Shown here: positions 1 through 64,000 of the stretch, one piece after another
Layout of the letters: every line of letters starts with the position of its first letter
Position numbering within the stretch: position 1 is the stretch's first letter
NCBI GenBank assembly: GCA_902781705.1
Contig: CACZKE010000002.1
Coordinates: 1-64,000, forward strand
DNA length: 64,000 bases
Source of the DNA: an uncultured Bacteroidia bacterium
GTDB taxonomy: Bacteria > Bacteroidota > Bacteroidia > Bacteroidales > UBA932
Direction: 5' to 3'
Notes under the pieces: model-generated
What the model was told of the DNA's origin: nothing
The model's database searches: none
The model's input: the letters and a program-made list of their open reading frames with translations, nothing else
Translations under genes and position numbers: made by a program

Positions 1-167
1 GAGAATCGAAAATCCAGGATTGGACTCGAAAACTCGAGGGGGTATTCATATACGCGATTCTCAGAGGGCTACAGATGAGAATCCTTTTTCAGTGGCCTCT
101 ATTTTTAACCGGGTACTTTGTTTTAAATGGCTGATAAACAGGTAATTACATTCGACGCCAGATTGTA

Positions 168-770
168 TTATTTGCGGGATGTCGTAATCTCGGACATTTT
201 TCCGTCGGCGTCCACCGTCAAGTCGGCGAAGTCGATCGGTTTTCCGTCCCGGTAGAAGTCGATGTGGAAGTTTCCGCTGCTGTTGAAGACTGTCCGGTAC
301 GAGATGGCCGTGTGTTGTTTCTCCGTGAACCAACCTGCCGCCCCGGTTGTCTCATAATGAAGGCTGTAGCCGTGGTTCTCTTCCCGGTCCAGCACCATAT
401 CGTAACTCCAGCGGTCGTTTTCCGGGTCGGTCAGCCGGATGTCCAGGCTGAAGCGTGTGGGATAACCGTCGCCCTGGGAATAACTGTAAGAAGTTTTGTC
501 TTGGAACTCGACCCGCCAGTGGTCCGGTCCCAGCGACTGGATATCGAAAGCGGGAATCTGGGATTTGTCGGTGGTAACATGGGAAGGAATGTTCCCGCTT
601 TCAATGCCGGTCCGGATGGGAAGGATGCATTCGCCGGGAATGATCTGGGTAAATACATTGAAATAGGCCCGGATGGAATACTCATAATTGGTTGAGCTCC
701 AGTCTCCGCCGTCCATTTTACAGGCGGTCACCATGAGGGCTCCCGCCAGAAGGATAACAGTCTTTTTCAT
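168..770 (-). CDS. Small lipoprotein of unknown function
   Basis: The product is 200 aa and starts with a lipoprotein signal, a hydrophobic core followed by VTAC, so it is probably anchored to a membrane from the periplasmic side. The rest is rich in Tyr, Asp and Ser and looks like a small beta-rich domain; I recognise no family. The start codon overlaps the stop of the upstream gene (ATGA, 767-770), so the two genes are probably translationally coupled and work together. Nothing recognisable lies between its stop and the window edge at position 1. Confidence 0.75.
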   Translation of the reverse strand: MKKTVILLAGALMVTACKMDGGDWSSTNYEYSIRAYFNVFTQIIPGECILPIRTGIESGNIPSHVTTDKSQIPAFDIQSLGPDHWRVEFQDKTSYSYSQGDGYPTRFSLDIRLTDPENDRWSYDMVLDREENHGYSLHYETTGAAGWFTEKQHTAISYRTVFNSSGNFHIDFYRDGKPIDFADLTVDADGKMSEITTSRK

Positions 771-1369
771 CGCTGGAAGGAATTGAAACGGTAACCGATG
801 CCGGCGCGTCCGCCGATGTACTCCGCCCCGAGGCCGATTTCCCCGAAACCATAGATCCGTTTTCCGACGGAGATGCCCAGCGGGGCCAACTGGAAGATAG
901 GCAGTATTTCGTCCGGTCTCGGATCGTAGGTCATGGCAATCCCGAGTCCGATGCTGCTGTACATCCGGAAAACAGGCCTGTTCACATAGGTGAACCTCCA
1001 GGTATGCATGAGGGAAAGCACGCTATGAACCTTGGCGCCCGTCCTGCGCCCGTCCAGAACGCTGAACGCTGGTCTCCAGAAGGAGGCGGTTCCCAGCGAG
1101 AAGGAGGAGACCAGCCATTTCTTGCGGATGATGTTGAATTCCAGGTTATACAGGCCTGCCGTGTAGAGGGGCCCCTTGTAGTCTGCAAATACCGCATCCA
1201 GCCTTGCGCTGCCGCTGGGTCCGATGTCTCGTTGGAATCCCCAAAGCAGGCCGTCATAGATGGCGGGAATGAACCCCCAACTGGCTGCTGCTTCGTAATC
1301 CTGGGCGGCCAGTCTCACTTCATGCATCAGTAAGAGTGGCACGAACAGGCAGAGAATCAGTCTTTTCAT
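767..1369 (-). CDS. Putative outer-membrane beta-barrel protein
   Basis: The product is about 200 aa. I take the start at 1369 (MKRLILCLF) because a typical signal peptide begins there and an upstream in-frame Met adds only a short non-hydrophobic stretch. The mature part alternates aromatic and small residues, has many Gly, and ends in GYRFNSFQR, which suggests a small outer-membrane barrel. No family was recognised. A -7 element (caaatata on the plus strand, 1390-1397) lies 20 nt upstream. It is the first gene of a two-gene operon with the lipoprotein at 168-770. Confidence 0.65.
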   Translation of the reverse strand: MKRLILCLFVPLLLMHEVRLAAQDYEAAASWGFIPAIYDGLLWGFQRDIGPSGSARLDAVFADYKGPLYTAGLYNLEFNIIRKKWLVSSFSLGTASFWRPAFSVLDGRRTGAKVHSVLSLMHTWRFTYVNRPVFRMYSSIGLGIAMTYDPRPDEILPIFQLAPLGISVGKRIYGFGEIGLGAEYIGGRAGIGYRFNSFQR

Positions 1370-1389
1370 GTCTGACATCAGTGTTTTTC

Positions 1390-1397
1390 CAAATATA
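1390..1397 (-). promoter_or_regulatory. -7 promoter element for the 767-1369 gene
   Basis: The minus strand reads TATATTTG, matching the Bacteroidota consensus TAnnTTTG, 20 nt before the chosen start. I see no good -33 TTG at the usual distance. Confidence 0.5.
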
Positions 1398-1454
1398 ATC
1401 CATTTCATTGTAAAAACTTGTATGGTTCATGACAAAGTTGAGGAAGCAAAGTTG

Positions 1455-1468
1455 TGCAAACGTTTGTA
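1455..1468. promoter_or_regulatory. LacI-type operator overlapping the -33 box
   Basis: TGCAAACGTTTGTA matches the LacI/GalR family operator pattern TGnAAnCGnTTnCA at all but one fixed position, with a perfect CAAACGTTTG core. It covers the -33 TTTG of the promoter for the LacI-type gene at 1501, which suggests negative autoregulation. Confidence 0.6.
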
Positions 1469-1494
1469 TTATCCGGAATTCTTTCCTATCTTTG
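1463..1494 (+). promoter_or_regulatory. Promoter of the first LacI-type regulator
   Basis: TTTG at 1463-1466, a 20-nt spacer, then TATCTTTG at 1487-1494 gives a full Bacteroidota -33/-7 promoter. Only six bases separate the -7 box from the ATG at 1501, so the transcript may have almost no leader. Confidence 0.7.
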
Positions 1495-1500
1495 CGGCCG

Positions 1501-2514
1501 ATGGTGACGATTTCGGACATAGCGGCCGCCCTGGGCGTGACCCCTTCCACGGTGTCCCGGGCCCTTTCGGGGAGCCCCCGCGTGAAGGAGGAGACCCGGC
1601 TGGCCGTCGAGCAGATGGCCGCCGAGATGGGCTACGAGCGCAATGTGGTGGCATCGAACCTCAGGAAGGGGAAGTCCGACATCGTGGGCATCATCGTTCC
1701 CCGCATCCACCGGAACTTCTTCTCCAACGTCATCGGCGGGGCCGAGTCCATCCTGGAGGCGGCCGGCTACTGCGTCCTGATCTGCCAGACGCATGAGCGC
1801 CTGGAAGCGGAGATGAAAGCCCTCCGGACACTCCGGAACAACCAGGTGGCGGGGGTCCTGATCTCCCATGCCATCGGCGCCCGGGACGGAAAACATATCC
1901 TGGATGCCCTGGGGAGCCATATCCCGCTGGTCCAGTTCGACCGCGTTTTCAGCGAACTTCCCGGAGCCAAGGTCGTCAGCGACAATTTCGAAGGCGCCTA
2001 TGCCGCCACCCGGCATCTGATGGAACAGGGATACCGCCATATCGGCACACTCGCCGGCTATATGAACTCCGAGGCCTATGCCGCCCGGCTGGAAGGCTGG
2101 CGGCAGGCGCTCCGGGACGGCGGGCTTCCGGAAGGGGAGGTCTATTACGATACCATCGTCCGGGAAACCGGCTTCGAGGCGGGCCTGAAGGCCATCGACG
2201 CGGGTTGCGACGCCCTGTACAGCGCCGGCGACTTTTCCGCCCTCGGGGCCGTCGAGGCCGCCCGTTCCCGGGGACTCCGCATTCCGGAGGACTTCGGCAT
2301 CGTGGGCACGGCCAACGAGACATTCACTTCCCTCATGACCCCGTCCATGAGTTCCCTTGCCCTGAATCCTTTCGAAATGGGACGTCAGGCCGCCCAGGCC
2401 TTCCTGGAAGGGGCGGACGGCGTCCGGGTTGTGCCCATGGAACTGAAAGTGCGCGAATCATCCTGCCGAAACCATTCTGAAAATCAAATAACCCATACCC
2501 CATGCCTAAAGTAG
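1501..2514 (+). CDS. LacI-family transcriptional regulator
   Basis: The product is 337 aa, the usual length for this family. The N-terminal helix-turn-helix (VTISDIAAALGVTPSTVSRA) is followed by the hinge and a periplasmic-binding-protein-like sensor domain from about residue 60 (DIVGIIVPRIHRNFFSN onward). The start at 1501 puts the DNA-binding domain at the very N-terminus; the open frame continues upstream, but the promoter lies in that part. It overlaps kdgK by 13 nt. By position it probably controls KDG catabolism or the pectin locus, with a pathway metabolite as effector; that role is inferred. Confidence 0.9.
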   Translation: MVTISDIAAALGVTPSTVSRALSGSPRVKEETRLAVEQMAAEMGYERNVVASNLRKGKSDIVGIIVPRIHRNFFSNVIGGAESILEAAGYCVLICQTHERLEAEMKALRTLRNNQVAGVLISHAIGARDGKHILDALGSHIPLVQFDRVFSELPGAKVVSDNFEGAYAATRHLMEQGYRHIGTLAGYMNSEAYAARLEGWRQALRDGGLPEGEVYYDTIVRETGFEAGLKAIDAGCDALYSAGDFSALGAVEAARSRGLRIPEDFGIVGTANETFTSLMTPSMSSLALNPFEMGRQAAQAFLEGADGVRVVPMELKVRESSCRNHSENQITHTPCLK

Positions 2515-3539
2515 TTACCTTCGGCGAAGTGATGCTTCGCCTCTCCACTCCGGGATACCTGCGCTTCTCGCAGGCCCACCAGTTCGATGCCACCTTCGGC
2601 GGCGGCGAGGCCAACGTGGCCGTTTCCCTTGCCAACTACGGTATTGACACCCAGTTCGTGACCCGTCTTCCGAAGAACGACATCGCCGACATGTGCCTTG
2701 CGGAACTCCGCGGCCTCGGCGTGGGCACCGACGGCATCGTCTATGGCGGCGACCGGGTGGGCATCTACTATCTCGAGACCGGTGCCGTCGCCCGCGGCTC
2801 CAAGGTCGTCTATGACCGTGCCCATTCCGCCATCTCCGAGATCCAGCCCGGTATGGTCGATTGGCACAAGGTCCTCGAAGGGGCCGACTGGTTCCACTGG
2901 ACCGGCATCACCCCGGCCCTGAGCCAGGGCGCCGCCGACGCTTGCCTCGAGGCGATCAAGGTCGCCAACGAGATGGGCGTGAAAGTCTCCTGCGACCTCA
3001 ATTACCGCAAGAAACTCTGGAAGTACGGCAAGTCCGCCTCCGAGGTCATGCCCGCCCTCGTGGAAGGCTGCGACCTCATCCTCGGCAACGAGGAGGACGC
3101 TGAGAAGGAATTCGGCATCAAGCCCGAGGGTTTCGACGCCGAGAAGACCGGCGGTGAGATCGACCAGACCCGTTTCGAGAGCGTCTGCCGCCAACTCATG
3201 GAGCGCTTCCCGCGCTGCAAGAAGGTGGCGGTCACCCTCCGCGGCTCCATCAACGCGAACCACAACACCTGGGGCGGCGTCCTCTATGATGGCAAGACCC
3301 TCTGGCAGTCCAAGCGTTACGACATCACCCACATCGTGGACCGCGTGGGCGGCGGCGACTCCTTCATGGGCGGCCTCCTGTACGGTCTCCTCGCTTACGA
3401 AACCGACCAGGAAGCCATCGAATTCGCGGCGGCCGCTTCCTGCCTCAAGCACACCATCATCGGCGACTACAACCGCGTCACCGTCTCCGAGGTCGAAGGT
3501 CTCATCAAGGGCGGCGGCTCTGGCCGTGTTTCCCGCTAA
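2502..3539 (+). CDS. kdgK: 2-dehydro-3-deoxygluconokinase
   Basis: This 345-aa PfkB-family sugar kinase phosphorylates 2-keto-3-deoxygluconate (KDG) to KDPG in the cytoplasm. The N-terminal GGGEANVAVSLANYG substrate-binding region and the C-terminal GGGDSFMGGLLYGLL signature with its catalytic Asp are visible. Pairing with kdgA downstream and uxaA in the same locus supports KDG rather than another sugar as substrate. Its start lies inside the 3' end of the LacI gene. It is separated from kdgA only by the GIY-YIG unit, which looks inserted between two functionally linked genes. Confidence 0.93.
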   Translation: MPKVVTFGEVMLRLSTPGYLRFSQAHQFDATFGGGEANVAVSLANYGIDTQFVTRLPKNDIADMCLAELRGLGVGTDGIVYGGDRVGIYYLETGAVARGSKVVYDRAHSAISEIQPGMVDWHKVLEGADWFHWTGITPALSQGAADACLEAIKVANEMGVKVSCDLNYRKKLWKYGKSASEVMPALVEGCDLILGNEEDAEKEFGIKPEGFDAEKTGGEIDQTRFESVCRQLMERFPRCKKVAVTLRGSINANHNTWGGVLYDGKTLWQSKRYDITHIVDRVGGGDSFMGGLLYGLLAYETDQEAIEFAAAASCLKHTIIGDYNRVTVSEVEGLIKGGGSGRVSR

Positions 3540-3552
3540 TCTTTTCGTTGAT

Positions 3553-3588
3553 TGTCATTTCGACCGAGCGCAGCGAGTGGAGAAATCT
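3553..3588 (-). repeat. REP-like unit, left flank of the GIY-YIG gene
   Basis: This 36-nt imperfect palindrome starts TGTCATTTCGACC and ends GGAGAAATCT. Its reverse complement matches the right-flank unit (3868-3903) at about 33 of 36 positions. The unit ends two bases before the GIY-YIG start codon and supplies a GGAG ribosome-binding motif at 3579-3582, eight bases from the ATG. Confidence 0.85.
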
Positions 3589-3590
3589 GA

Positions 3591-3869
3591 ATGTATAACA
3601 AGTATTACACATATATCCTCTCCAGCAATAACAATTCGACTTTGTACATCGGTGTTACAAACGATTTGGAAAGACGGTTGAATGAACATAGATCTGGATT
3701 GGTTCCCGGTTTTACCCAGAAGTATCATTGTGGAAAACTCGTGTACTATGAAGAGTATTCCGATATCAATCAAGCCATTGAGAGGGAAAAACAACTGAAG
3801 CATTGGTCCAGGTCAAAGAAAGATTGGCTGATAGATACCGTAAATCCTGAAAGGAAAGACTTATTGTAG
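3591..3869 (+). CDS. GIY-YIG nuclease-domain protein in REP-like repeats
   Basis: The product is 92 aa, one complete small GIY-YIG domain of the single-domain (UPF0213-like) type. The first motif is YYTYIL, the second LYIGVTNDLERRLNEH, which carries the conserved Arg, and a downstream Glu-rich stretch (YYEEYSDINQAIEREKQLKHW region) carries the metal-binding Glu. The gene is clearly richer in A+T than its neighbours, which suggests acquisition. Inverted 36-nt repeats lie directly at both ends: the left ends 2 nt before the ATG, and the right begins inside the TAG stop codon. This parallels REP-associated transposases. Its activity on the repeats is inferred; a DNA repair role is the alternative. 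Confidence 0.85.
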   Translation: MYNKYYTYILSSNNNSTLYIGVTNDLERRLNEHRSGLVPGFTQKYHCGKLVYYEEYSDINQAIEREKQLKHWSRSKKDWLIDTVNPERKDLL

Positions 3870-3963
3870 ATTTCTCCACGCGCTTCGCTTGGTCGAAATG
3901 ACAGAATAGCTTCGCTTGGTCGAAATGACAGAATAGCTTCGCTTGGCCGAAATGACAGAATAG
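3868..3963 (+). repeat. REP-like unit followed by a 27-bp tandem array
   Basis: The 36-nt unit at 3868-3903 (AGATTTCTCC...GAAATGACA) is the inverted partner of 3553-3588 and contains the last two bases of the GIY-YIG stop codon. Its distal part is then repeated: three 27-nt copies starting cttcgcttgg lie at 3883-3909, 3910-3936 and 3937-3963, with one base change in the third. The array stops just before kdgA. Confidence 0.85.
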
Positions 3964-3971
3964 AATTGCAT

Positions 3972-4634
3972 ATGTCCAAATTCAAGAAAATCGATACCAT
4001 CGGTATCATCCGGTCCACCGGCATCGTGCCGGTGTTCTACAATGCTGATATTGAACTCACGAAGAAGGTGGTGAAGGCCTGCTATGACGGGGGGATCCGC
4101 GCTTTCGAGTTCACCAACCGGGGGGACGGTGCGCACAAGGTGTTCGAAGCCCTGATGGCGTTCGTGCGCAGCGAGTGCCCGGAGATGGCGCTCGGTGCCG
4201 GCACCATCCTGGATGCGCCTACTGCAGCGCTGTATATCCAGATGGGTGCGGACTTCATCGTGTCTCCGTGCATGGTGGAGGAGGTCGTGACGCTGTGCAA
4301 CCGCCGCGGCATCCCGTATTCCCCGGGCTGCGGCACCGTGACGGAGATCGTCCATGCGCAGGAACTCGGCTGCGACCTGGTGAAGGTGTTCCCGGCCGGT
4401 ACCGTGGGCGGTCCCGCTTTCGTGAAGAACATCCTGGGCCCGCTGCCGTGGGCCATGATCATGTGCACCGGCGCCGTAGAGCCTGCCGAGGAGAATCTCA
4501 AGGCCTGGGCCAAGTCCGGCGTCACCGCCGTGGGCATGGGCTCCAAACTCTTCCCGAAGGAAGTCCTCAAGGCCGGTGACTGGGCCGCGGTCTCCGACCT
4601 CTGCGCGAAGAGTCTCGCCTGGTTCAAGGCGTAA
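3972..4634 (+). CDS. kdgA: KDPG aldolase
   Basis: The product is 220 aa, a class I aldolase of the Eda/KdgA family that cleaves 2-keto-3-deoxy-6-phosphogluconate to pyruvate and glyceraldehyde 3-phosphate; many members also act on 4-hydroxy-2-oxoglutarate. The Schiff-base Lys is in DLVKVFPAG, and GIRAFEFTNRG near residue 40 carries the expected Glu. I chose ATG at 3972 over a TTG at 3966. It completes galacturonate breakdown with kdgK and the uxa genes. The 27-bp repeat array lies directly upstream; GH43-CE15 follows after 19 nt. Confidence 0.93.
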   Translation: MSKFKKIDTIGIIRSTGIVPVFYNADIELTKKVVKACYDGGIRAFEFTNRGDGAHKVFEALMAFVRSECPEMALGAGTILDAPTAALYIQMGADFIVSPCMVEEVVTLCNRRGIPYSPGCGTVTEIVHAQELGCDLVKVFPAGTVGGPAFVKNILGPLPWAMIMCTGAVEPAEENLKAWAKSGVTAVGMGSKLFPKEVLKAGDWAAVSDLCAKSLAWFKA

Positions 4635-4653
4635 TCCTGCCCGAAAAACGGTC

Positions 4654-7593
4654 ATGAAACGGTTTCTCTTCGCAGGGGCGCTTTTGCTCGTGTGTTTGAC
4701 CCTGTCGGCGCAGTTCTGGTACCAGAATCCGGTGGTCCATGCCGATTATTCCGATCCGGACGTGTGCCGGGTGGGGGAGGACTACTGGATGACGGCGTCG
4801 TCCTTCAACTGCTTTCCGGGACTGCCCATCCTGCATTCGACGGACCTGGTGCACTGGAACCTCGTCGGTGCCGCGCTGACGGAGTACCCGGGTGGGGGCT
4901 GGGACGCGCCGGAGGATGATTTCCGGACGACGGTCCAGCATGGCAAGGCCGTATGGGCCCCGGCTATCCGGTTCCACGAGGGGTGGTACTACATCTATGT
5001 GGGCGACCCCGACCGGGGCATCTTCATGGTGCGGACGCAGAATCCGAAAGGCCGATGGGAACCGCCCGTGTGGGTGGTGAAGGAGAAAGGTTTCATTGAT
5101 CCGTGCCCGTTCTGGGATGAGGACGGAAACGCTTACCTGTCACATGGTTGCGCCGGGTCCAGGGCAGGGAACAAAAGCATCCTTTTCGTGGCGCCGATGG
5201 CTCTTGACGGGACCCGGCTGCTGGGCCCGTCCCGGATCGTGTATGACGGCCATCTGAGCCAGCCGACCATCGAAGGGACCAAGTTCTACAAGCGGGACGG
5301 GAAGTATTACATCTTCTCCCCGGCCGGCGGCGTCGCGACGGGCTGGCAGACGGTCCTCCGGGCCGACAACCCTTTCGGCCCCTATGAAGAGCGCATCGTC
5401 ATGGCCTGGGCTCCCGGTACCGTCAACGGCCCCCACCAGGGTGCCTGGGTGGATACGCCGGCGGGGGAGGATTGGTTCCTCCATTTCCAGGACAAGGGCG
5501 CCTACGGGCGCATCGTCCATCTCCAGCCGATGACCTGGCAGGCCGATGGTTGGCCGATGATCGGGGTGGATCCGGATGGGGACGGGGTCGGACAACCGGT
5601 TGCAGAATACAGATTTCTCGACTCCGCCTCCGGCTCCGCTCGAAATGACAAAAGAGTCCCTTCCGTCAGTAATGACAAAAGAAATGTCTCCGTACAGAAT
5701 GACAAAAGGTCTATTGTCATTCCGAGCGAAGTCGAGGAATCTGAAAGCCCTTATAAGCCTTACGGTATCGACCTCGCGTGGCAATATCCGGCAATCCCTT
5801 CACCGTACTGGCACTATGCGCTGCCGGAAGGGGGGGTGCGGCTGTACAGCGTGGATCAGAAATGGCCGTACAGGAGTCTGTGGGACTGCCCGAACTTCCT
5901 CTCGCAGAAATTTCCGGCCGAACGGTTCACGGTCCGCGCCCGCCTTTCCTTCCGCCCGAATCCGCAGTTGAAGGAGAAGGGCGAGCAGGCGGGATTTGCC
6001 GTCATGGGCAATGACTATGCCGGGCTCCGCCTGACGGATACGGAAGCGGGGGCGAAACTGGAATACGTCCAGTGCCCGGGCGCTTCCAAAGGCCAGCCGG
6101 AAACGGCGACGGAACTGGCCGTCCTGCCGTACCGTTATGATCCGCTTCCGCATTCCTATGAATCCCGGAACGTCCCGCTGGTGAACTACCCGGACGTCCC
6201 GGAGATTGTCCTTTGGGTCATGCTGGATGTCCGTGCCAAGGTCGTTGAGGGAAATGTCCCCGAAGCAGTCTGCCGGTTCAGTTACAGCCTTGATGGAAAA
6301 CGTTTTACGCAGGTTTCCGGGACCTTTGCGGCGCAGCCCGAACTCTGGGTCGGTGCCAAGTTCGGCTTCTTCTGCAACCGTTTCGCCCCGAAGAACGACT
6401 CCGGCTGGGTGGACGTGACGGATCTCGAAGTCAAGACGATGTTCGAACCGGCCGAAGGGTTTGTCCGGGAGGAAAGCGGGGTGCCGGCCTATACGCTGCC
6501 GGATGTTCTTGCCGGGGCGAAAACGGTGAAAGAGTGGGAGAAGAAACGTCGGCCGGAACTCTATGCCCTGTTCGAACAGGAGATGTTCGGCACCGTCCCC
6601 GAAAAACCGGAAGGACTTCATTTCCAGGTCCGTGAGAGCGCGCCAGATGCGCTGGACGGCCTGGCTACCCGCCGGCAGGTCCGGATCTATTTCGACGCGG
6701 CGGAGACGCTGTACGAAGACTTGCTGCTGTATATTCCGAACGGCCGGAAGGGACCGGCGCCGGCTTTCCTGGGCGTGAATTTCCGCGGGAACCATACGAT
6801 CGGCCCGGATCCGTCGGTCCTCCTGCCCGATTCCCTCCGGTATCGGAAGGACTATGTCCTGGACCCGCGCGGCTCCCAGTCTTCCCGCTGGCCGCTCAGG
6901 GCCATTCTGGAAAGGGGGTATGCCGTCGCAACCTTCTGCTGTGAGGATGTCGTTCCCGATGCCGACGGCTATCCGGGTATCCGGGCCGCGTATCCCGGGT
7001 ACACCTGGGGTGCCCTCGCCGCCTGGGGATGGGGACTTTCCCGCGCCCTGGATTATCTGGAAACGGATGCCGATGTGGACGCCGGACGGGTCGCTGTATT
7101 CGGTCATTCCCGCATGGGCAAGGCCGCCCTTTGGGCCGGTGCCCGCGATGCCCGCTTCGCCATGGTCATTTCCAACGCCTCCGGCTGCGGCGGCGCGGCG
7201 ATTTCCCGGAGGCGGTTCGGAGAAACGGTCCGCCGGATCAACACGCATTTCCCGTACTGGTTCTGCGGCAATTTCCACAAATACGGCGACAACGAGGATA
7301 TGCTGCCCTTCGACCAGCATGAACTGCTGGCCCTTATCGCCCCGCGTCCGCTCTATGTGGAAAGCGGCAGCGAAGACAGCTGGGCCGATCCGCACGGTGA
7401 ATTCCTGAGCCTTTCCGGTGCGGCGCCTGTTTATGAACTCTATGGCTATGAGGGATTTAAGGATTCCGAGTGGCCGGCCATTGAGCAACCCGTCTCCAAG
7501 GGCCGCAACGGCTACCATATCCGCCGCGGACGCCATGACATCCAGGAGTACGACTGGCTCCGCTATCTGGATTTCGCCGACCGGAATCTCTAG
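4654..7593 (+). CDS. GH43-CE15 bimodular hemicellulase with a repeat-coded linker
   Basis: The product is 979 aa with a Sec signal peptide (MKRFLFAGALLLVCLTLSA). Residues about 25-315 are a GH43 five-blade propeller (HADYSDPDV with the catalytic Asp, then APAIRFHEGWYYIY), arabinosidase or xylosidase-like. Residues 320-363 are encoded by a REP-like element. A beta-sandwich typical of GH43 C-termini follows to about 600. Residues about 608-979 are a CE15 glucuronoyl-esterase domain: serine elbow GHSRMGKAALWAG, and the DQHELLALIAPRPL segment with the catalytic His. Predicted role: removing side chains and cleaving 4-O-methylglucuronoyl esters of xylan. Its stop overlaps the convergent LacI gene by 4 bp. 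Confidence 0.85.
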   Translation: MKRFLFAGALLLVCLTLSAQFWYQNPVVHADYSDPDVCRVGEDYWMTASSFNCFPGLPILHSTDLVHWNLVGAALTEYPGGGWDAPEDDFRTTVQHGKAVWAPAIRFHEGWYYIYVGDPDRGIFMVRTQNPKGRWEPPVWVVKEKGFIDPCPFWDEDGNAYLSHGCAGSRAGNKSILFVAPMALDGTRLLGPSRIVYDGHLSQPTIEGTKFYKRDGKYYIFSPAGGVATGWQTVLRADNPFGPYEERIVMAWAPGTVNGPHQGAWVDTPAGEDWFLHFQDKGAYGRIVHLQPMTWQADGWPMIGVDPDGDGVGQPVAEYRFLDSASGSARNDKRVPSVSNDKRNVSVQNDKRSIVIPSEVEESESPYKPYGIDLAWQYPAIPSPYWHYALPEGGVRLYSVDQKWPYRSLWDCPNFLSQKFPAERFTVRARLSFRPNPQLKEKGEQAGFAVMGNDYAGLRLTDTEAGAKLEYVQCPGASKGQPETATELAVLPYRYDPLPHSYESRNVPLVNYPDVPEIVLWVMLDVRAKVVEGNVPEAVCRFSYSLDGKRFTQVSGTFAAQPELWVGAKFGFFCNRFAPKNDSGWVDVTDLEVKTMFEPAEGFVREESGVPAYTLPDVLAGAKTVKEWEKKRRPELYALFEQEMFGTVPEKPEGLHFQVRESAPDALDGLATRRQVRIYFDAAETLYEDLLLYIPNGRKGPAPAFLGVNFRGNHTIGPDPSVLLPDSLRYRKDYVLDPRGSQSSRWPLRAILERGYAVATFCCEDVVPDADGYPGIRAAYPGYTWGALAAWGWGLSRALDYLETDADVDAGRVAVFGHSRMGKAALWAGARDARFAMVISNASGCGGAAISRRRFGETVRRINTHFPYWFCGNFHKYGDNEDMLPFDQHELLALIAPRPLYVESGSEDSWADPHGEFLSLSGAAPVYELYGYEGFKDSEWPAIEQPVSKGRNGYHIRRGRHDIQEYDWLRYLDFADRNL
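5611..5742 (+). repeat. REP-like element inserted in frame in the GH43-CE15 gene
   Basis: The 132-nt block (44 codons) begins AGATTTCTCGAC and ends with an inverted copy, TTGTCATTCCGAGC...GAATCT. Between them AATGACAAAA recurs at 5644, 5671 and 5698, a 27-nt period, giving three nine-residue units that begin NDKR. It starts on a codon boundary, has no stop in the reading frame, and lies between the GH43 propeller and its C-terminal sandwich. Confidence 0.88.
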
Positions 7594-8642
7594 TAATCCT
7601 CCACGTTGTAGGACGTGAGGATGTCCATGTGCATGAAGTGATCCTTGCGCGGAGGAAGTTTTCCGAGGATGGCGTACTCCGCCAGGGTCTGGATCGCGAG
7701 GTTCACCTGTTCGTCCGGCCGCTGGCCGATGAGGACGGAAACCGTCCCGTTGCGCAGGGCGTCCATGTTGGCCTTCAGGTTGTCGAAGCCGACGACGCGG
7801 CGCTGCGGGTCCGGATGGGCCTGGAGGTAGGGGACTGCGAGGTGTATCCGGGAATTGAACATCACTACGTGATGGACGTCCGGATGCGTCTGGAAATAAG
7901 TGGATAACGCCGCTTCGGTTTCTTCGGGGGCGTTCGGGTCGATGAAGACGTTGTCGATCCGGCACTCCGGGTAATTCTCCATCATGTAGTCCAGGAAACC
8001 GGCACGGCGGTTCACGGTCGGGTCCGACTGGGAGAAGCGGTCGCGGCGGACGCGGATGATCAGGACCGAAGGGACGTCGCGTCCCCCAGTGAGTTGGTCC
8101 GCGCACAAGTAGCCGCTCTTGTACAGCGGCATGCCGAAATAGGCTAGGTAGCCGTTCGTGTCGGGTTTCGAGTCGATGAAACAGTAGGGGATTCCCCGCT
8201 GCGTGAGTTCCTCGGTCAAGGATTCCGTCTCTCCCTGGAACATCGGGGCCAGGACCACGCCGGAAGGCCTGGCTTCCAGCATCTTCCCGGCGACTTTCCG
8301 GAAGGAGTCGATGTCGTACTGGTCGTACTCGAAATGGACGATGTCCACGCCCACGGTCGTGACGGAGGCGGCCGCCTTGTCGATGCCTGAGGCCGCCAGT
8401 TCCCAGAAGGAACCGTTTTCATGAGCGGGGATGAGGACGGCGATGAGGCGCTTCCCGCCCTTGGCCAGGAGGGAGGCGAACACGTTGGGTTCGTAACCGA
8501 GTTCCTGGATGGCCTCCATGACTTTCGCGTAACTCTTCTTGGAAACTTCGCCGCGGTTGTGCAGGACGCGGTCCACCGTGCCTTTGGATAGGCCGGTGCG
8601 GCGGGCGATGTCCATGATCGTGATTTTCTCGGTGGCTGCCAT
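7590..8642 (-). CDS. LacI-family transcriptional regulator
   Basis: The product is 350 aa. The helix-turn-helix is ITIMDIARRTGLSKGTVDRV, followed by a sugar-binding-protein-like sensor domain (KRLIAVLIPAHENGSFWE onward). I place the start at 8642 (MAATEKITIMD), because the frame upstream of it contains the promoter and operator. The SKGTVDRVLHNRGEVS form resembles the LacI-type regulators that use a substrate-binding domain close to periplasmic ribose-binding protein. It diverges from the large pectin operon and converges with GH43-CE15, so it is the best candidate for the local pectin-responsive repressor. Confidence 0.88.
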   Translation of the reverse strand: MAATEKITIMDIARRTGLSKGTVDRVLHNRGEVSKKSYAKVMEAIQELGYEPNVFASLLAKGGKRLIAVLIPAHENGSFWELAASGIDKAAASVTTVGVDIVHFEYDQYDIDSFRKVAGKMLEARPSGVVLAPMFQGETESLTEELTQRGIPYCFIDSKPDTNGYLAYFGMPLYKSGYLCADQLTGGRDVPSVLIIRVRRDRFSQSDPTVNRRAGFLDYMMENYPECRIDNVFIDPNAPEETEAALSTYFQTHPDVHHVVMFNSRIHLAVPYLQAHPDPQRRVVGFDNLKANMDALRNGTVSVLIGQRPDEQVNLAIQTLAEYAILGKLPPRKDHFMHMDILTSYNVEDY

Positions 8643-8659
8643 AAGCGGATTGGTCAGTG

Positions 8660-8690
8660 CAAATCTACGAAAAACAAAATCGGTTTGCAA
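8660..8690 (-). promoter_or_regulatory. Promoter of the second LacI-type regulator
   Basis: Read on the minus strand, TTG (8688-8690), a 20-nt spacer and TAGATTTG (8660-8667) form a full -33/-7 promoter 17 nt before the start at 8642. Confidence 0.7.
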
Positions 8691-8699
8691 GCGTTTTCC
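8686..8699. promoter_or_regulatory. LacI-type operator covering the -33 box
   Basis: The minus strand reads GGAAAACGCTTGCA, a one-mismatch fit to TGnAAnCGnTTnCA. It overlaps the -33 TTG of the lacI promoter, as at the first regulator (1455-1468). Confidence 0.55.
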
Positions 8700-8712
8700 G
8701 AAAAATCGTGCG

Positions 8713-8780
8713 CGGTAACGGAGCCCCTCCATGCGCTCAACATAAAATGTTGAAAATACTTTCCGTTACCGTACACGGAA
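8713..8780. promoter_or_regulatory. Dyads in the divergent regulator-GH28 intergenic region
   Basis: Three symmetric motifs lie upstream of the pectin operon. The first is an inverted pair of TCCGTTACCG, at 8713-8722 (minus) and 8762-8771 (plus). Between them is a perfect 7-bp dyad with 3-nt spacer, TCAACATAAAATGTTGA, at 8737-8753. TTCCGT-N8-ACGGAA at 8761-8780 overlaps the second copy. They are candidate binding sites for the divergent LacI-type protein or another regulator. Confidence 0.5.
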
Positions 8781-8795
8781 TTCAAAAAAGATTCC

Positions 8796-8803
8796 TATAT
8801 TTG
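8796..8803 (+). promoter_or_regulatory. -7 promoter element of the pectin operon
   Basis: TATATTTG matches TAnnTTTG and is 33 nt upstream of the GH28 start. No TTG lies at the expected -33 position, which would fit an activator-dependent or tightly regulated promoter. Confidence 0.6.
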
Positions 8804-8836
8804 CGAACTGACACTGACAACTATTGACCGGTCCCG

Positions 8837-10300
8837 ATGAATAAACTTACCGCCATCTTCGCTGGAATCGCCCTTGCAGCCGCCTGTACGGGTGGAAACG
8901 GCTATGAATTCGACACCCTTTACGAGGGCCTGCCCTTCGAGATGCCCCGGGTGGAGCGTCCGTCCATCCCCGCCCGTTCGGTCGTCCTGACCGATTTCGG
9001 GGGAGTGGGAGACGGCGTCGCCATGAACACGCAGGCCTTTGCCGATGCCATCGCTTCCCTGGAGAAGCAGGGCGGCGGCAAACTGGTCGTCCCCAAGGGC
9101 ATCTGGCGCACCGGTCCCATCGAACTCAAGAGCCACATCGAACTGAACGTGGTGAAGGACGCCGTCATCGTCTTCGATCCCGACCAGGACCTGTATCCCA
9201 TCATCGACACGAATTTCGAGGGACTGGATGTCCGGCGCTGCCTGTCCCCGCTGAACGCCACCGGTGCGCATGACATTGCCGTCACCGGCGGCGGCATCAT
9301 CGACGGCAGCGGCGAATTCTGGCGGGAGGTCAAGCACCGGAAGGTCTCCGAGGACCAGTGGAAGACCATCCTGAAGCGGGGCGGTTATGTCCCGGAGGAC
9401 GGTTCCGTCTGGTATCCGGACGAGGGGTATGCGAAGGCCCGTGCCACCGCCGGTTCCCTCAACTATCCGGACCCGTCCCTGGACGAGCAGGAAATCAAGA
9501 CCTTCCTCCGTCCGGTCATGGTCTCGTTCCGGGAGTGCGAGCGTGTCCTCCTCAAGGACTGCACCTTCCAGAACTCCCCGTGCTGGAACCTGCATCCGCT
9601 GTACTGCAAGGATGTTATCATCAAGGACATTACCGTCCGAAACCCGCACTATTCCGCTAATGGCGACGGCATCGACATCGACGCCTGCGAGAACGTGATC
9701 CTCACCGGCTCCTCTTTCGACGTGGGGGACGACGCCATCTGCATCAAGTCCGGCAAGGACGCCGACGGCCGGCGTCATGCCCGGAAGTGCCGGAACCTCA
9801 TCATCTCCGACTGCACGGTCTATCACGGCCACGGCGGTTTCGTCATCGGCAGCGAGATGTCCGGCGGGGTGGAGAACATCCGCGTGACGGGCTGCCGCTT
9901 CATCGGCACGGACGTGGGCCTGCGTTTCAAGAGCACCCGCGGCCGCGGCGGCCTGGTGAAGGATATCTGGTGCGACCATATCTACATGAAGGACATCGTC
10001 ACCTATGGCGTCGTCTTCAATCTCTATTACGACGGTGTCGCCGCCACCGAGGCGGGGAAGGACGGCAAGTCCGATGTCCAGCCGGTCGACGAGACCACGC
10101 CGGAATTCCGTGACTGCCACTTCTCGGACATCGTGTGCGCCGGTGCGCAGCAGGCGGTCTTCGTGAACGGCCTGCCCGAAATGCCGGTGCGGAACCTCAC
10201 CTTCAAGAACAGCGTCTTCACTGCCACGAAGGGTGTCGAAACCAACTATTATGAGAACGTCACGTTCGAGAATGTAACCGTTAACGGCATTGAATTATGA
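8837..10300 (+). CDS. GH28 polygalacturonase-family hydrolase
   Basis: The product is 487 aa with a lipoprotein signal (LAAACTGG). It is a right-handed beta-helix enzyme that hydrolyses alpha-galacturonosyl or related bonds in pectin. The GH28 catalytic set is visible: NGDGIDID (about residue 275), VGDDAICIKSG (about 297), HGGFVIGSE (about 332) and RFKSTRGRGG. The bacterial lengths and lipoprotein form fit an exo-acting, cell-surface or periplasmic enzyme, but the exact bond is not readable. It is first in the pectin operon, and its stop overlaps the next start (ATGA). Confidence 0.9.
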   Translation: MNKLTAIFAGIALAAACTGGNGYEFDTLYEGLPFEMPRVERPSIPARSVVLTDFGGVGDGVAMNTQAFADAIASLEKQGGGKLVVPKGIWRTGPIELKSHIELNVVKDAVIVFDPDQDLYPIIDTNFEGLDVRRCLSPLNATGAHDIAVTGGGIIDGSGEFWREVKHRKVSEDQWKTILKRGGYVPEDGSVWYPDEGYAKARATAGSLNYPDPSLDEQEIKTFLRPVMVSFRECERVLLKDCTFQNSPCWNLHPLYCKDVIIKDITVRNPHYSANGDGIDIDACENVILTGSSFDVGDDAICIKSGKDADGRRHARKCRNLIISDCTVYHGHGGFVIGSEMSGGVENIRVTGCRFIGTDVGLRFKSTRGRGGLVKDIWCDHIYMKDIVTYGVVFNLYYDGVAATEAGKDGKSDVQPVDETTPEFRDCHFSDIVCAGAQQAVFVNGLPEMPVRNLTFKNSVFTATKGVETNYYENVTFENVTVNGIEL

Positions 10301-12072
10301 TAGATTTCTCCACTTCGCTTCGCTCCGGTCGAAATGACAAAGGCTTGATTGCGCTTCGCTCCGGTCGAAATGACAGGGGATTGTCATTCCGAGCTTGTCG
10401 AGGAATCTGCTTCCTCTTCAGTATCTGGCTCGTGGCCAGTTCCTTCACGACCATTCACCTGATGGGCGATTCCACGATGGCGAACAAGGACCTGTCCGAC
10501 GGGAAGCCCGAGCGCGGCTGGGGCATGATGTTCCCGAATTTCGTGGACAGCACGCTGCATGTGGTCAATTATGCGCAGAACGGCCGCAGCACGAAGAGTT
10601 TCATCGACAAGGGTCTCTGGGACAAGGTGTATAATGCCTTGCAGCCCGGGGACTATGTCTTTATCGAGTTCGGCCACAATGATGCGAAGGCCGACGATCC
10701 CGAGCGCTACGCCGCTCCCTTCGGCGCCTACCAGGACAATCTCCGCACCTTCATCCGCGGGGCCCGTGAGAAGGGCGCTACACCGATCCTCCTGACGCCG
10801 GTGGCCCGCCGCTGGTTCAAGGAAGGCAAGCTGGACCGGAACTGCCACACGGACTATCCCGCTGCGATGAAGCAGGTGGCCGACGAGATGGGCGTCACCC
10901 TGCTGGATATCACGACGCCCACGCTGGACTGGATCGAGTCCCTGGGCGACGAGGCTTCCGCCCCGTATTTCATGAACCTTCCGGCCGGCAAGTACGCCTG
11001 TGCCCCTGAGGGAAAGACCGACAACACCCATACCGTGGCCGCCGGCGCCCGCAAGGTGACGGAAATCGTCTGCGAGGCCCTGAAAAAGCAGGTCCCGACC
11101 ATCGGCGACCACCTGGTCCGGTACGATATCGTCGTGGACCGGAACGGTTTCGGCGACTACATGACCGTGCAGGAAGCCATCGACGCGGTGCCGAACTACA
11201 GCCATGAGAAGATAACGACCATCCTGATCAAGGCCGGCACTTACAAAGAGTGCATCGACATTCCCCATACCAAGTTCCGGATGAAGATTTCCGGGCAGGG
11301 TGCGGACAAGACCATCCTGACCTACGACCGCTATGCGAAGCAGGTCTGGCCCGGCAGCGGTTTCCCGGTGGGAACCTCCGGCAGCGCCAGCATCTACATC
11401 CACTCCAGTTACGTGACCTTCGAGGACATCACCTTCGAGAACACGGCGGGAGAGGGGAAGGAAATCGGCCAGGCCGTGGCCGTCTTCACCGACGGCGACT
11501 TCCTGTTCTTCCACCGCTGCCGCTTCATCGGCAACCAGGACACCCTCTATACCTATGGCCGTTTCGGAAAGGAAGGCGGTATCAAGCGCAACTATTTCCT
11601 GGACTGCTACATCGAGGGAACGACCGACTTCATCTTCGGCCCCAGCATCGCCTATTTCGAGAACTGCCACATCCACAGCAAGAAGAACAGTTATGTGACG
11701 GCGGCTTCCACCCTTCCGGGGCAGAAGTACGGCTATGTGTTCAAAAACTGCCGGCTTACGGCCGATCCCGGCATCGACAAGTGCTACCTGGGACGTCCCT
11801 GGGGCGCCTATGCGAAGACGGTCTTCATCGGCTGCGAACTGGGTAGCCATATCGTGGCGGACGGTTGGCACGACTGGGAGAAGGAAGGGAAACCCAATAC
11901 CAAGAAGAATTCCTATTACGCTGAGTATCAGAATGTCGGACCCGGCGCCCGGGGACCCCGCGTGAAATGGGCCCATACCCTTACCGCGAAACAGGCCGCC
12001 GAGTATTCCTTCGAGAAAGTGATGTATCAGGCGGAGGACGGCATCCGCTGGAACCCTTACGACAACCGCTGA
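10297..12072 (+). CDS. CE12-CE8 pectin acetylesterase / methylesterase fusion
   Basis: The open frame is 591 aa. An SGNH esterase domain of the CE12 rhamnogalacturonan acetylesterase type spans about residues 52-270 (MGDSTM, EFGHND, DNTHTVAAGA). A CE8 pectin methylesterase beta-helix follows (GNQDTLYT, DFIFGPS, LGRPWGAY). It removes acetyl and methyl esters so lyases and GH28 can act. The first 37 or so codons are REP-like repeat sequence, and a hydrophobic run CFLFSIWLVASSF follows. The ATG at 10297 overlaps the GH28 stop. An in-frame TTG at 10381 would give a more normal signal peptide, so the true start is unsure. Confidence 0.87.
   Translation: MIDFSTSLRSGRNDKGLIALRSGRNDRGLSFRACRGICFLFSIWLVASSFTTIHLMGDSTMANKDLSDGKPERGWGMMFPNFVDSTLHVVNYAQNGRSTKSFIDKGLWDKVYNALQPGDYVFIEFGHNDAKADDPERYAAPFGAYQDNLRTFIRGAREKGATPILLTPVARRWFKEGKLDRNCHTDYPAAMKQVADEMGVTLLDITTPTLDWIESLGDEASAPYFMNLPAGKYACAPEGKTDNTHTVAAGARKVTEIVCEALKKQVPTIGDHLVRYDIVVDRNGFGDYMTVQEAIDAVPNYSHEKITTILIKAGTYKECIDIPHTKFRMKISGQGADKTILTYDRYAKQVWPGSGFPVGTSGSASIYIHSSYVTFEDITFENTAGEGKEIGQAVAVFTDGDFLFFHRCRFIGNQDTLYTYGRFGKEGGIKRNYFLDCYIEGTTDFIFGPSIAYFENCHIHSKKNSYVTAASTLPGQKYGYVFKNCRLTADPGIDKCYLGRPWGAYAKTVFIGCELGSHIVADGWHDWEKEGKPNTKKNSYYAEYQNVGPGARGPRVKWAHTLTAKQAAEYSFEKVMYQAEDGIRWNPYDNR
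10302..10408 (+). repeat. REP-like element at the 5' end of the CE12-CE8 gene
   Basis: Starts AGATTTCTCCACTTCGC, contains two GGTCGAAATGACA ends 36 nt apart (aatgaca at 10333 and 10369), then the inverted unit TTGTCATTCCGAGC...GAATCT. It begins four bases after the GH28 stop and replaces the expected signal-peptide region of the downstream gene. Confidence 0.87.
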
Positions 12073-13244
12073 TGAAAAAGACCGTACTCCTCCTCGCACT
12101 TTGCGGCCTGGCCGCCTGTGCGCCCGCCCCGCAGCAGGAACCGCTCTCCGTCCGGATGGTCCGGTCCGAGATCAAGCGGGCTCCGGAGGCTACTTTCCTG
12201 GACGGCCAGGAGGGTGGCTACAAGTGGAATTATACGACCGGCCTGGAACTCCGCAGTTTCCTGGACGTTTCCCGTGCCTATGCCATTCCGGAATTCGACG
12301 CGTATGTGCGCGCCTGGTATGACGGGGTCCTGGACGGGGACGGGAACATCGGCGGCAAGTACGACCGGGAAAAGTTCAACCTGGACCACATCTGTCCGGC
12401 CCGGACGCTGATTACCCTGAATCAGTCCACTCCCGATCCGCGGTATGCCGCTGCGGTCGAAACGGCCCGCGGACAACTCAGGGAGCAGCCCCGGACCCAG
12501 GCCGGCGCCTTCTGGCACAAGAAGGTCTATCCCGGCCAGGTATGGCTGGACGGCCTGTACATGGCCGAGCCTTTCTACGCCGCCTATGCCTCCGCCAACC
12601 ATGAAGATTCGGCCTTCGACGACATCGCCCTCCAGTTCAGGGTGGCGGCGGAGAAGACCTTTGACCCCGCGACCGGCCTCTGGCGCCATGCATGGGACGA
12701 GACGAAGTCCATGTTCTGGGCCGATCCCGTGACCGGCCAGTCCGCCCATGCCTGGGGCCGCGCCCTGGGCTGGTACACGATGGCCCTCACCGAGGTCCTG
12801 CCGTTCTTCCCGGAAGACCATCCCGGAAAACCTGAACTCCAGGGTATCCTGGAACAGATCCTCGCCACGCTTCCGAAATATGCCGATCCCGAGACCGGGA
12901 TGTGGTACCAGGTGCTCGACTGTCCCGGCCGGGAAGGAAACTACCTGGAGTCCACCTGTTCCGCGATGTTTACCTATGCGTACCTGAAGGCCGCCCGGAT
13001 GGGCTGGGCCGTTCCGGAATCCGTGGACCCGCGCGCCCTGTATGATTCCCTCGTGAAGACCTTCATCCGCGAGGACGCGGACGGCACCCTGAACCTGACG
13101 CAGTGCTGCGCCGTTGCCGGCCTCGGCGGCAAGGAGAACCGCAGCGGCACCTTCGAGTATTATATCCACGAAAAGATCATCGAGAACGACCCCAAGGGCG
13201 TCGGCCCCTTCATCTGGGCGTCGCTTGAATACGAACAGCTATGA
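12072..13244 (+). CDS. GH105 unsaturated rhamnogalacturonyl/galacturonyl hydrolase
   Basis: The product is 390 aa, a lipoprotein (LCGLAAC) with an (alpha/alpha)6 barrel. It hydrolyses the unsaturated uronic acid that lyases leave at the non-reducing end. The YteR-like motif WLDGLYMAEPFY carries the catalytic Asp, and HAWGRALGWY is the second family marker. I start it at 12072 (MKKTVLLLAL); the open frame extends upstream but lacks a signal there. It overlaps the CE12-CE8 stop by one base (TGATG) and the PL1 start by four, so these enzymes are translated as a coupled set. Confidence 0.9.
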   Translation: MKKTVLLLALCGLAACAPAPQQEPLSVRMVRSEIKRAPEATFLDGQEGGYKWNYTTGLELRSFLDVSRAYAIPEFDAYVRAWYDGVLDGDGNIGGKYDREKFNLDHICPARTLITLNQSTPDPRYAAAVETARGQLREQPRTQAGAFWHKKVYPGQVWLDGLYMAEPFYAAYASANHEDSAFDDIALQFRVAAEKTFDPATGLWRHAWDETKSMFWADPVTGQSAHAWGRALGWYTMALTEVLPFFPEDHPGKPELQGILEQILATLPKYADPETGMWYQVLDCPGREGNYLESTCSAMFTYAYLKAARMGWAVPESVDPRALYDSLVKTFIREDADGTLNLTQCCAVAGLGGKENRSGTFEYYIHEKIIENDPKGVGPFIWASLEYEQL

Positions 13245-15121
13245 GAAAAGAACTGACCCTCCTGGCCCTTGCCGGCCTTTTCCTGGTCTCCTGCGGCGGT
13301 GAGAAGGACGATCCGGTGGATCCGACGCCCACGGTGACGGCCCCGTCCGCCCCCGCGAACCTGAAACTGCACAAGGCCACGGAAACCAGCCTCCAGTTCC
13401 AGTGGGACAACGTGACGGGCGCGACTTCCTATGCCTGGGAACTCCAGAAGGACGGCACCAAGGTGAAGGAAGGAACCAGCGGCACCCGCAACACCACGAT
13501 CAATGACCTGACCAAGGCGACGGACTACAAGTTCGGCGTGAAGGCGGTCAATGCCGGCGGCGCCTCGTCCGTGACCTGGCTCGATGCCCGGACGGAAGGA
13601 ACCGAGGATCCCGTCGGGCCTACACCCACCCCTTCCGAGCAGTATTATGCCGATTTCTCCATCCCCGAAGTGGAGGAGGACGGTCTCGCGCGCGCCTTCC
13701 CGGGCGCCGAGGGCGGGGGCATGTACACGACCGGCGGCCGCGGCGGCCAGGTGCTGCACGTGACCACTTTGCAGGACACCGGTTCGGAAGGCTCGCTGCG
13801 CTGGGCCGTGAACCAGAGCGGGGCCCGCACCGTCGTCTTCGACGTCGCCGGCATCATCGAGCTCCAGTCCGACCTCAAGATTTCCAAGGGCGACCTCACC
13901 ATCGCGGGCCAGACGGCTCCGGGCGACGGCATCTGCCTGAAGAACTATACGGTGAACCTGCAGGCTTCCAACGTCATCATCCGGTTCGTCCGTTTCCGCC
14001 TGGGCGACGAGGCTCCGTGGTCGGATGCCGACATCGCGGCCGGCAAGGCCGACGGCGAGGACTGCATCTGGGGCCGTTACCTGGATAACGTGATCCTGGA
14101 CCACTGCTCCATGAGTTGGAGCGTGGACGAGGCGGCTTCCTTCTATGGCAACGAGAACTTCACCCTCCAGTGGTGTCTGATCGCCGAGTCCATGAAGAAC
14201 TGCAAGCTTCACACGAAGGGAAATCACGGCTATGGCGGCCTCTGGGGCGGCAAGAACGCCTCCTTCCACCACAACATCCTGGCCCACCACGACAGCCGCA
14301 ACGCCCGTATCGACCATCCGCACATCTATGAGAATCACAAGAATCCGGCCCGGCGCGGGAATGTGGACCTGCGGAACAACGTCATCTACAACTGGGGCGA
14401 CAACAGCACCTACGGCGGCGAAGGCGGTCACTTCAATCTGGTGAACAACTACTACAAGAAGGGCCCTTCCTCCAAGGACCGCAAGTATTTTGTCGATGCC
14501 TACGGCGTCTATACCAGCAAGTGCTCCTCCTGCAACGCCTCCAACATCGACGACGGCTATCCGGAACTGTATCTCGCCGGCAATGTCTACGCCCAGTACG
14601 CCGACATGGCCAACGGTCCCGCCGGCATCTACTGGCACAACTCCAGCGGTCACGACCATTATAACGAGACCGCTTCCGCCCCGCTCGTGCTGACCGGAAA
14701 GGACGGCGCTGCGGCCTACACCACCACCCATACGGCCGAGAAGGCCCTGGATGCGGCCTGCACCTACGCCGGCGCTTCGCTTGTCAAGGATGCCGTGGAT
14801 ACCCGCATCAGCAAGGACGTGAAGGACGGGACCGGTTCCCTCATCAACGACATCGCTGACGTGAAGTCCAAGTACGGCAGCGCCTGGCCGGCCTATACGG
14901 CGACCGACGAGCAGAAGTCCAAGGTTGCGGACGGCGACGGGGACGGCATGCCCGACTGGTTCGAGGAGAAGTACGGCCTCGGAAAGTCCGACAAGAACGA
15001 CGGTTCGCTCATCACCCTGGACAAGAACGGCCGTTACACGAACCTGGAGATGTACCTGCACTACCTGGTGAAGGACATCGTCGCTGCGCAGAATGCGGGC
15101 GGAACCTATACGAAATTATAA
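13241..15121 (+). CDS. PL1 pectate lyase with an N-terminal FN3 domain
   Basis: The product is 626 aa, a lipoprotein (LFLVSC). A Pro/Thr linker leads to a fibronectin type III domain at about residues 38-125. The PL1 beta-helix follows from about residue 148 (RAFPGAEGGGMYTTGGRGG), with DHCSMSWSVDE and HHNILAHHDSRNARI as landmarks. The product cuts polygalacturonate by beta-elimination and needs calcium. Near the C-terminus, DGDGDGMPDWFEEKYGL looks like a calcium-binding thrombospondin type 3 or EF-like loop. Its unsaturated products are the substrate of GH105 immediately upstream. The start overlaps the GH105 stop (ATGA). Confidence 0.9.
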   Translation: MRKELTLLALAGLFLVSCGGEKDDPVDPTPTVTAPSAPANLKLHKATETSLQFQWDNVTGATSYAWELQKDGTKVKEGTSGTRNTTINDLTKATDYKFGVKAVNAGGASSVTWLDARTEGTEDPVGPTPTPSEQYYADFSIPEVEEDGLARAFPGAEGGGMYTTGGRGGQVLHVTTLQDTGSEGSLRWAVNQSGARTVVFDVAGIIELQSDLKISKGDLTIAGQTAPGDGICLKNYTVNLQASNVIIRFVRFRLGDEAPWSDADIAAGKADGEDCIWGRYLDNVILDHCSMSWSVDEAASFYGNENFTLQWCLIAESMKNCKLHTKGNHGYGGLWGGKNASFHHNILAHHDSRNARIDHPHIYENHKNPARRGNVDLRNNVIYNWGDNSTYGGEGGHFNLVNNYYKKGPSSKDRKYFVDAYGVYTSKCSSCNASNIDDGYPELYLAGNVYAQYADMANGPAGIYWHNSSGHDHYNETASAPLVLTGKDGAAAYTTTHTAEKALDAACTYAGASLVKDAVDTRISKDVKDGTGSLINDIADVKSKYGSAWPAYTATDEQKSKVADGDGDGMPDWFEEKYGLGKSDKNDGSLITLDKNGRYTNLEMYLHYLVKDIVAAQNAGGTYTKL

Positions 15122-15158
15122 TTCCAATAATCAATAACCAACTTAAAATCAACCATTC

Positions 15159-18100
15159 ATGAAAAATCCAGTCAAGAAACTCGCACTCGTGCTTGCTGGC
15201 CTTACCGTGGCATGGACCCTGTCCGCCCAGAAGACCATCACGGGCGTGGTGACGGACGAATCCGGTGAGCCGCTCATCGGGGCGGGTGTGGTTGTCGAGG
15301 GTACGACCGTCGGCACCATCACCGGCATCGACGGCGACTACTCGCTGAGCGTCCCCGCCGACGCGGTGAACCTGGTGTTCTCCTTCATCGGGCTGAGTGA
15401 CCAGACGATCGCCATCGGCGACCAGACGGTCATCAACGTGGTCCTGAAGGAAGACTCGACTTTCCTCGACGAAGTGGTCGTCGTGGGTTATCAGACGGTC
15501 AAGCGCCGCGACCTCCTCGGTGCCGTCGCTTCCGTGGGCTCCGACAAACTCACTGAGCAGCCGGTTACCTCCGTCTCCCAGGCCCTTTCCGGCAAGATGG
15601 CGGGCGTGTCCGTCGTCACGACGGAAGGCGACCCGGACGCCGACGTGAAGATCCGTGTCCGCGGCGGTTCCTCCATCACCCAGGACAACAGCCCGCTGTA
15701 TATCGTGGACGGTTTCCCGGTGGAGTCCATCAACGACATCCCGTCCTCCGAGATCCAGTCCATCGACGTGCTGAAGGACGCTTTCTCCACGGCCATCTAC
15801 GGTAGCCGCGGTGCGAACGGCGTCGTCATCGTCACGACCAAGAGCGCCGAGAAGGGACAGAAGGTCTCCGTGAAGTTCAATGCCTACTACGGCCTCAAGA
15901 AGATGGCCAACGCGGGCGCGGTCGTCGCGATGAATCCGGCGAACTTCGTGAAGTTCCAGTACGAACTGGCCTCCATCCGCGGCAACATCGACAACAACTA
16001 CCACCCGTACTTCGGCCCCTTTGGTGACATGGACCTGTATCAGAACCTCGCGGGCAACAACTGGGTGGACGCCGTCTTCGGCAAGGTGGGTTCCTCGATG
16101 AGCGCGGACTTCTCCATCTCCGGCAGCGGCGAGAACTACAACTGGACCCTGGGCTATGCCCACACGGGGGACAACGCCATCATGGTGGGTTCCAACTACT
16201 CCCGTGACAACCTGAGTTTCAAGGGGAACTTCAAGACCTCCAAGAACACCAGCATCGACGCCAACATCCGCTATTCCCGCGTGAATACCCGCGGTTCCGG
16301 CGCGAACGGCATCAACGACCGTGCAACGACTTCCGGTAACGGCCGTCTCAAGCACGCCGTCTCCTATGCGCCCATCCCCGTGGCGGCGATCACCTCCGAT
16401 TCCGACCTCGAGCAGGACTATGGCGACAACGCTCCGCCGCTCCAGTCCGTGTCCGACAACGACTCCCGGCGCATCCGTTCCACCTGGAATGCCAATGCGG
16501 CCTTCAACTGGACCATCATCGACAACCTGCGCCTCAAGATCGAGGGCGGTCTCGAGGACTACCGCCAGGGCGACGACCGTTTCTACGGCTTGACGACCTA
16601 CTACGTGGCGAACCAGTCCACCGTGAAGAACACCCCTTCCACCGAGCATAAGGAGACCTTCCGCACCCGCTATCGCAATACGAACACCCTCAATTACGAC
16701 TTCGCGGACCTCATCAAGAACAGCGACCATCAGCTGACGGCCCTCGTCGGTGAGGAAATGACGATTACCAAGAGCAACACCATCACCGACCTCGTGGACG
16801 GTTTCCCGACCTTCTACGATGCCGCGATGGCCTGGAACTTCATGTCCTCCGGCATCCCTGCCTCCAGCAACAACTACTACAGCCCGGACGACAAGCTCCT
16901 CTCCTTCTTCGGCCGCGTGAACTACGACTACAAGCACCGCTATTCCATCGGTGCCACGCTCCGTGCCGACGGCTCCTCCAAGTTTGCCCGCGGCCACCGC
17001 TGGGGCTACTTCCCGTCCGCGGCGGCTTCCTGGACCATCTCCAACGAACCCTGGATGGACAATGCCCACAGCTGGCTGGACCAGCTCAAGCTCCGCTACA
17101 GCTTCGGTACCGCCGGTAACAACAACATCCCTTCCGGCCAGCTGATGAAGCAGTACGCCTCTTCCACCACCTCCTGGCTGTCGATGACCCAGAACATCTT
17201 CACCGCCGGCAAGGTCATGAACAATCCCGACCTGACGTGGGAGACCACCTATACGCACAATATCGGTCTGGACTTCAGCCTCTTCCAGGGCCGCCTCAGC
17301 GGTAGTGTCGAGGCCTACCAGAACGACACGAAGGACCTCCTCATCAACTTCCCGATCCCGGGCTCCGGCTACGACAGCCAGTACCAGAACGTCGGTTCCA
17401 CCCGCAACCGCGGTATCGAGCTCACGCTCAACGCCCCGATCGTGTCCAACAAGGACTTCTCCCTGAACATCGGCGGCAACATCGCCTACAATGTCAACCG
17501 GGTGACGGACCTCGGCGGCCTCGAGGCCATCATGGCCCAGTCCTACTGGGCTTCCACCGAGATCGGTGACGACTACATCGTCCAGGTGGGCCAGCCGCTC
17601 GGCAACATGTACGGCTATCTCAGCGACGGAATGTATACTCCCGACGACTTCACCTGGGACGGCGCCAACTGGGTGCTGAACGAGGGTGTCGTGAACAACT
17701 CTTCCGTCATCGGTGCCACCTATATGCGTCCGGGTGCCCTGAAACTCAAGGACATCACCGGCGACGGCAAGGTGACCACGGCCGACCGCCAGGTCATCGG
17801 CAACGCCTCCCCGGACTTCACCGGCGGTTTCAACCTCTCCGGCTATGCTTACGGCTTCGACTTCAGCGCCAACTTCAACTTCATGATCGGCAACCAGGTG
17901 TATAACGCCAACAAGGTGGAATTCACCTCCTCCCGCAAGTACTACAACCGCAACCTCCTGAATGCGATGGATGTGGACAAGCGCTGGACCAATGTGGACT
18001 GGACCACCGGCGAACTCATCACCGACGCCGCCACCCTGAAGTCCGTGAACAGCGGAAAAACCATGTGGAGCCCCGCCATCGGCAACGCCGTCTTCAGTGA

Positions 18101-18839
18101 CTGGGCCGTCGAGGACGCCTCCTTCCTCCGTCTCCAGAGTGTGACCGTGGGTTATACCCTCCCGGAGAAGCTGGTTGAGAAGGTGGCTCTTTCCAAGGTC
18201 CGCTTCTATGTGACCGGAACCAACCTCTTCTGCCTGACGAAGTATTCCGGCTATGATCCCGAAGTGGATACGCGCCGTTCCACCCCGCTTACCCCGGGTG
18301 TTGACTATTCCGCCTATCCGAAGAGCATCGGTTTCGTGGCCGGTGTGAACATTACTTTCGGCCGCCGCAGCTCCGGCAGCAACTCTTCCGGCTCCGTCGC
18401 CGCTGTCGTTCCTTCCGTGCGCGAAGTGGTCAAGGAAGTCGTGAAGGAGGTCGTCAAGGAGAAGGAAGTGGTCAAGGAGGTCGTCAAGGAAGTGAAGGTT
18501 CCCGCCTCTACGCTGAATGGTATCTACGAAGATGACTTGCTCTTCCTCATCGGCAAGGCTGAGCTCCGTCCGGACGAGGCCTTCAAACTGGGCCAGATCT
18601 GCCAGATCCTCAAGGACAACCCCGATGCGAAGATCACCATCACCGGTTATGCCGACAGCGGCACCGGCACCGTCGATATCAATCGCTCCCTTTCCGAGCA
18701 GCGCGCCACCGTGGTTGCCAACATGCTGAAGAAAGCCGGCATCGCGGCCAACCGTATCACCTCTAGTTCCACCGGCAAGGATAAGGATGCGTCCGCTTCT
18801 CCTGAATCCAACCGGGTAGCCGTGTGTATCGTCAGATAA
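15159..18839 (+). CDS. susC: SusC-type TonB-dependent transporter fused to an OmpA-like domain
   Basis: The product is 1226 aa, about 200 longer than usual for SusC. After the signal peptide there is a carboxypeptidase-regulatory-like beta-sandwich (residues about 25-105), then DEVVVVGYQTV, the plug and the 22-strand barrel ending near GFVAGVNITFGR (about residue 1070). A Ser/Gly linker and a repeated KEVVKEVV segment follow. Residues about 1120-1226 resemble the OmpA peptidoglycan-binding domain: ITGYAD with an Asp and NRSLSEQRA with an Arg, both at the diaminopimelate-binding positions. It imports pectin oligosaccharides with the adjacent SusD. No second start or frame break separates the two parts. 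Confidence 0.9.
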   Translation: MKNPVKKLALVLAGLTVAWTLSAQKTITGVVTDESGEPLIGAGVVVEGTTVGTITGIDGDYSLSVPADAVNLVFSFIGLSDQTIAIGDQTVINVVLKEDSTFLDEVVVVGYQTVKRRDLLGAVASVGSDKLTEQPVTSVSQALSGKMAGVSVVTTEGDPDADVKIRVRGGSSITQDNSPLYIVDGFPVESINDIPSSEIQSIDVLKDAFSTAIYGSRGANGVVIVTTKSAEKGQKVSVKFNAYYGLKKMANAGAVVAMNPANFVKFQYELASIRGNIDNNYHPYFGPFGDMDLYQNLAGNNWVDAVFGKVGSSMSADFSISGSGENYNWTLGYAHTGDNAIMVGSNYSRDNLSFKGNFKTSKNTSIDANIRYSRVNTRGSGANGINDRATTSGNGRLKHAVSYAPIPVAAITSDSDLEQDYGDNAPPLQSVSDNDSRRIRSTWNANAAFNWTIIDNLRLKIEGGLEDYRQGDDRFYGLTTYYVANQSTVKNTPSTEHKETFRTRYRNTNTLNYDFADLIKNSDHQLTALVGEEMTITKSNTITDLVDGFPTFYDAAMAWNFMSSGIPASSNNYYSPDDKLLSFFGRVNYDYKHRYSIGATLRADGSSKFARGHRWGYFPSAAASWTISNEPWMDNAHSWLDQLKLRYSFGTAGNNNIPSGQLMKQYASSTTSWLSMTQNIFTAGKVMNNPDLTWETTYTHNIGLDFSLFQGRLSGSVEAYQNDTKDLLINFPIPGSGYDSQYQNVGSTRNRGIELTLNAPIVSNKDFSLNIGGNIAYNVNRVTDLGGLEAIMAQSYWASTEIGDDYIVQVGQPLGNMYGYLSDGMYTPDDFTWDGANWVLNEGVVNNSSVIGATYMRPGALKLKDITGDGKVTTADRQVIGNASPDFTGGFNLSGYAYGFDFSANFNFMIGNQVYNANKVEFTSSRKYYNRNLLNAMDVDKRWTNVDWTTGELITDAATLKSVNSGKTMWSPAIGNAVFSDWAVEDASFLRLQSVTVGYTLPEKLVEKVALSKVRFYVTGTNLFCLTKYSGYDPEVDTRRSTPLTPGVDYSAYPKSIGFVAGVNITFGRRSSGSNSSGSVAAVVPSVREVVKEVVKEVVKEKEVVKEVVKEVKVPASTLNGIYEDDLLFLIGKAELRPDEAFKLGQICQILKDNPDAKITITGYADSGTGTVDINRSLSEQRATVVANMLKKAGIAANRITSSSTGKDKDASASPESNRVAVCIVR

Positions 18840-18867
18840 TCAGGACCTCAGAAAGATTATTGAAAAT

Positions 18868-20715
18868 ATGAAAAAGTCACTTTATATCTTCGGCTTGTTC
18901 GCCGTGATGATGAGCGCCCTGTCCTGCGACAAGTTCCTGGATTCGAAGTCCCCGTCCACCTTCGACGCGGCGACCGTCTATTCCAACTACTCCCTGACGG
19001 AGAACACCATCTTCTCCATCGCCCAGTCCTTCGGCGAGACGAACAACTATCGCGGCCGCTACCTCTCCTGGATCGGCCTGAACAGCGACATCGAGTGGTA
19101 TAACACCTTCAAGCCCACCGACGAGAAGTATCAGATCGCGGGCTATGCGCAGCTGCCGAACAACAACCAGCTGAACCTGAACAACGGTCCTTTCGCCAAG
19201 ATGTACGAGGCGGTGGAGCGGGCCAACCTCGTCATCGAGGGTATCCGTGAATACGGCAACCCCGAGGAAAACAAGGACATGGCCTATCTTCTCGGCGAGG
19301 CTCTCACGCTCCGTGCGATGATCTACTACGACCTCATGCGTGCCTGGGGCGATGTCCCGGCCCGTTTCGAGTCCACCACCAGCGAGACCATCTACAAGGC
19401 CAAGGAAAGCCGTGACGTGATCTTCAAGCAGCTGCTCGCCGACCTGGAGGAAGCCATTCCCTATCTTCCTTATCCCGGCGCCACCGCTGCGACGTCCCGC
19501 ACCGACCGCGTGAACAAGCTCTTCGCGGAAGGCCTCTATGCCCGTCTCGCCCTCATGGCCTCCGGCTACGCCCAGCGTCCGGACGACGGCCAGGTGGGTA
19601 CCGGTGACCTGGGTACCAACCGCATCACCAGCGACCAGGAACTCCAGAAGAGCGTCCTGTATCCCAAGGCCCTGGCCTATCTGAAGGATGCCATCGGCTC
19701 CGGTTCCGCCTCCCTGGAGGACTTCGAGACCCTCTGGAAGAACCAGAGCAACCAGGACAACCTTGTTGCCGGTCCCGGTTACGAGACCCTCTTCGTGATC
19801 CCGTTCTCCGACGGCCGCGGCCGCTGGAACTACACTTTTGCCGTGCGTTCCGAAGGCTCCTCCTATGCGGGCGGTGCCACCGTCACCCGCGGCGGCGATG
19901 CCGGCCCGGTTCCGACGATGTGGTTCGACTATGACAAGAACGACATCCGCCGCGACATCACCTGCGTCAACTGGCGCTGGAATGCCGACGACGAGCCCGA
20001 ACTGGTGGGTATCCAGCGCTGGTACTTCGGCAAGTACCGCTGGGACTGGATGACCCGCAATCCCTACAAGGGCGGCAACGATGACGGCGTGAAGCCCGTC
20101 GTCCTCCGCTACGCCGACATCCTCCTGATGGCCGCCGAGATCGCCAACGAGCAGGGTGACCTGACCTATGCGAAGGAGCAGCTCCTGAAAGTGCGCGAGC
20201 GCGCTTTCAAGGGCCACGAGGACCAGGCCGAGGCCTATGTGGAGAAGATCACCTCCCAGGAGGCGATGTTCGACGCCATCGTGGACGAGCGCGCCTTCGA
20301 GTTCTGCGGCGAGATGACCCGCAAGTTCGACCTCATCCGCTGGGGCTTGCTCAAGGAGAAGATGGACGAGGCCAAGACCAAGATGATCCATCTCCGCGAC
20401 CGGACCGGCGAGTATGCTGACGTGAACCATCTGGGCGACTTCGGCGATGTCTATTATCAGGTGGACGGGAAGAACCTCGTCATCTACGGATTCTCCGGCG
20501 AGGCCGTGAAGCCGGCCGGCGCCTGGGAGAAGAAGGCGGACTACTTCGGCAAGACCGTGGACAGCAAGGGCGCCGACACCGGTCTGTATAACGATCTGGT
20601 CAACGGCATTTACTACCGGGATCCGGAACAGTACATGTTCTGGCCCATCTACAACGACACGATGACCAACAGCCAGGGCCGCATCAAGAACGACTATGGC
20701 TACGAGAGCCTTTAA
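18868..20715 (+). CDS. susD: SusD/RagB-family glycan-binding lipoprotein
   Basis: The product is 615 aa and starts with a lipoprotein signal (MMSALSC) and the SusD-typical CDKFLDSKSPSTFDAATVYSN. Helical TPR-like segments such as LRYADILLMAAEIANEQGD and IVDERAFEFCGEMTRKFDLIRWG are strongly diagnostic. It forms the lid of the SusC transporter and captures pectin fragments at the cell surface. It lies 28 nt after susC and 12 nt before the next lipoprotein gene, in the same operon. Confidence 0.95.
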   Translation: MKKSLYIFGLFAVMMSALSCDKFLDSKSPSTFDAATVYSNYSLTENTIFSIAQSFGETNNYRGRYLSWIGLNSDIEWYNTFKPTDEKYQIAGYAQLPNNNQLNLNNGPFAKMYEAVERANLVIEGIREYGNPEENKDMAYLLGEALTLRAMIYYDLMRAWGDVPARFESTTSETIYKAKESRDVIFKQLLADLEEAIPYLPYPGATAATSRTDRVNKLFAEGLYARLALMASGYAQRPDDGQVGTGDLGTNRITSDQELQKSVLYPKALAYLKDAIGSGSASLEDFETLWKNQSNQDNLVAGPGYETLFVIPFSDGRGRWNYTFAVRSEGSSYAGGATVTRGGDAGPVPTMWFDYDKNDIRRDITCVNWRWNADDEPELVGIQRWYFGKYRWDWMTRNPYKGGNDDGVKPVVLRYADILLMAAEIANEQGDLTYAKEQLLKVRERAFKGHEDQAEAYVEKITSQEAMFDAIVDERAFEFCGEMTRKFDLIRWGLLKEKMDEAKTKMIHLRDRTGEYADVNHLGDFGDVYYQVDGKNLVIYGFSGEAVKPAGAWEKKADYFGKTVDSKGADTGLYNDLVNGIYYRDPEQYMFWPIYNDTMTNSQGRIKNDYGYESL

Positions 20716-20727
20716 TACCGACGCGAT

Positions 20728-23700
20728 ATGAAATACAAGAATATACTGAAAGTTTCCCTGGCCGTCCTTCTTGGCGCATCCGTCCTCTCGGGCTGCGCGC
20801 AGAAGGAGTGGAACGAGATCACCGAGCTCAACCTCGCGCGTTGCCTGACGCCGGGCAACCTGGCGGCCCGGGTCGATGCTTCCCTGGGTGACGTCGTCAC
20901 CTTCGACTGGTCCCTGATCAAGGACGCCGGCGGCTACGAACTCGTCGTGTACACAGACGAGGCGATGACCCAGATGGAGAACAGCTGGGCCCTGGAGCCC
21001 GGCGAGGTCCCCTTCACGACCCGCCTGACCGCGGACCAGAAATACTGGTTCACCGTCCAGGCATACCGGGTGGACGCCGACGGGAACAAGGTGTCCGGCA
21101 CCGAATCCCACGTCTCCGTCTATGACGGTTCCATCAAGACCTATGCGGTCAAGGACAACCTCTATCTGGAGGTCACCGGCCGCAGCACCTCTTCCGTCTC
21201 CCTTGCCTGGAGCAACGAGGTGGAGGACTACACCGAGGTGACCGAGCTGAACGCCGTTCCCGTGAAGGGCGGTGAGACGGTCAAGAAGGAACTCTCCGGC
21301 ACCGAGGCGACGGCTGCCGCCGCCACCATCGACGGGCTGGATCCTTCCACCGAGTACCAGATCACCCTCTTCTACATGAGCGCCTCCCGCGGTACGGTCG
21401 ATACCTGGACCAAGGCCGAGCAGGGGAGTGCCATCACCATTACCACTTCCGAGGAACTCAAGTCCGCGGTGACGGCGGGCGGTAACTATTACCTGCCTTA
21501 CACCGAGGCCGGTTACTCCATGGGCACGGCCGAACCGGCCTCCGACCTCACCCTGGTCGGTGAACTGGCCGCCGACGGCACCAAGCCCGTCGTGAGCGGC
21601 AAGATCGCCCTGACCGCGGCCCTCGAGGCCGGCAGCAGCCTGTACTTCGAGAACATCAAGTTCGACGGTGCCGCCGGCTCCCGCATCGTGGAGCACACCG
21701 GCGGTTCCCCGGTGGTGGAGAGCATCGTCTTCCAGAACTGCGAGATCACCAACTTCCTCGGCGGTTTCTTCTACGGGAACAATGACAATGTCGTGAAGAT
21801 CGGCACCTTCAAGTTCGACTCCTGCGACATGTACGGCATCATGGGCAGCGGCGGTGACGCTTTCGACGTCCGCAAGACCACCGAGATCGACGAGATCGCC
21901 TTCATCAACAACACGATGTACGACGGTATCCGCACCCTGTTCCGCATCGATGCCTCCGACGCCATCAAGATTGGCCACATCGACTTCGAGAACAACACGG
22001 TGAAGAACATCGCCACCATCGACGACGGCAACAACCGCGGTATCTTCGCCGTCCGTGTCCCGCACGAGATGACCCTCAAGAACAACCTGTTCCTCTATGA
22101 GAACGGCGGCAAGGACGACGGTACGGACCGTGCCCAGCTGTTCCAGAACAACGCGAACACCGTGGAACCGACCTTCCGGGCCGCTTCCGGCAACTACAGT
22201 TACGCCCACGGCGAGAACTTCTTCGCGAAGGTCTCCGCCCAGACCGCCGGTTTCATTTCGATGAACGTGGACCCGTGCTACAACTCCAAGGGCAACTTCT
22301 TCCAGCTGGCCGCCCAGGACCTCATCGAGGGCAAGGTGGGCGCCTCCAAGTGGTGGATCCAGTACGTGGAGAAGCCGGAAGACCTCACCCAGCATGTGAT
22401 CACCGAGGCCCATACCTGGAACCTCCAGGATGCCAGCCTCTTCGCCGGTGACGTGAAGAACTCCCGCGTCCGGGACGAACTCATGCTCGTCGGTACCGAG
22501 GCCACGCCGCTCAACGCCGACGGCGCCATCACCTTCAAGCAGGCTTCCGTCCTCACCCGCAAGGGTGTTCCGACCGAGGGTTACCTCTCCTTCAAGGTCA
22601 ATGCGCCCGGCTCCGTGGACATCCTTCTCTCCGATGATGCCAAGACCGGTGCCAGCGTGGTCGTCGCCCTCTATGACGACAACGGCCTCACCGTCCAGGG
22701 CAGCGTGGGCGTTTCCGCCGCCAACCCGGGCGTCCAGAAGGTCGTGATCCCTGAGGTCGCCGGCGAAGGTACCGTGTATCTGTATTCCAACGGCAACGTG
22801 ACCATCTCCAAGCTGGGCTGGAGCGAGGACGTCCTCGCCCTGGACAAGGTCCTGGAGACTCCGAAGCCCGTCGTGGATCCCGTCACCCTGACGGAAGGCG
22901 ATGCTACCGAGGTCGCTATCACCTGGGAGGCCATCCCGAATGCCGATCACTATGTGGTCGTGTTCAACAAGCGCACCCAGGAACCGCAGACGGAGACTGC
23001 CTTCACGGTTCCCGCCGAGGACATCGCCGAACTCAAGGCCGGTTTGTACTCCTTCACGGTGCAGGCCTTCCCGTCCGACATTGACCTGTATTACCAGGAG
23101 TCCGAGAAGGGCGGCGCTTCCTTCGCCATCCAGCCGAAGGGCGGTGCCGGCGAAATGACCGAGGTCACCCTGACCTGGGACTTCTCCGCGGCAGATTGGC
23201 AGGAGAAGTTTGCCGAGGTTGGTGCGGCCAATACGGATATCACCAACTGGGATATCACCTATGATGGCCTGACCCTGCACTCCGGATCCAAGAGCAAGTA
23301 CAACACGACCTTCTTCCAGTTCGGCGGCAAGAGCGGTGAGATGGACCGTTACTTCAAGTTCACGGCCCCGGATCAGGGCACGCTGAAGATCACGGTTTCC
23401 AACACCGGCAGCTCCGCGGCCATGGACCGCACGGTTGCCGTGACCGTGGGTGACGACAAGCAGGCGCAGCCCGGTGGCTTCTCCTCCAACGCTCCCGAGG
23501 TGCTGGAGTACAGCGTCGCGGCCGGCGAGGTGGTCATCACCGCCCCGGAGAACGGCCTCCGCTTCTACAAGATCGAGTTCACCTATATGTCCGGCGCGCC
23601 GGCCGTGGTCGAGTATGACTGGGATTTCTCCACTGCCGACTGGCAGGACGCCCTGACCGCCCTGGGTGCCGTCAATACGGATATCACGAACATCGACCTG

Positions 23701-24036
23701 ACCGTGAACGGCCTCCAGTTCCACTCCGGATCGAAGAGCAAGTACAACACGACCTTCATCCAGTTCGGCGGCAAGAGCGGTGAGATGGACCGTTACTTCA
23801 AGTTCACGTCCCCGGATCAGGGCACGCTGAAGATCACGGTTTCCAACACCGGCAGTTCCGCGGCCATGGACCGCACGGTCGCCGTGACCGTGGGTGAAGA
23901 CAAGCAGGCGCAGCCCGGCGGCTTCTCCTCCAACGCTCCCGAGGTGCTGGAGTACAGCGTCGCGGCCGGCGAGGTGGTCATCACCGCCCCGGAGAACGGC
24001 CTCCGCTTCTACCGGATCTACTACACAAACCAGTAG
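20728..24036 (+). CDS. SusE-position surface lipoprotein with beta-helix and duplicated C-terminal domains
   Basis: The product is 1102 aa with a lipoprotein signal (ASVLSGC). Two fibronectin-like domains occupy about residues 35-235. A right-handed beta-helix region (about 250-560, repeated IxFxNxxI-type turns, for example IDEIAFINNTMYDGIRT) resembles the DUF4957/DUF5123 proteins of pectin loci. Another FN3-like domain precedes two nearly identical C-terminal beta-sandwich domains (about 813-1102). It probably binds pectin outside the cell next to SusCD. I see no catalytic motif, so binding rather than cleavage is preferred. Confidence 0.8.
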   Translation: MKYKNILKVSLAVLLGASVLSGCAQKEWNEITELNLARCLTPGNLAARVDASLGDVVTFDWSLIKDAGGYELVVYTDEAMTQMENSWALEPGEVPFTTRLTADQKYWFTVQAYRVDADGNKVSGTESHVSVYDGSIKTYAVKDNLYLEVTGRSTSSVSLAWSNEVEDYTEVTELNAVPVKGGETVKKELSGTEATAAAATIDGLDPSTEYQITLFYMSASRGTVDTWTKAEQGSAITITTSEELKSAVTAGGNYYLPYTEAGYSMGTAEPASDLTLVGELAADGTKPVVSGKIALTAALEAGSSLYFENIKFDGAAGSRIVEHTGGSPVVESIVFQNCEITNFLGGFFYGNNDNVVKIGTFKFDSCDMYGIMGSGGDAFDVRKTTEIDEIAFINNTMYDGIRTLFRIDASDAIKIGHIDFENNTVKNIATIDDGNNRGIFAVRVPHEMTLKNNLFLYENGGKDDGTDRAQLFQNNANTVEPTFRAASGNYSYAHGENFFAKVSAQTAGFISMNVDPCYNSKGNFFQLAAQDLIEGKVGASKWWIQYVEKPEDLTQHVITEAHTWNLQDASLFAGDVKNSRVRDELMLVGTEATPLNADGAITFKQASVLTRKGVPTEGYLSFKVNAPGSVDILLSDDAKTGASVVVALYDDNGLTVQGSVGVSAANPGVQKVVIPEVAGEGTVYLYSNGNVTISKLGWSEDVLALDKVLETPKPVVDPVTLTEGDATEVAITWEAIPNADHYVVVFNKRTQEPQTETAFTVPAEDIAELKAGLYSFTVQAFPSDIDLYYQESEKGGASFAIQPKGGAGEMTEVTLTWDFSAADWQEKFAEVGAANTDITNWDITYDGLTLHSGSKSKYNTTFFQFGGKSGEMDRYFKFTAPDQGTLKITVSNTGSSAAMDRTVAVTVGDDKQAQPGGFSSNAPEVLEYSVAAGEVVITAPENGLRFYKIEFTYMSGAPAVVEYDWDFSTADWQDALTALGAVNTDITNIDLTVNGLQFHSGSKSKYNTTFIQFGGKSGEMDRYFKFTSPDQGTLKITVSNTGSSAAMDRTVAVTVGEDKQAQPGGFSSNAPEVLEYSVAAGEVVITAPENGLRFYRIYYTNQ
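23164..24036 (+). repeat. Tandem duplication of a 444-bp domain-coding unit
   Basis: The segment from 23164 recurs from 23608. Across roughly 285 bp (23278 onward versus 23722 onward) I count about seven base differences by eye, with the flanking part of the unit more diverged. The copies encode the two C-terminal domains of the preceding lipoprotein. Confidence 0.9.
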
Positions 24037-24083
24037 TCCTTATTCCAAAGGGAGCCGGGGGTGATACCCCGACTCTCTTCCAA

Positions 24084-24152
24084 AGATTTCTCCACGCGCT
24101 GCGCTTGGTCGAAATGACAGTGGGTGTCATTTCGAGCGAAGTCGAGAAATCT
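24084..24152. repeat. REP-like inverted pair upstream of uxaC
   Basis: AGATTTCTCCACGCG...GAAATGACA, five bases, then TGTCATTTCGAGC...GAGAAATCT: two facing units of the family seen at 3553. It separates the SusE-position gene from uxaC. Confidence 0.87.
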
Positions 24153-24177
24153 GAAACGTAACCAAAATACATTGTAT

Positions 24178-25593
24178 ATGAGTTTTATCAACCCCGATTT
24201 CATGCTCCAGACGGAGACCGCCCGGCAGCTTTACCACGAGCACGCCGAGAAAATGCCCATCATCGACTACCACTGCCACCTCGTGCCGCAGCAGATTGCC
24301 GAGAACATCCAGTTCCGCGACATCACCCAGCTCTGGCTGGTGGACGGTCACTACGGCGACCATTACAAGTGGCGCGCGATGCGTGCGAACGGCGTTTCCG
24401 AGGATTATCTCACCGGCGGCAAGCACACTGCCTGGGAGACCTTCGAGAAGTGGGCGGAGACCGTTCCCTATACCATGCGGAACCCGCTGTATCACTGGAC
24501 GCACCTGGAACTCAGCCGCGTGTTCGGCATCGACAAACTCCTGTGCCCGGCGACGGCGAAGGAAATCTTCGACGAGTGCAACGCCAAGCTCGCGACGGAG
24601 GAATTCCGCGGCCAGGCGCTCATCAAGCGGTTCAACGTGAAGGTCGTCTGCACCACCGACGATCCGGCCGATGACCTCCGCTGGCACAAGCAGATCGCGG
24701 CCCATCCCTTCGGCGTGAAGGTGATTCCCGCCTGGCGTCCGGACAAGGCGATGGCCATCGAGAATCCCAAGGCGTACAAGGACTACCTCAAGCAGCTCGG
24801 CGAGGCCGCCGATATGGAAATCGACTCCTATGCGGACCTGCAGGAGGCCCTCCAGAAGCGTCACGACTACTTCGCTTCCATGGGATGCAAACTTTCCGAC
24901 CATGGCCTGGAGAACTTCTACAGCGCCGATTACAAGGAGATCGAGATCGAACTGATCTTCAAGAAGGTCCTGATGGGCATCGCTCCGAATCCGAAGGAAC
25001 TGGAGAAGTTCCGCAGCGCCTTCCTCTATGACCAGGCCGTCATGGACGCCGAGGCCGGCTGGGCCCAGCAGTTCCACATCGGCGCCATCCGCAACAACAA
25101 CTCCAAGATGTTCGCCGAGGTGGGTGCCGATACCGGTTACGACGCCATCCATGACCTGGATATCGCAGCGGCCGGACACCGTTTCTTCGACCGTCTCACC
25201 CTGGCCGGCAAACTGGCGAAGACCATCCTCTACTGCCTGAATCCGAAGGACAATGCGGTCATGATGACGATGGCCTACACCTTCAACGACGGTACCGTTC
25301 CGGGCAAGATGCAGTTCGGCTCGGGCTGGTGGTTCCTGGACCAGGAAGTGGGCATGCGCCGCCAGCTGGATTCCCTCTCGAACCTCGGCCTCCTGAGCCG
25401 CTTCGTGGGCATGCTGACGGACAGCCGCAGTTTCATCAGCTACCCGCGTCACGAGTACTTCCGCCGCATCCTCTGCGACGTGATCGGCAAGGACGTGGAA
25501 CAGGGCAAGCTTCCCGCCTCCGAGATGGCCTTCATCGGCCAGATGGTGGAGGACATCTGCTACAACAACGCCGACAATTACTTTAATTTCTAG
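24178..25593 (+). CDS. uxaC: Uronate isomerase
   Basis: The product is 471 aa, the same size as the E. coli enzyme. It interconverts D-galacturonate and D-tagaturonate (also glucuronate and fructuronate). The amidohydrolase-fold metal site HCH is in IIDYHCHLVPQQIAENI near residue 30, and VKVVCTTDDPADDL and YPRHEYFRRILCDVIG are family landmarks. I chose ATG at 24178 because the open frame before it lies in a REP-like repeat. It is the first step of the intracellular pathway encoded by the following genes. Confidence 0.95.
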   Translation: MSFINPDFMLQTETARQLYHEHAEKMPIIDYHCHLVPQQIAENIQFRDITQLWLVDGHYGDHYKWRAMRANGVSEDYLTGGKHTAWETFEKWAETVPYTMRNPLYHWTHLELSRVFGIDKLLCPATAKEIFDECNAKLATEEFRGQALIKRFNVKVVCTTDDPADDLRWHKQIAAHPFGVKVIPAWRPDKAMAIENPKAYKDYLKQLGEAADMEIDSYADLQEALQKRHDYFASMGCKLSDHGLENFYSADYKEIEIELIFKKVLMGIAPNPKELEKFRSAFLYDQAVMDAEAGWAQQFHIGAIRNNNSKMFAEVGADTGYDAIHDLDIAAAGHRFFDRLTLAGKLAKTILYCLNPKDNAVMMTMAYTFNDGTVPGKMQFGSGWWFLDQEVGMRRQLDSLSNLGLLSRFVGMLTDSRSFISYPRHEYFRRILCDVIGKDVEQGKLPASEMAFIGQMVEDICYNNADNYFNF

Positions 25594-25594
25594 T

Positions 25595-25706
25595 TTGAAG
25601 GAGGGAGGTCTTTTCAAACCCCCGCTACGCGGTCCCTCCCATAAATGGGCCCCTCCCTCTTATATGCCGAGGGTGGCATAGGTTTGAAAAGACCTCCCTC
25701 CTTCAA
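25595..25706. repeat. Large inverted repeat between uxaC and uxaA
   Basis: Perfect 25-bp arms at 25595-25619 and 25682-25706 (inner ends TTTTCAAAC and GTTTGAAAAG) enclose a 62-nt loop with GC-rich sub-hairpins such as CCGCTACGCGG. It begins two bases after the uxaC stop. It differs in sequence from the 36-nt REP-like units and could fold in the mRNA or be a separate mobile palindrome. Confidence 0.85.
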
Positions 25707-25717
25707 TAGGTGGTTAT

Positions 25718-27247
25718 ATGGATTATATCAAGATCAATCAAGGAGACAATGTGGCGGTAGCCCTGCGGGATCTCTCGAAAGGGGATTCGGTGGAAGGCAT
25801 CGTCCTGTCGATGGACATTCCCCGCGGGCACAAGATTGTCCTCCGGGACCTCATGGCCGGGGAGAACGTCATCAAGTACGGCTATCCCATCGGCCATGTG
25901 ACCCGGGACGCGGCCGCCGGGACGATGGTGGATCACACCTGCATCAAGACCAACCTGGAAGGCCTCCTGGAGTACAAGTACGAACCGTCTTTTATCGGAG
26001 CGGTGTCGGACAAAACTTTTTCCGGCATTTTTCAGCCGGAAAAAGTTTTAGTCCGCGGAGGTCAAAAGACGGTTACGTTTAAGGGATTCCGCCGCTCCGA
26101 CGGACAGGTGGGGATCCGCAACCAGATCTGGGTCATTCCCAACGTGGGTTGCGTGAACGGGATCTGCCAGACCATCGTGGAGCGCTTCAAGGCGGAAATC
26201 GCCGGAAAGGAGGGAAGTGTCGATGCGGTTGTCGCATTCCCGCACAATTATGGCTGCTCCCAACTGGGTGCAGACCACGAGAATACCCGCACCGTCCTCG
26301 CCGACATGGTGCATCATCCCAACGCCGGCGGCGTGCTGGTGGTCTCGCTCGGCTGCGAGAACAACCAGCTGGACGCCTTCCGCGAGCTGGTGGGCCCGGT
26401 CGATGAAAGCCGCGTGCGGATGTTCGTCACCCAGCAGGTGGACGACGAAATCGAATACGGCCTGCAGCAGCTCCGCGAGATCTTCGCCGTATGCTCGAAG
26501 GACGAGCGCGAGGACGTGCCGGTGTCGGAACTGCGCGTCGGCCTCAAGTGCGGCGGCTCCGACGGCCTCAGCGGCATCACGGCGAACCCGCTCCTGGGCG
26601 TGTTCTCCGACTGGATCGTCGCCCAGGGCGGTACGACCGTCCTGACCGAGGTCCCCGAGATGTTCGGCGCCGAGACCATCCTCATGAACCGCTGCCAGGA
26701 CGAGGCCACCTTCGACAAGACGGTCCACCTGATCAACGATTTCAAGGAGTACTTCATGAAGCAGGGGATGCCCGTGTATGAGAATCCCTCGCCGGGCAAC
26801 AAGGCGGGCGGTATCTCCACCCTCGAGGAAAAGTCCCTCGGCTGCACGCAGAAGTGCGGGCAGAGCATCGTACGTGGTGTCTTGAAATACGGCGAGCGCT
26901 TGAGCGTCAAGGGGTTGAACCTCCTGAGCGCTCCGGGGAACGACCTCGTCGCTTCCACGGCCCTCGCCGCCTCCGGCTGCCAGATCGTCCTGTTCACCAC
27001 GGGTCGCGGTACGCCGTTCGGGAGCTTCGTCCCCACGATGAAGATTTCCACGAATACACCCCTCTACGAGAAGAAGGGCAGCTGGATCGACTTCAACGCC
27101 GGCGTCCTCGCTCAGGACGAGTCCATGGACAGCGTCGCCGCCCGTTTCATCGACTTCGTTCTTGCCGCCGCCTCCGGCGTCCCGGTGAACAACGAGAAGA
27201 ACGGCTGGCGCGAAATCGCCATCTTCAAGCAGGGCGTCACGCTGTAA
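25718..27247 (+). CDS. uxaA: Altronate dehydratase
   Basis: The product is 509 aa. It dehydrates D-altronate to 2-keto-3-deoxygluconate in the cytoplasm. An N-terminal SAF-type domain (about residues 1-88: MDYIKINQGDNVAVAL, GYPIGHVTRDAAAGTMV) precedes the catalytic UxaA domain, which starts near IRNQIWVIPNVGCVNGI and has conserved Cys and His (PHNYGCSQLG, KCGGSDGLSGITANP). The linker between the domains is longer than in E. coli UxaA as I recall it, and is encoded by a 92-bp palindrome (residues about 89-119). Confidence 0.94.
   Translation: MDYIKINQGDNVAVALRDLSKGDSVEGIVLSMDIPRGHKIVLRDLMAGENVIKYGYPIGHVTRDAAAGTMVDHTCIKTNLEGLLEYKYEPSFIGAVSDKTFSGIFQPEKVLVRGGQKTVTFKGFRRSDGQVGIRNQIWVIPNVGCVNGICQTIVERFKAEIAGKEGSVDAVVAFPHNYGCSQLGADHENTRTVLADMVHHPNAGGVLVVSLGCENNQLDAFRELVGPVDESRVRMFVTQQVDDEIEYGLQQLREIFAVCSKDEREDVPVSELRVGLKCGGSDGLSGITANPLLGVFSDWIVAQGGTTVLTEVPEMFGAETILMNRCQDEATFDKTVHLINDFKEYFMKQGMPVYENPSPGNKAGGISTLEEKSLGCTQKCGQSIVRGVLKYGERLSVKGLNLLSAPGNDLVASTALAASGCQIVLFTTGRGTPFGSFVPTMKISTNTPLYEKKGSWIDFNAGVLAQDESMDSVAARFIDFVLAAASGVPVNNEKNGWREIAIFKQGVTL
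25983..26074. repeat. Palindromic insertion inside uxaA
   Basis: Nested inverted repeats: AACCGTCTTTT (25983-25993) with AAAAGACGGTT (26064-26074); CGGAC (26007-26011) with GTCCG (26051-26055); and a perfect 15-bp core, AAAACTTTTTCCGGC (26012-26026) with its complement at 26035-26049, around an 8-nt loop. It lies in the linker between the SAF and catalytic domains and stays in frame. Confidence 0.85.
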
Positions 27248-27250
27248 CCC

Positions 27251-27277
27251 TGTCATTCTGAACGAAGTGAAGAATCT
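27251..27277 (-). repeat. Short REP-like half unit between uxaA and uxaB
   Basis: TGTCATTCTGAACGAAG...GAATCT has the ends of the family at 3553 but only 27 nt, as though degenerate or truncated. Confidence 0.6.
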
Positions 27278-27294
27278 ATAATACACAAAACCAT

Positions 27295-28746
27295 ATGGAA
27301 AGATTAAACAGAACTTCCGCCCCGCAGGCGAAACAGTACACCGAAAAGATCATTCAGTTCGGTGAAGGCAACTTCCTCCGCGCGTTTATCGAGTGGATCA
27401 TTTGGAAAACCAACCAGAAGACCGATTTCAACGCTTCCGTGGTCGTCGTCCAGCCCATCGAGAAGGGTATGGTCGGCTGGCTCAACGAGCAGGACGGCCT
27501 CTATCACCTGAACCTCCAGGGCCTCCAGGATGGACAGCCCGTGGACAGCGTGGACCTGATCGACGTCATCAGCCGGGGCATCAACCCCTACGAGGACTTC
27601 CAGGCCTATCTGAAACTCGCCGAGCAGCCGGAAATGCGTTTCGTCATCTCCAACACGACCGAGGCGGGTATCGCCTTCGACCCGGCCTGCAAACTGGACG
27701 ATGCGCCGGCATCCTCCTATCCCGGCAAACTCACGCAACTCCTGTATCACCGCTACCAGCACTTCAACGGGGCGATGGACAAGGGCTTCATCATCTTCCC
27801 GTGCGAACTGATCTTCGAAAACGGCAAGCACTTGAAGGAGTGCATCCGTCAGTACATCGACCTCTGGAACCTCGGAGAGGGCTTTCGGAACTGGTTCGAG
27901 AACGCCTGCGGCGTCTATAGCACGCTCGTGGACCGCATCGTCCCGGGTTATCCGCGCGATACCGCCGCCCAACTGTGCGAGCGCGCCGGTTATGACGACC
28001 ATCTGCTGGACAAGGCCGAGATCTTCCACCTCTGGGTCATCGAGGCCCCGCAGGAGGTCGCCGCCGAGTTCCCGGCCGACAAGGCCGGCCTGCACGTGCT
28101 CTTCGTCCCGTCCGAGGCTCCGTACCATGAGCGGAAGGTTACGCTCCTGAACGGTCCGCACACCGTCCTTTCCCCGGTCGGCTACCTGAGCGGCCTGGAT
28201 ACCGTGAAAGAGTGCTGCGAGGATCCCGAGGTGGGCCCGTTCGTGAAGAAGGTCATGTTCGAGGAACTCCTCCCGACCTGCAATCTCCCGAAGGAAGAAC
28301 TCGAGAAGTTCGGCTGCGACGTGATGGAGCGCTTCCGCAACCCGTTCGTGAAGCATTTCGTGACGAGCATCATGCTCAATTCCTTCCCGAAGTTCAAGAC
28401 CCGCGACCTCCCCGGTCTCAAGACTTATCTGGAGCGCAAGGGCGAACTCCCCAAGGGCATCGTCCTGGGCCTCGCCGCCATCTGCACCTACTACAAGGGC
28501 GGCAAGCGCGGTAACGTGGACATCGTCCCGAACGACGATCCCAAGATCATCGAACTGCTCCAGAACCTCTGGGCGACCGGCGATGTCCGCAAAGTCGCCG
28601 AGGGCGTCCTGGCCGACGGATTCATCTGGGGCGAGGACCTCAATGCCGTCCCCGGCCTGACCGACCTCCTGACCGCCGACCTCGCCCTCATCCAGGCCGA
28701 AGGCATGCGTGCCGCCGTCCGTTCTGTCATTTCGACCGAAGCGTAG
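27295..28746 (+). CDS. uxaB: Tagaturonate reductase (altronate oxidoreductase)
   Basis: The product is 483 aa of the long-chain mannitol dehydrogenase family. It reduces D-tagaturonate to D-altronate with NADH. The nucleotide-binding start IIQFGEGNFLRAF and the C-terminal KHFVTSIMLNSFPKFKTRDLPGL with the catalytic Lys are clear. It supplies the missing step between uxaC and uxaA, so the pathway is complete. The last seven codons and the stop are part of a REP-like unit, so its C-terminus has been rewritten by a repeat. Confidence 0.93.
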   Translation: MERLNRTSAPQAKQYTEKIIQFGEGNFLRAFIEWIIWKTNQKTDFNASVVVVQPIEKGMVGWLNEQDGLYHLNLQGLQDGQPVDSVDLIDVISRGINPYEDFQAYLKLAEQPEMRFVISNTTEAGIAFDPACKLDDAPASSYPGKLTQLLYHRYQHFNGAMDKGFIIFPCELIFENGKHLKECIRQYIDLWNLGEGFRNWFENACGVYSTLVDRIVPGYPRDTAAQLCERAGYDDHLLDKAEIFHLWVIEAPQEVAAEFPADKAGLHVLFVPSEAPYHERKVTLLNGPHTVLSPVGYLSGLDTVKECCEDPEVGPFVKKVMFEELLPTCNLPKEELEKFGCDVMERFRNPFVKHFVTSIMLNSFPKFKTRDLPGLKTYLERKGELPKGIVLGLAAICTYYKGGKRGNVDIVPNDDPKIIELLQNLWATGDVRKVAEGVLADGFIWGEDLNAVPGLTDLLTADLALIQAEGMRAAVRSVISTEA

Positions 28747-28762
28747 CGAAGTGGAGAAATCT
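28725..28762 (-). repeat. REP-like unit overlapping the uxaB stop codon
   Basis: TGTCATTTCGACCGAAGCG...GGAGAAATCT is a 38-nt unit. The TAG at 28744-28746 lies within it, and it ends 15 nt before the transporter start. Confidence 0.85.
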
Positions 28763-28777
28763 AAAATCTGACAAGAT

Positions 28778-30232
28778 ATGGGTGAAACACAGAAAAAACT
28801 GATGACCAACTGGCGCTGGTGGCTGTGTTCGCTGCTGTTCGTGGCAACGACCGTCAACTACCTGGACCGCCAGGTCCTGTCCCTCACGTACGAGGAGTTC
28901 ATCAAGCCGGAGTTCCACTGGACCGATGCCAATTATGGCACCATCACCTCCTTCTTCTCCATCTTCTACGCCATCTGCTGCCTGTTCGCGGGCAAGTTCG
29001 TGGACTGGATGGGCACCAAGAAGGGTTACCTGATTTCCATCGGCGTCTGGTCCGCCGGCGCGTGCCTCCATGCCGCCTGCGGCTGGGCGACGGCCCATCT
29101 GACCGGCCTGGACAGCGTGGCCGCGATGCGTGCCGTGGAAGTGGGCAGCAAGGCCGCCCTGGCCGTGTCCACGACTTCCGTGTACCTGTTCCTTCTGTGC
29201 CGGGGCATCCTCGCCCTCGGTGAATCCGGCAACTTCCCGGCGGCCATCAAGGTGACGGCCGAGTTTTTCCCGAAGAAGGACCGCGCTTTCGCAACCTCCA
29301 TCTTCAATGCCGGCGCTTCCGTGGGCGCGCTGGCCGCTCCGCTGCTGATTCCGCCGCTGGCCGTCAAGTTCGGCTGGGAATGGGCCTTCATCATCATCGG
29401 CGGCCTGGGCTTCATCTGGATGTTCTTCTGGGCCTTCATGTATGACAAGCCCGAGACGAGCAAGCACGTGAACGAGGCCGAGCTGGAGTACATCCATCAG
29501 GACGATGCCGCCGAGGCGGCCGAAAAGGCGGCCATCGCCGAGCAGAAGTCCATCCCGATGCTCCAGTGCTTCAAGTACAGGCAGACCTGGTCCTTCATCG
29601 CCGGCAAGTTCTTCACCGACGGCGTGTGGTGGTTCTTCCTGTTCTGGGCGCCTTCCTATTTCAGCAACCAGTTCAATGCGCCTGCGACCTCCGGTCTGGG
29701 CCAGGGCCTGATTTTCACGCTCTACGCCATTGTGACAGTGATTTCCATCTTCGGCGGCTACCTGCCCAAGATCTTCGTTGAGAAGAAGGGCATGAACCCG
29801 TATGCGGGCCGTATGCTTGCGATGCTCATCTTCGCCTTCTTCCCGATTGCCGCGCTCTTTGCGCAGCCCCTCGGCGTGAACCTGAATTCCCCGTGGTGGC
29901 CGGCCATCCTCATCGGCCTCGCCGGTGCGGGCCATCAGGCCTGGAGCGCGAACCTGTTCTCCACCATCGGCGACATGTTCCCGAAGAGCACCATCGCCAC
30001 CATCACCGGCATCGGTGCCATGGCGGGCGGCGTGGGTTCCATGATCATCCAGAAGGTGGCGGGCAACCTGTTCACCTATGCGGAGAACGCCGGAGCCGCC
30101 TTCCACTTCCTTGGATTCGAGGGCAAGCCGGCCGGCTACTTCGTGATGTTCTGTTTCTGCGGCGTGGCTTACCTCATCGCCTGGGCCATCATGAAGGCCC
30201 TGGTCCCGAAGTACAAGCCCATCGAACTGTAG
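28778..30232 (+). CDS. ExuT-like hexuronate transporter (MFS)
   Basis: The product is 484 aa with about 12 hydrophobic helices. It belongs to the anion:cation symporter family of the major facilitator superfamily: WWLCSLLFVATTVNYLDRQVLSL at the first helix and DWMGTKKGYLI in the first cytoplasmic loop. It follows the complete galacturonate pathway and probably carries galacturonate across the inner membrane after periplasmic hydrolysis. It is the last gene of the pectin operon, followed by a terminator. Substrate is inferred from context; ACS members also move glucarate, gluconate and sialic acid. Confidence 0.88.
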   Translation: MGETQKKLMTNWRWWLCSLLFVATTVNYLDRQVLSLTYEEFIKPEFHWTDANYGTITSFFSIFYAICCLFAGKFVDWMGTKKGYLISIGVWSAGACLHAACGWATAHLTGLDSVAAMRAVEVGSKAALAVSTTSVYLFLLCRGILALGESGNFPAAIKVTAEFFPKKDRAFATSIFNAGASVGALAAPLLIPPLAVKFGWEWAFIIIGGLGFIWMFFWAFMYDKPETSKHVNEAELEYIHQDDAAEAAEKAAIAEQKSIPMLQCFKYRQTWSFIAGKFFTDGVWWFFLFWAPSYFSNQFNAPATSGLGQGLIFTLYAIVTVISIFGGYLPKIFVEKKGMNPYAGRMLAMLIFAFFPIAALFAQPLGVNLNSPWWPAILIGLAGAGHQAWSANLFSTIGDMFPKSTIATITGIGAMAGGVGSMIIQKVAGNLFTYAENAGAAFHFLGFEGKPAGYFVMFCFCGVAYLIAWAIMKALVPKYKPIEL

Positions 30233-30255
30233 CGTCTTCCGTCTCTTGAAATAGG

Positions 30256-30294
30256 ACCCGTGCACTGCCTTGGTGCGCGGGTTTATTATTTATT
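30256..30294 (+). terminator. Terminator of the pectin operon
   Basis: A stem of ACCCGTGCAC (30256-30265) with GTGCGCGGGT (30273-30282), one mismatch, is followed by TTTATTATTTATT. It lies between the convergent transporter and xerD genes and includes the last bases of xerD. Confidence 0.7.
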
Positions 30295-31164
30295 CCGGGG
30301 ATGGTGCTCCAGGATGGCGGCCTGCCAGGTGGAGGAGTCGATGTGGGTGTAGATTTCGGTGGTGAGGATGGACTCGTGCCCGAGCATCTCCTGGACGACC
30401 CTGAGGTCCGCCCCGCCTTCGATGAGGTGGGTGGCGAAGGAGTGCCGGAAGGTGTGCGGGGAGATTTCCTTGTGGATTCCGGCGGCCATCGCCCCTTCCT
30501 TCACGAGGTTGAAGACGGAGACGCGGCTGAGCGGCCGGCCGGTCTTGTTCAGGAAGAGGATGTCCTCGAAAGGGCGGGCGGCAGGTTCCGGCCGGACCGG
30601 GAGATAGTTCCGGACGGCTTCCGCGGCCATTTCCCCGAGGGGGACGATCCGCTGCTTGTTGCCCTTGCCGATGACATCGACAAATCCCTCGTCCAGATGG
30701 ACATGGGAAATCCGGAGGCCGGTGCATTCGCTTACGCGGAGGCCGCATCCGTACAGGACCTCCAGGATGGCGCGGTTGCGGAGTCCGGTCGGGGTCTTCG
30801 TGTCCACGGAGGAGAGGATGGCATCGACTTCCTCCAACGACAGGACGGCGGGGAGGTACTTCCCGAGTTTCGGGGCGTCGATGCGGTCGCAGGGGTTATC
30901 CTTGATGTCGCCCTCCTCCACGCACCAGTTGAAAAAGGATCGCAGGGAACTCAGAAGACGCGCCTGGGAGCGTTTGGAAAGCCCTTTCCCAATCCGGTCC
31001 GACAGGTAATGCTCGATCTCGGCCGTGCCGATGTCCGCCGGTCGGAATCCTTCATAGGCGCCGAGGAGCCCCTCCACATCCCGCGCGTAGGCGGCCACCG
31101 TGTTCGGCGACATGCCCCTTTCGATCCGCAGGTAGTTGCGGTAGTCCTCGGCGATCCGCTTCAT
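30286..31164 (-). CDS. xerD: Tyrosine recombinase XerD-type
   Basis: The product is 292 aa, typical for XerC/XerD. It resolves chromosome dimers at dif with FtsK. The N-terminal SAM-like domain (NYLRIERGMSPNTVAAYARD) and the catalytic set are visible: Arg in GCGLRVSE, Lys in GKGNKQR, HTFRH, LGHES and the nucleophile Tyr in TTEIYTH. No phage or element boundary is nearby, so a chromosomal Xer role is preferred over an integrase. It overlaps the upstream peptidase gene by one base. Confidence 0.88.
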   Translation of the reverse strand: MKRIAEDYRNYLRIERGMSPNTVAAYARDVEGLLGAYEGFRPADIGTAEIEHYLSDRIGKGLSKRSQARLLSSLRSFFNWCVEEGDIKDNPCDRIDAPKLGKYLPAVLSLEEVDAILSSVDTKTPTGLRNRAILEVLYGCGLRVSECTGLRISHVHLDEGFVDVIGKGNKQRIVPLGEMAAEAVRNYLPVRPEPAARPFEDILFLNKTGRPLSRVSVFNLVKEGAMAAGIHKEISPHTFRHSFATHLIEGGADLRVVQEMLGHESILTTEIYTHIDSSTWQAAILEHHPRNK

Positions 31165-33161
31165 CAGAGGGCGCCGTACTTCTTGCCGTACTGGAGCATC
31201 TGGCCCAGGTAGTCGTCGGTATAGACGATTTCGTAATCGACCGTCTTCCCGTCTTTCACCACCGGACGGATCTCCGGGTTGATGAAGCCGCCGTAGGGCT
31301 TGAGGTCCAGGGCCTCGTAGCGTTCCTTCACTTCCTTGTGCAGGACCGGGTCGATATGGACGGCATAGGTCTCGATGAGGTTCTTGCCGGCGGCGTAGTC
31401 GCCCTCGGACTTGATGCGCTGGATCTCGGCGAGGAGTTCGGCGAACAGGGCGCGGAGTTTCACGTAGTCATTTACGACGAAATAGGTTTTCCCGTCGCGG
31501 ACCTTCTTTTCGATGACGTTGTCCGCAGCACCCTTCTCGTAGCACCATTCGGCGATGAGCTTGCGGTTCTGCATGTGGGCTTCGGTGTTGGGCCGGCCCA
31601 GTTCCACGCGGGTGAACTGGACCATCATGCCGTTGCGGATGTAGTTGTCATATTCGGCCTTGTAGGCCTCCGGGTCGGGCATGATCCCGAGTTCCACCAT
31701 CTTGGGGTCGGCCGTGTAGTAGAGGCCGAACAGGTCGGCGCGGGCTTCCTCCAGGGCGGAGGCGTATTCGCCCATTGCCGTGGTTGACACGCCGGGCAGG
31801 AGTTGGCCGGAACCGTGGCCCAGGCACTCATGGAGGTCGGTGTGGATCTCGTCGGCCACCGTGCCCCATTTCTTGGCGCGGGCGATCTCCGCTTCGTCCC
31901 AGGCGAATTCGGCGAGGGTGCTCTTCGGGGATTCCTGCGCGGAGAGGTCGTAGGTATGGGTGATGTTGGCGATGGTCACGCTCTTGGAACCGTGGTCCTT
32001 GCGGATCCAGTCGGCGTTCGGGAGGTTGATGCCGATCGGGGTGGACGGATAACTGTCGCCGGCGAGGCACACGGCGTTGATGACCTTGGCGGAAACGCCC
32101 TTGACGACGGCCTTGCGGAAGCGCGGATCCACGGGGGAGTGGTCCTCGAACCACTGGGCGTTCGCACTGAGTTTCTCCGTCCGGGCCGATGCCTCGAAGT
32201 CCTTGATGTTCACGTAACCTTCCCAGGCACCCTTACGGCCCAGCGGGTCATTGTAATCCTCGACGAATCCGTTGATGAAATCCACAGTGCCGATGGTGTC
32301 CTTCACCCATTCGATGTTGAATTCGTCCCATTTGCGGAGGTCGCCGGTGCGGTAATAGTCCACCAGCAGGCCCAGCGCACGGGCCTGGATGTCGTTCTCG
32401 GCCACTTCCCGGGCCTTCAGGAGTTCGTCGCAGATATGCTCGATGGCGGGGGAGTAGATGCCGCCCACTTTCCAGGGGTGTTCCCGGATGACGCCGTCCG
32501 GATCCTTGACCACTTTCGTGTTCAGCCCGTAGGAGATGGGCTGCGGATCCTTCGGGTCCACGATGCCGGCATAATACTTCTCCACCTCGTCGCGGGTGAC
32601 GCCGTCATAGAAGTTCACGGCGGAGAGGGCGACGATGTCGCCGGATGTCTCCGTGGAGCGGCGCTGCGGATACCTTTCGGGATTGTAGATGACGTCCAGA
32701 AGGTCCGCATCCTCGATGCCGACTGCCTTCAGCAGCCCTTCGAAGTAAGTCTGGGGGCAGGTCGGGAAGAACTTGTCCTCCGCATAGTGGTGGTGGATGC
32801 CGTTCGAGAAGAACAGGCGCTTGGCATAGACCGTGAAGGCTTCGAAATCGGCCGTGGAGCGGTCTCCCTTGTAGTTTTCAAGGATGTTCTCCACGGCGTG
32901 GCGCACGCGGAGGTTGTCCTTGCAGTTCTGGTCCCACAGGATGTCGCGGCCCCACTTGGCGGCCTCGGCGAGGTGGTAGGCATATTCTTTCTGTCTCAGG
33001 CTCAGACTGTCCCAGCCGGGAACCTGGTAGCGCATGACCTTGAGGTCGGCGAAGGAATCGACCGTATAACGGAAGGGCGCTTCCGTTTTCTTTTCCGAAC
33101 AGGCACCGGCAAGTGCGGCGGCTGTTCCCATAAGCATCATCATCTGGCAAATACGTTTCAT
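31164..33161 (-). CDS. Dipeptidyl peptidase III (M49)
   Basis: The product is 665 aa with a lipoprotein signal (AAALAGAC), close to the length of known Bacteroides M49 enzymes. It removes dipeptides from the N-terminus of short peptides using zinc. The zinc motif HECLGH lies near residue 440 and the second motif EEARAD about 30 residues later. Gut Bacteroidota use such enzymes for peptide feeding; the lipid anchor suggests a periplasmic or surface position. Its stop overlaps the xerD start. Confidence 0.93.
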   Translation of the reverse strand: MKRICQMMMLMGTAAALAGACSEKKTEAPFRYTVDSFADLKVMRYQVPGWDSLSLRQKEYAYHLAEAAKWGRDILWDQNCKDNLRVRHAVENILENYKGDRSTADFEAFTVYAKRLFFSNGIHHHYAEDKFFPTCPQTYFEGLLKAVGIEDADLLDVIYNPERYPQRRSTETSGDIVALSAVNFYDGVTRDEVEKYYAGIVDPKDPQPISYGLNTKVVKDPDGVIREHPWKVGGIYSPAIEHICDELLKAREVAENDIQARALGLLVDYYRTGDLRKWDEFNIEWVKDTIGTVDFINGFVEDYNDPLGRKGAWEGYVNIKDFEASARTEKLSANAQWFEDHSPVDPRFRKAVVKGVSAKVINAVCLAGDSYPSTPIGINLPNADWIRKDHGSKSVTIANITHTYDLSAQESPKSTLAEFAWDEAEIARAKKWGTVADEIHTDLHECLGHGSGQLLPGVSTTAMGEYASALEEARADLFGLYYTADPKMVELGIMPDPEAYKAEYDNYIRNGMMVQFTRVELGRPNTEAHMQNRKLIAEWCYEKGAADNVIEKKVRDGKTYFVVNDYVKLRALFAELLAEIQRIKSEGDYAAGKNLIETYAVHIDPVLHKEVKERYEALDLKPYGGFINPEIRPVVKDGKTVDYEIVYTDDYLGQMLQYGKKYGAL

Positions 33162-33178
33162 AGGTGGTTCATTTGTAC

Positions 33179-33204
33179 AAAAATAGAAATAAAATGCTAA
33201 CTTT
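33179..33204. promoter_or_regulatory. Divergent -7 elements
   Basis: The minus strand has TATTTTTG (33179-33186), 17 nt before the DPP III start. The plus strand has TAACTTTG (33197-33204), 22 nt before the protease start at 33227. Both fit TAnnTTTG. Confidence 0.55.
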
Positions 33205-33226
33205 GTCCGTCTGTAGTGGTGTTTTT

Positions 33227-34507
33227 ATGAAAAACGGACGCTTCATACCCCTTCTCTTCCTGCTGCTGGCGGTTCTCTCCTGTCAGCGGGATGGGCTGGA
33301 CCTTACTTTGACCGTGGGCCCTTATGGAAAGGAAACACGTAAGGTGATGCTGCTCTATGAAGCCGGATTCAATTCTCTGGGCGGCTACATCTCCGCGAAC
33401 ATCGCAGCCCTCCAGGAAGGCTATCTGCCCGGGAACGGCCGGAACGACGATATCCTGCTGGTATTCAGCCATGTGACCCGGTCGTACCGGAATTATGCCA
33501 AGGAGACGGAGCCGGCCCTCATCCGCCTGTACCAGGTGGGTGGCGAACCCCGTTCGGACACGCTGCAGGTATGGCCGGCCGGTACTTCGGTCGCGAATGC
33601 CCCGATGGTCACGGAAGTCCTGGACCTGGTCCGGGAAACATTCCCGGCATCCGGTTACGGGGCCGTCTTTTCCTCCCATGCGTCGGGATGGCTTCCGGAC
33701 GATTATTACAGCAATCCCAAGAAATATGAGGGCAAGGACCGGGGGAGAGGCAGCATCTACTGGACTCCGCCCCGGCTGAACTCGTTCGGCCAGGAATACT
33801 ATGCCGCCGGCACGAAAAAGGAAGAAATCGAGTTGCACGACTTTGCGGCGGCCATTCCCTACAAACTGGATTATATCCTCTTCGACGCCTGCCTGATGGC
33901 CTCGGTGGAAGTAGCCTGGCAGCTCCGGGACGTATGCGCGTATATCGGAGCCGCGCCCTGCGAGATTCCGGCGGCCGGTTTCAATTACAAGACCCTGGCG
34001 CATCATCTGCTCGAACAGAAGATTCCGGACTTGCAAGGCGCCTGCGCTGACTATTTCGCCCAGTACGAGCACGATTCCACCTATGGTGCGGCCATCACGA
34101 TGGTGGATTGTTCCCGGCTGGATCCGCTGGCCTCGGTCTGCCGTGTCCTTTTCGACCGCTACCACGAAGGCATCCTGAACCTGAAGGGAGAGAATGTCCA
34201 GGTCTACGACCGCCTCATGGGGGGAAAACAGTACCTGGCCTTCTTTGACTTGAAGGACCTGCTCCGGGAGGCCGGTGCATCGGAGAGCGACCTTGCCGAT
34301 CTCCAGTCAGCACTGGACGAAGCGATTGTCTATGAGGCCCATACGCCCCGCTTCATCGAACTGCACCTGGATCGGTGCTGCGGGCTTTCCGTGTATCTGC
34401 CGGCTTATCCGGATTACAAGGCCGATGTGTGGCACGGCACGGCGTTCCTGGACGGTTTCTACAAAGAAAACGTCGCCTGGAACGAGGCGACGCAGTTGGT
34501 GAGATAG
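33227..34507 (+). CDS. Clostripain-family (C11) cysteine protease lipoprotein
   Basis: The product is 426 aa. I start at 33227 (MKNGRFIPLLF), where a lipoprotein signal ending LLAVLSC begins. The caspase-like fold is recognisable: FSSHASGWLP, where the His is expected to be catalytic, and YILFDACLMASVEVAW with the catalytic Cys. Many Bacteroidota encode such C11 peptidases on the cell surface; their targets are mostly unknown. The usual SSHGxGW is SSHASGW here, a small change near the active site. Confidence 0.85.
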   Translation: MKNGRFIPLLFLLLAVLSCQRDGLDLTLTVGPYGKETRKVMLLYEAGFNSLGGYISANIAALQEGYLPGNGRNDDILLVFSHVTRSYRNYAKETEPALIRLYQVGGEPRSDTLQVWPAGTSVANAPMVTEVLDLVRETFPASGYGAVFSSHASGWLPDDYYSNPKKYEGKDRGRGSIYWTPPRLNSFGQEYYAAGTKKEEIELHDFAAAIPYKLDYILFDACLMASVEVAWQLRDVCAYIGAAPCEIPAAGFNYKTLAHHLLEQKIPDLQGACADYFAQYEHDSTYGAAITMVDCSRLDPLASVCRVLFDRYHEGILNLKGENVQVYDRLMGGKQYLAFFDLKDLLREAGASESDLADLQSALDEAIVYEAHTPRFIELHLDRCCGLSVYLPAYPDYKADVWHGTAFLDGFYKENVAWNEATQLVR

Positions 34508-34512
34508 CCGTC

Positions 34513-34533
34513 ATTCCCGGTTTGACCGGGAAT
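34513..34533. terminator. Hairpin between convergent genes
   Basis: ATTCCCGGT and ACCGGGAAT form a perfect 9-bp stem with a TTG loop, three bases before the tdk stop. It may end transcription from both sides, though there is no clear U-tract. The cattcccgg...ccgggaatc form also looks like a minimal genomic repeat. Confidence 0.5.
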
Positions 34534-34536
34534 CTC

Positions 34537-35115
34537 CTAGCCTTCCTTTTCTTCTTTCAGGGCCTTGTTGTAGCACTCGCGGCAAAGGGGCTCGTAGGTG
34601 TCCTTTTCGCCCAGGACGACCAGTTTCCGGCTGTCGGACAGGCGGTGCGAGAAATTGGCCAGGGCGCCGCAATGGACGCAGATGGCATGGACTTTCTGGA
34701 CGTCGTCCGCGATGGCCAGCAGGCCCGGCATGGGGCCGAAGGGCTTGCCCAGGTAGTCGGTGTCCAGTCCGGCGATGATGACGCGGACGCCCCGGTTCGC
34801 GAGTTCCTGGACGACACCGATGATGCTTTCGTCGAAGAACTGGGCCTCGTCGATGCCGACGACCTGCACGTCCGGTTCGATCTGGAGCATGCGGGACGGC
34901 GTCTTGATGGGAGTGCAGGAAATGCTGTGGGAGTCGTGGGAGACGACGTCCAGGTCAGAATACCGCTTGTCCACGGTGGGCTTGAAAGTGGCGATCTTCT
35001 GCTTGGCGAACTGGGCGCGCTTGAGCCGGCGGATGAGTTCCTCCGTCTTTCCCGAGAACATCGAGCCGCAGATGAGTTCGATGCTGCCCGATTTTTTTGT
35101 GTTTTCCAAAAACAT
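34537..35115 (-). CDS. tdk: Thymidine kinase (type II)
   Basis: The product is 192 aa. It phosphorylates thymidine in the salvage pathway. The P-loop GSMFSGKT is near residue 17, the DEAQFFDES Walker B region follows, and the zinc-binding lasso has CVHCG and CRECY. Length and motifs agree with bacterial type II kinases. It stands alone, divergent from the next gene. Confidence 0.95.
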
Positions 35116-35151
35116 TTCCTTACTTTGCTATGATTGACTTGTACAAAGATA
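35097..35151. promoter_or_regulatory. Overlapping divergent promoters of tdk and the Pro/Glu-rich gene
   Basis: Minus strand: TATCTTTG (35144-35151) for tdk. Plus strand: TTG (35097-35099), a 20-nt spacer, and TTACTTTG (35120-35127), one base from consensus, 31 nt before the ATG at 35159. Confidence 0.5.
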
Positions 35152-35158
35152 GTCATTT

Positions 35159-35812
35159 ATGGAGAAAAACAGTACAGAAATCTTGCGGGAAATCGAGGCC
35201 TCCCTCGCCGAGGTGAAGGAAAAGGTCCGCCTGCTGGAAGAACAGTTGGCTCAGTACCAGAAACTTTCGGAGGAAGAGGCCGCCGCCCCTGCGGCGGTGG
35301 AGCCGCTCGCCGAAGTGGATTTTACGGATATGGAGATCGGCGAGGCGGACGACCTCCCGGAAATGCCGGAACCGCAACCGGAACCCGTTGCAGAGCCGGA
35401 ACCGGTGCTCGAACCCGAACCGGAGCCGGTGGTGCTCCCGGAGGAGCCCGTCTCTGCCCCCGAACCGGGGCCGGCGCCCGAACCGGAACCCGTCCCCGAA
35501 CCGGCCCCTGCACAGGAGGCCGCTCCCGAGGTTCCGACGGTGGATACCTCGCGGATGCCCTGGCGCCTGGACAAGCCCGGCATGGCGGTCAAGAATATCC
35601 GCAGCGGCATTTCCCTCTATGACCGGGCGCTGTTCATCGGCACCCTGTTCAAGGAAGACTATGCGCTGTACGACAAGACCATCGGCGAACTCAACGCCCT
35701 GGCTACCTTCGAGGAGGCGGTGGACTATGTCGTCACCCGTTTCCCGGACTGGAACTACAAGTCCGACATCGTCTATAATTTCATGATGGCCATCCGCCGG
35801 AAACTCGGATAG
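35159..35812 (+). CDS. Hypothetical protein with coiled coil and Pro/Glu repeat
   Basis: The product is 217 aa with no signal peptide or membrane segment. Residues about 4-40 are a predicted coiled coil ([20 protein letters not shown]). Residues about 65-125 are a low-complexity run of PEPEP units. The C-terminal 85 residues are a folded, charged domain ([26 protein letters not shown] region, then [23 protein letters not shown]). It is likely cytoplasmic, with a helical oligomerisation end and a stiff spacer. I know conserved Bacteroidota proteins of this layout but no function. rsmI starts 4 nt after it. Confidence 0.75.
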
Positions 35813-35816
35813 GGGA

Positions 35817-36554
35817 ATGGCGGGCCGTCTGTATATTGTGCCGACCCCGGTCGGAAACCTGGATGACATGACCTTCCGTGCCGTCCAGGTCCTCAAGGAG
35901 GCGGATCTCATCCTGGCGGAGGACACCCGCACCAGTTCGGTCCTCCTGCACCGCTATGACATCCACCGGCCGCTGCAGTCGCACCACAAGTTCAACGAAC
36001 ACCAGACCGTCCAACTCGTGAAGGAACGGATCCTCGGCGGACTGAACGTCGCCCTCATCAGCGATGCCGGAACGCCGGGCATCTCCGATCCGGGCTTCCT
36101 CCTGGCCCGTGCCTGCGCGGAGGAGGGAATCGAGGTCCAGACGCTTCCGGGCGCCACGGCCTGCATCCCGGCCATCGTCTCGTCCGGCCTTCCCTGCGAC
36201 CGGTTCTGCTTCGAGGGATTCCTCCCGCAGAAGAAAGGTCGCCAGACACTCCTCACGGCCCTGGAAGGGGAGACGCGCACGATGGTCTTCTACGAGTCGC
36301 CCTACCGGCTGGTCAAGACCCTGGGGCAACTGATCGAGCATTTCGGACCGGAGCGCCGCTGCTCCGTCGCCCGCGAGATTTCCAAACTCCACGAGGAGCA
36401 TCACCGGGGAACCCTCCAGGAAGTCGCCGCCTGGTTCTCCGAACACGAGCCCAAAGGCGAAATCGTCATTGTCGTCGCCGGCGCGGAGCCGGTAAAACCT
36501 GTCAAACAGAAGCGTTATGGAAGAGGGGAAGAGACAGAAGACTCCCCGGAGTAG
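35817..36554 (+). CDS. rsmI: 16S rRNA (cytidine-1402-2'-O)-methyltransferase
   Basis: The product is 245 aa. It methylates the ribose of C1402 in the ribosomal decoding centre using SAM. The tetrapyrrole-methylase fold is evident: GRLYIVPTPVGNLDDMTFRAVQVL at the start, AEDTRTSSVLL, and LISDAGTPGISDPGF. It is slightly short because the C-terminal extension of some family members is missing. Its 3' end overlaps the next gene by 38 nt. Confidence 0.94.
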   Translation: MAGRLYIVPTPVGNLDDMTFRAVQVLKEADLILAEDTRTSSVLLHRYDIHRPLQSHHKFNEHQTVQLVKERILGGLNVALISDAGTPGISDPGFLLARACAEEGIEVQTLPGATACIPAIVSSGLPCDRFCFEGFLPQKKGRQTLLTALEGETRTMVFYESPYRLVKTLGQLIEHFGPERRCSVAREISKLHEEHHRGTLQEVAAWFSEHEPKGEIVIVVAGAEPVKPVKQKRYGRGEETEDSPE

Positions 36555-37422
36555 TTTCACGGTAGGGGCCATTGCCCTCGTATTCCTTGTCATCGGTTAC
36601 CAGGTGGCCTTGTTCGTCCACAAGGCCGCGGTATCCCGTGTCGTCGCCCATCAAGACCGTCCGGATACCGTGTATGTCGTGGACCGTACCCTTGCGGAGG
36701 AGGTGCTGGAGGGGAGGGATGTTCTCCCTGATGCCGACCTCAGTCCCGGTCCGGCCGTCACGGTCCGGAAATCCTCGGGTCATGCCCGGGAAGCCGTCCG
36801 GATGCGGGAGAAAGCGGCGCCCCGGAAGGTGGAGTCTTTCCGGTTCGACCCGAACACCGTCTCCCTGGAAGATCTCGTGCGCCTCGGGTTCTCCGAAAAG
36901 CAGGCGCAGTCCATCCTGAACTACCGCGAAAAGGGCGGCCGTTTCCGCCGTCCTGCCGATTTCGCCAAATCTTACGTGGTGGCCGATTCGGTCTTCGAGC
37001 GGCTCCGGCCGTATATCGACATTCCCCGCCTGGACATCAACAAGGCCGACAGCGCCGCTTTCGAGGCCCTTCCCGGCATCGGTCCGTATTTCGCGTCGAA
37101 GATGGTTTCCTACCGGACTTCGCTGGGCGGTTATTCCTATCCGGAGCAACTTCTGGACATCTATTACTTCGACCGGGATAAGTACGACGGCCTGAAAGAC
37201 CTGATTACGTGCTCGGCACCGGATCCTTTCCCCATCTGGACGCTTCCGGAGGCCGATCTGGCCCGGCATCCTTACATTTCCAAGGCGGAAGCGCATGCCG
37301 TCGTCCTGTACCGGGAACATCAACCCCGGGAGGCCTGGACCGTGGAAGGACTGGGAAAGGCCGGAATCTTTTCCGGGGAACATCTGGAAAAACTGTCCCG
37401 GTGCGTGCTTGCCCGGCCGTGA
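36517..37422 (+). CDS. Membrane-anchored helix-hairpin-helix protein (ComEA-like)
   Basis: The product is 301 aa. One N-terminal membrane helix (VGAIALVFLVIGYQVALFV) anchors it. From about residue 105 there are tandem helix-hairpin-helix segments: LVRLGFSEKQAQSILNYREKGG, DINKADSAAFEALPGIGPYFASKMVSYR and a third near HPYISKAEAHAVVLYREHQ. Such repeats bind DNA without sequence preference, as in ComEA. A role in DNA uptake is possible but untested, since no other competence gene is in view. The start lies inside rsmI. Confidence 0.8.
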   Translation: MEEGKRQKTPRSSFTVGAIALVFLVIGYQVALFVHKAAVSRVVAHQDRPDTVYVVDRTLAEEVLEGRDVLPDADLSPGPAVTVRKSSGHAREAVRMREKAAPRKVESFRFDPNTVSLEDLVRLGFSEKQAQSILNYREKGGRFRRPADFAKSYVVADSVFERLRPYIDIPRLDINKADSAAFEALPGIGPYFASKMVSYRTSLGGYSYPEQLLDIYYFDRDKYDGLKDLITCSAPDPFPIWTLPEADLARHPYISKAEAHAVVLYREHQPREAWTVEGLGKAGIFSGEHLEKLSRCVLARP

Positions 37423-37439
37423 TATTTTGCCTATATTTG
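37409..37439 (+). promoter_or_regulatory. Promoter of the 37467 gene
   Basis: TTG (37409-37411), a 20-nt spacer and TATATTTG (37432-37439) make a canonical promoter 27 nt before the ATG; the -33 box lies inside the preceding gene. Confidence 0.7.
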
Positions 37440-37466
37440 CTTCGGATAACCACAACATTCCTGATC

Positions 37467-38045
37467 ATGAAAGCATTCCGATTCCTCCTTCTGGGCATCC
37501 TGGCCCTCTTTTCCACCGGCGCATTCGCGCAGTATGTCCCTGAGTGGCATCAAGGGACGATGAAGATGAAAGGTGGCCGGATCGCCATCGACGGGGCCAA
37601 ACTGGACAAGGAAACCACGCTTCTGGTCATCGACCGGGCAGGCGGTCAGGAGTTGGTGGCTTCCTGGGAAAAATATGCGCGGGAGCGCGGTTGGGGAATC
37701 GGTCTGACGGCGGGCGGCTATACCCTGGCTGCCGCCGGCTTCGCCTACGGGGGCATTTATCTGATCGGAGGAGTTTTCGCCTCCATATTCGTCGCTGTCG
37801 GCGGTCAGGAAGCCGTGGACAAGGTATGGGATGACCTGGGGCCTCGCGTAAATATCGGTACCGCTGTCATGCTCACCGGCCTGGCCGCCGGTACCACCGG
37901 CGTCGTCCTTCTGTGCGTCGGCAACAATCATTTGAGGAAGATCGCCAAAACCTGCGATGCGGCCGGTCTCCCGCCCGTGTCTTCCGAGGTGCAACTCACC
38001 TTCGGCCCGACCCCTTCCGGGGTGGGCCTGGCCTTGCGCTTCTAA
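37467..38045 (+). CDS. Hypothetical membrane protein with signal peptide
   Basis: The product is 192 aa. The start at 37467 (MKAFRFLLLGILAL) follows a good promoter; the longer open frame upstream lies in the previous gene. After a signal peptide (STGAFAQ) there is a soluble stretch, two hydrophobic Gly/Ala-rich helices (IGLTAGGYTLAAAGFAYGG and the GTAVMLTGLAAGTTGVVLLC region), and a C-terminus ending FGPTPSGVGLALRF. It resembles small Bacteroidota envelope proteins of unknown role. Confidence 0.7.
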   Translation: MKAFRFLLLGILALFSTGAFAQYVPEWHQGTMKMKGGRIAIDGAKLDKETTLLVIDRAGGQELVASWEKYARERGWGIGLTAGGYTLAAAGFAYGGIYLIGGVFASIFVAVGGQEAVDKVWDDLGPRVNIGTAVMLTGLAAGTTGVVLLCVGNNHLRKIAKTCDAAGLPPVSSEVQLTFGPTPSGVGLALRF

Positions 38046-38046
38046 C

Positions 38047-38080
38047 AAAAAAGGATGACCGCTGCGGCCATCCCTTTTTT
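38047..38080. terminator. Bidirectional terminator
   Basis: AAAAAAGGATG, then ACCGC-T-GCGG, then CCATCCCTTTTTT: a stem with A-tract and T-tract, directly after the 37467 gene stop and between convergent genes. Confidence 0.8.
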
Positions 38081-38103
38081 GTCATGTTGTCCAGTACCAC
38101 CCG

Positions 38104-38469
38104 TCAATAGTCGTACTCCATGTCGGCGAAGTCGTAATGGCCGGTGTGGGAGTTATAGACGACCCCGTAGGTCTCGTCTCTCAACTGCACGCCCTTGATT
38201 TCGTCGAAGACGTCCAGGTGGAGGACGGCCGTTCCGAACTGGTCCATCTTGATATGCTGGGTCAGGTCCACGAAAATGTGCTCCAGGTCGTCGTCCGAGA
38301 AGGAATTCCGATGGAAGCCCTCGTAGGTGACGACATCCGTCCGGAGCATGTCTCCGTTGACGAAAGTCACTTCCGCCCAGGCATCAGCGGACAGGTTCAC
38401 ATTGAAATGGCAGGCGCTCGCCAGGAGCAGGGTGCCGAGGAGGGACAGGATGGCAAGGACACGTTTCAT
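38104..38469 (-). CDS. Small lipoprotein of unknown function
   Basis: The product is 121 aa with a lipoprotein signal (LLLASAC). The mature part is rich in Asp and His with alternating beta pattern (EVTFVNGDMLRTDVVTYEGF) and ends in DYDFADMEYDY-like acidic sequence. It lies five bases after recA on the same strand and so probably shares its transcript; any link to DNA repair is unproven. Confidence 0.7.
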   Translation of the reverse strand: MKRVLAILSLLGTLLLASACHFNVNLSADAWAEVTFVNGDMLRTDVVTYEGFHRNSFSDDDLEHIFVDLTQHIKMDQFGTAVLHLDVFDEIKGVQLRDETYGVVYNSHTGHYDFADMEYDY

Positions 38470-38474
38470 GGGCG

Positions 38475-39509
38475 TCAGTCTTCTACGTTCTGCATGGCTG
38501 CGCGGATGCGGGCCTCGATCTCATCGGCAAGTTCCACGTTATCCTGGAGAAGCTTCTTGGCGGCTTCCCGGCCCTGGGCGAGTTTGCTGTCGTTGTAACT
38601 GAACCAGGAGCCGGACTTCTGGATGATGCCCAGTTCCACGCCCAGGTCCACCAGTTCGCTGGAGTGGGAGATACCCTCGCCGAAGACGATGTCGAACTCG
38701 GCCTTCTTGAAAGGCGGGGCCATCTTGTTCTTCACCACTTTCACCTTCACGTGGTTGCCGAGGGCTTCCTCGCCGTCCTTGATCTGGGTGGTGCGGCGGA
38801 TGTCCAGCCGCACGGAGGCATAGAACTTCAGGGCATTGCCGCCCGTCGTGGTCTCGGGGTTGCCGAACATGATGCCGATCTTCTCGCGCAACTGGTTGAT
38901 GAAGATGCAGCAGGTGTTCGTCTTGGAGATGTTCGCCGTGAGTTTGCGGAGGGCCTGGGACATCAGGCGGGCCTGGAGGCCGACCTTGTTCTCGCCCATC
39001 TCGCCCTCGATTTCCGCCTTCGGGGTGAGGGCCGCGACGGAGTCGATCACCACGATGTCGATGGCGCCGCTCCGGATGAGGTTGTCCGCGATCTCGAGGG
39101 CCTGCTCCCCGTTGTCCGGCTGGGAGATGAGGAGGGTTTCGAGGTCCACGCCGAGGGCCTTCGCATAGGTCCTGTCGAAGGCGTGTTCCGCGTCGATGAT
39201 GGCGGCGATGCCGCCCGCTTTCTGTGCCTGGGCGATCGCATGGATTGCCAGGGTGGTCTTACCGCTGGATTCGGGGCCGTAGATCTCGATGATCCTGCCT
39301 TTGGGGTAGCCCCCGATGCCGAGCGCATGGTCCAGGGCGATGGAACCGCTCGGGATGACCTGCGCCGCATCCCATTCTGGCTGATCTCCCAACTTCATGA
39401 TGGTACCCTTCCCGTAATCCTTCTCGATCTTGTCGATCGTCGCCTGCAATGCCTTCAATTTGGCGGCATTGACTTCCGCACCGCTTTTTTCTTCTACTGC
39501 TTTAGCCAT
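38475..39509 (-). CDS. recA: RecA recombinase
   Basis: The product is 344 aa. It forms the ATP-dependent filament for homologous recombination and stimulates SOS repressor cleavage. Walker [30 protein letters not shown] (loop L2) and the LDIRR region are clear. I set the start at 39509 ([10 protein letters not shown]); the open frame continues upstream through the promoter and a dyad. It runs divergent from rlmN, with recX four genes away on the other strand. Confidence 0.97.
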
Positions 39510-39532
39510 AATGTTGTTTGTTATATGTTTCC

Positions 39533-39548
39533 CGGAACAATCGTTCCG
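39533..39548. promoter_or_regulatory. SOS-box-like dyad in the recA leader
   Basis: CGGAAC-AATC-GTTCCG is a perfect 6-bp dyad with 4-nt spacer and contains GAACN4GTTC, the form of the Gram-positive LexA site. It lies between the recA -7 box (39557-39564) and its start codon, where a repressor could block transcription. Confidence 0.45.
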
Positions 39549-39556
39549 CGGTCGTA

Positions 39557-39589
39557 CAAAGTTATGAAAATAAAATGTTATTTTTGCAA
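39557..39589. promoter_or_regulatory. Divergent recA and rlmN promoter elements
   Basis: Minus strand: TAACTTTG (39557-39564) for recA, with TTG at 39587-39589 22 nt away. Plus strand: TATTTTTG (39579-39586) for rlmN, only eight bases before the ATG at 39595. Confidence 0.55.
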
Positions 39590-39594
39590 TGATT

Positions 39595-40617
39595 ATGGAA
39601 AAGCTCCTCGGGAAAAATCCCTCCCAACTGAAGGAAATCGCGCTGGCGGCGGGCCTGCCGGGATTCACGGGCAACCAACTGGCCCAGTGGATGTACGGAA
39701 AGCGTGTCCGCACGCTCGGCGAAATGACGAATCTGCCCAAAGCCGGCCGTGAGCGCCTTTCCGGATCCTACGAAGTGGGCGTCGCCCGCCCCCTCGGCGT
39801 CGCCGCCTCCTCCGACGGGACGAAGAAATACCTGTTCCCGGTGAACGGGAATCCGGACAATGCGGTGGAAGCCGTCATGATTCCCGACGGGGACCGCAAG
39901 ACGCTCTGCGTCTCCTCGCAGGCAGGCTGCAAGATGGGTTGCAAGTTCTGCATGACCGGCCGCCAGGGGTTCCACGGGAACCTGTCCGCCGCCGACATCC
40001 TCTCCCAACTGTTCGCCATCGACGAAGCCGCGGAACTCACGAACGTCGTCTTCATGGGCATGGGCGAGCCCCTGGACAACTGGGAGGAAGTGAAGAAAGT
40101 CATCGAAGTCCTCACCGCCCCCTGGGGCTATGGCTGGAGTCCCAAGCGAATCACCCTTTCCACGATCGGGGTCATCCCTTCCCTGAAGCGTTTCCTGGAC
40201 GAATGCAAGTGCCACCTGGCGGTGAGCCTGCACGATCCCTTCCCGGACGAGCGCCTGGCCCTGATGCCGGCCCAGAAGGTGTTTCCCCTGGCCGACGTCA
40301 TCGCCCTCCTCCGGCAGTACGACTTCTCCGGCCAGCGCCGCGTGAGTTTCGAATACACGATGTTCGCCGGCCACAACGACACCCCGCGCCATGCCGATGC
40401 CCTCCTGCGCCTGCTCAAGGGCCTGGAATGCCGGGTGAACCTCATCCGGTTCCACCGGATTCCCGATTTCCCGTACGGGACCAGTTCCCAGGAGACGATG
40501 GAAGCCTTCCGGGACCGCCTCGCACGGGGCGGGATCACGGCGACGATCCGCGCCTCCCGCGGGGAGGACATCCTCGCTGCCTGCGGCCTGCTGGCCGGCC
40601 TGCACAATCACGAATAG
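39595..40617 (+). CDS. rlmN: 23S rRNA (adenine-2503-C2)-methyltransferase
   Basis: The product is 340 aa, a radical SAM enzyme that methylates A2503 of 23S rRNA and, in some bacteria, A37 of tRNAs. The cluster motif CKMGCKFC is in [20 protein letters not shown], and a C-terminal Cys lies in AACGLLAGL. An in-frame ATG also occurs at 39589; I prefer 39595 because the -7 box ends at 39586. Patatin follows after 7 nt. Confidence 0.94.
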
Positions 40618-40624
40618 ATTGACT

Positions 40625-43018
40625 ATGAAAAGAATCGCCTTCCTTCTGTGCCTTCTCGTCCCGCTTCTTGCCGGAGCGCAGGACAAGTCCTCCGCCGGAT
40701 TCGGCCTGGACCCGTCCGATGCCAATGCGGTCGCGTCCATGCGGGCCAGGATGGATCAGATCCGGAAGAAACGCCCCACCGTAGCCCTGGTACTCAGCGG
40801 CGGCGGTGCCAAGGGCGCTGCGACCGTGGGTGCGCTCAAATACCTGGAGCAGTACAAGTTCCCGATCGACATGGTCGTCGGAACCTCCATCGGCGGTCTC
40901 ATCGGCGGGGTGTATTCCATCGGCTACACGCCGGAATTCCTGGATTCGCTGATGCGGAACCTGGACTGGGACCGGACCATGAGCGACAAGGTGGACTGGG
41001 AGTACATCCCCTATTCGCGGCGGAAATACAAGGAGAAGTTCATCCTCTCCTTCCCGTTCTATTACAGCGTCGAGGATTACCGGAACCAACTCTCCGAAGA
41101 TGTCCGGTACGACAACCAGGCGGACGGCCGGCTCCACCTCGGCGCGGAGGAGGAGGACAACGGCTGGATGGCGACCGAGAGCCTGCTGAGCAGCCTCCCG
41201 TCGGGTTTCGTCTTCGGCCAGAACGTCCAGGACCTCATTGCCAGCCTGACGCCGGGGTACGCCGATTCGACGGACTTCTTCCGGAACCCGGTCCCGTTCG
41301 CCTGCGTCGCGACCGACATCGTCTCCGGTAAGGCCAAGGTCTGGCACAGCGGCAGCATGAATACGGCCATGCGTTCCACCATGTCCATCCCGGGTCTCTT
41401 CGCACCGGTACGCACCAAAGGCATGGTCCTCGTGGACGGAGGCATGCGCAACAACTTCCCGGTGGACCTCGCCCGCGAGATGGGAGCCGACATCGTCATC
41501 GGCATCGACCTGTCCGACGCGAAATCCGGCTACACGGAGATCCATAACATCGCCGACATCCTTTGGCGGGGCATCGACATGTTCGCCGAGGATTCCTTCG
41601 CCCGCAATATCCGGAATGTCGATGTCCGCATCAAGCCGGACCTTACCGGCTACGGGATGATGAGTTTCAATGCGACGGCCATCGACACCATGATCAACCG
41701 GGGCTACAAGGCCGCCGAGGAGAAGAAGGAAGAACTGGATGCGGTCCGCCGCTGGCTGGGGAAGGACACCCTGAAACTGGCCGGCCCGAAGGCCGTGGAC
41801 CTGGGCCGGACGGCCGTCCTCATCGACAGCGTGGAAGTGGCCGGCGTGTCCGAGAAGGATGCCCGGTATATCCGGACCAAACTCAAGATCCGCGCGGGCG
41901 ACCGGGTGACCCGGGCCGAGGTGGAGGATGCCGTGAACACGATTTTCGGCAAGGGTGCCTATGAATACGTAAGTTATGAAATGCTGGGGAAGCAGGAACC
42001 TTTCCACCTGAAAATCAACTGCAAGCGCGGCCCCAAGCACCTGCTGGGCGTGGGCTTCCGGCTGGATACCGAGGAACTGGTGTCCCTGCTCCTGAACGTG
42101 GGGCTCAACACGACGGCGATGCGGGGATCGTCCCTGGACCTGACCGCCCGCATCGGCACGAATCCTTATGCGAACCTGCATTACGCCTATGAAACCCCGA
42201 AGTGGCCCACCCTCAATGTCCGGGCGGACCTGAGGTGGACGGACCACAACAACTTCCTGATGGGTGAAAACCGCTTCAACGTCGCCTATCTCTCCACCAC
42301 CCAGGAAGTGTACCTTTCGAACATGGAGTGGTCGGCGTTCGACATCAAGGGCGGTCTCCAGAACCTGTATTTCAACATTTCCCACCTGCTGGCGAGCGAC
42401 GTGATCGGCGACTACGACCGCAGTCTGGAGGCGATGGACTATCCGGGATTCTTCGTGGACGGGACGGCGTACACGCTGGACGACGGGTATTTCCCGAATC
42501 AGGGATTCTCCGCCCAACTCCGGTATGACCTGATCTCCCGCCTGGCCGACGGTCCCGGCTATCCGCCTTTCTTCGGCATCGTGAGCGGTTCCGGCAAGAT
42601 GCCGGTCCCCATCGGTTCCCATTTTACCCTGATCCCGCAGGGCGGATTCCGGTTCATTTTCGGTGACGACATCCCTGTTCCCTATGCCAATGTGATCGGC
42701 GGGAACATCCCGGGGCGGTATGTGGACCATCAACTGCCCTTCATCGGCATTTCCAACGCCGCTTTCCGGCGCAACAACGTCGTCGTCCTGCGGGCGGACC
42801 TCCGCTACCGGTTCCTGAAGAACAATTACCTGACGGCGGCCTTCAACTACTCCCGCGACTTCTACAGTTTCAAGAAGTTCGAGACCGGTGAGAACCTCTT
42901 CGGCGCCGGCATCGGCTACGCCTATGATTCGGTCGTCGGTCCCCTGAAGGCACAGGTCTTCTGGTCTTCGCTGACCAAGAAAGTAGGGGCGTACCTGTCC
43001 GTCGGCTTTGATTTCTGA
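40625..43018 (+). CDS. Patatin-type phospholipase fused to an outer-membrane barrel
   Basis: The product is 797 aa with a signal peptide. Residues about 50-330 are a patatin lipase: oxyanion loop GGGAKG, serine elbow GTSIGG (about residue 87) and VDGGMRNNFPV with the catalytic Asp. A POTRA-like domain follows (VEVAGVSEKDARYIRTKLKIRAGD), then a C-terminal BamA/TamA-like barrel ending VGFDF. This is the type Vd (PlpD-like) layout, in which the barrel places the lipase outside or at the outer membrane. I use the ATG at 40625, not a TTG upstream. Confidence 0.9.
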   Translation: MKRIAFLLCLLVPLLAGAQDKSSAGFGLDPSDANAVASMRARMDQIRKKRPTVALVLSGGGAKGAATVGALKYLEQYKFPIDMVVGTSIGGLIGGVYSIGYTPEFLDSLMRNLDWDRTMSDKVDWEYIPYSRRKYKEKFILSFPFYYSVEDYRNQLSEDVRYDNQADGRLHLGAEEEDNGWMATESLLSSLPSGFVFGQNVQDLIASLTPGYADSTDFFRNPVPFACVATDIVSGKAKVWHSGSMNTAMRSTMSIPGLFAPVRTKGMVLVDGGMRNNFPVDLAREMGADIVIGIDLSDAKSGYTEIHNIADILWRGIDMFAEDSFARNIRNVDVRIKPDLTGYGMMSFNATAIDTMINRGYKAAEEKKEELDAVRRWLGKDTLKLAGPKAVDLGRTAVLIDSVEVAGVSEKDARYIRTKLKIRAGDRVTRAEVEDAVNTIFGKGAYEYVSYEMLGKQEPFHLKINCKRGPKHLLGVGFRLDTEELVSLLLNVGLNTTAMRGSSLDLTARIGTNPYANLHYAYETPKWPTLNVRADLRWTDHNNFLMGENRFNVAYLSTTQEVYLSNMEWSAFDIKGGLQNLYFNISHLLASDVIGDYDRSLEAMDYPGFFVDGTAYTLDDGYFPNQGFSAQLRYDLISRLADGPGYPPFFGIVSGSGKMPVPIGSHFTLIPQGGFRFIFGDDIPVPYANVIGGNIPGRYVDHQLPFIGISNAAFRRNNVVVLRADLRYRFLKNNYLTAAFNYSRDFYSFKKFETGENLFGAGIGYAYDSVVGPLKAQVFWSSLTKKVGAYLSVGFDF

Positions 43019-43020
43019 GA

Positions 43021-43491
43021 ATGGAAGAGAAGAAAGTCCTAGAAAGACTGCAGCGCCAATGCGCCCGGGCGGAGTCCTGTACCTTCGACGTCCGCCGGAA
43101 GGCCGTCAAGGCGCTGGAAGGCGATACGGAAGCGGCGGAGCGGATCGTTGCCTCGCTGGTGAAGGACCGTTTCGTGGACGACGCCCGCTATGCGGCTGCC
43201 TTCGCCCGCGAAAAAGCCGCACTCCAGGGCTGGGGACCGGTGAAGATCCGTTTCCAGTTGCGTGGGAAAGGCATTCCCGACGAAACGATCACGGAAGCGC
43301 TGGGCGAAGTGGATACTGCGAAAGCCGTCGCGAAACTGGACAAACTCGCCGCGGAACGCTACCGGCTCCTGAAAGGCGATCCGCAGTGCCGCCTGAAACT
43401 GCTCAAGGTCCTGCTTTCGCGGGGATACGATTATGATGAAGTGGAAGCGGCCGTGCGCCGTGTGATGAATGACTCCCAAGATGAACGGTGA
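43021..43491 (+). CDS. recX: Regulatory protein RecX
   Basis: The product is 156 aa. RecX controls RecA filament growth. The three-helix repeat pattern is visible: FVDDARYAAAFAREKAAL followed by GPVKIRFQLRGKGIPDETI, then LSRGYDYDEVEAAVRRVM. It lies two bases after the patatin gene and two before the M64 gene. recA is about 3.5 kb away on the other strand, so the pair is close but not co-transcribed. Confidence 0.9.
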   Translation: MEEKKVLERLQRQCARAESCTFDVRRKAVKALEGDTEAAERIVASLVKDRFVDDARYAAAFAREKAALQGWGPVKIRFQLRGKGIPDETITEALGEVDTAKAVAKLDKLAAERYRLLKGDPQCRLKLLKVLLSRGYDYDEVEAAVRRVMNDSQDER

Positions 43492-43492
43492 T

Positions 43493-44827
43493 ATGAAACG
43501 AACCATTCTGGCCGTCCTGGCCCTCACCCTGCTGTTCCCCGGCCTCTCCGCCCGGGACTTCGACACCGATTTCGAGAATGCGACGCTCCGGCTGGACTAT
43601 GTGTTCTGCGGGGATTCCCGCCACCAGGCCATCTATTTCCAGCAGGCCCTGAAGACCTCCGAGTGGGCCGGCCGGCGCCACAACCTGTCCGAGCCCCTGC
43701 TGGAGGGCAACGGCCAGATCCGGGTGCTGGATCCGGAAACGGGCGAATGCCTGTATGCCAATTCTTTCTCCACCCTGTTCCAGGAGTGGCAGGTCACGAC
43801 GGAGGCCCTGCACGTGCAGAAAGCGTTCGAAAACTGCTTCCAGGTCCCCTTCCCGAAGCGGCCGGTGGACGTGGAGGTTTTCCTCGTTGACACGCATCGG
43901 AAGGTTTCCTCGCGCCTGCGCCATCGGATCGACCCGACGGATATCCTGATCCGCCGGGAGGCGGGGAACGGCCATTCCTCCGCCGTCATCTGGCAGGGAG
44001 GCCCCGTGGAAGCGGCCATTGACATCGCCGTGGTGGCGGAAGGGTATGCCGCATCCGAGAAGGCCAAGTTCTACCGGGATGCGGAGCGCGTCGCCCAGGC
44101 GCTGTTCGGCCACGAGCCGTTCGCCAGCCACCGGAACGACTTCTCCGTCCGCGCCGTCTTTGCGCCTTCGGAGGATTCCGGCATCAGCGTTCCCCGGGCC
44201 GGGAAATGGCTCCGGACCGCCCTGGACGGCCATTTCGACACCTTCTACTCTGCCCGTTACCTGACGACTTCCTCCATGCAGAAGGTCTATGACGCCATCG
44301 GCTCGGTTCCTTTCGAGCATGTGGTTGTCCTGGTGAACACCCCGATTTACGGCGGTGGCGGCATCTACAATTCCGTCACGATCATGAACAGCGACCATCC
44401 GACCTTCGTCCCGGTGATGGTCCACGAGTTCGGCCATGCTTTCGGCGGGCTGGCGGACGAATATGCCTACGGCGACCAGGAAGAGACTCCCTATCCGGCC
44501 GATACGGAACCTTGGGAGCCGAACGTGACCACGCTCCACGATTTCGCCGCCAAGTGGCAGGACCTTGTCCCGGAGGGAACGCCTGTCCCGACGGAGCCCG
44601 GCGAGCTGGACCGGAACAACGATGTGCGTCGTATCTGGAACACCTTGTCACCGGAACAGAAGCATGACCTGACCTTCCGGGTAGGCGTGTACGAAGGCGC
44701 CGGCTACCAGATGAAGGGCGTGTACCGTCCCGTCCAGGAATGCCGCATGCGTATCAACGAGTGCGAGGAATTCTGCCCCGTCTGCACCCGCGCCATCGTC
44801 CGGATGATCGAGTATTATACCCGGTAA
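43493..44827 (+). CDS. M64 metallopeptidase (IgA peptidase family)
   Basis: The product is 444 aa with a signal peptide (LTLLFPGLSA). An N-terminal beta domain of the M64_N type covers about residues 20-150, followed by the zinc peptidase. The active site HEFGHAFGGLADEY begins near residue 311. The family includes an IgA-cleaving enzyme, but most gut members have unknown targets. I start it at 43493 (MKRTILAV), two bases after recX; the open frame extends eight codons upstream into recX. Confidence 0.9.
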   Translation: MKRTILAVLALTLLFPGLSARDFDTDFENATLRLDYVFCGDSRHQAIYFQQALKTSEWAGRRHNLSEPLLEGNGQIRVLDPETGECLYANSFSTLFQEWQVTTEALHVQKAFENCFQVPFPKRPVDVEVFLVDTHRKVSSRLRHRIDPTDILIRREAGNGHSSAVIWQGGPVEAAIDIAVVAEGYAASEKAKFYRDAERVAQALFGHEPFASHRNDFSVRAVFAPSEDSGISVPRAGKWLRTALDGHFDTFYSARYLTTSSMQKVYDAIGSVPFEHVVVLVNTPIYGGGGIYNSVTIMNSDHPTFVPVMVHEFGHAFGGLADEYAYGDQEETPYPADTEPWEPNVTTLHDFAAKWQDLVPEGTPVPTEPGELDRNNDVRRIWNTLSPEQKHDLTFRVGVYEGAGYQMKGVYRPVQECRMRINECEEFCPVCTRAIVRMIEYYTR

Positions 44828-44831
44828 CCCG

Positions 44832-46808
44832 CTACCGGCAGGCCTCCCAGAGAACAGTCCGCGTAAGGGCCGGGTCGTTGGTCGTGATTTGGTCCACGCC
44901 CAGGTCGCGCATGGCTTCGAGGTCCTTGCGCGCATCGACCGTCCAGACATTGACACTCATCCCCAGGTCATGCGCCTCTTTCACCCATTCCGGATGCTTG
45001 TAGAACACGGAGTAGTGGTAGTCGATGCCGTTGATCCCTTCTGCATGAAGTTGGGCCGGGGCGATTTCCCCGCCCAGGTACTGGACCGTGAATCCGGGGG
45101 CCTTCCGGGCCAGTTCCCGGCAGATGTGGTGGCTGAAGGAGATGAAGGCGGCGCGGGAGGGATTCCATAACTTGTGCGCCCGCAGGGCCTTGATGCATGC
45201 GTCCACCAGGACATCCTCCCTTTCTGCGCCGGCCTGCGGCTTGAGTTCCAGGACCAGGACGCAGTCCTTGGATTTCTCGCCCTGGGCGAGGTATTCGTCC
45301 AGCGTCGGGACGGTTTCCCCGTTTTTCAGCGTCTTGGTGCGGACTTCCGCGAGGGTGCTTTTCTGGATGTCGATGCCGCCGATGCTCCCGTCATGGTTCA
45401 CGATGACTGCATTGTCGGCGGTGAGGTGCAGGTCGAACTCGCTGCCCCAGCAGCCGAAATCCTGGGCCTTCCCGAGGGAGGCGACGGAGTTCTCGGCGTT
45501 GTCGTTCCACCAGCCGCGGTGGGCCACGATGCCGGCAGTGGGAACCCGTTTGGCTACATACGCCTTCACGTCCTCCCAGTCATAATAAGGGCCCTGGACG
45601 GGCGTGAGGGCTGGAATGGAGGACTCCCGTTCATTGTGGAGGAACTTGACCAGGACCCGGTCGGATTTCCGGCTCCGGTAGAAGATCATCTGCAGGTTGG
45701 CGGCGAAGGGGCAGTACCAGGAGGGAAGCCAGTTCGCGGCCGCCTCGTCGATGGAAAGCTTTTCGCTCACGCCTTCCAGTCCCAGGTAGGAAACCAGTCC
45801 CAGGAACGGCCAGTCGTGGCCGAACGTGAGGTCCGCCGCCCGCTGCACCTTGCCGGTGACGACATCGTCGGCCTGGCGGATCAGGACGTCCACGAGGGGC
45901 TTGTTGAGCGGGATGCGCAGCTGTCCGTTCAGCTCGGAATTGGCCTGGTTCAAATAGGCGGAAAGGAAGTTGTCCTCGTGGAAGCGGACGACGTTCTCGA
46001 AAGGCAGGTAGCGGAAGAGATTGTCGTCGATGTCGAAGGCCTCGGCCACCTTGGCCGTGGCGTAGATGGCTCCCTGGAAACGGTTCAGGTCCGGAATGAG
46101 TTTCCGTCCGGCCGCCGGGTCCGTGAAGAGATTCTTCAGGACGGTCACGGTGTCCAGGGCAGGCGCGTTTTTCCGCCGCTCGGCGAGGGCCTTCCGGGTC
46201 CTCTCGCTGATGGTTTCGTTCTCACCCTGGGAAATGTATTTCATATAGGTTTCGCCTGTGTCCAGGTCCAGGTCCAGGTCGGGCTGGATGGCGGCGAGCC
46301 GGGCGGTGAAACCGTTCATGGACACGATGCAGCGGGGGACGGTGCTGGAGACGGCCCGGATGTGCTTGCAGCCGTCCTTGAACACTTGCGGATAGCGGTG
46401 GTACATCCGGTCGGCGAGGGCGGCATGCTCCCGGACGCCGCGGGGCGTGAGCCGGCCGTCCATCCCGTTGTAGGACTCGAAGATGAAGGCGGCCTCGTGC
46501 ATCAGCGAATCTCCGGCCGGGGTCAGGATGCCTTGCTCGGCCCCCTTCGCCAGGATGTCCCGCACAAAGGCGTACTGGAAGCCGCCCCATTCGGAACGGG
46601 AGCCGTGCCGGCCGTAATGGCTGATATAGAAGGGCTTGTATCCCTTGGGCGCCGGCGTGTCGTGCAGCGGAAGGAATTCGTAGGAATGCGTGTTGAACGC
46701 CGCCCGGCGGGGGTTCTCCCGGAGGTACCGCACCACCGGCGTGTCCGGCTGGGCGAAGGCCATGGCGGAGAGGAGCGCCGCGGCGACAAGGGTCAGGAAT
46801 CGTTTCAT
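44832..46808 (-). CDS. Histidine phosphatase-GDPD fusion
   Basis: The product is 658 aa with a signal peptide. Residues about 25-410 are a histidine-acid-phosphatase domain of the MINPP/phytase type: SHYGRHGSRSEW holds the RHGxR-like motif (Arg67-His68), and FGHDWPFLG the distal HD. Residues about 420-658 are a glycerophosphodiester phosphodiesterase domain: AHRGWWNDNAENS, GSEFDLHLTADNAVIVNHDG and LVLELKPQ. It could release phosphate from inositol phosphates and split glycerophosphodiesters in the periplasm. There is no frame break between domains. Confidence 0.87.
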   Translation of the reverse strand: MKRFLTLVAAALLSAMAFAQPDTPVVRYLRENPRRAAFNTHSYEFLPLHDTPAPKGYKPFYISHYGRHGSRSEWGGFQYAFVRDILAKGAEQGILTPAGDSLMHEAAFIFESYNGMDGRLTPRGVREHAALADRMYHRYPQVFKDGCKHIRAVSSTVPRCIVSMNGFTARLAAIQPDLDLDLDTGETYMKYISQGENETISERTRKALAERRKNAPALDTVTVLKNLFTDPAAGRKLIPDLNRFQGAIYATAKVAEAFDIDDNLFRYLPFENVVRFHEDNFLSAYLNQANSELNGQLRIPLNKPLVDVLIRQADDVVTGKVQRAADLTFGHDWPFLGLVSYLGLEGVSEKLSIDEAAANWLPSWYCPFAANLQMIFYRSRKSDRVLVKFLHNERESSIPALTPVQGPYYDWEDVKAYVAKRVPTAGIVAHRGWWNDNAENSVASLGKAQDFGCWGSEFDLHLTADNAVIVNHDGSIGGIDIQKSTLAEVRTKTLKNGETVPTLDEYLAQGEKSKDCVLVLELKPQAGAEREDVLVDACIKALRAHKLWNPSRAAFISFSHHICRELARKAPGFTVQYLGGEIAPAQLHAEGINGIDYHYSVFYKHPEWVKEAHDLGMSVNVWTVDARKDLEAMRDLGVDQITTNDPALTRTVLWEACR

Positions 46809-46825
46809 GCGTTTCAGTGTTTCTC

Positions 46826-46873
46826 CAAATGTAGTGATTATCGCGGGGATTGCAAAAGTTTTTATTAACTTTG
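46826..46873. promoter_or_regulatory. Divergent -7 elements of the phosphatase and pgi genes
   Basis: Minus strand: TACATTTG (46826-46833), 17 nt before the phosphatase start. Plus strand: TAACTTTG (46866-46873), 25 nt before pgi. Both match TAnnTTTG. Confidence 0.55.
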
Positions 46874-46898
46874 CGCATTCTTAAAAGAAATCGAAACT

Positions 46899-48236
46899 AT
46901 GGTAAAAGTTGACGTAAAAGGTTGCTGCGGCTTCGTGGACGGGGCCAAGTATCAGGAGTATGTGGGCAAGGCCCTGCAGGCGTTCGACACGCTGGTCGCC
47001 GGGAACGGCGCCGGCAATGACTTCCTCGGCTGGAAGCATCTGCCGTCCGAGACGCCCGAGAGCCTCGTCGCCGAGTGCGAAGCGGTCCGGGACTGCTGGA
47101 ACGCCAAGGGTGTGGACCTCGTGGTCGCCATCGGCATCGGCGGCAGTTACCTCGGTGCCAAGTGCGCCGTGGAGGCCCTCAGCCACAACTTCGCGAAGCA
47201 ACTTGCCAGGAAGGACGCTCCCGAGGTCGTCTTCGCCGGCAACAACCTCTCCGAGGAATACCTGGCCGAACTGATGGACCTCTGCGCCGAGCGCAACGTG
47301 GCCTGCATCGTCATCTCCAAGTCCGGCACCACCACCGAGCCGGCCGTTGCCTTCCGCATCGTCAAGCAGTATATTGAAGATACTTACGGCAAGAAAGACG
47401 CTGCCGAACGCATCGTCGCCATCACCGATGCGAAAAAGGGCGCCCTCAAGACCCTCTCCACCCAGGAAGGCTACAAGACCTTCGTCGTTCCGGACAACGT
47501 GGGCGGCCGCTTCTCCGTCCTTACCCCAGTGGGCATGCTCCCGATTGTCGTGGGCGGTTTCGACATGCGCGCCATTCTCGCCGGCGCCCTGGAGGCCGAG
47601 AAGGCCCTCGCCGTGAAGTCCGAGGAGAATCCCGCCATCGTCTATGCCGCGATGCGTAACCTCCTCTATAAGGAGTACGGCAAGAAGGTCGAGATCCTTG
47701 TCAACTACAATCCCAAGTTCACCTACCTCGCCGAATGGTGGAAGCAACTCTACGGCGAGTCCGAGGGCAAGGACGGCGTGGGTATCTTCCCCGCTTCCGT
47801 CAACAACACGGCGGACCTGCACTCCATGGGCCAGTTCATCCAGGAAGGCGACCGCGTGATGTTCGAGACCGTCGTGCATGTGGAGAAGTCCACCCGCAGC
47901 GTCGTCATCGGCTCAGACGAGCAGAACCTGGACCAGCTCAACTACCTCGCCGGCAAGCATGTGGAGCACTGCAACCACATGGCCGAACTCGGCACCGTCA
48001 TCGCCCATGAGGACGGCGGCGTGCCGCAGATGCAGGTGAGCGTGGAGAAAGTCGATGCCTTCAACCTGGGTTCCCTGTTCTACTTCTTCGAGTTCGCCTG
48101 CGGCGTGAGCGCCTACACCCTGGGCGTGAACCCGTTCAACCAGCCCGGCGTGGAGGCCTACAAGAAGAACATGTTCGCCCTGCTCGAAAAGCCCGGCTAC
48201 GAAGAGGCGACGAAGGCCATCAAGGCCCGCCTGTAG
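46899..48236 (+). CDS. pgi: Glucose-6-phosphate isomerase
   Basis: The product is 445 aa, typical of the shorter Gram-positive and Bacteroidota form. It interconverts glucose 6-phosphate and fructose 6-phosphate. The SIS-fold motifs VVAIGIGGSYLGAKCAVEAL and VISKSGTTTEPAVAFRIV bind the phosphate, and VGGRFSVLTPVGMLPI and the C-terminal GVNPFNQPGVEAYKKNMF are family signatures. It is a single-gene unit. Confidence 0.96.
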   Translation: MVKVDVKGCCGFVDGAKYQEYVGKALQAFDTLVAGNGAGNDFLGWKHLPSETPESLVAECEAVRDCWNAKGVDLVVAIGIGGSYLGAKCAVEALSHNFAKQLARKDAPEVVFAGNNLSEEYLAELMDLCAERNVACIVISKSGTTTEPAVAFRIVKQYIEDTYGKKDAAERIVAITDAKKGALKTLSTQEGYKTFVVPDNVGGRFSVLTPVGMLPIVVGGFDMRAILAGALEAEKALAVKSEENPAIVYAAMRNLLYKEYGKKVEILVNYNPKFTYLAEWWKQLYGESEGKDGVGIFPASVNNTADLHSMGQFIQEGDRVMFETVVHVEKSTRSVVIGSDEQNLDQLNYLAGKHVEHCNHMAELGTVIAHEDGGVPQMQVSVEKVDAFNLGSLFYFFEFACGVSAYTLGVNPFNQPGVEAYKKNMFALLEKPGYEEATKAIKARL

Positions 48237-48292
48237 GGATTTCGTCGAAAGAAACGGGCCGCTCGTCTAAAACCGGTGCCGCCCGCTTGCAT

Positions 48293-48338
48293 ATTGCGGT
48301 ACTTTTGCACTCGGAAACGAAAACAAAAGTACCGCAAT
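48293..48338 (+). promoter_or_regulatory. Promoter embedded in a 15-bp inverted repeat
   Basis: ATTGCGGTACTTTTG (48293-48307) is exactly complementary to 48324-48338 across a 16-nt loop. The left arm includes the -7 element TACTTTTG (48300-48307). The right arm ends four bases before the receptor ATG, so the RNA could hide the start site, or a dimeric protein could bind the DNA. Confidence 0.55.
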
Positions 48339-48342
48339 CGTT

Positions 48343-50805
48343 ATGAAACGCATCTCTATCATCCTGATCGTCCTTCTCACCGGGCTCGTCGCCTCCGCGC
48401 AGGAAATCCGCACCGTCAAAGGTGTCGTCCTCGATTCCCTGACCCGCCAGGGCGAACCCGCCGCCATCCTGCAGTTCTTCAAGGCCGATGACGCCTCCAA
48501 GCCCGTCGCTTTCACGACCACGGCCGAGGACGGCTCTTTCTCCCATACCTTTACCGTCAAGGGCGACTACTATCTGCTCTTCGACAACATGGGCCGGAAA
48601 CAGGTGCGCCGGAATTTCACCATCAACGGCCACGAGGTCATCGACCTGGGCGAAATCCTTGTCCAGGATGCCGCCGAAGTCCTGAAAGCCGGCACCGTCA
48701 CCGCCCAGCGTCCGCTGGTGAAGATGGAGGTGGACAGGATGATCTATAATGTGGAGGACGACGTGGATTCCAAGACCTCCACCGTCTTGGACATGCTCCG
48801 GAAGGTGCCCATGGTCTCCGTGGACGGCCAGGACAACATCACCGTCAACGGCTCCTCCTCCTTCGTCGTCTATGTCGATGGAAAACCCAACCAGATGCTC
48901 TCCCAGAACGCTTCCACCGTCTTCAAGATGATGCCGGCGAGCGCCGTGAAGAACATCGAGGTCGTGACCAATCCGGGCGTCCGCTATGACGCCGAAGGCG
49001 TGGGCGGTGTCCTGAACATCACCACCAACCGGGAGGTGACCGGCGGACAGAACGTGACCGACGGCTTCTACGGAACCCTCCGCGGCATGGCCTCCACCCG
49101 CGGCTACGGCGGCGGCCTGTACGGCAGCATGCAGAAGGGAAAATTCGCCATGAGCGTGAACCTCAATGCGATGGACAACCGGAATCCCGGCGCCACCACC
49201 GATGTGGAACGTGTCCAGGAGGGAGGTATGACCACCAAGACCCACAGCAAGACCGACATGCACATGCCCATGGTGATGGGCACGGTCAATGCCAGTTACG
49301 AGATCGACTCCCTGAACCTCGTTTCCGCGACGGCCGGCCTGATGCGCTTCGGCATGTCCTCCACCGGCATTTCCTCCACGGATATGTCCATGCCCGGCTA
49401 CTCCTTCTCCTACGACGGCACGACCTATTCCGAAAATTCCCGCAACAACATCAGCGCCGGGGCCGACTACCAGCACCTCTGGGCCGATGCGCCGGGCCGG
49501 AACTTCACCCTGTCCTATCAGTTCAACGGCAGCCCGTCTGTCGTGAACACCCGCAATACCTTCGGCGGGGCCTCGGCCGAGGGCTTCGACCTCACCGACC
49601 GCCGGACCGACGGCCTGCAGAACTCCCTGAGCCATACGGTCCAGGCCGATTTCACCACCCCCGTCGGCGAAGGCCAGACCATCAACACCGGCGCAAAATA
49701 CATCTACCGGCACAATTCCTCCGACCAGACGGCCTATCTCTGGAACGGCAGCGATTTCGTCCACAATGCCCTCGGCGACCTGACTTACGACTTCTACAAC
49801 CGCATCGGCGCCGTCTATTCCGAGTATGCCGGCACTTTCGGACAGTTCGGGATCAAGGGCGGTGTCCGCTATGAGCACACCTGGCAGTCCTACGACTCTT
49901 CCGCCCAGAATCAGCCGTTCAGCGTGAATTACGGCAGTCTGGTCCCGAGCGCCAGCATTCAGTGGAGCCCGGCGATGACCCAGAACATCGGCCTCAGCTA
50001 CAACCTGCGCATTTCCCGTCCGGGCATCTCCTACCTGAATCCCTACGTGGACACTTCCGACCCGACGGCCCTCAGTTACGGAAATACGGACCTCGACGTG
50101 GAGAAGGGACACAACATCAACCTGGTTTACAACTACTTCACCAACGGCGTGATGGTCAATGCCACCCTGCGCCACAGTTACACCGGCAACGGCATCTCCC
50201 CATACAGTTTCTATGACGAGGACAATCTCCTGAACACCACCTACGGCAACATCGTCCAAAGCCGGAACACCGGCCTGAACGCCTATGCGATGATCACCCC
50301 CTGGCCCAAGACCCGGATCATGGTCAACGGCGGTGTCAGTTACAGCGACATCCGGTCCGAAATCCTCGACCAGCGGAACTGGGGCTGGAACTACAATGCG
50401 ATGATCGGCCTCCAGCAGACGATGTTCTGGGACCTCCGCCTGAGCGCCAACTTCATCAAGGCCGGCCGCAGCGTCTCCCTCCAGGGCTGGAACAGCGGCA
50501 TGTCCATGGGCATGCTGGGCCTGACGAAGACCTTCTTCGACGACCGCCTGAGCATCTCCGTGAACGGGGTCACCCACCTCACCAAGGGCAAGGACCTGAC
50601 CATCCAGTCCTTCTCCGCCGGCAAGGGCTTCACCATGAACACGCTGACGACCGTACCGATGCGCCAGGTCCTCTTCCAGGTGAGTTGGACCTTCGGCAAG
50701 CAGGGCAACTACTCCGCCAAGCGCACCCGCCGCACCATCCAGAACGAGGAGCAGCTCAACAGCACCACCACGGCCGAAAGCATGGGTTCCATGATGATGC
50801 AGTAG
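48343..50805 (+). CDS. TonB-dependent receptor-like outer-membrane protein
   Basis: The product is 820 aa with a signal peptide (GLVASAQ). After a carboxypeptidase-like beta-sandwich (TVKGVVLDSLTRQGEPAAI) comes a plug domain (MLRKVPMVSVDGQDNITVNG, DGKPNQML, IEVVTNPGVRYDAEGVGGVLNI). A barrel of the OMP_b-brl_3 type follows. There is no SusD partner, so this is the non-SusC branch, often used for siderophores, metals, peptides or sensing; the ligand is unknown. The last base of the stop codon is shared with a REP-like pair. Confidence 0.85.
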   Translation: MKRISIILIVLLTGLVASAQEIRTVKGVVLDSLTRQGEPAAILQFFKADDASKPVAFTTTAEDGSFSHTFTVKGDYYLLFDNMGRKQVRRNFTINGHEVIDLGEILVQDAAEVLKAGTVTAQRPLVKMEVDRMIYNVEDDVDSKTSTVLDMLRKVPMVSVDGQDNITVNGSSSFVVYVDGKPNQMLSQNASTVFKMMPASAVKNIEVVTNPGVRYDAEGVGGVLNITTNREVTGGQNVTDGFYGTLRGMASTRGYGGGLYGSMQKGKFAMSVNLNAMDNRNPGATTDVERVQEGGMTTKTHSKTDMHMPMVMGTVNASYEIDSLNLVSATAGLMRFGMSSTGISSTDMSMPGYSFSYDGTTYSENSRNNISAGADYQHLWADAPGRNFTLSYQFNGSPSVVNTRNTFGGASAEGFDLTDRRTDGLQNSLSHTVQADFTTPVGEGQTINTGAKYIYRHNSSDQTAYLWNGSDFVHNALGDLTYDFYNRIGAVYSEYAGTFGQFGIKGGVRYEHTWQSYDSSAQNQPFSVNYGSLVPSASIQWSPAMTQNIGLSYNLRISRPGISYLNPYVDTSDPTALSYGNTDLDVEKGHNINLVYNYFTNGVMVNATLRHSYTGNGISPYSFYDEDNLLNTTYGNIVQSRNTGLNAYAMITPWPKTRIMVNGGVSYSDIRSEILDQRNWGWNYNAMIGLQQTMFWDLRLSANFIKAGRSVSLQGWNSGMSMGMLGLTKTFFDDRLSISVNGVTHLTKGKDLTIQSFSAGKGFTMNTLTTVPMRQVLFQVSWTFGKQGNYSAKRTRRTIQNEEQLNSTTTAESMGSMMMQ

Positions 50806-50872
50806 ATTCCTTCGTCGCTTCGCTCCTCGGAATGACAGGTTGTCATTCCGAGCCCGGAGGGCGAAGGAATCC
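50804..50872. repeat. REP-like inverted pair between receptor and LytS genes
   Basis: AGATTCCTTCG...GGAATGACA, three bases, then TGTCATTCCGAGC...GAAGGAATCC. The GATTCC/GGAATC ends mark a subtype of the family at 3553. It overlaps the receptor stop codon. Confidence 0.85.
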
Positions 50873-50882
50873 AAAAACTTCT

Positions 50883-50890
50883 TATCTTTG
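50883..50890 (+). promoter_or_regulatory. -7 element directly before the LytS-type gene
   Basis: TATCTTTG ends four bases before the ATG at 50895, directly after the REP-like pair. If used, the transcript would start at or next to the start codon. Confidence 0.5.
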
Positions 50891-50894
50891 CCCT

Positions 50895-51950
50895 ATGCAA
50901 ACCCGCATTCGCAAGAACCTCATCATCAATACCACCCAGATCCTGGTCTGGGTGGGTGTTTTCATCATTCCCTCGCTGGTTACATGGACGATGACCGGCC
51001 ATTCGGAACAGGCGCTCAAGGTCCTGGGTGTGTCTTTCCACATCCTGTTCCCCTTCCTTCTACTCTATGGGATGAACTATTATCTGCTGGTTCCGAAGTT
51101 CCTGCAGGGGCGGCGTCCGGGATGGTTCTATCTGGCCAATGCCGTCCTGATCGTCGGGATGAATCTCTACCGGTTTATTCCGCGTCCCGGCTTCGAGTTC
51201 CCGAAGGAAGCCGTGGAACAGTTCGGCGCAAGCAGCATGTGGGCGATGTACGTGGGCGGTGTCCTGTTCGCACTGTTCGGACAGGTCCTGATCATCCTCC
51301 TGGCCGTGGGGATCCGCCAGATCATGCGGAACAATGAGATCGAGGTCCAGATGGAGGAGGAGCGGCGGAAGACGGCCGAGGCGGAACTGACCTGGCTCAA
51401 GCACCAGCTCAATCCGCATTTCCTGTTCAACACCCTGAACAATATTTCCTCCCTCACGCAGATTGACCCGGACCGGGCGCAGGAAAGCATCGGACAACTC
51501 AGCGACCTGCTTCGGTATGCTCTCTATGACAGCGAGTCGGAGAAAGTGCAGTTATCCTCCGAACTGGAATTCATGGACAATTACATCGACCTGATGGCCC
51601 TCCGGTGCAATGACCTGACGACGGTGGAGAAGCGACTGGAAGCACCGTCGCGGCCTGTCGAAGTGGCGCCGCTTCTTTTTATCTCCCTGATAGAGAATGC
51701 CTTCAAGCACGGGGTGAATGCCCGTTATCCGTCCTTTGTGCGGGTGTCGATGGGTATGGACGGAGATACGCTCGTGTTCACCTGCGACAATTCCCGGTTC
51801 GAGAAGCAGGGAACCGACCGGATCGGCTCCGGCATCGGCCTGGAGAACATGAAACGGCGCCTGGAACTGCTGTATCCCGGCCGATATACGTATGAGCAGA
51901 CGGCATCCGACGATGCCTACCATGTGAAAGTAACCCTGAAAGGCCTATGA
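50895..51950 (+). CDS. LytS/YehU-type sensor histidine kinase
   Basis: The product is 351 aa. Four hydrophobic helices fill about residues 10-150, then a coiled linker (IEVQMEEERRKTAEAEL) leads to the His_kinase domain: HQLNPHFLFNTLNNISS with the phosphoacceptor His, the N box SLIENAFKHGVN, and GSGIGLENMKRRLELLYPG. There is no large extracytoplasmic sensor, so the signal is probably sensed in the membrane. The start is the first Met after the REP-like pair. Its stop overlaps the response regulator start (ATGA). Confidence 0.92.
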   Translation: MQTRIRKNLIINTTQILVWVGVFIIPSLVTWTMTGHSEQALKVLGVSFHILFPFLLLYGMNYYLLVPKFLQGRRPGWFYLANAVLIVGMNLYRFIPRPGFEFPKEAVEQFGASSMWAMYVGGVLFALFGQVLIILLAVGIRQIMRNNEIEVQMEEERRKTAEAELTWLKHQLNPHFLFNTLNNISSLTQIDPDRAQESIGQLSDLLRYALYDSESEKVQLSSELEFMDNYIDLMALRCNDLTTVEKRLEAPSRPVEVAPLLFISLIENAFKHGVNARYPSFVRVSMGMDGDTLVFTCDNSRFEKQGTDRIGSGIGLENMKRRLELLYPGRYTYEQTASDDAYHVKVTLKGL

Positions 51951-52672
51951 ATCCGCTCCGATGCTTTGTCGTGGACGACGAACCCCTGGCGGTGAAGATG
52001 CTCGAAAACTTCATCGCCCGGACTCCTTTCCTGGAACTCGCCGCTTCCTTCACGGATCCGGTCCTCGCCCTGTCCGAAATCCGTACCCAGGCCCCGCAGT
52101 TGGTGTTCCTGGATATCCAGATGCCGGACCTGAGCGGGATGGAACTGTCCCGGATGGTGCCGTCCGACACGCGGATCGTCTTTACGACGGCCTTCAAGCA
52201 GTATGCTTTCGAGAGTTACGAGGTGAGTGCCCTGGATTTCCTGCTGAAGCCCATCCGGTACCAGAAATTCCTCGAAGCCGCCGAAAAGGCCCGGGAGTGG
52301 TTCGCGATGAAGGAAGCCGCGGCCGCGAAGCCGGAGGAGATGACTGCCGCTTTCTTCAAGGTGGATGGCTCTCTCCGGAAAGTGGAACTGGCCGACATCC
52401 TGTTCGTGGAGGGGATGAAGGATTACGTGATGGTCTATCTGGCTTCCCAGAGGCAGCCCCTGGTCACGCACCTGACGATGAAGGCGATGGAGGAGATGCT
52501 GCCGGCCGGCCGTTTCATGCGCATCCACCGATCGTTCATCGTCGCCCTGGACAAAGTGGATTCCGTGAGCGCGACGGGCGATGTAAAAGTAGGGGAGCGT
52601 CTCCTGCATGTTTCTGATGCATATCGGGTAGTATTTGATACATATTTGAAAGAACATTCGATGGCGCGGTGA
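51947..52672 (+). CDS. LytTR-type response regulator
   Basis: The product is 241 aa. The receiver domain has VVDDEP and the phosphorylated Asp in LVFLDIQMPD, with the Lys in FLLKPI. The LytTR DNA-binding domain starts near residue 135 (FFKVDGSLRKVELADILFVEGMKDYVMVY). It is translationally coupled to the kinase and lies 42 nt from the glycosidase run, which it may control; LytTR proteins usually bind paired imperfect repeats, and none is obvious upstream of GH3. Confidence 0.93.
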   Translation: MNPLRCFVVDDEPLAVKMLENFIARTPFLELAASFTDPVLALSEIRTQAPQLVFLDIQMPDLSGMELSRMVPSDTRIVFTTAFKQYAFESYEVSALDFLLKPIRYQKFLEAAEKAREWFAMKEAAAAKPEEMTAAFFKVDGSLRKVELADILFVEGMKDYVMVYLASQRQPLVTHLTMKAMEEMLPAGRFMRIHRSFIVALDKVDSVSATGDVKVGERLLHVSDAYRVVFDTYLKEHSMAR

Positions 52673-52683
52673 CGTTTTTTGCG

Positions 52684-52691
52684 TATCTTTG
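52684..52691 (+). promoter_or_regulatory. -7 element of the glycosidase run
   Basis: TATCTTTG lies 23 nt before the GH3 start and 11 nt after the response regulator stop. The -33 position has only GC-rich sequence, so regulation by an activator is plausible. Confidence 0.55.
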
Positions 52692-52714
52692 TAAGACGCA
52701 AAACACTGACAACC

Positions 52715-54985
52715 ATGAAAAGAATCGCCCTTCTGCTTTGTGGACTGACGGCGCTCGCCGCCTGCAACTCCCAAAAGCCCGTTTCCTACCAGGACAAGAC
52801 CCTTCCGCCCGAAGTGCGGGCGAAGGACCTGCTCTCCAAACTCTCCCTGGAGGAGAAGACCGCCCTGGTCCAATACAACTCCCCGGCCATCGAAAACCTG
52901 GGAATCAAGGCCTACAACTGGTGGAGCGAGGCTCTGCATGGGGTCGCCCGCAACGGGTCCGCCACCGTTTTCCCGCAGCCGATCGGCATGGCATCCTCGT
53001 TCGACGTGGAGAAACTCGAGCAGGTTTTCACCGTCGTTTCGGACGAAGCCCGCGTGAAGAACCGCCTGGCCGCCGAATCCGGCCAGGTCAAGCAGTATCA
53101 GGGACTTACTTTCTGGACCCCGAATATCAACATCTTCCGCGACCCGCGCTGGGGACGCGGCATGGAGACCTACGGCGAAGATCCGTACCTGATGGGTCAA
53201 CTGGGCATGGCGGTCGTCCGCGGCCTGCAGGGACCGGCGGATTCCCCGATCCGCAAAGCGCACGCCTGCGCCAAGCACTATGCCGTCCACTCCGGCCTGG
53301 AGTCCAACCGCCACCGTTTTGACGCGCAGGTTTCCGAACGGGATCTCCGCGAAACCTACCTTCCTGCCTTCAAGGACCTGGTGACCAAGGCCGACGTGCA
53401 GGAAGTGATGACGGCCTACAACCGCTTCCGGGGCGACCCTTGCGCCGCCTCCAAGTATCTGGTGCAGGACATCCTCCGCGGTGAGTGGGGCTACAAGGGC
53501 ATCGTCGTATCCGACTGCTGGGCCATTCCGAATTTCTACCAGAAAGGCGAGCATGAGATCGTGGCGACGGATGTGGAGGCCGCTGCGCTGGCGGTCGCCA
53601 ACGGCCTGGACGTGGAGTGCGGCTCCACGTTCGCCAAGATTCCCGAGGCGGTCGCTGCCGGCCTGCTGGACGAAGCGGACCTGGACCGGAACCTCCTCCG
53701 GGTGCTGACCGAGCGTTTCCGCCTCGGTGAGATGGACGGGGAATCTCCGTGGGACGGCCTGGACGCCTCCATCGTGGAAGGTCCGGAGCACCGCGCCCTG
53801 GCGCTGGACATGGCCCACGAATCGATGGTCCTGCTGCGCAACAACGGCATCCTCCCGCTCAAGGGAGACGAGAAGATCGCCCTGATCGGCCCGAATGCCG
53901 ATGACGCCGAAATGCAGTGGGGCAACTACAATCCCGTTCCCAAGACGACGGTCACGCTGCTGAATGCGATGCAGGAGCGTGTCCCCGCCCTGGTGTCCTT
54001 CCGCGGCTGCGGCATCCTGGATGCGCAGTTCATGCCGGAGCCCAAGGGCCGTTTCGCCGGCGTCCTGGACATGACGGACGAGCAGTTGGAGGCGATCGCG
54101 AAGCAGTATGCGATCGGCATCGACGATATCAAGGAATATGCCCATGACGAGCGGGAGCGCCGGAACGCCTTCCTGCCTGCGCTGGATGAGGCCGCGGTCC
54201 TGAAACAGCTTGAGGGCGTGGATGTCGTGGTTTTCGCCGGCGGTATTTCACCCCGCCTGGAAGGCGAGGAAATGCCGGTCCAGGTGCCCGGTTTCTCCGG
54301 CGGCGACCGGACCAGCATCGAACTTCCCGACGTGCAGCGCCGGCTGCTCAAGGCCTTGCACGAGGCGGGCAAGAAGGTCATCCTCGTGAACTTCTCGGGC
54401 AGCGCCATCGGCCTGGTCCCCGAGCAGGAAACCTGCGATGCCATCCTCCAGGCCTGGTATCCCGGTCAGGAAGGCGGTACCGCCATCGTGGACCTGCTCT
54501 TCGGTGACGTCAATCCTTCCGGCAAACTCCCGGTGACTTTCTATCAGAATGTCGACCAGCTTCCCGAGGTGGAGGATTATAACATGGAAGGCCACACCTA
54601 CCGGTACTTCCGGGGTGAACCGCTGTATCCGTTCGGCTATGGCCTCAGTTATACCACCTTCGCTTGCGGCGAGGCCAAGGTCAAAGGCAAGAAGATCGTC
54701 ATCCCTGTCACCAACACCGGTTCCCGCGAGGGAACGGAAGTGGTGCAACTCTATGTCCGGAAACCGGACGATGCCGCCGGTCCCGTCAAGACGCTCCGCG
54801 CCTTCCGCCGCGTGACCGTCCCGGCCGGGAAGACGGTGGAAGTCACCATTCCGTTGGACAAGGAGACGTTCCTCTGGTGGAGCGAGAAGGATCAGGACAT
54901 GGTCCCCGTGCATGGAAACTACGAGCTCCTGTACGGCTCCAGCTCCGCGGATTCCGCCCTGCAGAAGGTAACCTATAAGTTCTGA
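52715..54985 (+). CDS. GH3 beta-glycosidase (xylosidase-like)
   Basis: The product is 756 aa, a lipoprotein (LTALAAC). The GH3 N-terminal TIM barrel has WWSEALHGVARNG, TFWTPNINIFRDPRWGRGMETYGEDPYL (read in parts) and the nucleophile Asp in GIVVSDCWAI (about residue 268). A second alpha/beta domain and a C-terminal FN3-like domain (GEAKVKGKKIVIPVTNTGSREG) follow. WWSEALHG and the form of the nucleophile loop fit beta-xylosidase or arabinosidase members more than glucosidases. I start at 52715; the open frame before it covers the promoter. Confidence 0.9.
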   Translation: MKRIALLLCGLTALAACNSQKPVSYQDKTLPPEVRAKDLLSKLSLEEKTALVQYNSPAIENLGIKAYNWWSEALHGVARNGSATVFPQPIGMASSFDVEKLEQVFTVVSDEARVKNRLAAESGQVKQYQGLTFWTPNINIFRDPRWGRGMETYGEDPYLMGQLGMAVVRGLQGPADSPIRKAHACAKHYAVHSGLESNRHRFDAQVSERDLRETYLPAFKDLVTKADVQEVMTAYNRFRGDPCAASKYLVQDILRGEWGYKGIVVSDCWAIPNFYQKGEHEIVATDVEAAALAVANGLDVECGSTFAKIPEAVAAGLLDEADLDRNLLRVLTERFRLGEMDGESPWDGLDASIVEGPEHRALALDMAHESMVLLRNNGILPLKGDEKIALIGPNADDAEMQWGNYNPVPKTTVTLLNAMQERVPALVSFRGCGILDAQFMPEPKGRFAGVLDMTDEQLEAIAKQYAIGIDDIKEYAHDERERRNAFLPALDEAAVLKQLEGVDVVVFAGGISPRLEGEEMPVQVPGFSGGDRTSIELPDVQRRLLKALHEAGKKVILVNFSGSAIGLVPEQETCDAILQAWYPGQEGGTAIVDLLFGDVNPSGKLPVTFYQNVDQLPEVEDYNMEGHTYRYFRGEPLYPFGYGLSYTTFACGEAKVKGKKIVIPVTNTGSREGTEVVQLYVRKPDDAAGPVKTLRAFRRVTVPAGKTVEVTIPLDKETFLWWSEKDQDMVPVHGNYELLYGSSSADSALQKVTYKF

Positions 54986-54988
54986 TCC

Positions 54989-57052
54989 ATGAAGACTTAT
55001 GCTTGGATGGCGGCCCTTTGTGTGGCCGCCATTTCCTGTGGAGGCGCAGACGTTCCGCAGGATTTGACGGCCGGTTTTATCGGCAATCCCTATATGCCCC
55101 TCTGGGAACACGTTCCGGACGGGGAGCCCCGCGTGTTCGAGGATCCGGACAATCCCGGCCATTACCGCGTGTACGTGACCGGTTCGCACGACACGCGTGT
55201 CGAGAGTTATTGTGGGCAGGACGACCGGCAGTGGTCGGCCCCGGTGGAGGACCTTTCCGCCTGGCGGGACGAAGGCCCGGTATTCACGTACCGGGAGAAT
55301 GACCGCTGGAGCACGATTTTCGCCCCGGACCTCGTGGAGGTGAACCGCCGGGACGACGGCACCCGCAAGTATTACCTGTATCCGCACGCCCTGATGCATA
55401 CGCCGATGGTGTGCGTGGGCGACCGTCCCGACGGACCGTTTACGGTCCTGAACGTGCAGGACGGGCAGCTTGCGCCCGGCAGCACGATGGGCTTCGACCC
55501 GGGCGTCTTGATCGAATCGGTGGACGATCCCTCCGATCCGGATTATGCCATCGGCTTCCGGGCCTACGGCGCCTGGGGTATCCAGCGGGCCAGTGCGACG
55601 GAACTGGATCAGAATACGATGTTTACGCCCCGCTACGGGACCCCGGACTACCCGTTCTGGGTTCCGTCGATGATCACGTCCTATCTGGCGAAACTTCCGA
55701 AGGGGCAGCCCGTGGCTGAAAACATGAAGCAGCACGTCCAGTGGGCCGGCATCCGGGAGGGCGAGAAAATCGAATTCCCGGCCGTGGCGGAAGGGGAGGA
55801 CCTGGACGGTTTCCAGTTCTATGAGGCCTCCTCGTTCCGGAAGATCGGGAACAAGTACATCTACCTGTACAGCGGCTTCTCCGGGCAGGAATATGGTCTG
55901 TCCCAAAGCAATGCGACGCTGCGGTATGCATATGCCGATACACCGCGCGGGCCCTGGAAGAGCGGCGGCGTCCTGGTGGACGCCCGCGGCCCGGTCCTCT
56001 CCCGCGACGGCTCCGCGCTGGAAACCCATTTCGGTGACAACAATACCCATGGCTCGCTGGCGGAGATCAATGGGCAGTGGTATGTTTTCTACCACCGCGC
56101 CCCGCGCGGATTCGGTTACGCCCGTCAGGCGATGGTGGCTCCGGTCGCTGTCCAGGCCGATGTAAAACCGGTCTCCGAAGGCGGTGTGGTGCGGATTACC
56201 GCATACGATCCGTACAAGGGTGCCTTCACGGTTAAGGCCTCTGACGGTTCCGAGTACCGTGGCGCGGAAGTGACTTCCGAGGGCTTCTTTATTTACGGCC
56301 TGCCGCCGTACCGCTACTATTCCGCGGGGTATGCCTGCTATCTCTCCAACCCGAATTCGATTCAGGATGGCTGGGATGTCTGGGACAACCGGATGGACAT
56401 TACAGGCGTCAAGGCCGGAGACATCCTGGGGTACAAGTACATCGGTTTCGGAGGTCTGCCCGAAGGCGCACCCGGCCTGCCGGCGTTCGAGGGCGTGCGT
56501 CCGGGCAACGGGACGGTGTTCAATCTCTTCCTGGCAGCGCGTTCCCCCCAGGCTTTCAAAGTGGGCGTCTGGATCGACGGCCCCTGGGAGGGCGGCGCCT
56601 GGAACGGCAGGAAGGTCGGCGAAGTGACGGTTCCCGCCGGCGCTTCCGCCGATGTTACGAAGTATACGGTTTCCTTGGGTGATGCCGTGGATGGCTTATC
56701 CGGAAAGCACGCCCTGTTCCTGGTGGCCGAGGGTCCTTCCGGGGAACTCCTGTGTGACATCATGGGCTTCGGCTTCACCAAGAAGGGCCAGAAGATGGAA
56801 TTCCCCGTCCCGCCCGCTGTGAGGATCCTCGTCGACGGCAATACGCTGCAAATGCCCGCGCACCCCGTCTGGGCCACGGAAGAAAACGGCCTCATGGACA
56901 ATTCCACCTACGAAGTGAAACTCCCCGCCGGCGTCACCGGTGGCACCATTTCGGTCGATGCCCCCGACAATGTCGATGTGGACATCGATGCCGAGGCTTT
57001 GATCGTCCGCTGCACCTACCGGGGAAAGACCAAGTCATTCATCCTGCGATAA
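54989..57052 (+). CDS. GH43-like glycosidase lipoprotein
   Basis: The product is 687 aa with a lipoprotein signal (CVAAISC). The first about 390 residues look like a five-blade propeller of the GH43 clan: NPYMPLWEHVPDGEPRVFEDP, STIFAPDLVEV, FQFYEASSFRKIGNKYIYLYSG and FGDNNTHGSLAEINGQWYVFYHR. A beta-rich C-terminal part (about 400-687), possibly carbohydrate-binding, follows. Arabinosidase or xylosidase activity is likely but the subfamily is not clear. It lies 3 nt after GH3 and 10 nt before GH2. Confidence 0.75.
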   Translation: MKTYAWMAALCVAAISCGGADVPQDLTAGFIGNPYMPLWEHVPDGEPRVFEDPDNPGHYRVYVTGSHDTRVESYCGQDDRQWSAPVEDLSAWRDEGPVFTYRENDRWSTIFAPDLVEVNRRDDGTRKYYLYPHALMHTPMVCVGDRPDGPFTVLNVQDGQLAPGSTMGFDPGVLIESVDDPSDPDYAIGFRAYGAWGIQRASATELDQNTMFTPRYGTPDYPFWVPSMITSYLAKLPKGQPVAENMKQHVQWAGIREGEKIEFPAVAEGEDLDGFQFYEASSFRKIGNKYIYLYSGFSGQEYGLSQSNATLRYAYADTPRGPWKSGGVLVDARGPVLSRDGSALETHFGDNNTHGSLAEINGQWYVFYHRAPRGFGYARQAMVAPVAVQADVKPVSEGGVVRITAYDPYKGAFTVKASDGSEYRGAEVTSEGFFIYGLPPYRYYSAGYACYLSNPNSIQDGWDVWDNRMDITGVKAGDILGYKYIGFGGLPEGAPGLPAFEGVRPGNGTVFNLFLAARSPQAFKVGVWIDGPWEGGAWNGRKVGEVTVPAGASADVTKYTVSLGDAVDGLSGKHALFLVAEGPSGELLCDIMGFGFTKKGQKMEFPVPPAVRILVDGNTLQMPAHPVWATEENGLMDNSTYEVKLPAGVTGGTISVDAPDNVDVDIDAEALIVRCTYRGKTKSFILR

Positions 57053-57062
57053 CCGACCCGAC

Positions 57063-60000
57063 ATGAAAAAGTTCCTCTCATTCATCTTGTGTTCCGCCTG
57101 CTGTCTTGCCGCGGCAGCGCAGGGTCATAAACTGCTTCCGGACGGTTTCCCGGACCTGGCGTATTATGTGGACAACCTGGAAGTCTATGAGGTCGGACAG
57201 GAGGATGGAAGGGCGTATCATATCCCGGAAGAGCACCTTTCCCTGAACGGGACCTGGCATTTCAGTTATTACGATACGCCGCTGGATGTTCCCCATGACT
57301 TTTTCAAGCCATCATACAACGACCGGAAATGGGGGCGCATCGAAGTCCCCTCCAACTGGGAGATGCAGGGATACGGCCAGGCCTTGTTCCGGAACATTAC
57401 GACGCCGTATCCCCTTCGCCTGTCCGGCAATGACGATCCTTTTGCCGTGGAGGTACCCTTTACTCCTATGGACTACAACCCCACCGGTGCCTATCGGACG
57501 TCTTTCGACGTGCCTCGGGGTTGGAAAGGAAAAGAGGTTTTCCTCCGTTTCGAGAAAGTGGCGTCGGCCAGTTTCGTCTGGGTGAACGGTACGCTCGTGG
57601 GGTATAACGAGGGAGCGCAGGAACCGTCCGAGTACGATGTGACCGCCTATGTGAAGCCCGGGAAAAACCAATTGGCGGTGCTGGTTCTCAAATACTGCGA
57701 CGGCTATTACCTGGAGAGCCAGGATTACTGGCGCCTGGCCGGTATCTTTGACGACGTGACGGTGTACGCCACGCCCCAGGCCAGGATCTGGGACTGGCAG
57801 GTTGTGACAGACTTCGGCCCGGATTACGGGGACAGCGACCTTTCCGTGGATGTCGATATGCGCAGCTATGCGGCCGGAGCCGGAAGTTATCGGCTGGAGG
57901 CGGCCGTGTCCCGGGAGGGAAAGGCCGTCGCCCGGATGGCCCCGGTCTCTTTCACGGTTGCGGCCGAGGCTTCCAAGCGGGTCTCTTTCCGCGAAAAAGT
58001 CATCGCTCCGCTGAAATGGAGTTCGGAAACGCCCGACCTGTATGACCTGACCCTGACCCTGAAGGATGCGGACGGTCGGACCGTGGATACGGTCACCAAG
58101 AAGATCGGCTTCAAGAAGACGGAGATCCGGGACGGTGTGTTCTACCTGAATGGCCAGCCCCTGAAAGTGAGTGCCCAGTGCTCCCACATGCAGCATCCCG
58201 AGCTGGGGCACCGGATGACGGAGGATGTGGTCCGGAGGGACATGGAGATCCTCAAGCGGTTCAATTTCAATGGAGTCCGTACTTCCCACTATCCACCGGT
58301 AAACAAGTATCTGGAGTTGGCGGACGAATATGGCCTGTACATCATCGACGAGACCGGGGATGAATCCCATGCGACGGAATTCGTGAGCGACATGCCCGGG
58401 TTTGCCCCGATGTACCGGGAACGGGTGCGGCGCATGGTCCTTCGGGATCGCAACCATGCCTGCGTCCTTTTCTGGAGCGCCGGTAACGAGAGCGGCGAAG
58501 GACCCAACATTACGGAGGTGGTCCGGGAAGGCAAGCGTCTGGATCCCACGCGTTTCTGGATGTATGGCGGCAACGCGCGGGTCCATCCGGCCGAGGATAT
58601 CATCGGTCCACGCTATCCTGCACCTTTGGAGCATGAGATCAGCTGCGGGATCGACTCTTCCGACATGCGTCCCTCTTTCATGGACGAATACCTCTCCGTC
58701 GCCGGCAACGGTGGCGGAGGCATGGATGACTATTGGAACGAGATCTATGCCCACCCCAGGCTTATGGGCGGTGCCATCTGGGATTTCGTGAGCGTGGGCG
58801 TGACCGAGCCTGTCCGGGCCTTGGAGGACCGTTCTCCAGCCCATACCCCGGCCCATGTCATGGGACGGGCGAAACTTGTCAAGGGGCCTTCCGGGCAGGC
58901 TCTTGACCTGTACCGGCAGGACCAGTGGGTGCAGGTGTACCGGTCCGATGCCGTGGAAATCGACGGCGACCGGCTTACCCTTACCCTGGATGTGTTTCCT
59001 CGGAAGTTCAACCGCAGCGGCGGCTACCTGATTACCAAGGGCGCGCACCAGTACGGCCTGCGCCAGCACCGGGACAACCTGGAATTCTATATCGACACCG
59101 GAAAGACCACGATCCTTTCCGCTCCGCTTCCTTCCGACTGGGAAGGCCGGTGGCACCAGGTTGCGGCCGTCTATGACGGGACTGTCATGAAACTTTTCAT
59201 AGACGGGAAGGAAATCGCCTCCCAGGGCGCCAGTGGCCGGATCCGGAACCTTCCGCTGTCCGTCTGCATCGGCCGGAATGAGGAAATCGGCGGTCAGGAG
59301 ACCAACGAGTATATCTGCGACGCCCTCATCGACAATGTGGGGATCTTTGCCGATGCCGTCCTGCCTTCCGAGGGCTTCGATCCCGCTCGGGCGGCGCTCT
59401 GGTTGGATTTCGAGAAGGAAACGGACGAAGGAACCTTCTGGTCCTACGGCGTCGGCGCCCGCACATACGGCAGCGTCTGGCCGGACCGGACCCCTCAGCC
59501 GGAGATGTGGCAGATGAAAAAAAGCACCCAGCCGCTGAAGTTCACGCTGCTGGACATGGACGGGAACGTAGAGGTCTGGAACCGGAATCATTTTCTGGAG
59601 GCTTCCTATTACAAGGTCATCTGGAAACTGCTCGCCGATGGTGACATCCTGGCGGAAGGGGAACTTCCCGTATCGGTCGCACCGCTTTCGCGGGGACGCA
59701 TCCATGTACCTTTTGAGAAGCCTCGCATCGAGCCTGGGAAGGAGTACCGGCTGGAAATGGATGCCGTCCTCCGCAACGATGAGATCTGGGCGCCGGCCGG
59801 CTACGAGGTTGCCTGGGACCAGTTCGATCTCACCGCCTGGAATGAGCCTGCGGAAGTCGCTCCCGTTTCGGGAAAAGTGACGCTCCGGCAGGAAGGAAGC
59901 TTGCTGTGCGCTTACGGCGAAAGGTTCCGCTACGGCTTCGATTCCGTGACGGGAACGCTGGTTTCCGTAAAGTATGACGGACGGGAGATGCTTACCCGGC

Positions 60001-60833
60001 CCCTGGATCTCAATGTCTGGCGGGCACCGCTTTCCAACGAACTGGACGGCTGGAACAGTTGGGGCGCCGGAAGAGTCCCTGCGGAAGGTTATGGCAGTAT
60101 CGGCCATGGAAACGTCCTGGCCGGTCATTATTATGCCGCCTTCCTGGACCGTTGCTCGACGGTCCCTGTATCCGTCCTGCCCCGCGAGGTGGGGGATGCC
60201 GTTGTCATTGACGTGCGGAATCTGGTCCTTCTGGGGAACGGTGTGTCCCGCCAGCTGGATACCTATATCTTCGGAAAGTTATATTCGGGTTTCGAGCAGG
60301 TGATCCGGTATCGGATCGACGGGAGCGGCGTCCTGACGATGGAGCATTCCATCCGTCCGCAGGGGACGATGCCGGCCTGGCTGCCCCGTATCGGGGTTAC
60401 GATGGGCCTGAAAGGTTCCCTGTCGATGGTCTCCTGGTATGGGCGCGGTCCCGAAGCCAACTATCCCGACCGCAAGACCGGCTATCGGATGGGCGTTTAT
60501 GAAAAGACCGTGGAGGATATGTACGAACCTTACCTGATTCCGCAGGACTATGGCCTCCGGACAGATATCCGCTGGGTTCGGTTTGCCGATGGTGCCGGTC
60601 AGGGCGTCGAGTTCCGGATGAATGAGCCTTTCGCCTTCAATGCCTATCCTTTCACGACCGACAATCTGACCAAGGCGGTGTATCCCTATCAGTTGCAGCG
60701 TTCCGGCGACATCACCGTGAACCTGGATTATGCCACCAGCGGTGTGGGCTGCACGGCCCGGGGCATCTTTCCTTCCTACCGAGTGTATCCCGGATTGTAT
60801 GAAAGAGTGTTGACAATCAGACCGATACGATGA
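57063..60833 (+). CDS. GH2 beta-galactosidase-type enzyme with an inserted LamG-like domain
   Basis: The product is 1256 aa with a signal peptide. The jelly-roll domain (NGTWHFSYYDTPLDVP, VPSNWEMQGYG), immunoglobulin-like domains and a TIM barrel follow LacZ order. The acid/base is Glu476 in WSAGNESGEG and the nucleophile Glu542 in SFMDEYLSVAGNG. A concanavalin/LamG-like sandwich (about residues 577-800, including WHQVAAVYDGTVMKLFIDGKE) is inserted after GGAIWDFVS, before SVWPDRTPQPEMWQ, where LacZ resumes. The C-terminal beta-sandwich (bgal small chain) is complete. The insert may bind the polymer substrate. Confidence 0.9.
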   Translation: MKKFLSFILCSACCLAAAAQGHKLLPDGFPDLAYYVDNLEVYEVGQEDGRAYHIPEEHLSLNGTWHFSYYDTPLDVPHDFFKPSYNDRKWGRIEVPSNWEMQGYGQALFRNITTPYPLRLSGNDDPFAVEVPFTPMDYNPTGAYRTSFDVPRGWKGKEVFLRFEKVASASFVWVNGTLVGYNEGAQEPSEYDVTAYVKPGKNQLAVLVLKYCDGYYLESQDYWRLAGIFDDVTVYATPQARIWDWQVVTDFGPDYGDSDLSVDVDMRSYAAGAGSYRLEAAVSREGKAVARMAPVSFTVAAEASKRVSFREKVIAPLKWSSETPDLYDLTLTLKDADGRTVDTVTKKIGFKKTEIRDGVFYLNGQPLKVSAQCSHMQHPELGHRMTEDVVRRDMEILKRFNFNGVRTSHYPPVNKYLELADEYGLYIIDETGDESHATEFVSDMPGFAPMYRERVRRMVLRDRNHACVLFWSAGNESGEGPNITEVVREGKRLDPTRFWMYGGNARVHPAEDIIGPRYPAPLEHEISCGIDSSDMRPSFMDEYLSVAGNGGGGMDDYWNEIYAHPRLMGGAIWDFVSVGVTEPVRALEDRSPAHTPAHVMGRAKLVKGPSGQALDLYRQDQWVQVYRSDAVEIDGDRLTLTLDVFPRKFNRSGGYLITKGAHQYGLRQHRDNLEFYIDTGKTTILSAPLPSDWEGRWHQVAAVYDGTVMKLFIDGKEIASQGASGRIRNLPLSVCIGRNEEIGGQETNEYICDALIDNVGIFADAVLPSEGFDPARAALWLDFEKETDEGTFWSYGVGARTYGSVWPDRTPQPEMWQMKKSTQPLKFTLLDMDGNVEVWNRNHFLEASYYKVIWKLLADGDILAEGELPVSVAPLSRGRIHVPFEKPRIEPGKEYRLEMDAVLRNDEIWAPAGYEVAWDQFDLTAWNEPAEVAPVSGKVTLRQEGSLLCAYGERFRYGFDSVTGTLVSVKYDGREMLTRPLDLNVWRAPLSNELDGWNSWGAGRVPAEGYGSIGHGNVLAGHYYAAFLDRCSTVPVSVLPREVGDAVVIDVRNLVLLGNGVSRQLDTYIFGKLYSGFEQVIRYRIDGSGVLTMEHSIRPQGTMPAWLPRIGVTMGLKGSLSMVSWYGRGPEANYPDRKTGYRMGVYEKTVEDMYEPYLIPQDYGLRTDIRWVRFADGAGQGVEFRMNEPFAFNAYPFTTDNLTKAVYPYQLQRSGDITVNLDYATSGVGCTARGIFPSYRVYPGLYERVLTIRPIR

Positions 60834-62239
60834 GAAAGATTATTGTTTGGGCGAGTTCTGTCCTCCTGTTCACCTTCTGCCAGACGCCCCGGATGGAATG
60901 GGTTTCGAGTACTTTCGACCATCCCTGGCAGGTGATGGAGGCCGCTGCTGCCGATGAGACGACCGATGCCACCGTTGTAGTGGACCTTTCTGCCGTGAAT
61001 CAGGCGGTCGAAGGCTTTGGTACCTGTTTCAATGAGTTGGGATGGACCTCGTTGTCGGAGCTTTCCGAGGAAGACCGCGCGGCAATCCTCGAGGATCTGT
61101 TCACGCCCGCGGGCATGAACCTGACGATGGCCCGGATGCCGCTGGGCGCCAACGACTTCAGCGTGGACTTTTACTCCCACGACGAGGTCCCCGGCGACCT
61201 GGCGCTGGAGCACTTTTCCATCGACCGGGACCGGCAGATGCTGATCCCGTTCATCCGGGCGGCGAAGGCAGTGAATCCTTCCCTTCGGATTTGGGCATCG
61301 CCCTGGTGCCCGCCGTCGTGGATGAAGGTGAGCGGGCACTATGCCTCCCGCTCTGCCCCGTTCAACGGGCTTCCGCTGGATAAGCAGGTCCCTGAAGGAG
61401 TCGATGCGTTCATCCTGGAACCGGCTTACCTGCAGGCGTATGCGCGGTATTTCGGAAAGTTCATCGATGCGTACAAGGCCGAGGGCATCGACATTTTCAT
61501 GGTGATGCCGCAGAACGAGCCTAACTCGGACCAGGTGTTCCCGTCCTGCACCTGGACCCCGGAAGGCTTGGTCGCGTTCCTGAAGTACCTGGAGCCGGAA
61601 ATGGCCTCCCGGGACGTTGAGGTTTATCTGGGGACGATGGAACGGGCCGATCCGGACCTCTGGGACCGCATCCTCACCGATCCGGAGGTGGGACCGTCCA
61701 TCAAGGGAATGGGCTTTCAGTGGGCCGGAAAGGATGCGCTCCCGGAACTCCACCGCCGGCATCCTTCGCTGCCTTGCTACCAGACCGAACAGGAATGCGG
61801 CGACGGCCGCAACGACTGGCGCGGCGCGATGCACAGCTGGGACCTGATGAAGCACTACTTCGGGAACGGTGTCCAGAGCTATTTCTATTGGAATACGTCA
61901 CTGCTGGACGGCGGCATCAGCACTTGGATGTGGCGTCAGAACTCGCTGGTAGTCGTGGACAAGGAAAAGGGGACTTATCGCTACTCACCTGAGTATTATG
62001 TACTTAAACACGCCAGCCACTTCGTCCAGCCCGGCGCCCGCGTCCTTACCCTGGGCGGCACCTATGCCGATGCCCTGGGCTTCCTGAACCCCGACGGCCG
62101 CACCGTCCTGCTCCTGGCGAATCAGGGGGATGCCCCGCAGAGCATCTCCATCGACGGTCTCCCGGGCCGCCGGGGCTGCCTGGGCCGTCCGCTTTCCGTG
62201 ACCCTTCCTGCCGGATCGCTCAATACGTTGGTGATATAG
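60830..62239 (+). CDS. GH30 glycosidase
   Basis: The product is 469 aa with an N-terminal membrane or lipoprotein-like signal (LLFTFCQ). The GH30 barrel has GFGTCFNELGWTSL at the start, the acid/base Glu230 in MPQNEPNSD and the nucleophile Glu320 in YQTEQECGDG, with a small beta domain at the end. Family members cleave glucosylceramide, beta-1,6-glucan, fucose or xylan backbones; the sequence alone does not choose. The start overlaps the GH2 stop (ATGA), ending this enzyme run. Confidence 0.88.
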   Translation: MRKIIVWASSVLLFTFCQTPRMEWVSSTFDHPWQVMEAAAADETTDATVVVDLSAVNQAVEGFGTCFNELGWTSLSELSEEDRAAILEDLFTPAGMNLTMARMPLGANDFSVDFYSHDEVPGDLALEHFSIDRDRQMLIPFIRAAKAVNPSLRIWASPWCPPSWMKVSGHYASRSAPFNGLPLDKQVPEGVDAFILEPAYLQAYARYFGKFIDAYKAEGIDIFMVMPQNEPNSDQVFPSCTWTPEGLVAFLKYLEPEMASRDVEVYLGTMERADPDLWDRILTDPEVGPSIKGMGFQWAGKDALPELHRRHPSLPCYQTEQECGDGRNDWRGAMHSWDLMKHYFGNGVQSYFYWNTSLLDGGISTWMWRQNSLVVVDKEKGTYRYSPEYYVLKHASHFVQPGARVLTLGGTYADALGFLNPDGRTVLLLANQGDAPQSISIDGLPGRRGCLGRPLSVTLPAGSLNTLVI

Positions 62240-62276
62240 TTTCGCTCGCTTCCGGACCTTTCCGAAGAGGCTAAGT

Positions 62277-62363
62277 GCTCGTCCCGGTCCAAAACCTGGA
62301 CCGGGACGAGCGTTTAAGGGGTGTTTTTGCTTGTCCCGGTCCATCGAATGGACCGGGACAAGC
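62277..62363. repeat. Two related long hairpins after GH30
   Basis: Hairpin 1: GCTCGTCCCGGTCCA (62277-62291) with its complement at 62297-62311. Hairpin 2: GCTTGTCCCGGTCCAT (62329-62344) with its complement at 62348-62363. The C to T difference in the left arm is matched by G to A in the right arm. They lie between convergent genes and may also terminate transcription; a T-run (tttttg) follows the first. Confidence 0.88.
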
Positions 62364-62393
62364 ACCAGGATCGGTGACAGTACGGACAACCGG

Positions 62394-63344
62394 CTACGGT
62401 AACGCCTCAATAGCCTCGTCGATCGACCCATAGACCGGGACGCCGTAGCGGGCGCAGGTGATGCGGACGTTGTCGTAGCGGTAGAAGCCGGGGGTGCAGA
62501 CGACGAGGAGTCTGCCGCTGCGGGCGTGGAGGCCGAGCTCCAGGAGGGTGATGGGGGATTGGCTGCCGTCAAGGAAGACCATCAGGATGTGGTCGGCTTT
62601 TTCCATGTGCTCGAGTTCCCAATGGACTTGATAGTCCATCTCGCCTTCGCGCTCCGGGTGCCACTCTTCCTGCCGAGGGTTGTAGAGCAGGTACCGTCGA
62701 TCCCTCCCGGCGAGTTTCGCGGCGACCGTCTGCTGCCAGTCCTCGCTGTTGCCATTGTCGATGGTTCCGGCCAGGAAGACCGTGCTCCAGCCGTCGAGAT
62801 TCGAGGGCTCGGGTTCGTGCGGGTGGATGACACGGTCGATCCGGACCTCTTCCCCCGTGGACAGTACATAGAAGGCAAGTTGCTCATTTTCAAGGGCGAA
62901 GGAGACGGCCTCGCTGGGATTGCTTTCCGGAAGGATCCTTACGCTGTCGAAATAGTACAGGCTTTCCTCGCTGTTCCACCAGCCGCCCACATAGCCATCG
63001 TGTGCCAGCGCGTGGGAAACCACCTCCCCAAGGTCCTCCTTCGAGTGCCGGTCCTGCGTAGCTGCATAGGCGACGGAAATCCCTTCCGTCGGCACCTCCC
63101 GCCCGCGGATATCCACGGTGAACCCCTCCGGATGGGCCTGGCTGTAGGTCCATACCCAGTCGGCTGCCGCCTGGACTTCCGACGTGGAAGTCGCGGTGGT
63201 GGCCGATACTGCGGCCGGAACACGGGTCGTTTCCGTGGCCGGAACGCTGCCTGCGGCCCTTTGCTGCCGCGCCGTCCGCACCATCGGCCCGCAGGCGGCC
63301 AGCACCGTCAGGCTCAGGGCAAAAAGGAAGGCTTTAAGTCGCAT
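62394..63344 (-). CDS. Lipoprotein with a nucleoside 2-deoxyribosyltransferase-like domain
   Basis: The product is 316 aa with a lipoprotein signal (LTVLAAC). A Thr/Ala-rich linker leads to an unnamed domain (about residues 60-175, with GFTVDIRGREVPTEG and GGWWNSEESLYYFDSVRIL) that I have seen as a recurrent domain in Bacteroidota but cannot name. Residues about 185-316 resemble the PF15891-type deoxyribosyltransferase fold: VFLAGTIDNGNSEDWQ, MEKADHILMVFLDG and SPITLLELGLHA with the likely catalytic Glu. Such enzymes normally work on cytoplasmic nucleosides, so a lipid anchor is odd. A toxin-like or glycohydrolase role is possible. Confidence 0.65.
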   Translation of the reverse strand: MRLKAFLFALSLTVLAACGPMVRTARQQRAAGSVPATETTRVPAAVSATTATSTSEVQAAADWVWTYSQAHPEGFTVDIRGREVPTEGISVAYAATQDRHSKEDLGEVVSHALAHDGYVGGWWNSEESLYYFDSVRILPESNPSEAVSFALENEQLAFYVLSTGEEVRIDRVIHPHEPEPSNLDGWSTVFLAGTIDNGNSEDWQQTVAAKLAGRDRRYLLYNPRQEEWHPEREGEMDYQVHWELEHMEKADHILMVFLDGSQSPITLLELGLHARSGRLLVVCTPGFYRYDNVRITCARYGVPVYGSIDEAIEALP

Positions 63345-63429
63345 CGGCAGACACCAACGTATAGATCCGGAATCGTTTCATGGGAAAATCGTATTATTGG
63401 TCATTTAATCTTTGAAGAGTCGTACAACA

Positions 63430-63437
63430 CAAAGTTA
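63430..63437 (-). promoter_or_regulatory. -7 element upstream of the 62394-63344 gene
   Basis: The minus strand reads TAACTTTG, 85 nt before the start, in an A+T-rich stretch of a 239-nt gap. Confidence 0.45.
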
Positions 63438-63506
63438 TGCAAAAAGATGAAAATGCGTATGGGGAGGGGAAACTCAAATATATACAAGAGTAGCATCATT
63501 CGTCGA

Positions 63507-63545
63507 GTGCTCGTACAGGTCCAGGTGCGGGACCGGTACGAGCAC
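63507..63545. repeat. Third hairpin of the GGTCC palindrome family
   Basis: GTGCTCGTACAGGTCC (63507-63522) pairs with 63530-63545 except for one A/G mismatch, around a 7-nt loop. The layout GCTCGT...GGTCC/GGACC...ACGAGC matches the hairpins at 62277-62363. Confidence 0.75.
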
Positions 63546-63583
63546 CAGAAGCGGGTTATTCCGGCGCCCGGCCTCCCACCTTC

Positions 63584-64000
63584 CTATTCGAACCGGAAAG
63601 AGTTGATTGTGAAGAGATTCTTGTCTTTGTCCCCGTGGAAACGCATCCGGATCGGTTTGACTCCCTCCAGGTCGGTGCCCACCTCGGCCTCGAGGGTGAT
63701 CAGGGTCTTTCCGTCGCCCTCCGGGACTTTGAAGGTGGCTACTTGCTCGCCGTACAGGTATTCCGAATATACATAGATCATTCCGCCGGCTTCCGGATAG
63801 ACGGAGAGGATCATTCTTCGGGGCCCGTCCTTGAAGTCAAAGTCTCTCCAGGCGGCGGTGTCGTAGTCACGGATCTCGCTGAGCCTGTGGTTCTTGTCGA
63901 TCCTGGCGTGGCCGGTAAGGCAGCAGGCCCTCGCTGCTACGGGATCGGATCCGATCGCGAGATAGGGATCAAGCGGCAGCCCCCCTCCGGTCGAGGTCAT
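63584..64000 (-). CDS. C-terminal part of a protein with a CBM6-like domain (cut by window edge)
   Basis: At least 138 aa are present and the frame is open at the window end, so the true start may lie outside. The pattern GHARIDKNHRLSEIRDYDTAAWRDFDF, then ILSVYPEAGGMIYVYS and a final LITLEAEVGTDLEGVKPIRMRFHG resembles CBM6-type beta-sandwiches at the C-terminus of GH43 enzymes. No catalytic residues are in view. It is probably the end of another hemicellulase. Confidence 0.45.
   Translation of the reverse strand: MTSTGGGLPLDPYLAIGSDPVAARACCLTGHARIDKNHRLSEIRDYDTAAWRDFDFKDGPRRMILSVYPEAGGMIYVYSEYLYGEQVATFKVPEGDGKTLITLEAEVGTDLEGVKPIRMRFHGDKDKNLFTINSFRFE

Follow-up and report, generated by a model that had tools for sequence, protein, structure and literature searches.

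Palindromic repeats with a CGTC tag (CGTC REPs) have been described in Proteobacteria, Bacteroidetes, Spirochaetes and other groups, with hosts that include A. lipoferum, N. aromaticivorans, S. meliloti and Neisseria, and, in the part of the description available to us, they "apparently lack a dedicated transposase" (Di Nocera et al. 2013, PMC3733652). In the same part, no RAYT is found with CGTC units at its flanks, and the few associations with other transposases are called fortuitous (PMC3733652), RAYTs being linked to another REP superfamily in the accessible sections of PMC3116915. The stand-alone Slx1-like/UPF0213 family of GIY-YIG proteins is reported to be mainly vertically inherited, with flanking repeats not mentioned in the accessible portion of that report, and GIY-YIG domains are classical homing nucleases (PMC1564403). 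Among the papers listed by our literature searches, often the top 15-30 of more and outside of which most subscription papers and bioRxiv lay, none links a GIY-YIG nuclease to these REPs, and the link is absent from the accessible parts of two papers on REPs and MITEs (PMC12306157, PMC10969869).

Here, we report the analysis of a small GIY-YIG nuclease gene that is bracketed by inverted REP-like units in a 64,000-nt stretch of DNA (hereafter, the window) from an uncultured member of the Bacteroidia, and of its homologues and their flanking repeats. On balance, we favor the view that the Slx1-like nuclease and a lineage-specific family of YGTC-tagged REPs form one coupled mobile system, a nuclease counterpart of RAYT/REP. 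The features of the locus are as follows.

2502..3539, plus strand: sugar kinase, which we take to be kdgK-like; left border of the insertion site
3553..3588, plus strand: left REP-like unit, TGTC-ATTTC...GAAAT-CT, with the tag end pointing away from the gene
3591..3869, plus strand: GIY-YIG nuclease gene, 92 aa, Slx1/UPF0213-like (PF01541)
3868..3903, minus strand: right REP-like unit, inverted, overlapping the stop codon
3882..3962, minus strand: three tandem 27-nt truncated units, the first being part of the right unit
3972..4634, plus strand: aldolase, presumably eda-like; right border of the insertion site

An earlier note on this DNA, made from the sequence alone, had described an inverted pair of 36-nt units, about 33/36 identical, that closely bracket a small, A+T-rich GIY-YIG gene, and all of this holds. 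The two units are each 36 nt long and match at 33/36 positions once inverted; the left one ends 2 nt before the ATG and provides the GGAG located 8 nt upstream of it, and the TAG stop codon shares 2 nt with the right one. The GC content of the gene is 38.0%, compared to 60.5% for the window, which places it at the 0.03rd percentile among 279-nt stretches. Two more tandem truncated copies follow the right unit (3909-3962), and the tandem array as a whole (3882-3962) suggests slippage or repeated copying at that end. PADLOC gave no match to a defense system, and no known RNA family scored above its gathering threshold between 3401 and 4100.

The encoded protein matches PF01541 with E=4.1e-20 in a profile search and thus belongs to the GIY-YIG superfamily; in NCBIfam, the sole match is a sub-threshold one to a group I intron endonuclease. 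Twenty positions are invariant among 47 aligned sequences (the window protein and 46 of the best 80 loci discussed below), including Y8, Y19, R29 and E66, among which we presume the catalytic residues to lie. A structure model with a pLDDT of 92.9 was compared to solved structures using Foldseek: the UPF0213 protein 1zg2 was the best match (E=8e-5) and the only one below 0.001, followed by Slx1-Slx4 complexes at about 0.01, with UvrC behind (E=0.3). Sequence relatives in the PDB at E<=0.01 numbered two, both UPF0213 proteins. In both fold and size, the protein thus resembles the stand-alone prokaryotic Slx1-like/UPF0213 proteins, with 1zg2 and 1ywl as the nearest solved structures, and, judging from the model, the characterized enzyme closest to it in fold is Slx1, which cuts branched DNA. 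GIY-YIG enzymes are hydrolases that form no covalent intermediate, and therefore strand transfer of the RAYT type is not expected.

The flanking units share with CGTC REPs the YGTC end tag, a stem starting with AT, a small hairpin and the frequent arrangement as inverted dimers; the 36-nt unit of the window differs in being longer, with an interrupted stem, and the accessible part of the CGTC REP description mentions no nuclease partner (PMC3733652). CGTC REPs are marked by a terminal CGTC, or TGTC/CCTC, adjoining a stem with AT at its start; TGTC-AT is present in both window units, and YGTCAT units lie by most homologues among the best 80 of 580 loci. An exact 5-nt stem partner is found at 101/116 nearest YGTCA sites, compared to 6% in mononucleotide shuffles. 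We analyzed covariation in 104 distinct 26-nt units from all loci, gene-flanking or not, for which the ends alone served as the selection criterion. Watson-Crick pairs are formed in 74-79% of these units at stem positions 3, 4, 5 and 8, which had no part in the selection, where 34-41% would be expected, and several pair types occur at each of these positions. The figures for positions 6 and 7 are 41% and 39%, against 27% and 25%, and positions 9 and 10 pair no more than expected. A covarying hairpin is thereby shown to be the predicted fold of the units. GA faces GA between the stems in 33/104 units, and 24/104 have a GNA center in which N is free. The stem of 8-9 bp, the 4-5-nt loop and the CCA tail that go with CGTC REPs fit many alphaproteobacterial units (e.g., CGTCATTCCCGCGAAAGCGGGAATCC). 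In the window unit, mismatches separate an outer stem of 5 bp from an inner one, and the end is CT. According to the available part of PMC4686876, GCGAAGC with its GNA loop forms a DNA mini-hairpin of extraordinary stability, which suggests that the form recognized may be single-stranded or extruded DNA.

Copies of the repeat that lack the gene occur elsewhere in the window.

5612..5650, minus strand: gene-less unit, paired with 5715-5741
5715..5741, plus strand: gene-less unit, paired with 5612-5650
10303..10339, minus strand: gene-less unit, paired with 10382-10407
10382..10407, plus strand: gene-less unit, paired with 10303-10339
24085..24119, minus strand: gene-less unit of the nuclease gene's own subtype
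24125..24151, plus strand: gene-less unit
27251..27276, plus strand: gene-less unit of the TTCTGA subtype, which also flanks the second small nuclease gene of the genome
28725..28761, plus strand: gene-less unit
50805..50837, minus strand: gene-less unit, paired with 50841-50871
50841..50871, plus strand: gene-less unit, paired with 50805-50837

A 29-nt core with <=3 mismatches is found three times in the window (expected, 0.00), two of these being the gene's own units. The earlier note had the same units recurring without the gene at six or more other places; this stands at the level of the superfamily, with ten more units at six places, but the TTTCGACC subtype itself is present at only three (10.3, 24.1 and 28.7 kb), the rest being sister subtypes. 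The host genome (G000; 3.07 Mb in 43 contigs) contains 212 matches, including a few overlapping doubles, to the superfamily pattern TGTCATTYYGAN{6,34}RRAATC (TGTCATTYYGA...RRAATC), compared to 0 for the reversed control, and the superfamily thus has about 200 dispersed copies in this genome, with one of the window pairs intragenic. A pattern of the nuclease gene's own subtype (<=3 mismatches) has 26 matches (control, 0). Three PF01541 matches were found in G000: this gene, a second small gene (L002) and one in a 779-aa frame, presumably UvrC. The product of L002 is 71% identical to that of the window gene, and L002 has its own, related unit at either end, TGTCATTCTGAGCGTCAGCGAAGAATCT to the left and, inverted, TGTCATTCTGAGCGAAGCGAAGAATCT to the right. 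The intragenic pair is part of an apparent REP insertion (5576-5741) within the ORF at 4576-7593, where REP units and partial NDKR-coding tandem repeats are read in frame as a linker between halves that we take to be glycosidase-like and esterase-like, in this order.

The homologue set analyzed here consists of the best 80 of 580 loci by protein similarity in a search of a genome collection, and these come from Bacteroidota, Clostridia, Spirochaetes, Fibrobacteres, Omnitrophota, Planctomycetes, Cyanobacteria, Proteobacteria, Patescibacteria and others. A strict unit was defined as [CT]GTCAT followed by a 5-nt stem with its reverse complement 4-60 nt further on, within 150 nt of the gene and with the tag outward. 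Among these best 80 of 580 loci, such units flank the gene on both sides in 40/80 and on one side or both in 65/80; for control ORFs, the counts are 1/223 and 15/223 at distances above 400 nt and 0/114 and 20/114 closer by. Thus, most homologues examined lie next to the repeats, counter to the outcome that the earlier note had named as fatal to its proposal; 15/80 have no correctly oriented strict unit. In the opposite orientation, strict units occur upstream in 16/80, downstream in 13/80 and on both sides in 5/80. In a permissive test, from which L113 (ORF mis-set), L129 and L062 (both redundant) were left out, the counts were 49/77 on both sides and 70/77 on either, with controls at 4/233 and 47/233. 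The unit definitions and repeat classes were devised after the first flanks had been seen, and the re-test with a fixed definition is that of the alphaproteobacterial order, from which L187 was left out: with the strict definition unchanged, 18/29 loci have a unit on either side and 8/29 on both, against 2/19 and 0/19 controls, a smaller effect. Seven further alphaproteobacterial loci (4/7 either, 2/7 both) were not added to these counts; they are mostly second copies, and at least L192 repeats an earlier locus. The association between nuclease and repeat is very secure.

In each of four CGTC-REP hosts, namely, A. lipoferum, Novosphingobium aromaticivorans, Sinorhizobium meliloti and Neisseria, a homologue adjoins such repeats, with strict units in two cases and repeats read by eye in the other two. 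In Novosphingobium aromaticivorans, CGTCGCCCCGTGCTTGACACGGGG is found on both sides of the homologue, and in Sinorhizobium meliloti, related CTCATCCCTGTGC-type palindromes lie near both sides in mixed orientation; both were missed by the AT rule. The N. gonorrhoeae homologue has strict units in mixed orientation. Within 200 nt of a Rhizobium tumorigenes homologue, no strict unit is present. At G115:C145:13467-13807 (one unit per 63 nt) and G116:C30:38435-39265, REP units form tandem arrays next to a nuclease gene.

Nuclease and repeat are matched by subtype. The left and right 5-nt stems are identical in 41/73 loci, compared to 9% of cross-locus pairs (L052, L058 and L113 left out, redundant rows kept). 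When repeat classes are mapped on the nuclease tree (89 rows, without L062, L187, L129 and rows that had no unit or were of the class 'other'), 30 changes are required, against 54.8 when shuffled (minimum 48 of 300) and 45.9 when shuffled within phyla (minimum 39); for Bacteroidota alone (42 rows), the values are 14 and 24.3 (minimum 20). The tree is built from few columns and is poorly resolved, with 71/133 inner branches open. TTGCGA units adjoin related nucleases of Omnitrophota, Planctomycetes and Cyanobacteria. As far as can be read from these comparisons, the repeat subtype is shown to follow the nuclease lineage, also within phyla. The layout is also tight: a stop codon lies <=5 nt from a unit in 30/94 loci, and a start codon <=20 nt from one in 36/96.

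As in RAYT/REPIN systems, then, the enzyme gene is flanked by inverted copies of its own multicopy REP subtype, gene-less copies and dimers are present, and enzyme and REP co-diversify (compared with the accessible part of PMC3116915). The differences are that the flanked enzyme is a GIY-YIG protein rather than an HUH/Y1 transposase and that the repeats are tagged with YGTC rather than GTAG. A working partnership of nuclease and REP is likely; that the nuclease nicks or moves the repeats, as the earlier note proposed, is a good inference from the sequences, and nuclease-driven spread of the repeats is the best, if unproven, reading of them. Given the predicted Slx1-like fold, the mechanism that we propose is cutting of the repeat hairpin followed by copying through host repair. 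In the manner of Slx1 recognition of branched DNA, the nuclease would bind the hairpin, extruded or single-stranded, that is formed by its own REP subtype and would cut at or near the YGTC tag; with hydrolysis that involves no covalent intermediate, the liberated or nicked unit would be copied by host repair into a second break or a replication fork. Such a process would be closer to homing than to HUH strand transfer, and the gene-less units and dimers would be its non-autonomous passengers. Nuclease-driven copying by host repair would be shared with the GIY-YIG homing endonucleases of the I-TevI type; unlike in these, intron and intein are both absent, the 92 aa contain no further domain, and the spread would be tied to short dispersed hairpins.

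The earlier note had called for a comparison of empty and filled sites, and between species such sites were found at two positions. Thirty kinase loci were read, from 61/91 genomes with a match, including 29 relatives of the same genus as the host. The gap between kinase and aldolase is 1-63 nt in 28/29 relatives (8 nt in G003, whose kinase is 97% identical), 164 nt in the remaining one, and 432 nt in G000, which alone among the 30 loci has a gap that consists of the unit, the gene, the right unit and truncated tandem units. The 164-nt gap, in G027, contains repeats without the nuclease gene, and the 63-nt gap of G019 also contains a repeat unit; in the other 27/29 relatives, the gap is too short for such a unit or has none on reading. 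In Azospirillum lipoferum 4B, the homologue separates sufB from sufC by 617 nt and is located between two inverted CGTC-REP dimers, with one unit imperfect, rather than inside one dimer. The corresponding gaps are 91 nt in A. ramasamyi, 87 nt in A. oryzae, 129 nt in strain B510 and 55 nt in A. thermophilum (96.6%, 95.8%, 95.6% and 90.1% identical, respectively, to A. lipoferum over the aligned pieces), and in these four relatives no such repeat unit was seen by eye; a fifth, unannotated Azospirillum relative has a gap of about 32 nt, also by eye. Counting its own position, the left-hand A. lipoferum dimer is matched at 22 places across 8 Azospirillum records, with 75-100% identity at the best places.

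Because the gaps of the relatives are mostly too short or free of units, the gene and the REPs probably arrived together, and the comparison shows repeats and gene as an apparent single block at two sites (kdgK-eda and sufB-sufC) that are empty or nearly so in relatives. The block has inverted ends, as insertion sequences do, and no target-site duplication was recognized by eye at either site, where the relatives are too diverged. The Rhizobium plasmid series yielded no empty site, all eight records that cover >=80% of the query having the gene annotated there. Among 19 chosen loci, mostly from the host genus and most with 1.5 kb per side, 4/171 pairs share a neighboring protein, and therefore the gene occupies different sites. 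It can also be multicopy, in contrast to the RAYTs, each of which is single copy in the accessible part of PMC3116915. Overall, the likeness to the REP-transposase layout seen in the earlier note extends across phyla, with matched subtypes and arrival as a block.

An alternative is that REPs already in place serve as landing pads and spread by other means, the nuclease gene being a selfish passenger of the homing type that inserts into them or is copied from one to another. We regard this as unlikely, although several observations fit it. REPs far outnumber the genes and persist without them, the A. lipoferum gene lies between two dimers, G027 and G019 carry repeats without the gene at the kinase-aldolase junction, and homing is a classical role of GIY-YIG nucleases (PMC1564403, available in part). 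In addition, the close solo pairs of G000 (read from 93 entries among the 212 matches) have their tags inward in 17/22 cases, with spacers of 3-298 nt, often about 40-80, whereas the tags of the gene's pair point outward. The dimers of G243 (13) and G178 (5), which were picked because they are paired, have outward tags and near-constant lengths (95-99 and 115-116 nt). At L337 (G178:C23:96821-97096), the sequence just 3' of the nuclease gene (TTGAGGAATGGATCCC) resembles the inner end of the gene-less dimers of G178, hinting that these may derive from a gene-bearing element. As a general rule, the reading of solo dimers as simple gene-less deletions of the gene element was rejected: the orientation agrees in G243 and G178 but not in G000, and hence we do not claim it in general.

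The abundance of the repeats bears on the same question. Within the host genus, the median is 33.5 units in 16 gene-bearing genomes and 3 in 75 gene-less ones (p=2e-4; 5e-4 without the host), and among 34 genomes with at most one unit, a match was found in G071 only, as a weak fragment. The earlier note had held that abundant repeats in genomes devoid of the gene would count against it; this is partly borne out, with >=40 units in 11/75 same-genus genomes in which no homologue was detected, yet the gene-bearing genomes carry more. Nine of these 11 were searched with PF01541: eight have a UvrC-sized match alone, and in G090 a frame of 170 aa gives a weak match in addition. The search works, as all 46 genomes searched yielded a UvrC-sized match. 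In the alphaproteobacterial order, at least 5 copies of one subtype are found in 22/76 gene-bearing and 4/45 gene-less genomes (p=0.007), or in 19/67 and 7/54 if weak matches are counted as gene-less (p=0.03). One of the 22, G243, has 77 CGTC units, and the single GIY-YIG match there belongs to a different type and lies by other repeats. The p-values are to be taken loosely because the genome sets are related and include many drafts. Strict co-occurrence of gene and repeats is ruled out by these counts, and the relation is a statistical one.

From the REP-rich genomes without the gene and the opposed orientation of solo pairs, it follows that maintenance and spread of the repeats may be separate and that the gene could be a passenger. 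What speaks against pre-existing landing pads is that 27/29 kinase-aldolase gaps and, by eye, the four Azospirillum gaps have no unit, that the subtype tracks the protein within phyla, and that start and stop codons often lie near units. The coupled system of nuclease and repeat remains the reading that we prefer.

A further possibility is a cruciform resolvase, host-serving or domesticated, through which REP hairpins are cleared or made tolerable; the nuclease would then be co-inherited with the REPs without spreading them. The modeled similarity to Slx1, a branched-DNA nuclease, is compatible with such a role, as is the correlation, albeit not absolute, between gene and REP abundance. A housekeeping gene should keep its place, though, and the sites mostly differ between relatives, as judged from short flanks; furthermore, a genome can have up to 10 nuclease matches, some of them weak or fragmentary. 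We therefore consider this explanation quite improbable.

Other GIY-YIG proteins in the collection have surroundings of their own. At L057 (G113:C20:13975-14904) and L059 (G122:C72), another type lies directly behind apparent tRNA 3' ends, and in G113, it is present in three copies, one every 354 nt, with the tRNA-like end and a terminator-like hairpin repeated; this type is possibly a tRNA-targeting relative. Another clade (YTGST and similar; L052, L054 and L055, and L331 in G243) lies near other palindromic repeats, e.g., GTACCCTGAGCGGAGCCGAAGGGTAC and GTCAGCCTGAGTTTATCGAAGGC, and perhaps represents a second nuclease-repeat pairing.

REPs are common intergenic elements, and as terminators or RNA signals they might bracket any small intergenic gene by chance or for a function of their own. 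The abundance of REPs and the ribosome-binding-like GGAG supplied by the left unit would agree with this, and among control genes with >=100 nt of intergenic sequence on each side, 20/83 have a unit by the permissive test on one side or both. Units on both sides are found in only 2/83 of these controls, against the 49/77 homologues given above, and neither the matching of subtypes nor their tracking of the nuclease tree would be expected, which makes mere decoration very improbable.

RAYT-like (Y1/HUH) transposases as the movers of the repeats, with the nuclease incidental, are scarcely credible and were ruled out as the repeat partner. In their favor, Y1_Tnp matches occur in 13/14 genomes (the host and 13 REP-rich gene-less genomes of the genus), and RAYTs are linked to the other REP superfamily in the accessible part of PMC3116915. 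Against them, 20 of the 29 loci listed were read, and just one carries a TGTCATTCTGA unit within 200 nt in the tested orientation, on a single side; another is flanked on both sides by a different repeat (TGTCACGATACA), and at two more a unit is located downstream in the other orientation. Nor is any RAYT flanked by CGTC units in the accessible part of PMC3733652.

We see an even chance that the missing enzymes that disperse YGTC-tagged REPs across many phyla are Slx1-like GIY-YIG nucleases of small size, that is, a second, independently evolved system that would rely on hairpin cutting and host repair instead of transposase chemistry, with each lineage tuned to its own subtype. YGTC-tagged palindromes are widespread, and the question of what spreads them, left open in the accessible part of PMC3733652, would be answered by a matched enzyme. 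The matching of subtypes makes the pairing of nuclease and REP directly testable. If true, the proposed system would explain why some genomes have several small GIY-YIG genes, and it would provide, beside RAYT/REPIN, a second natural experiment on the persistence of tiny replicators in genomes.
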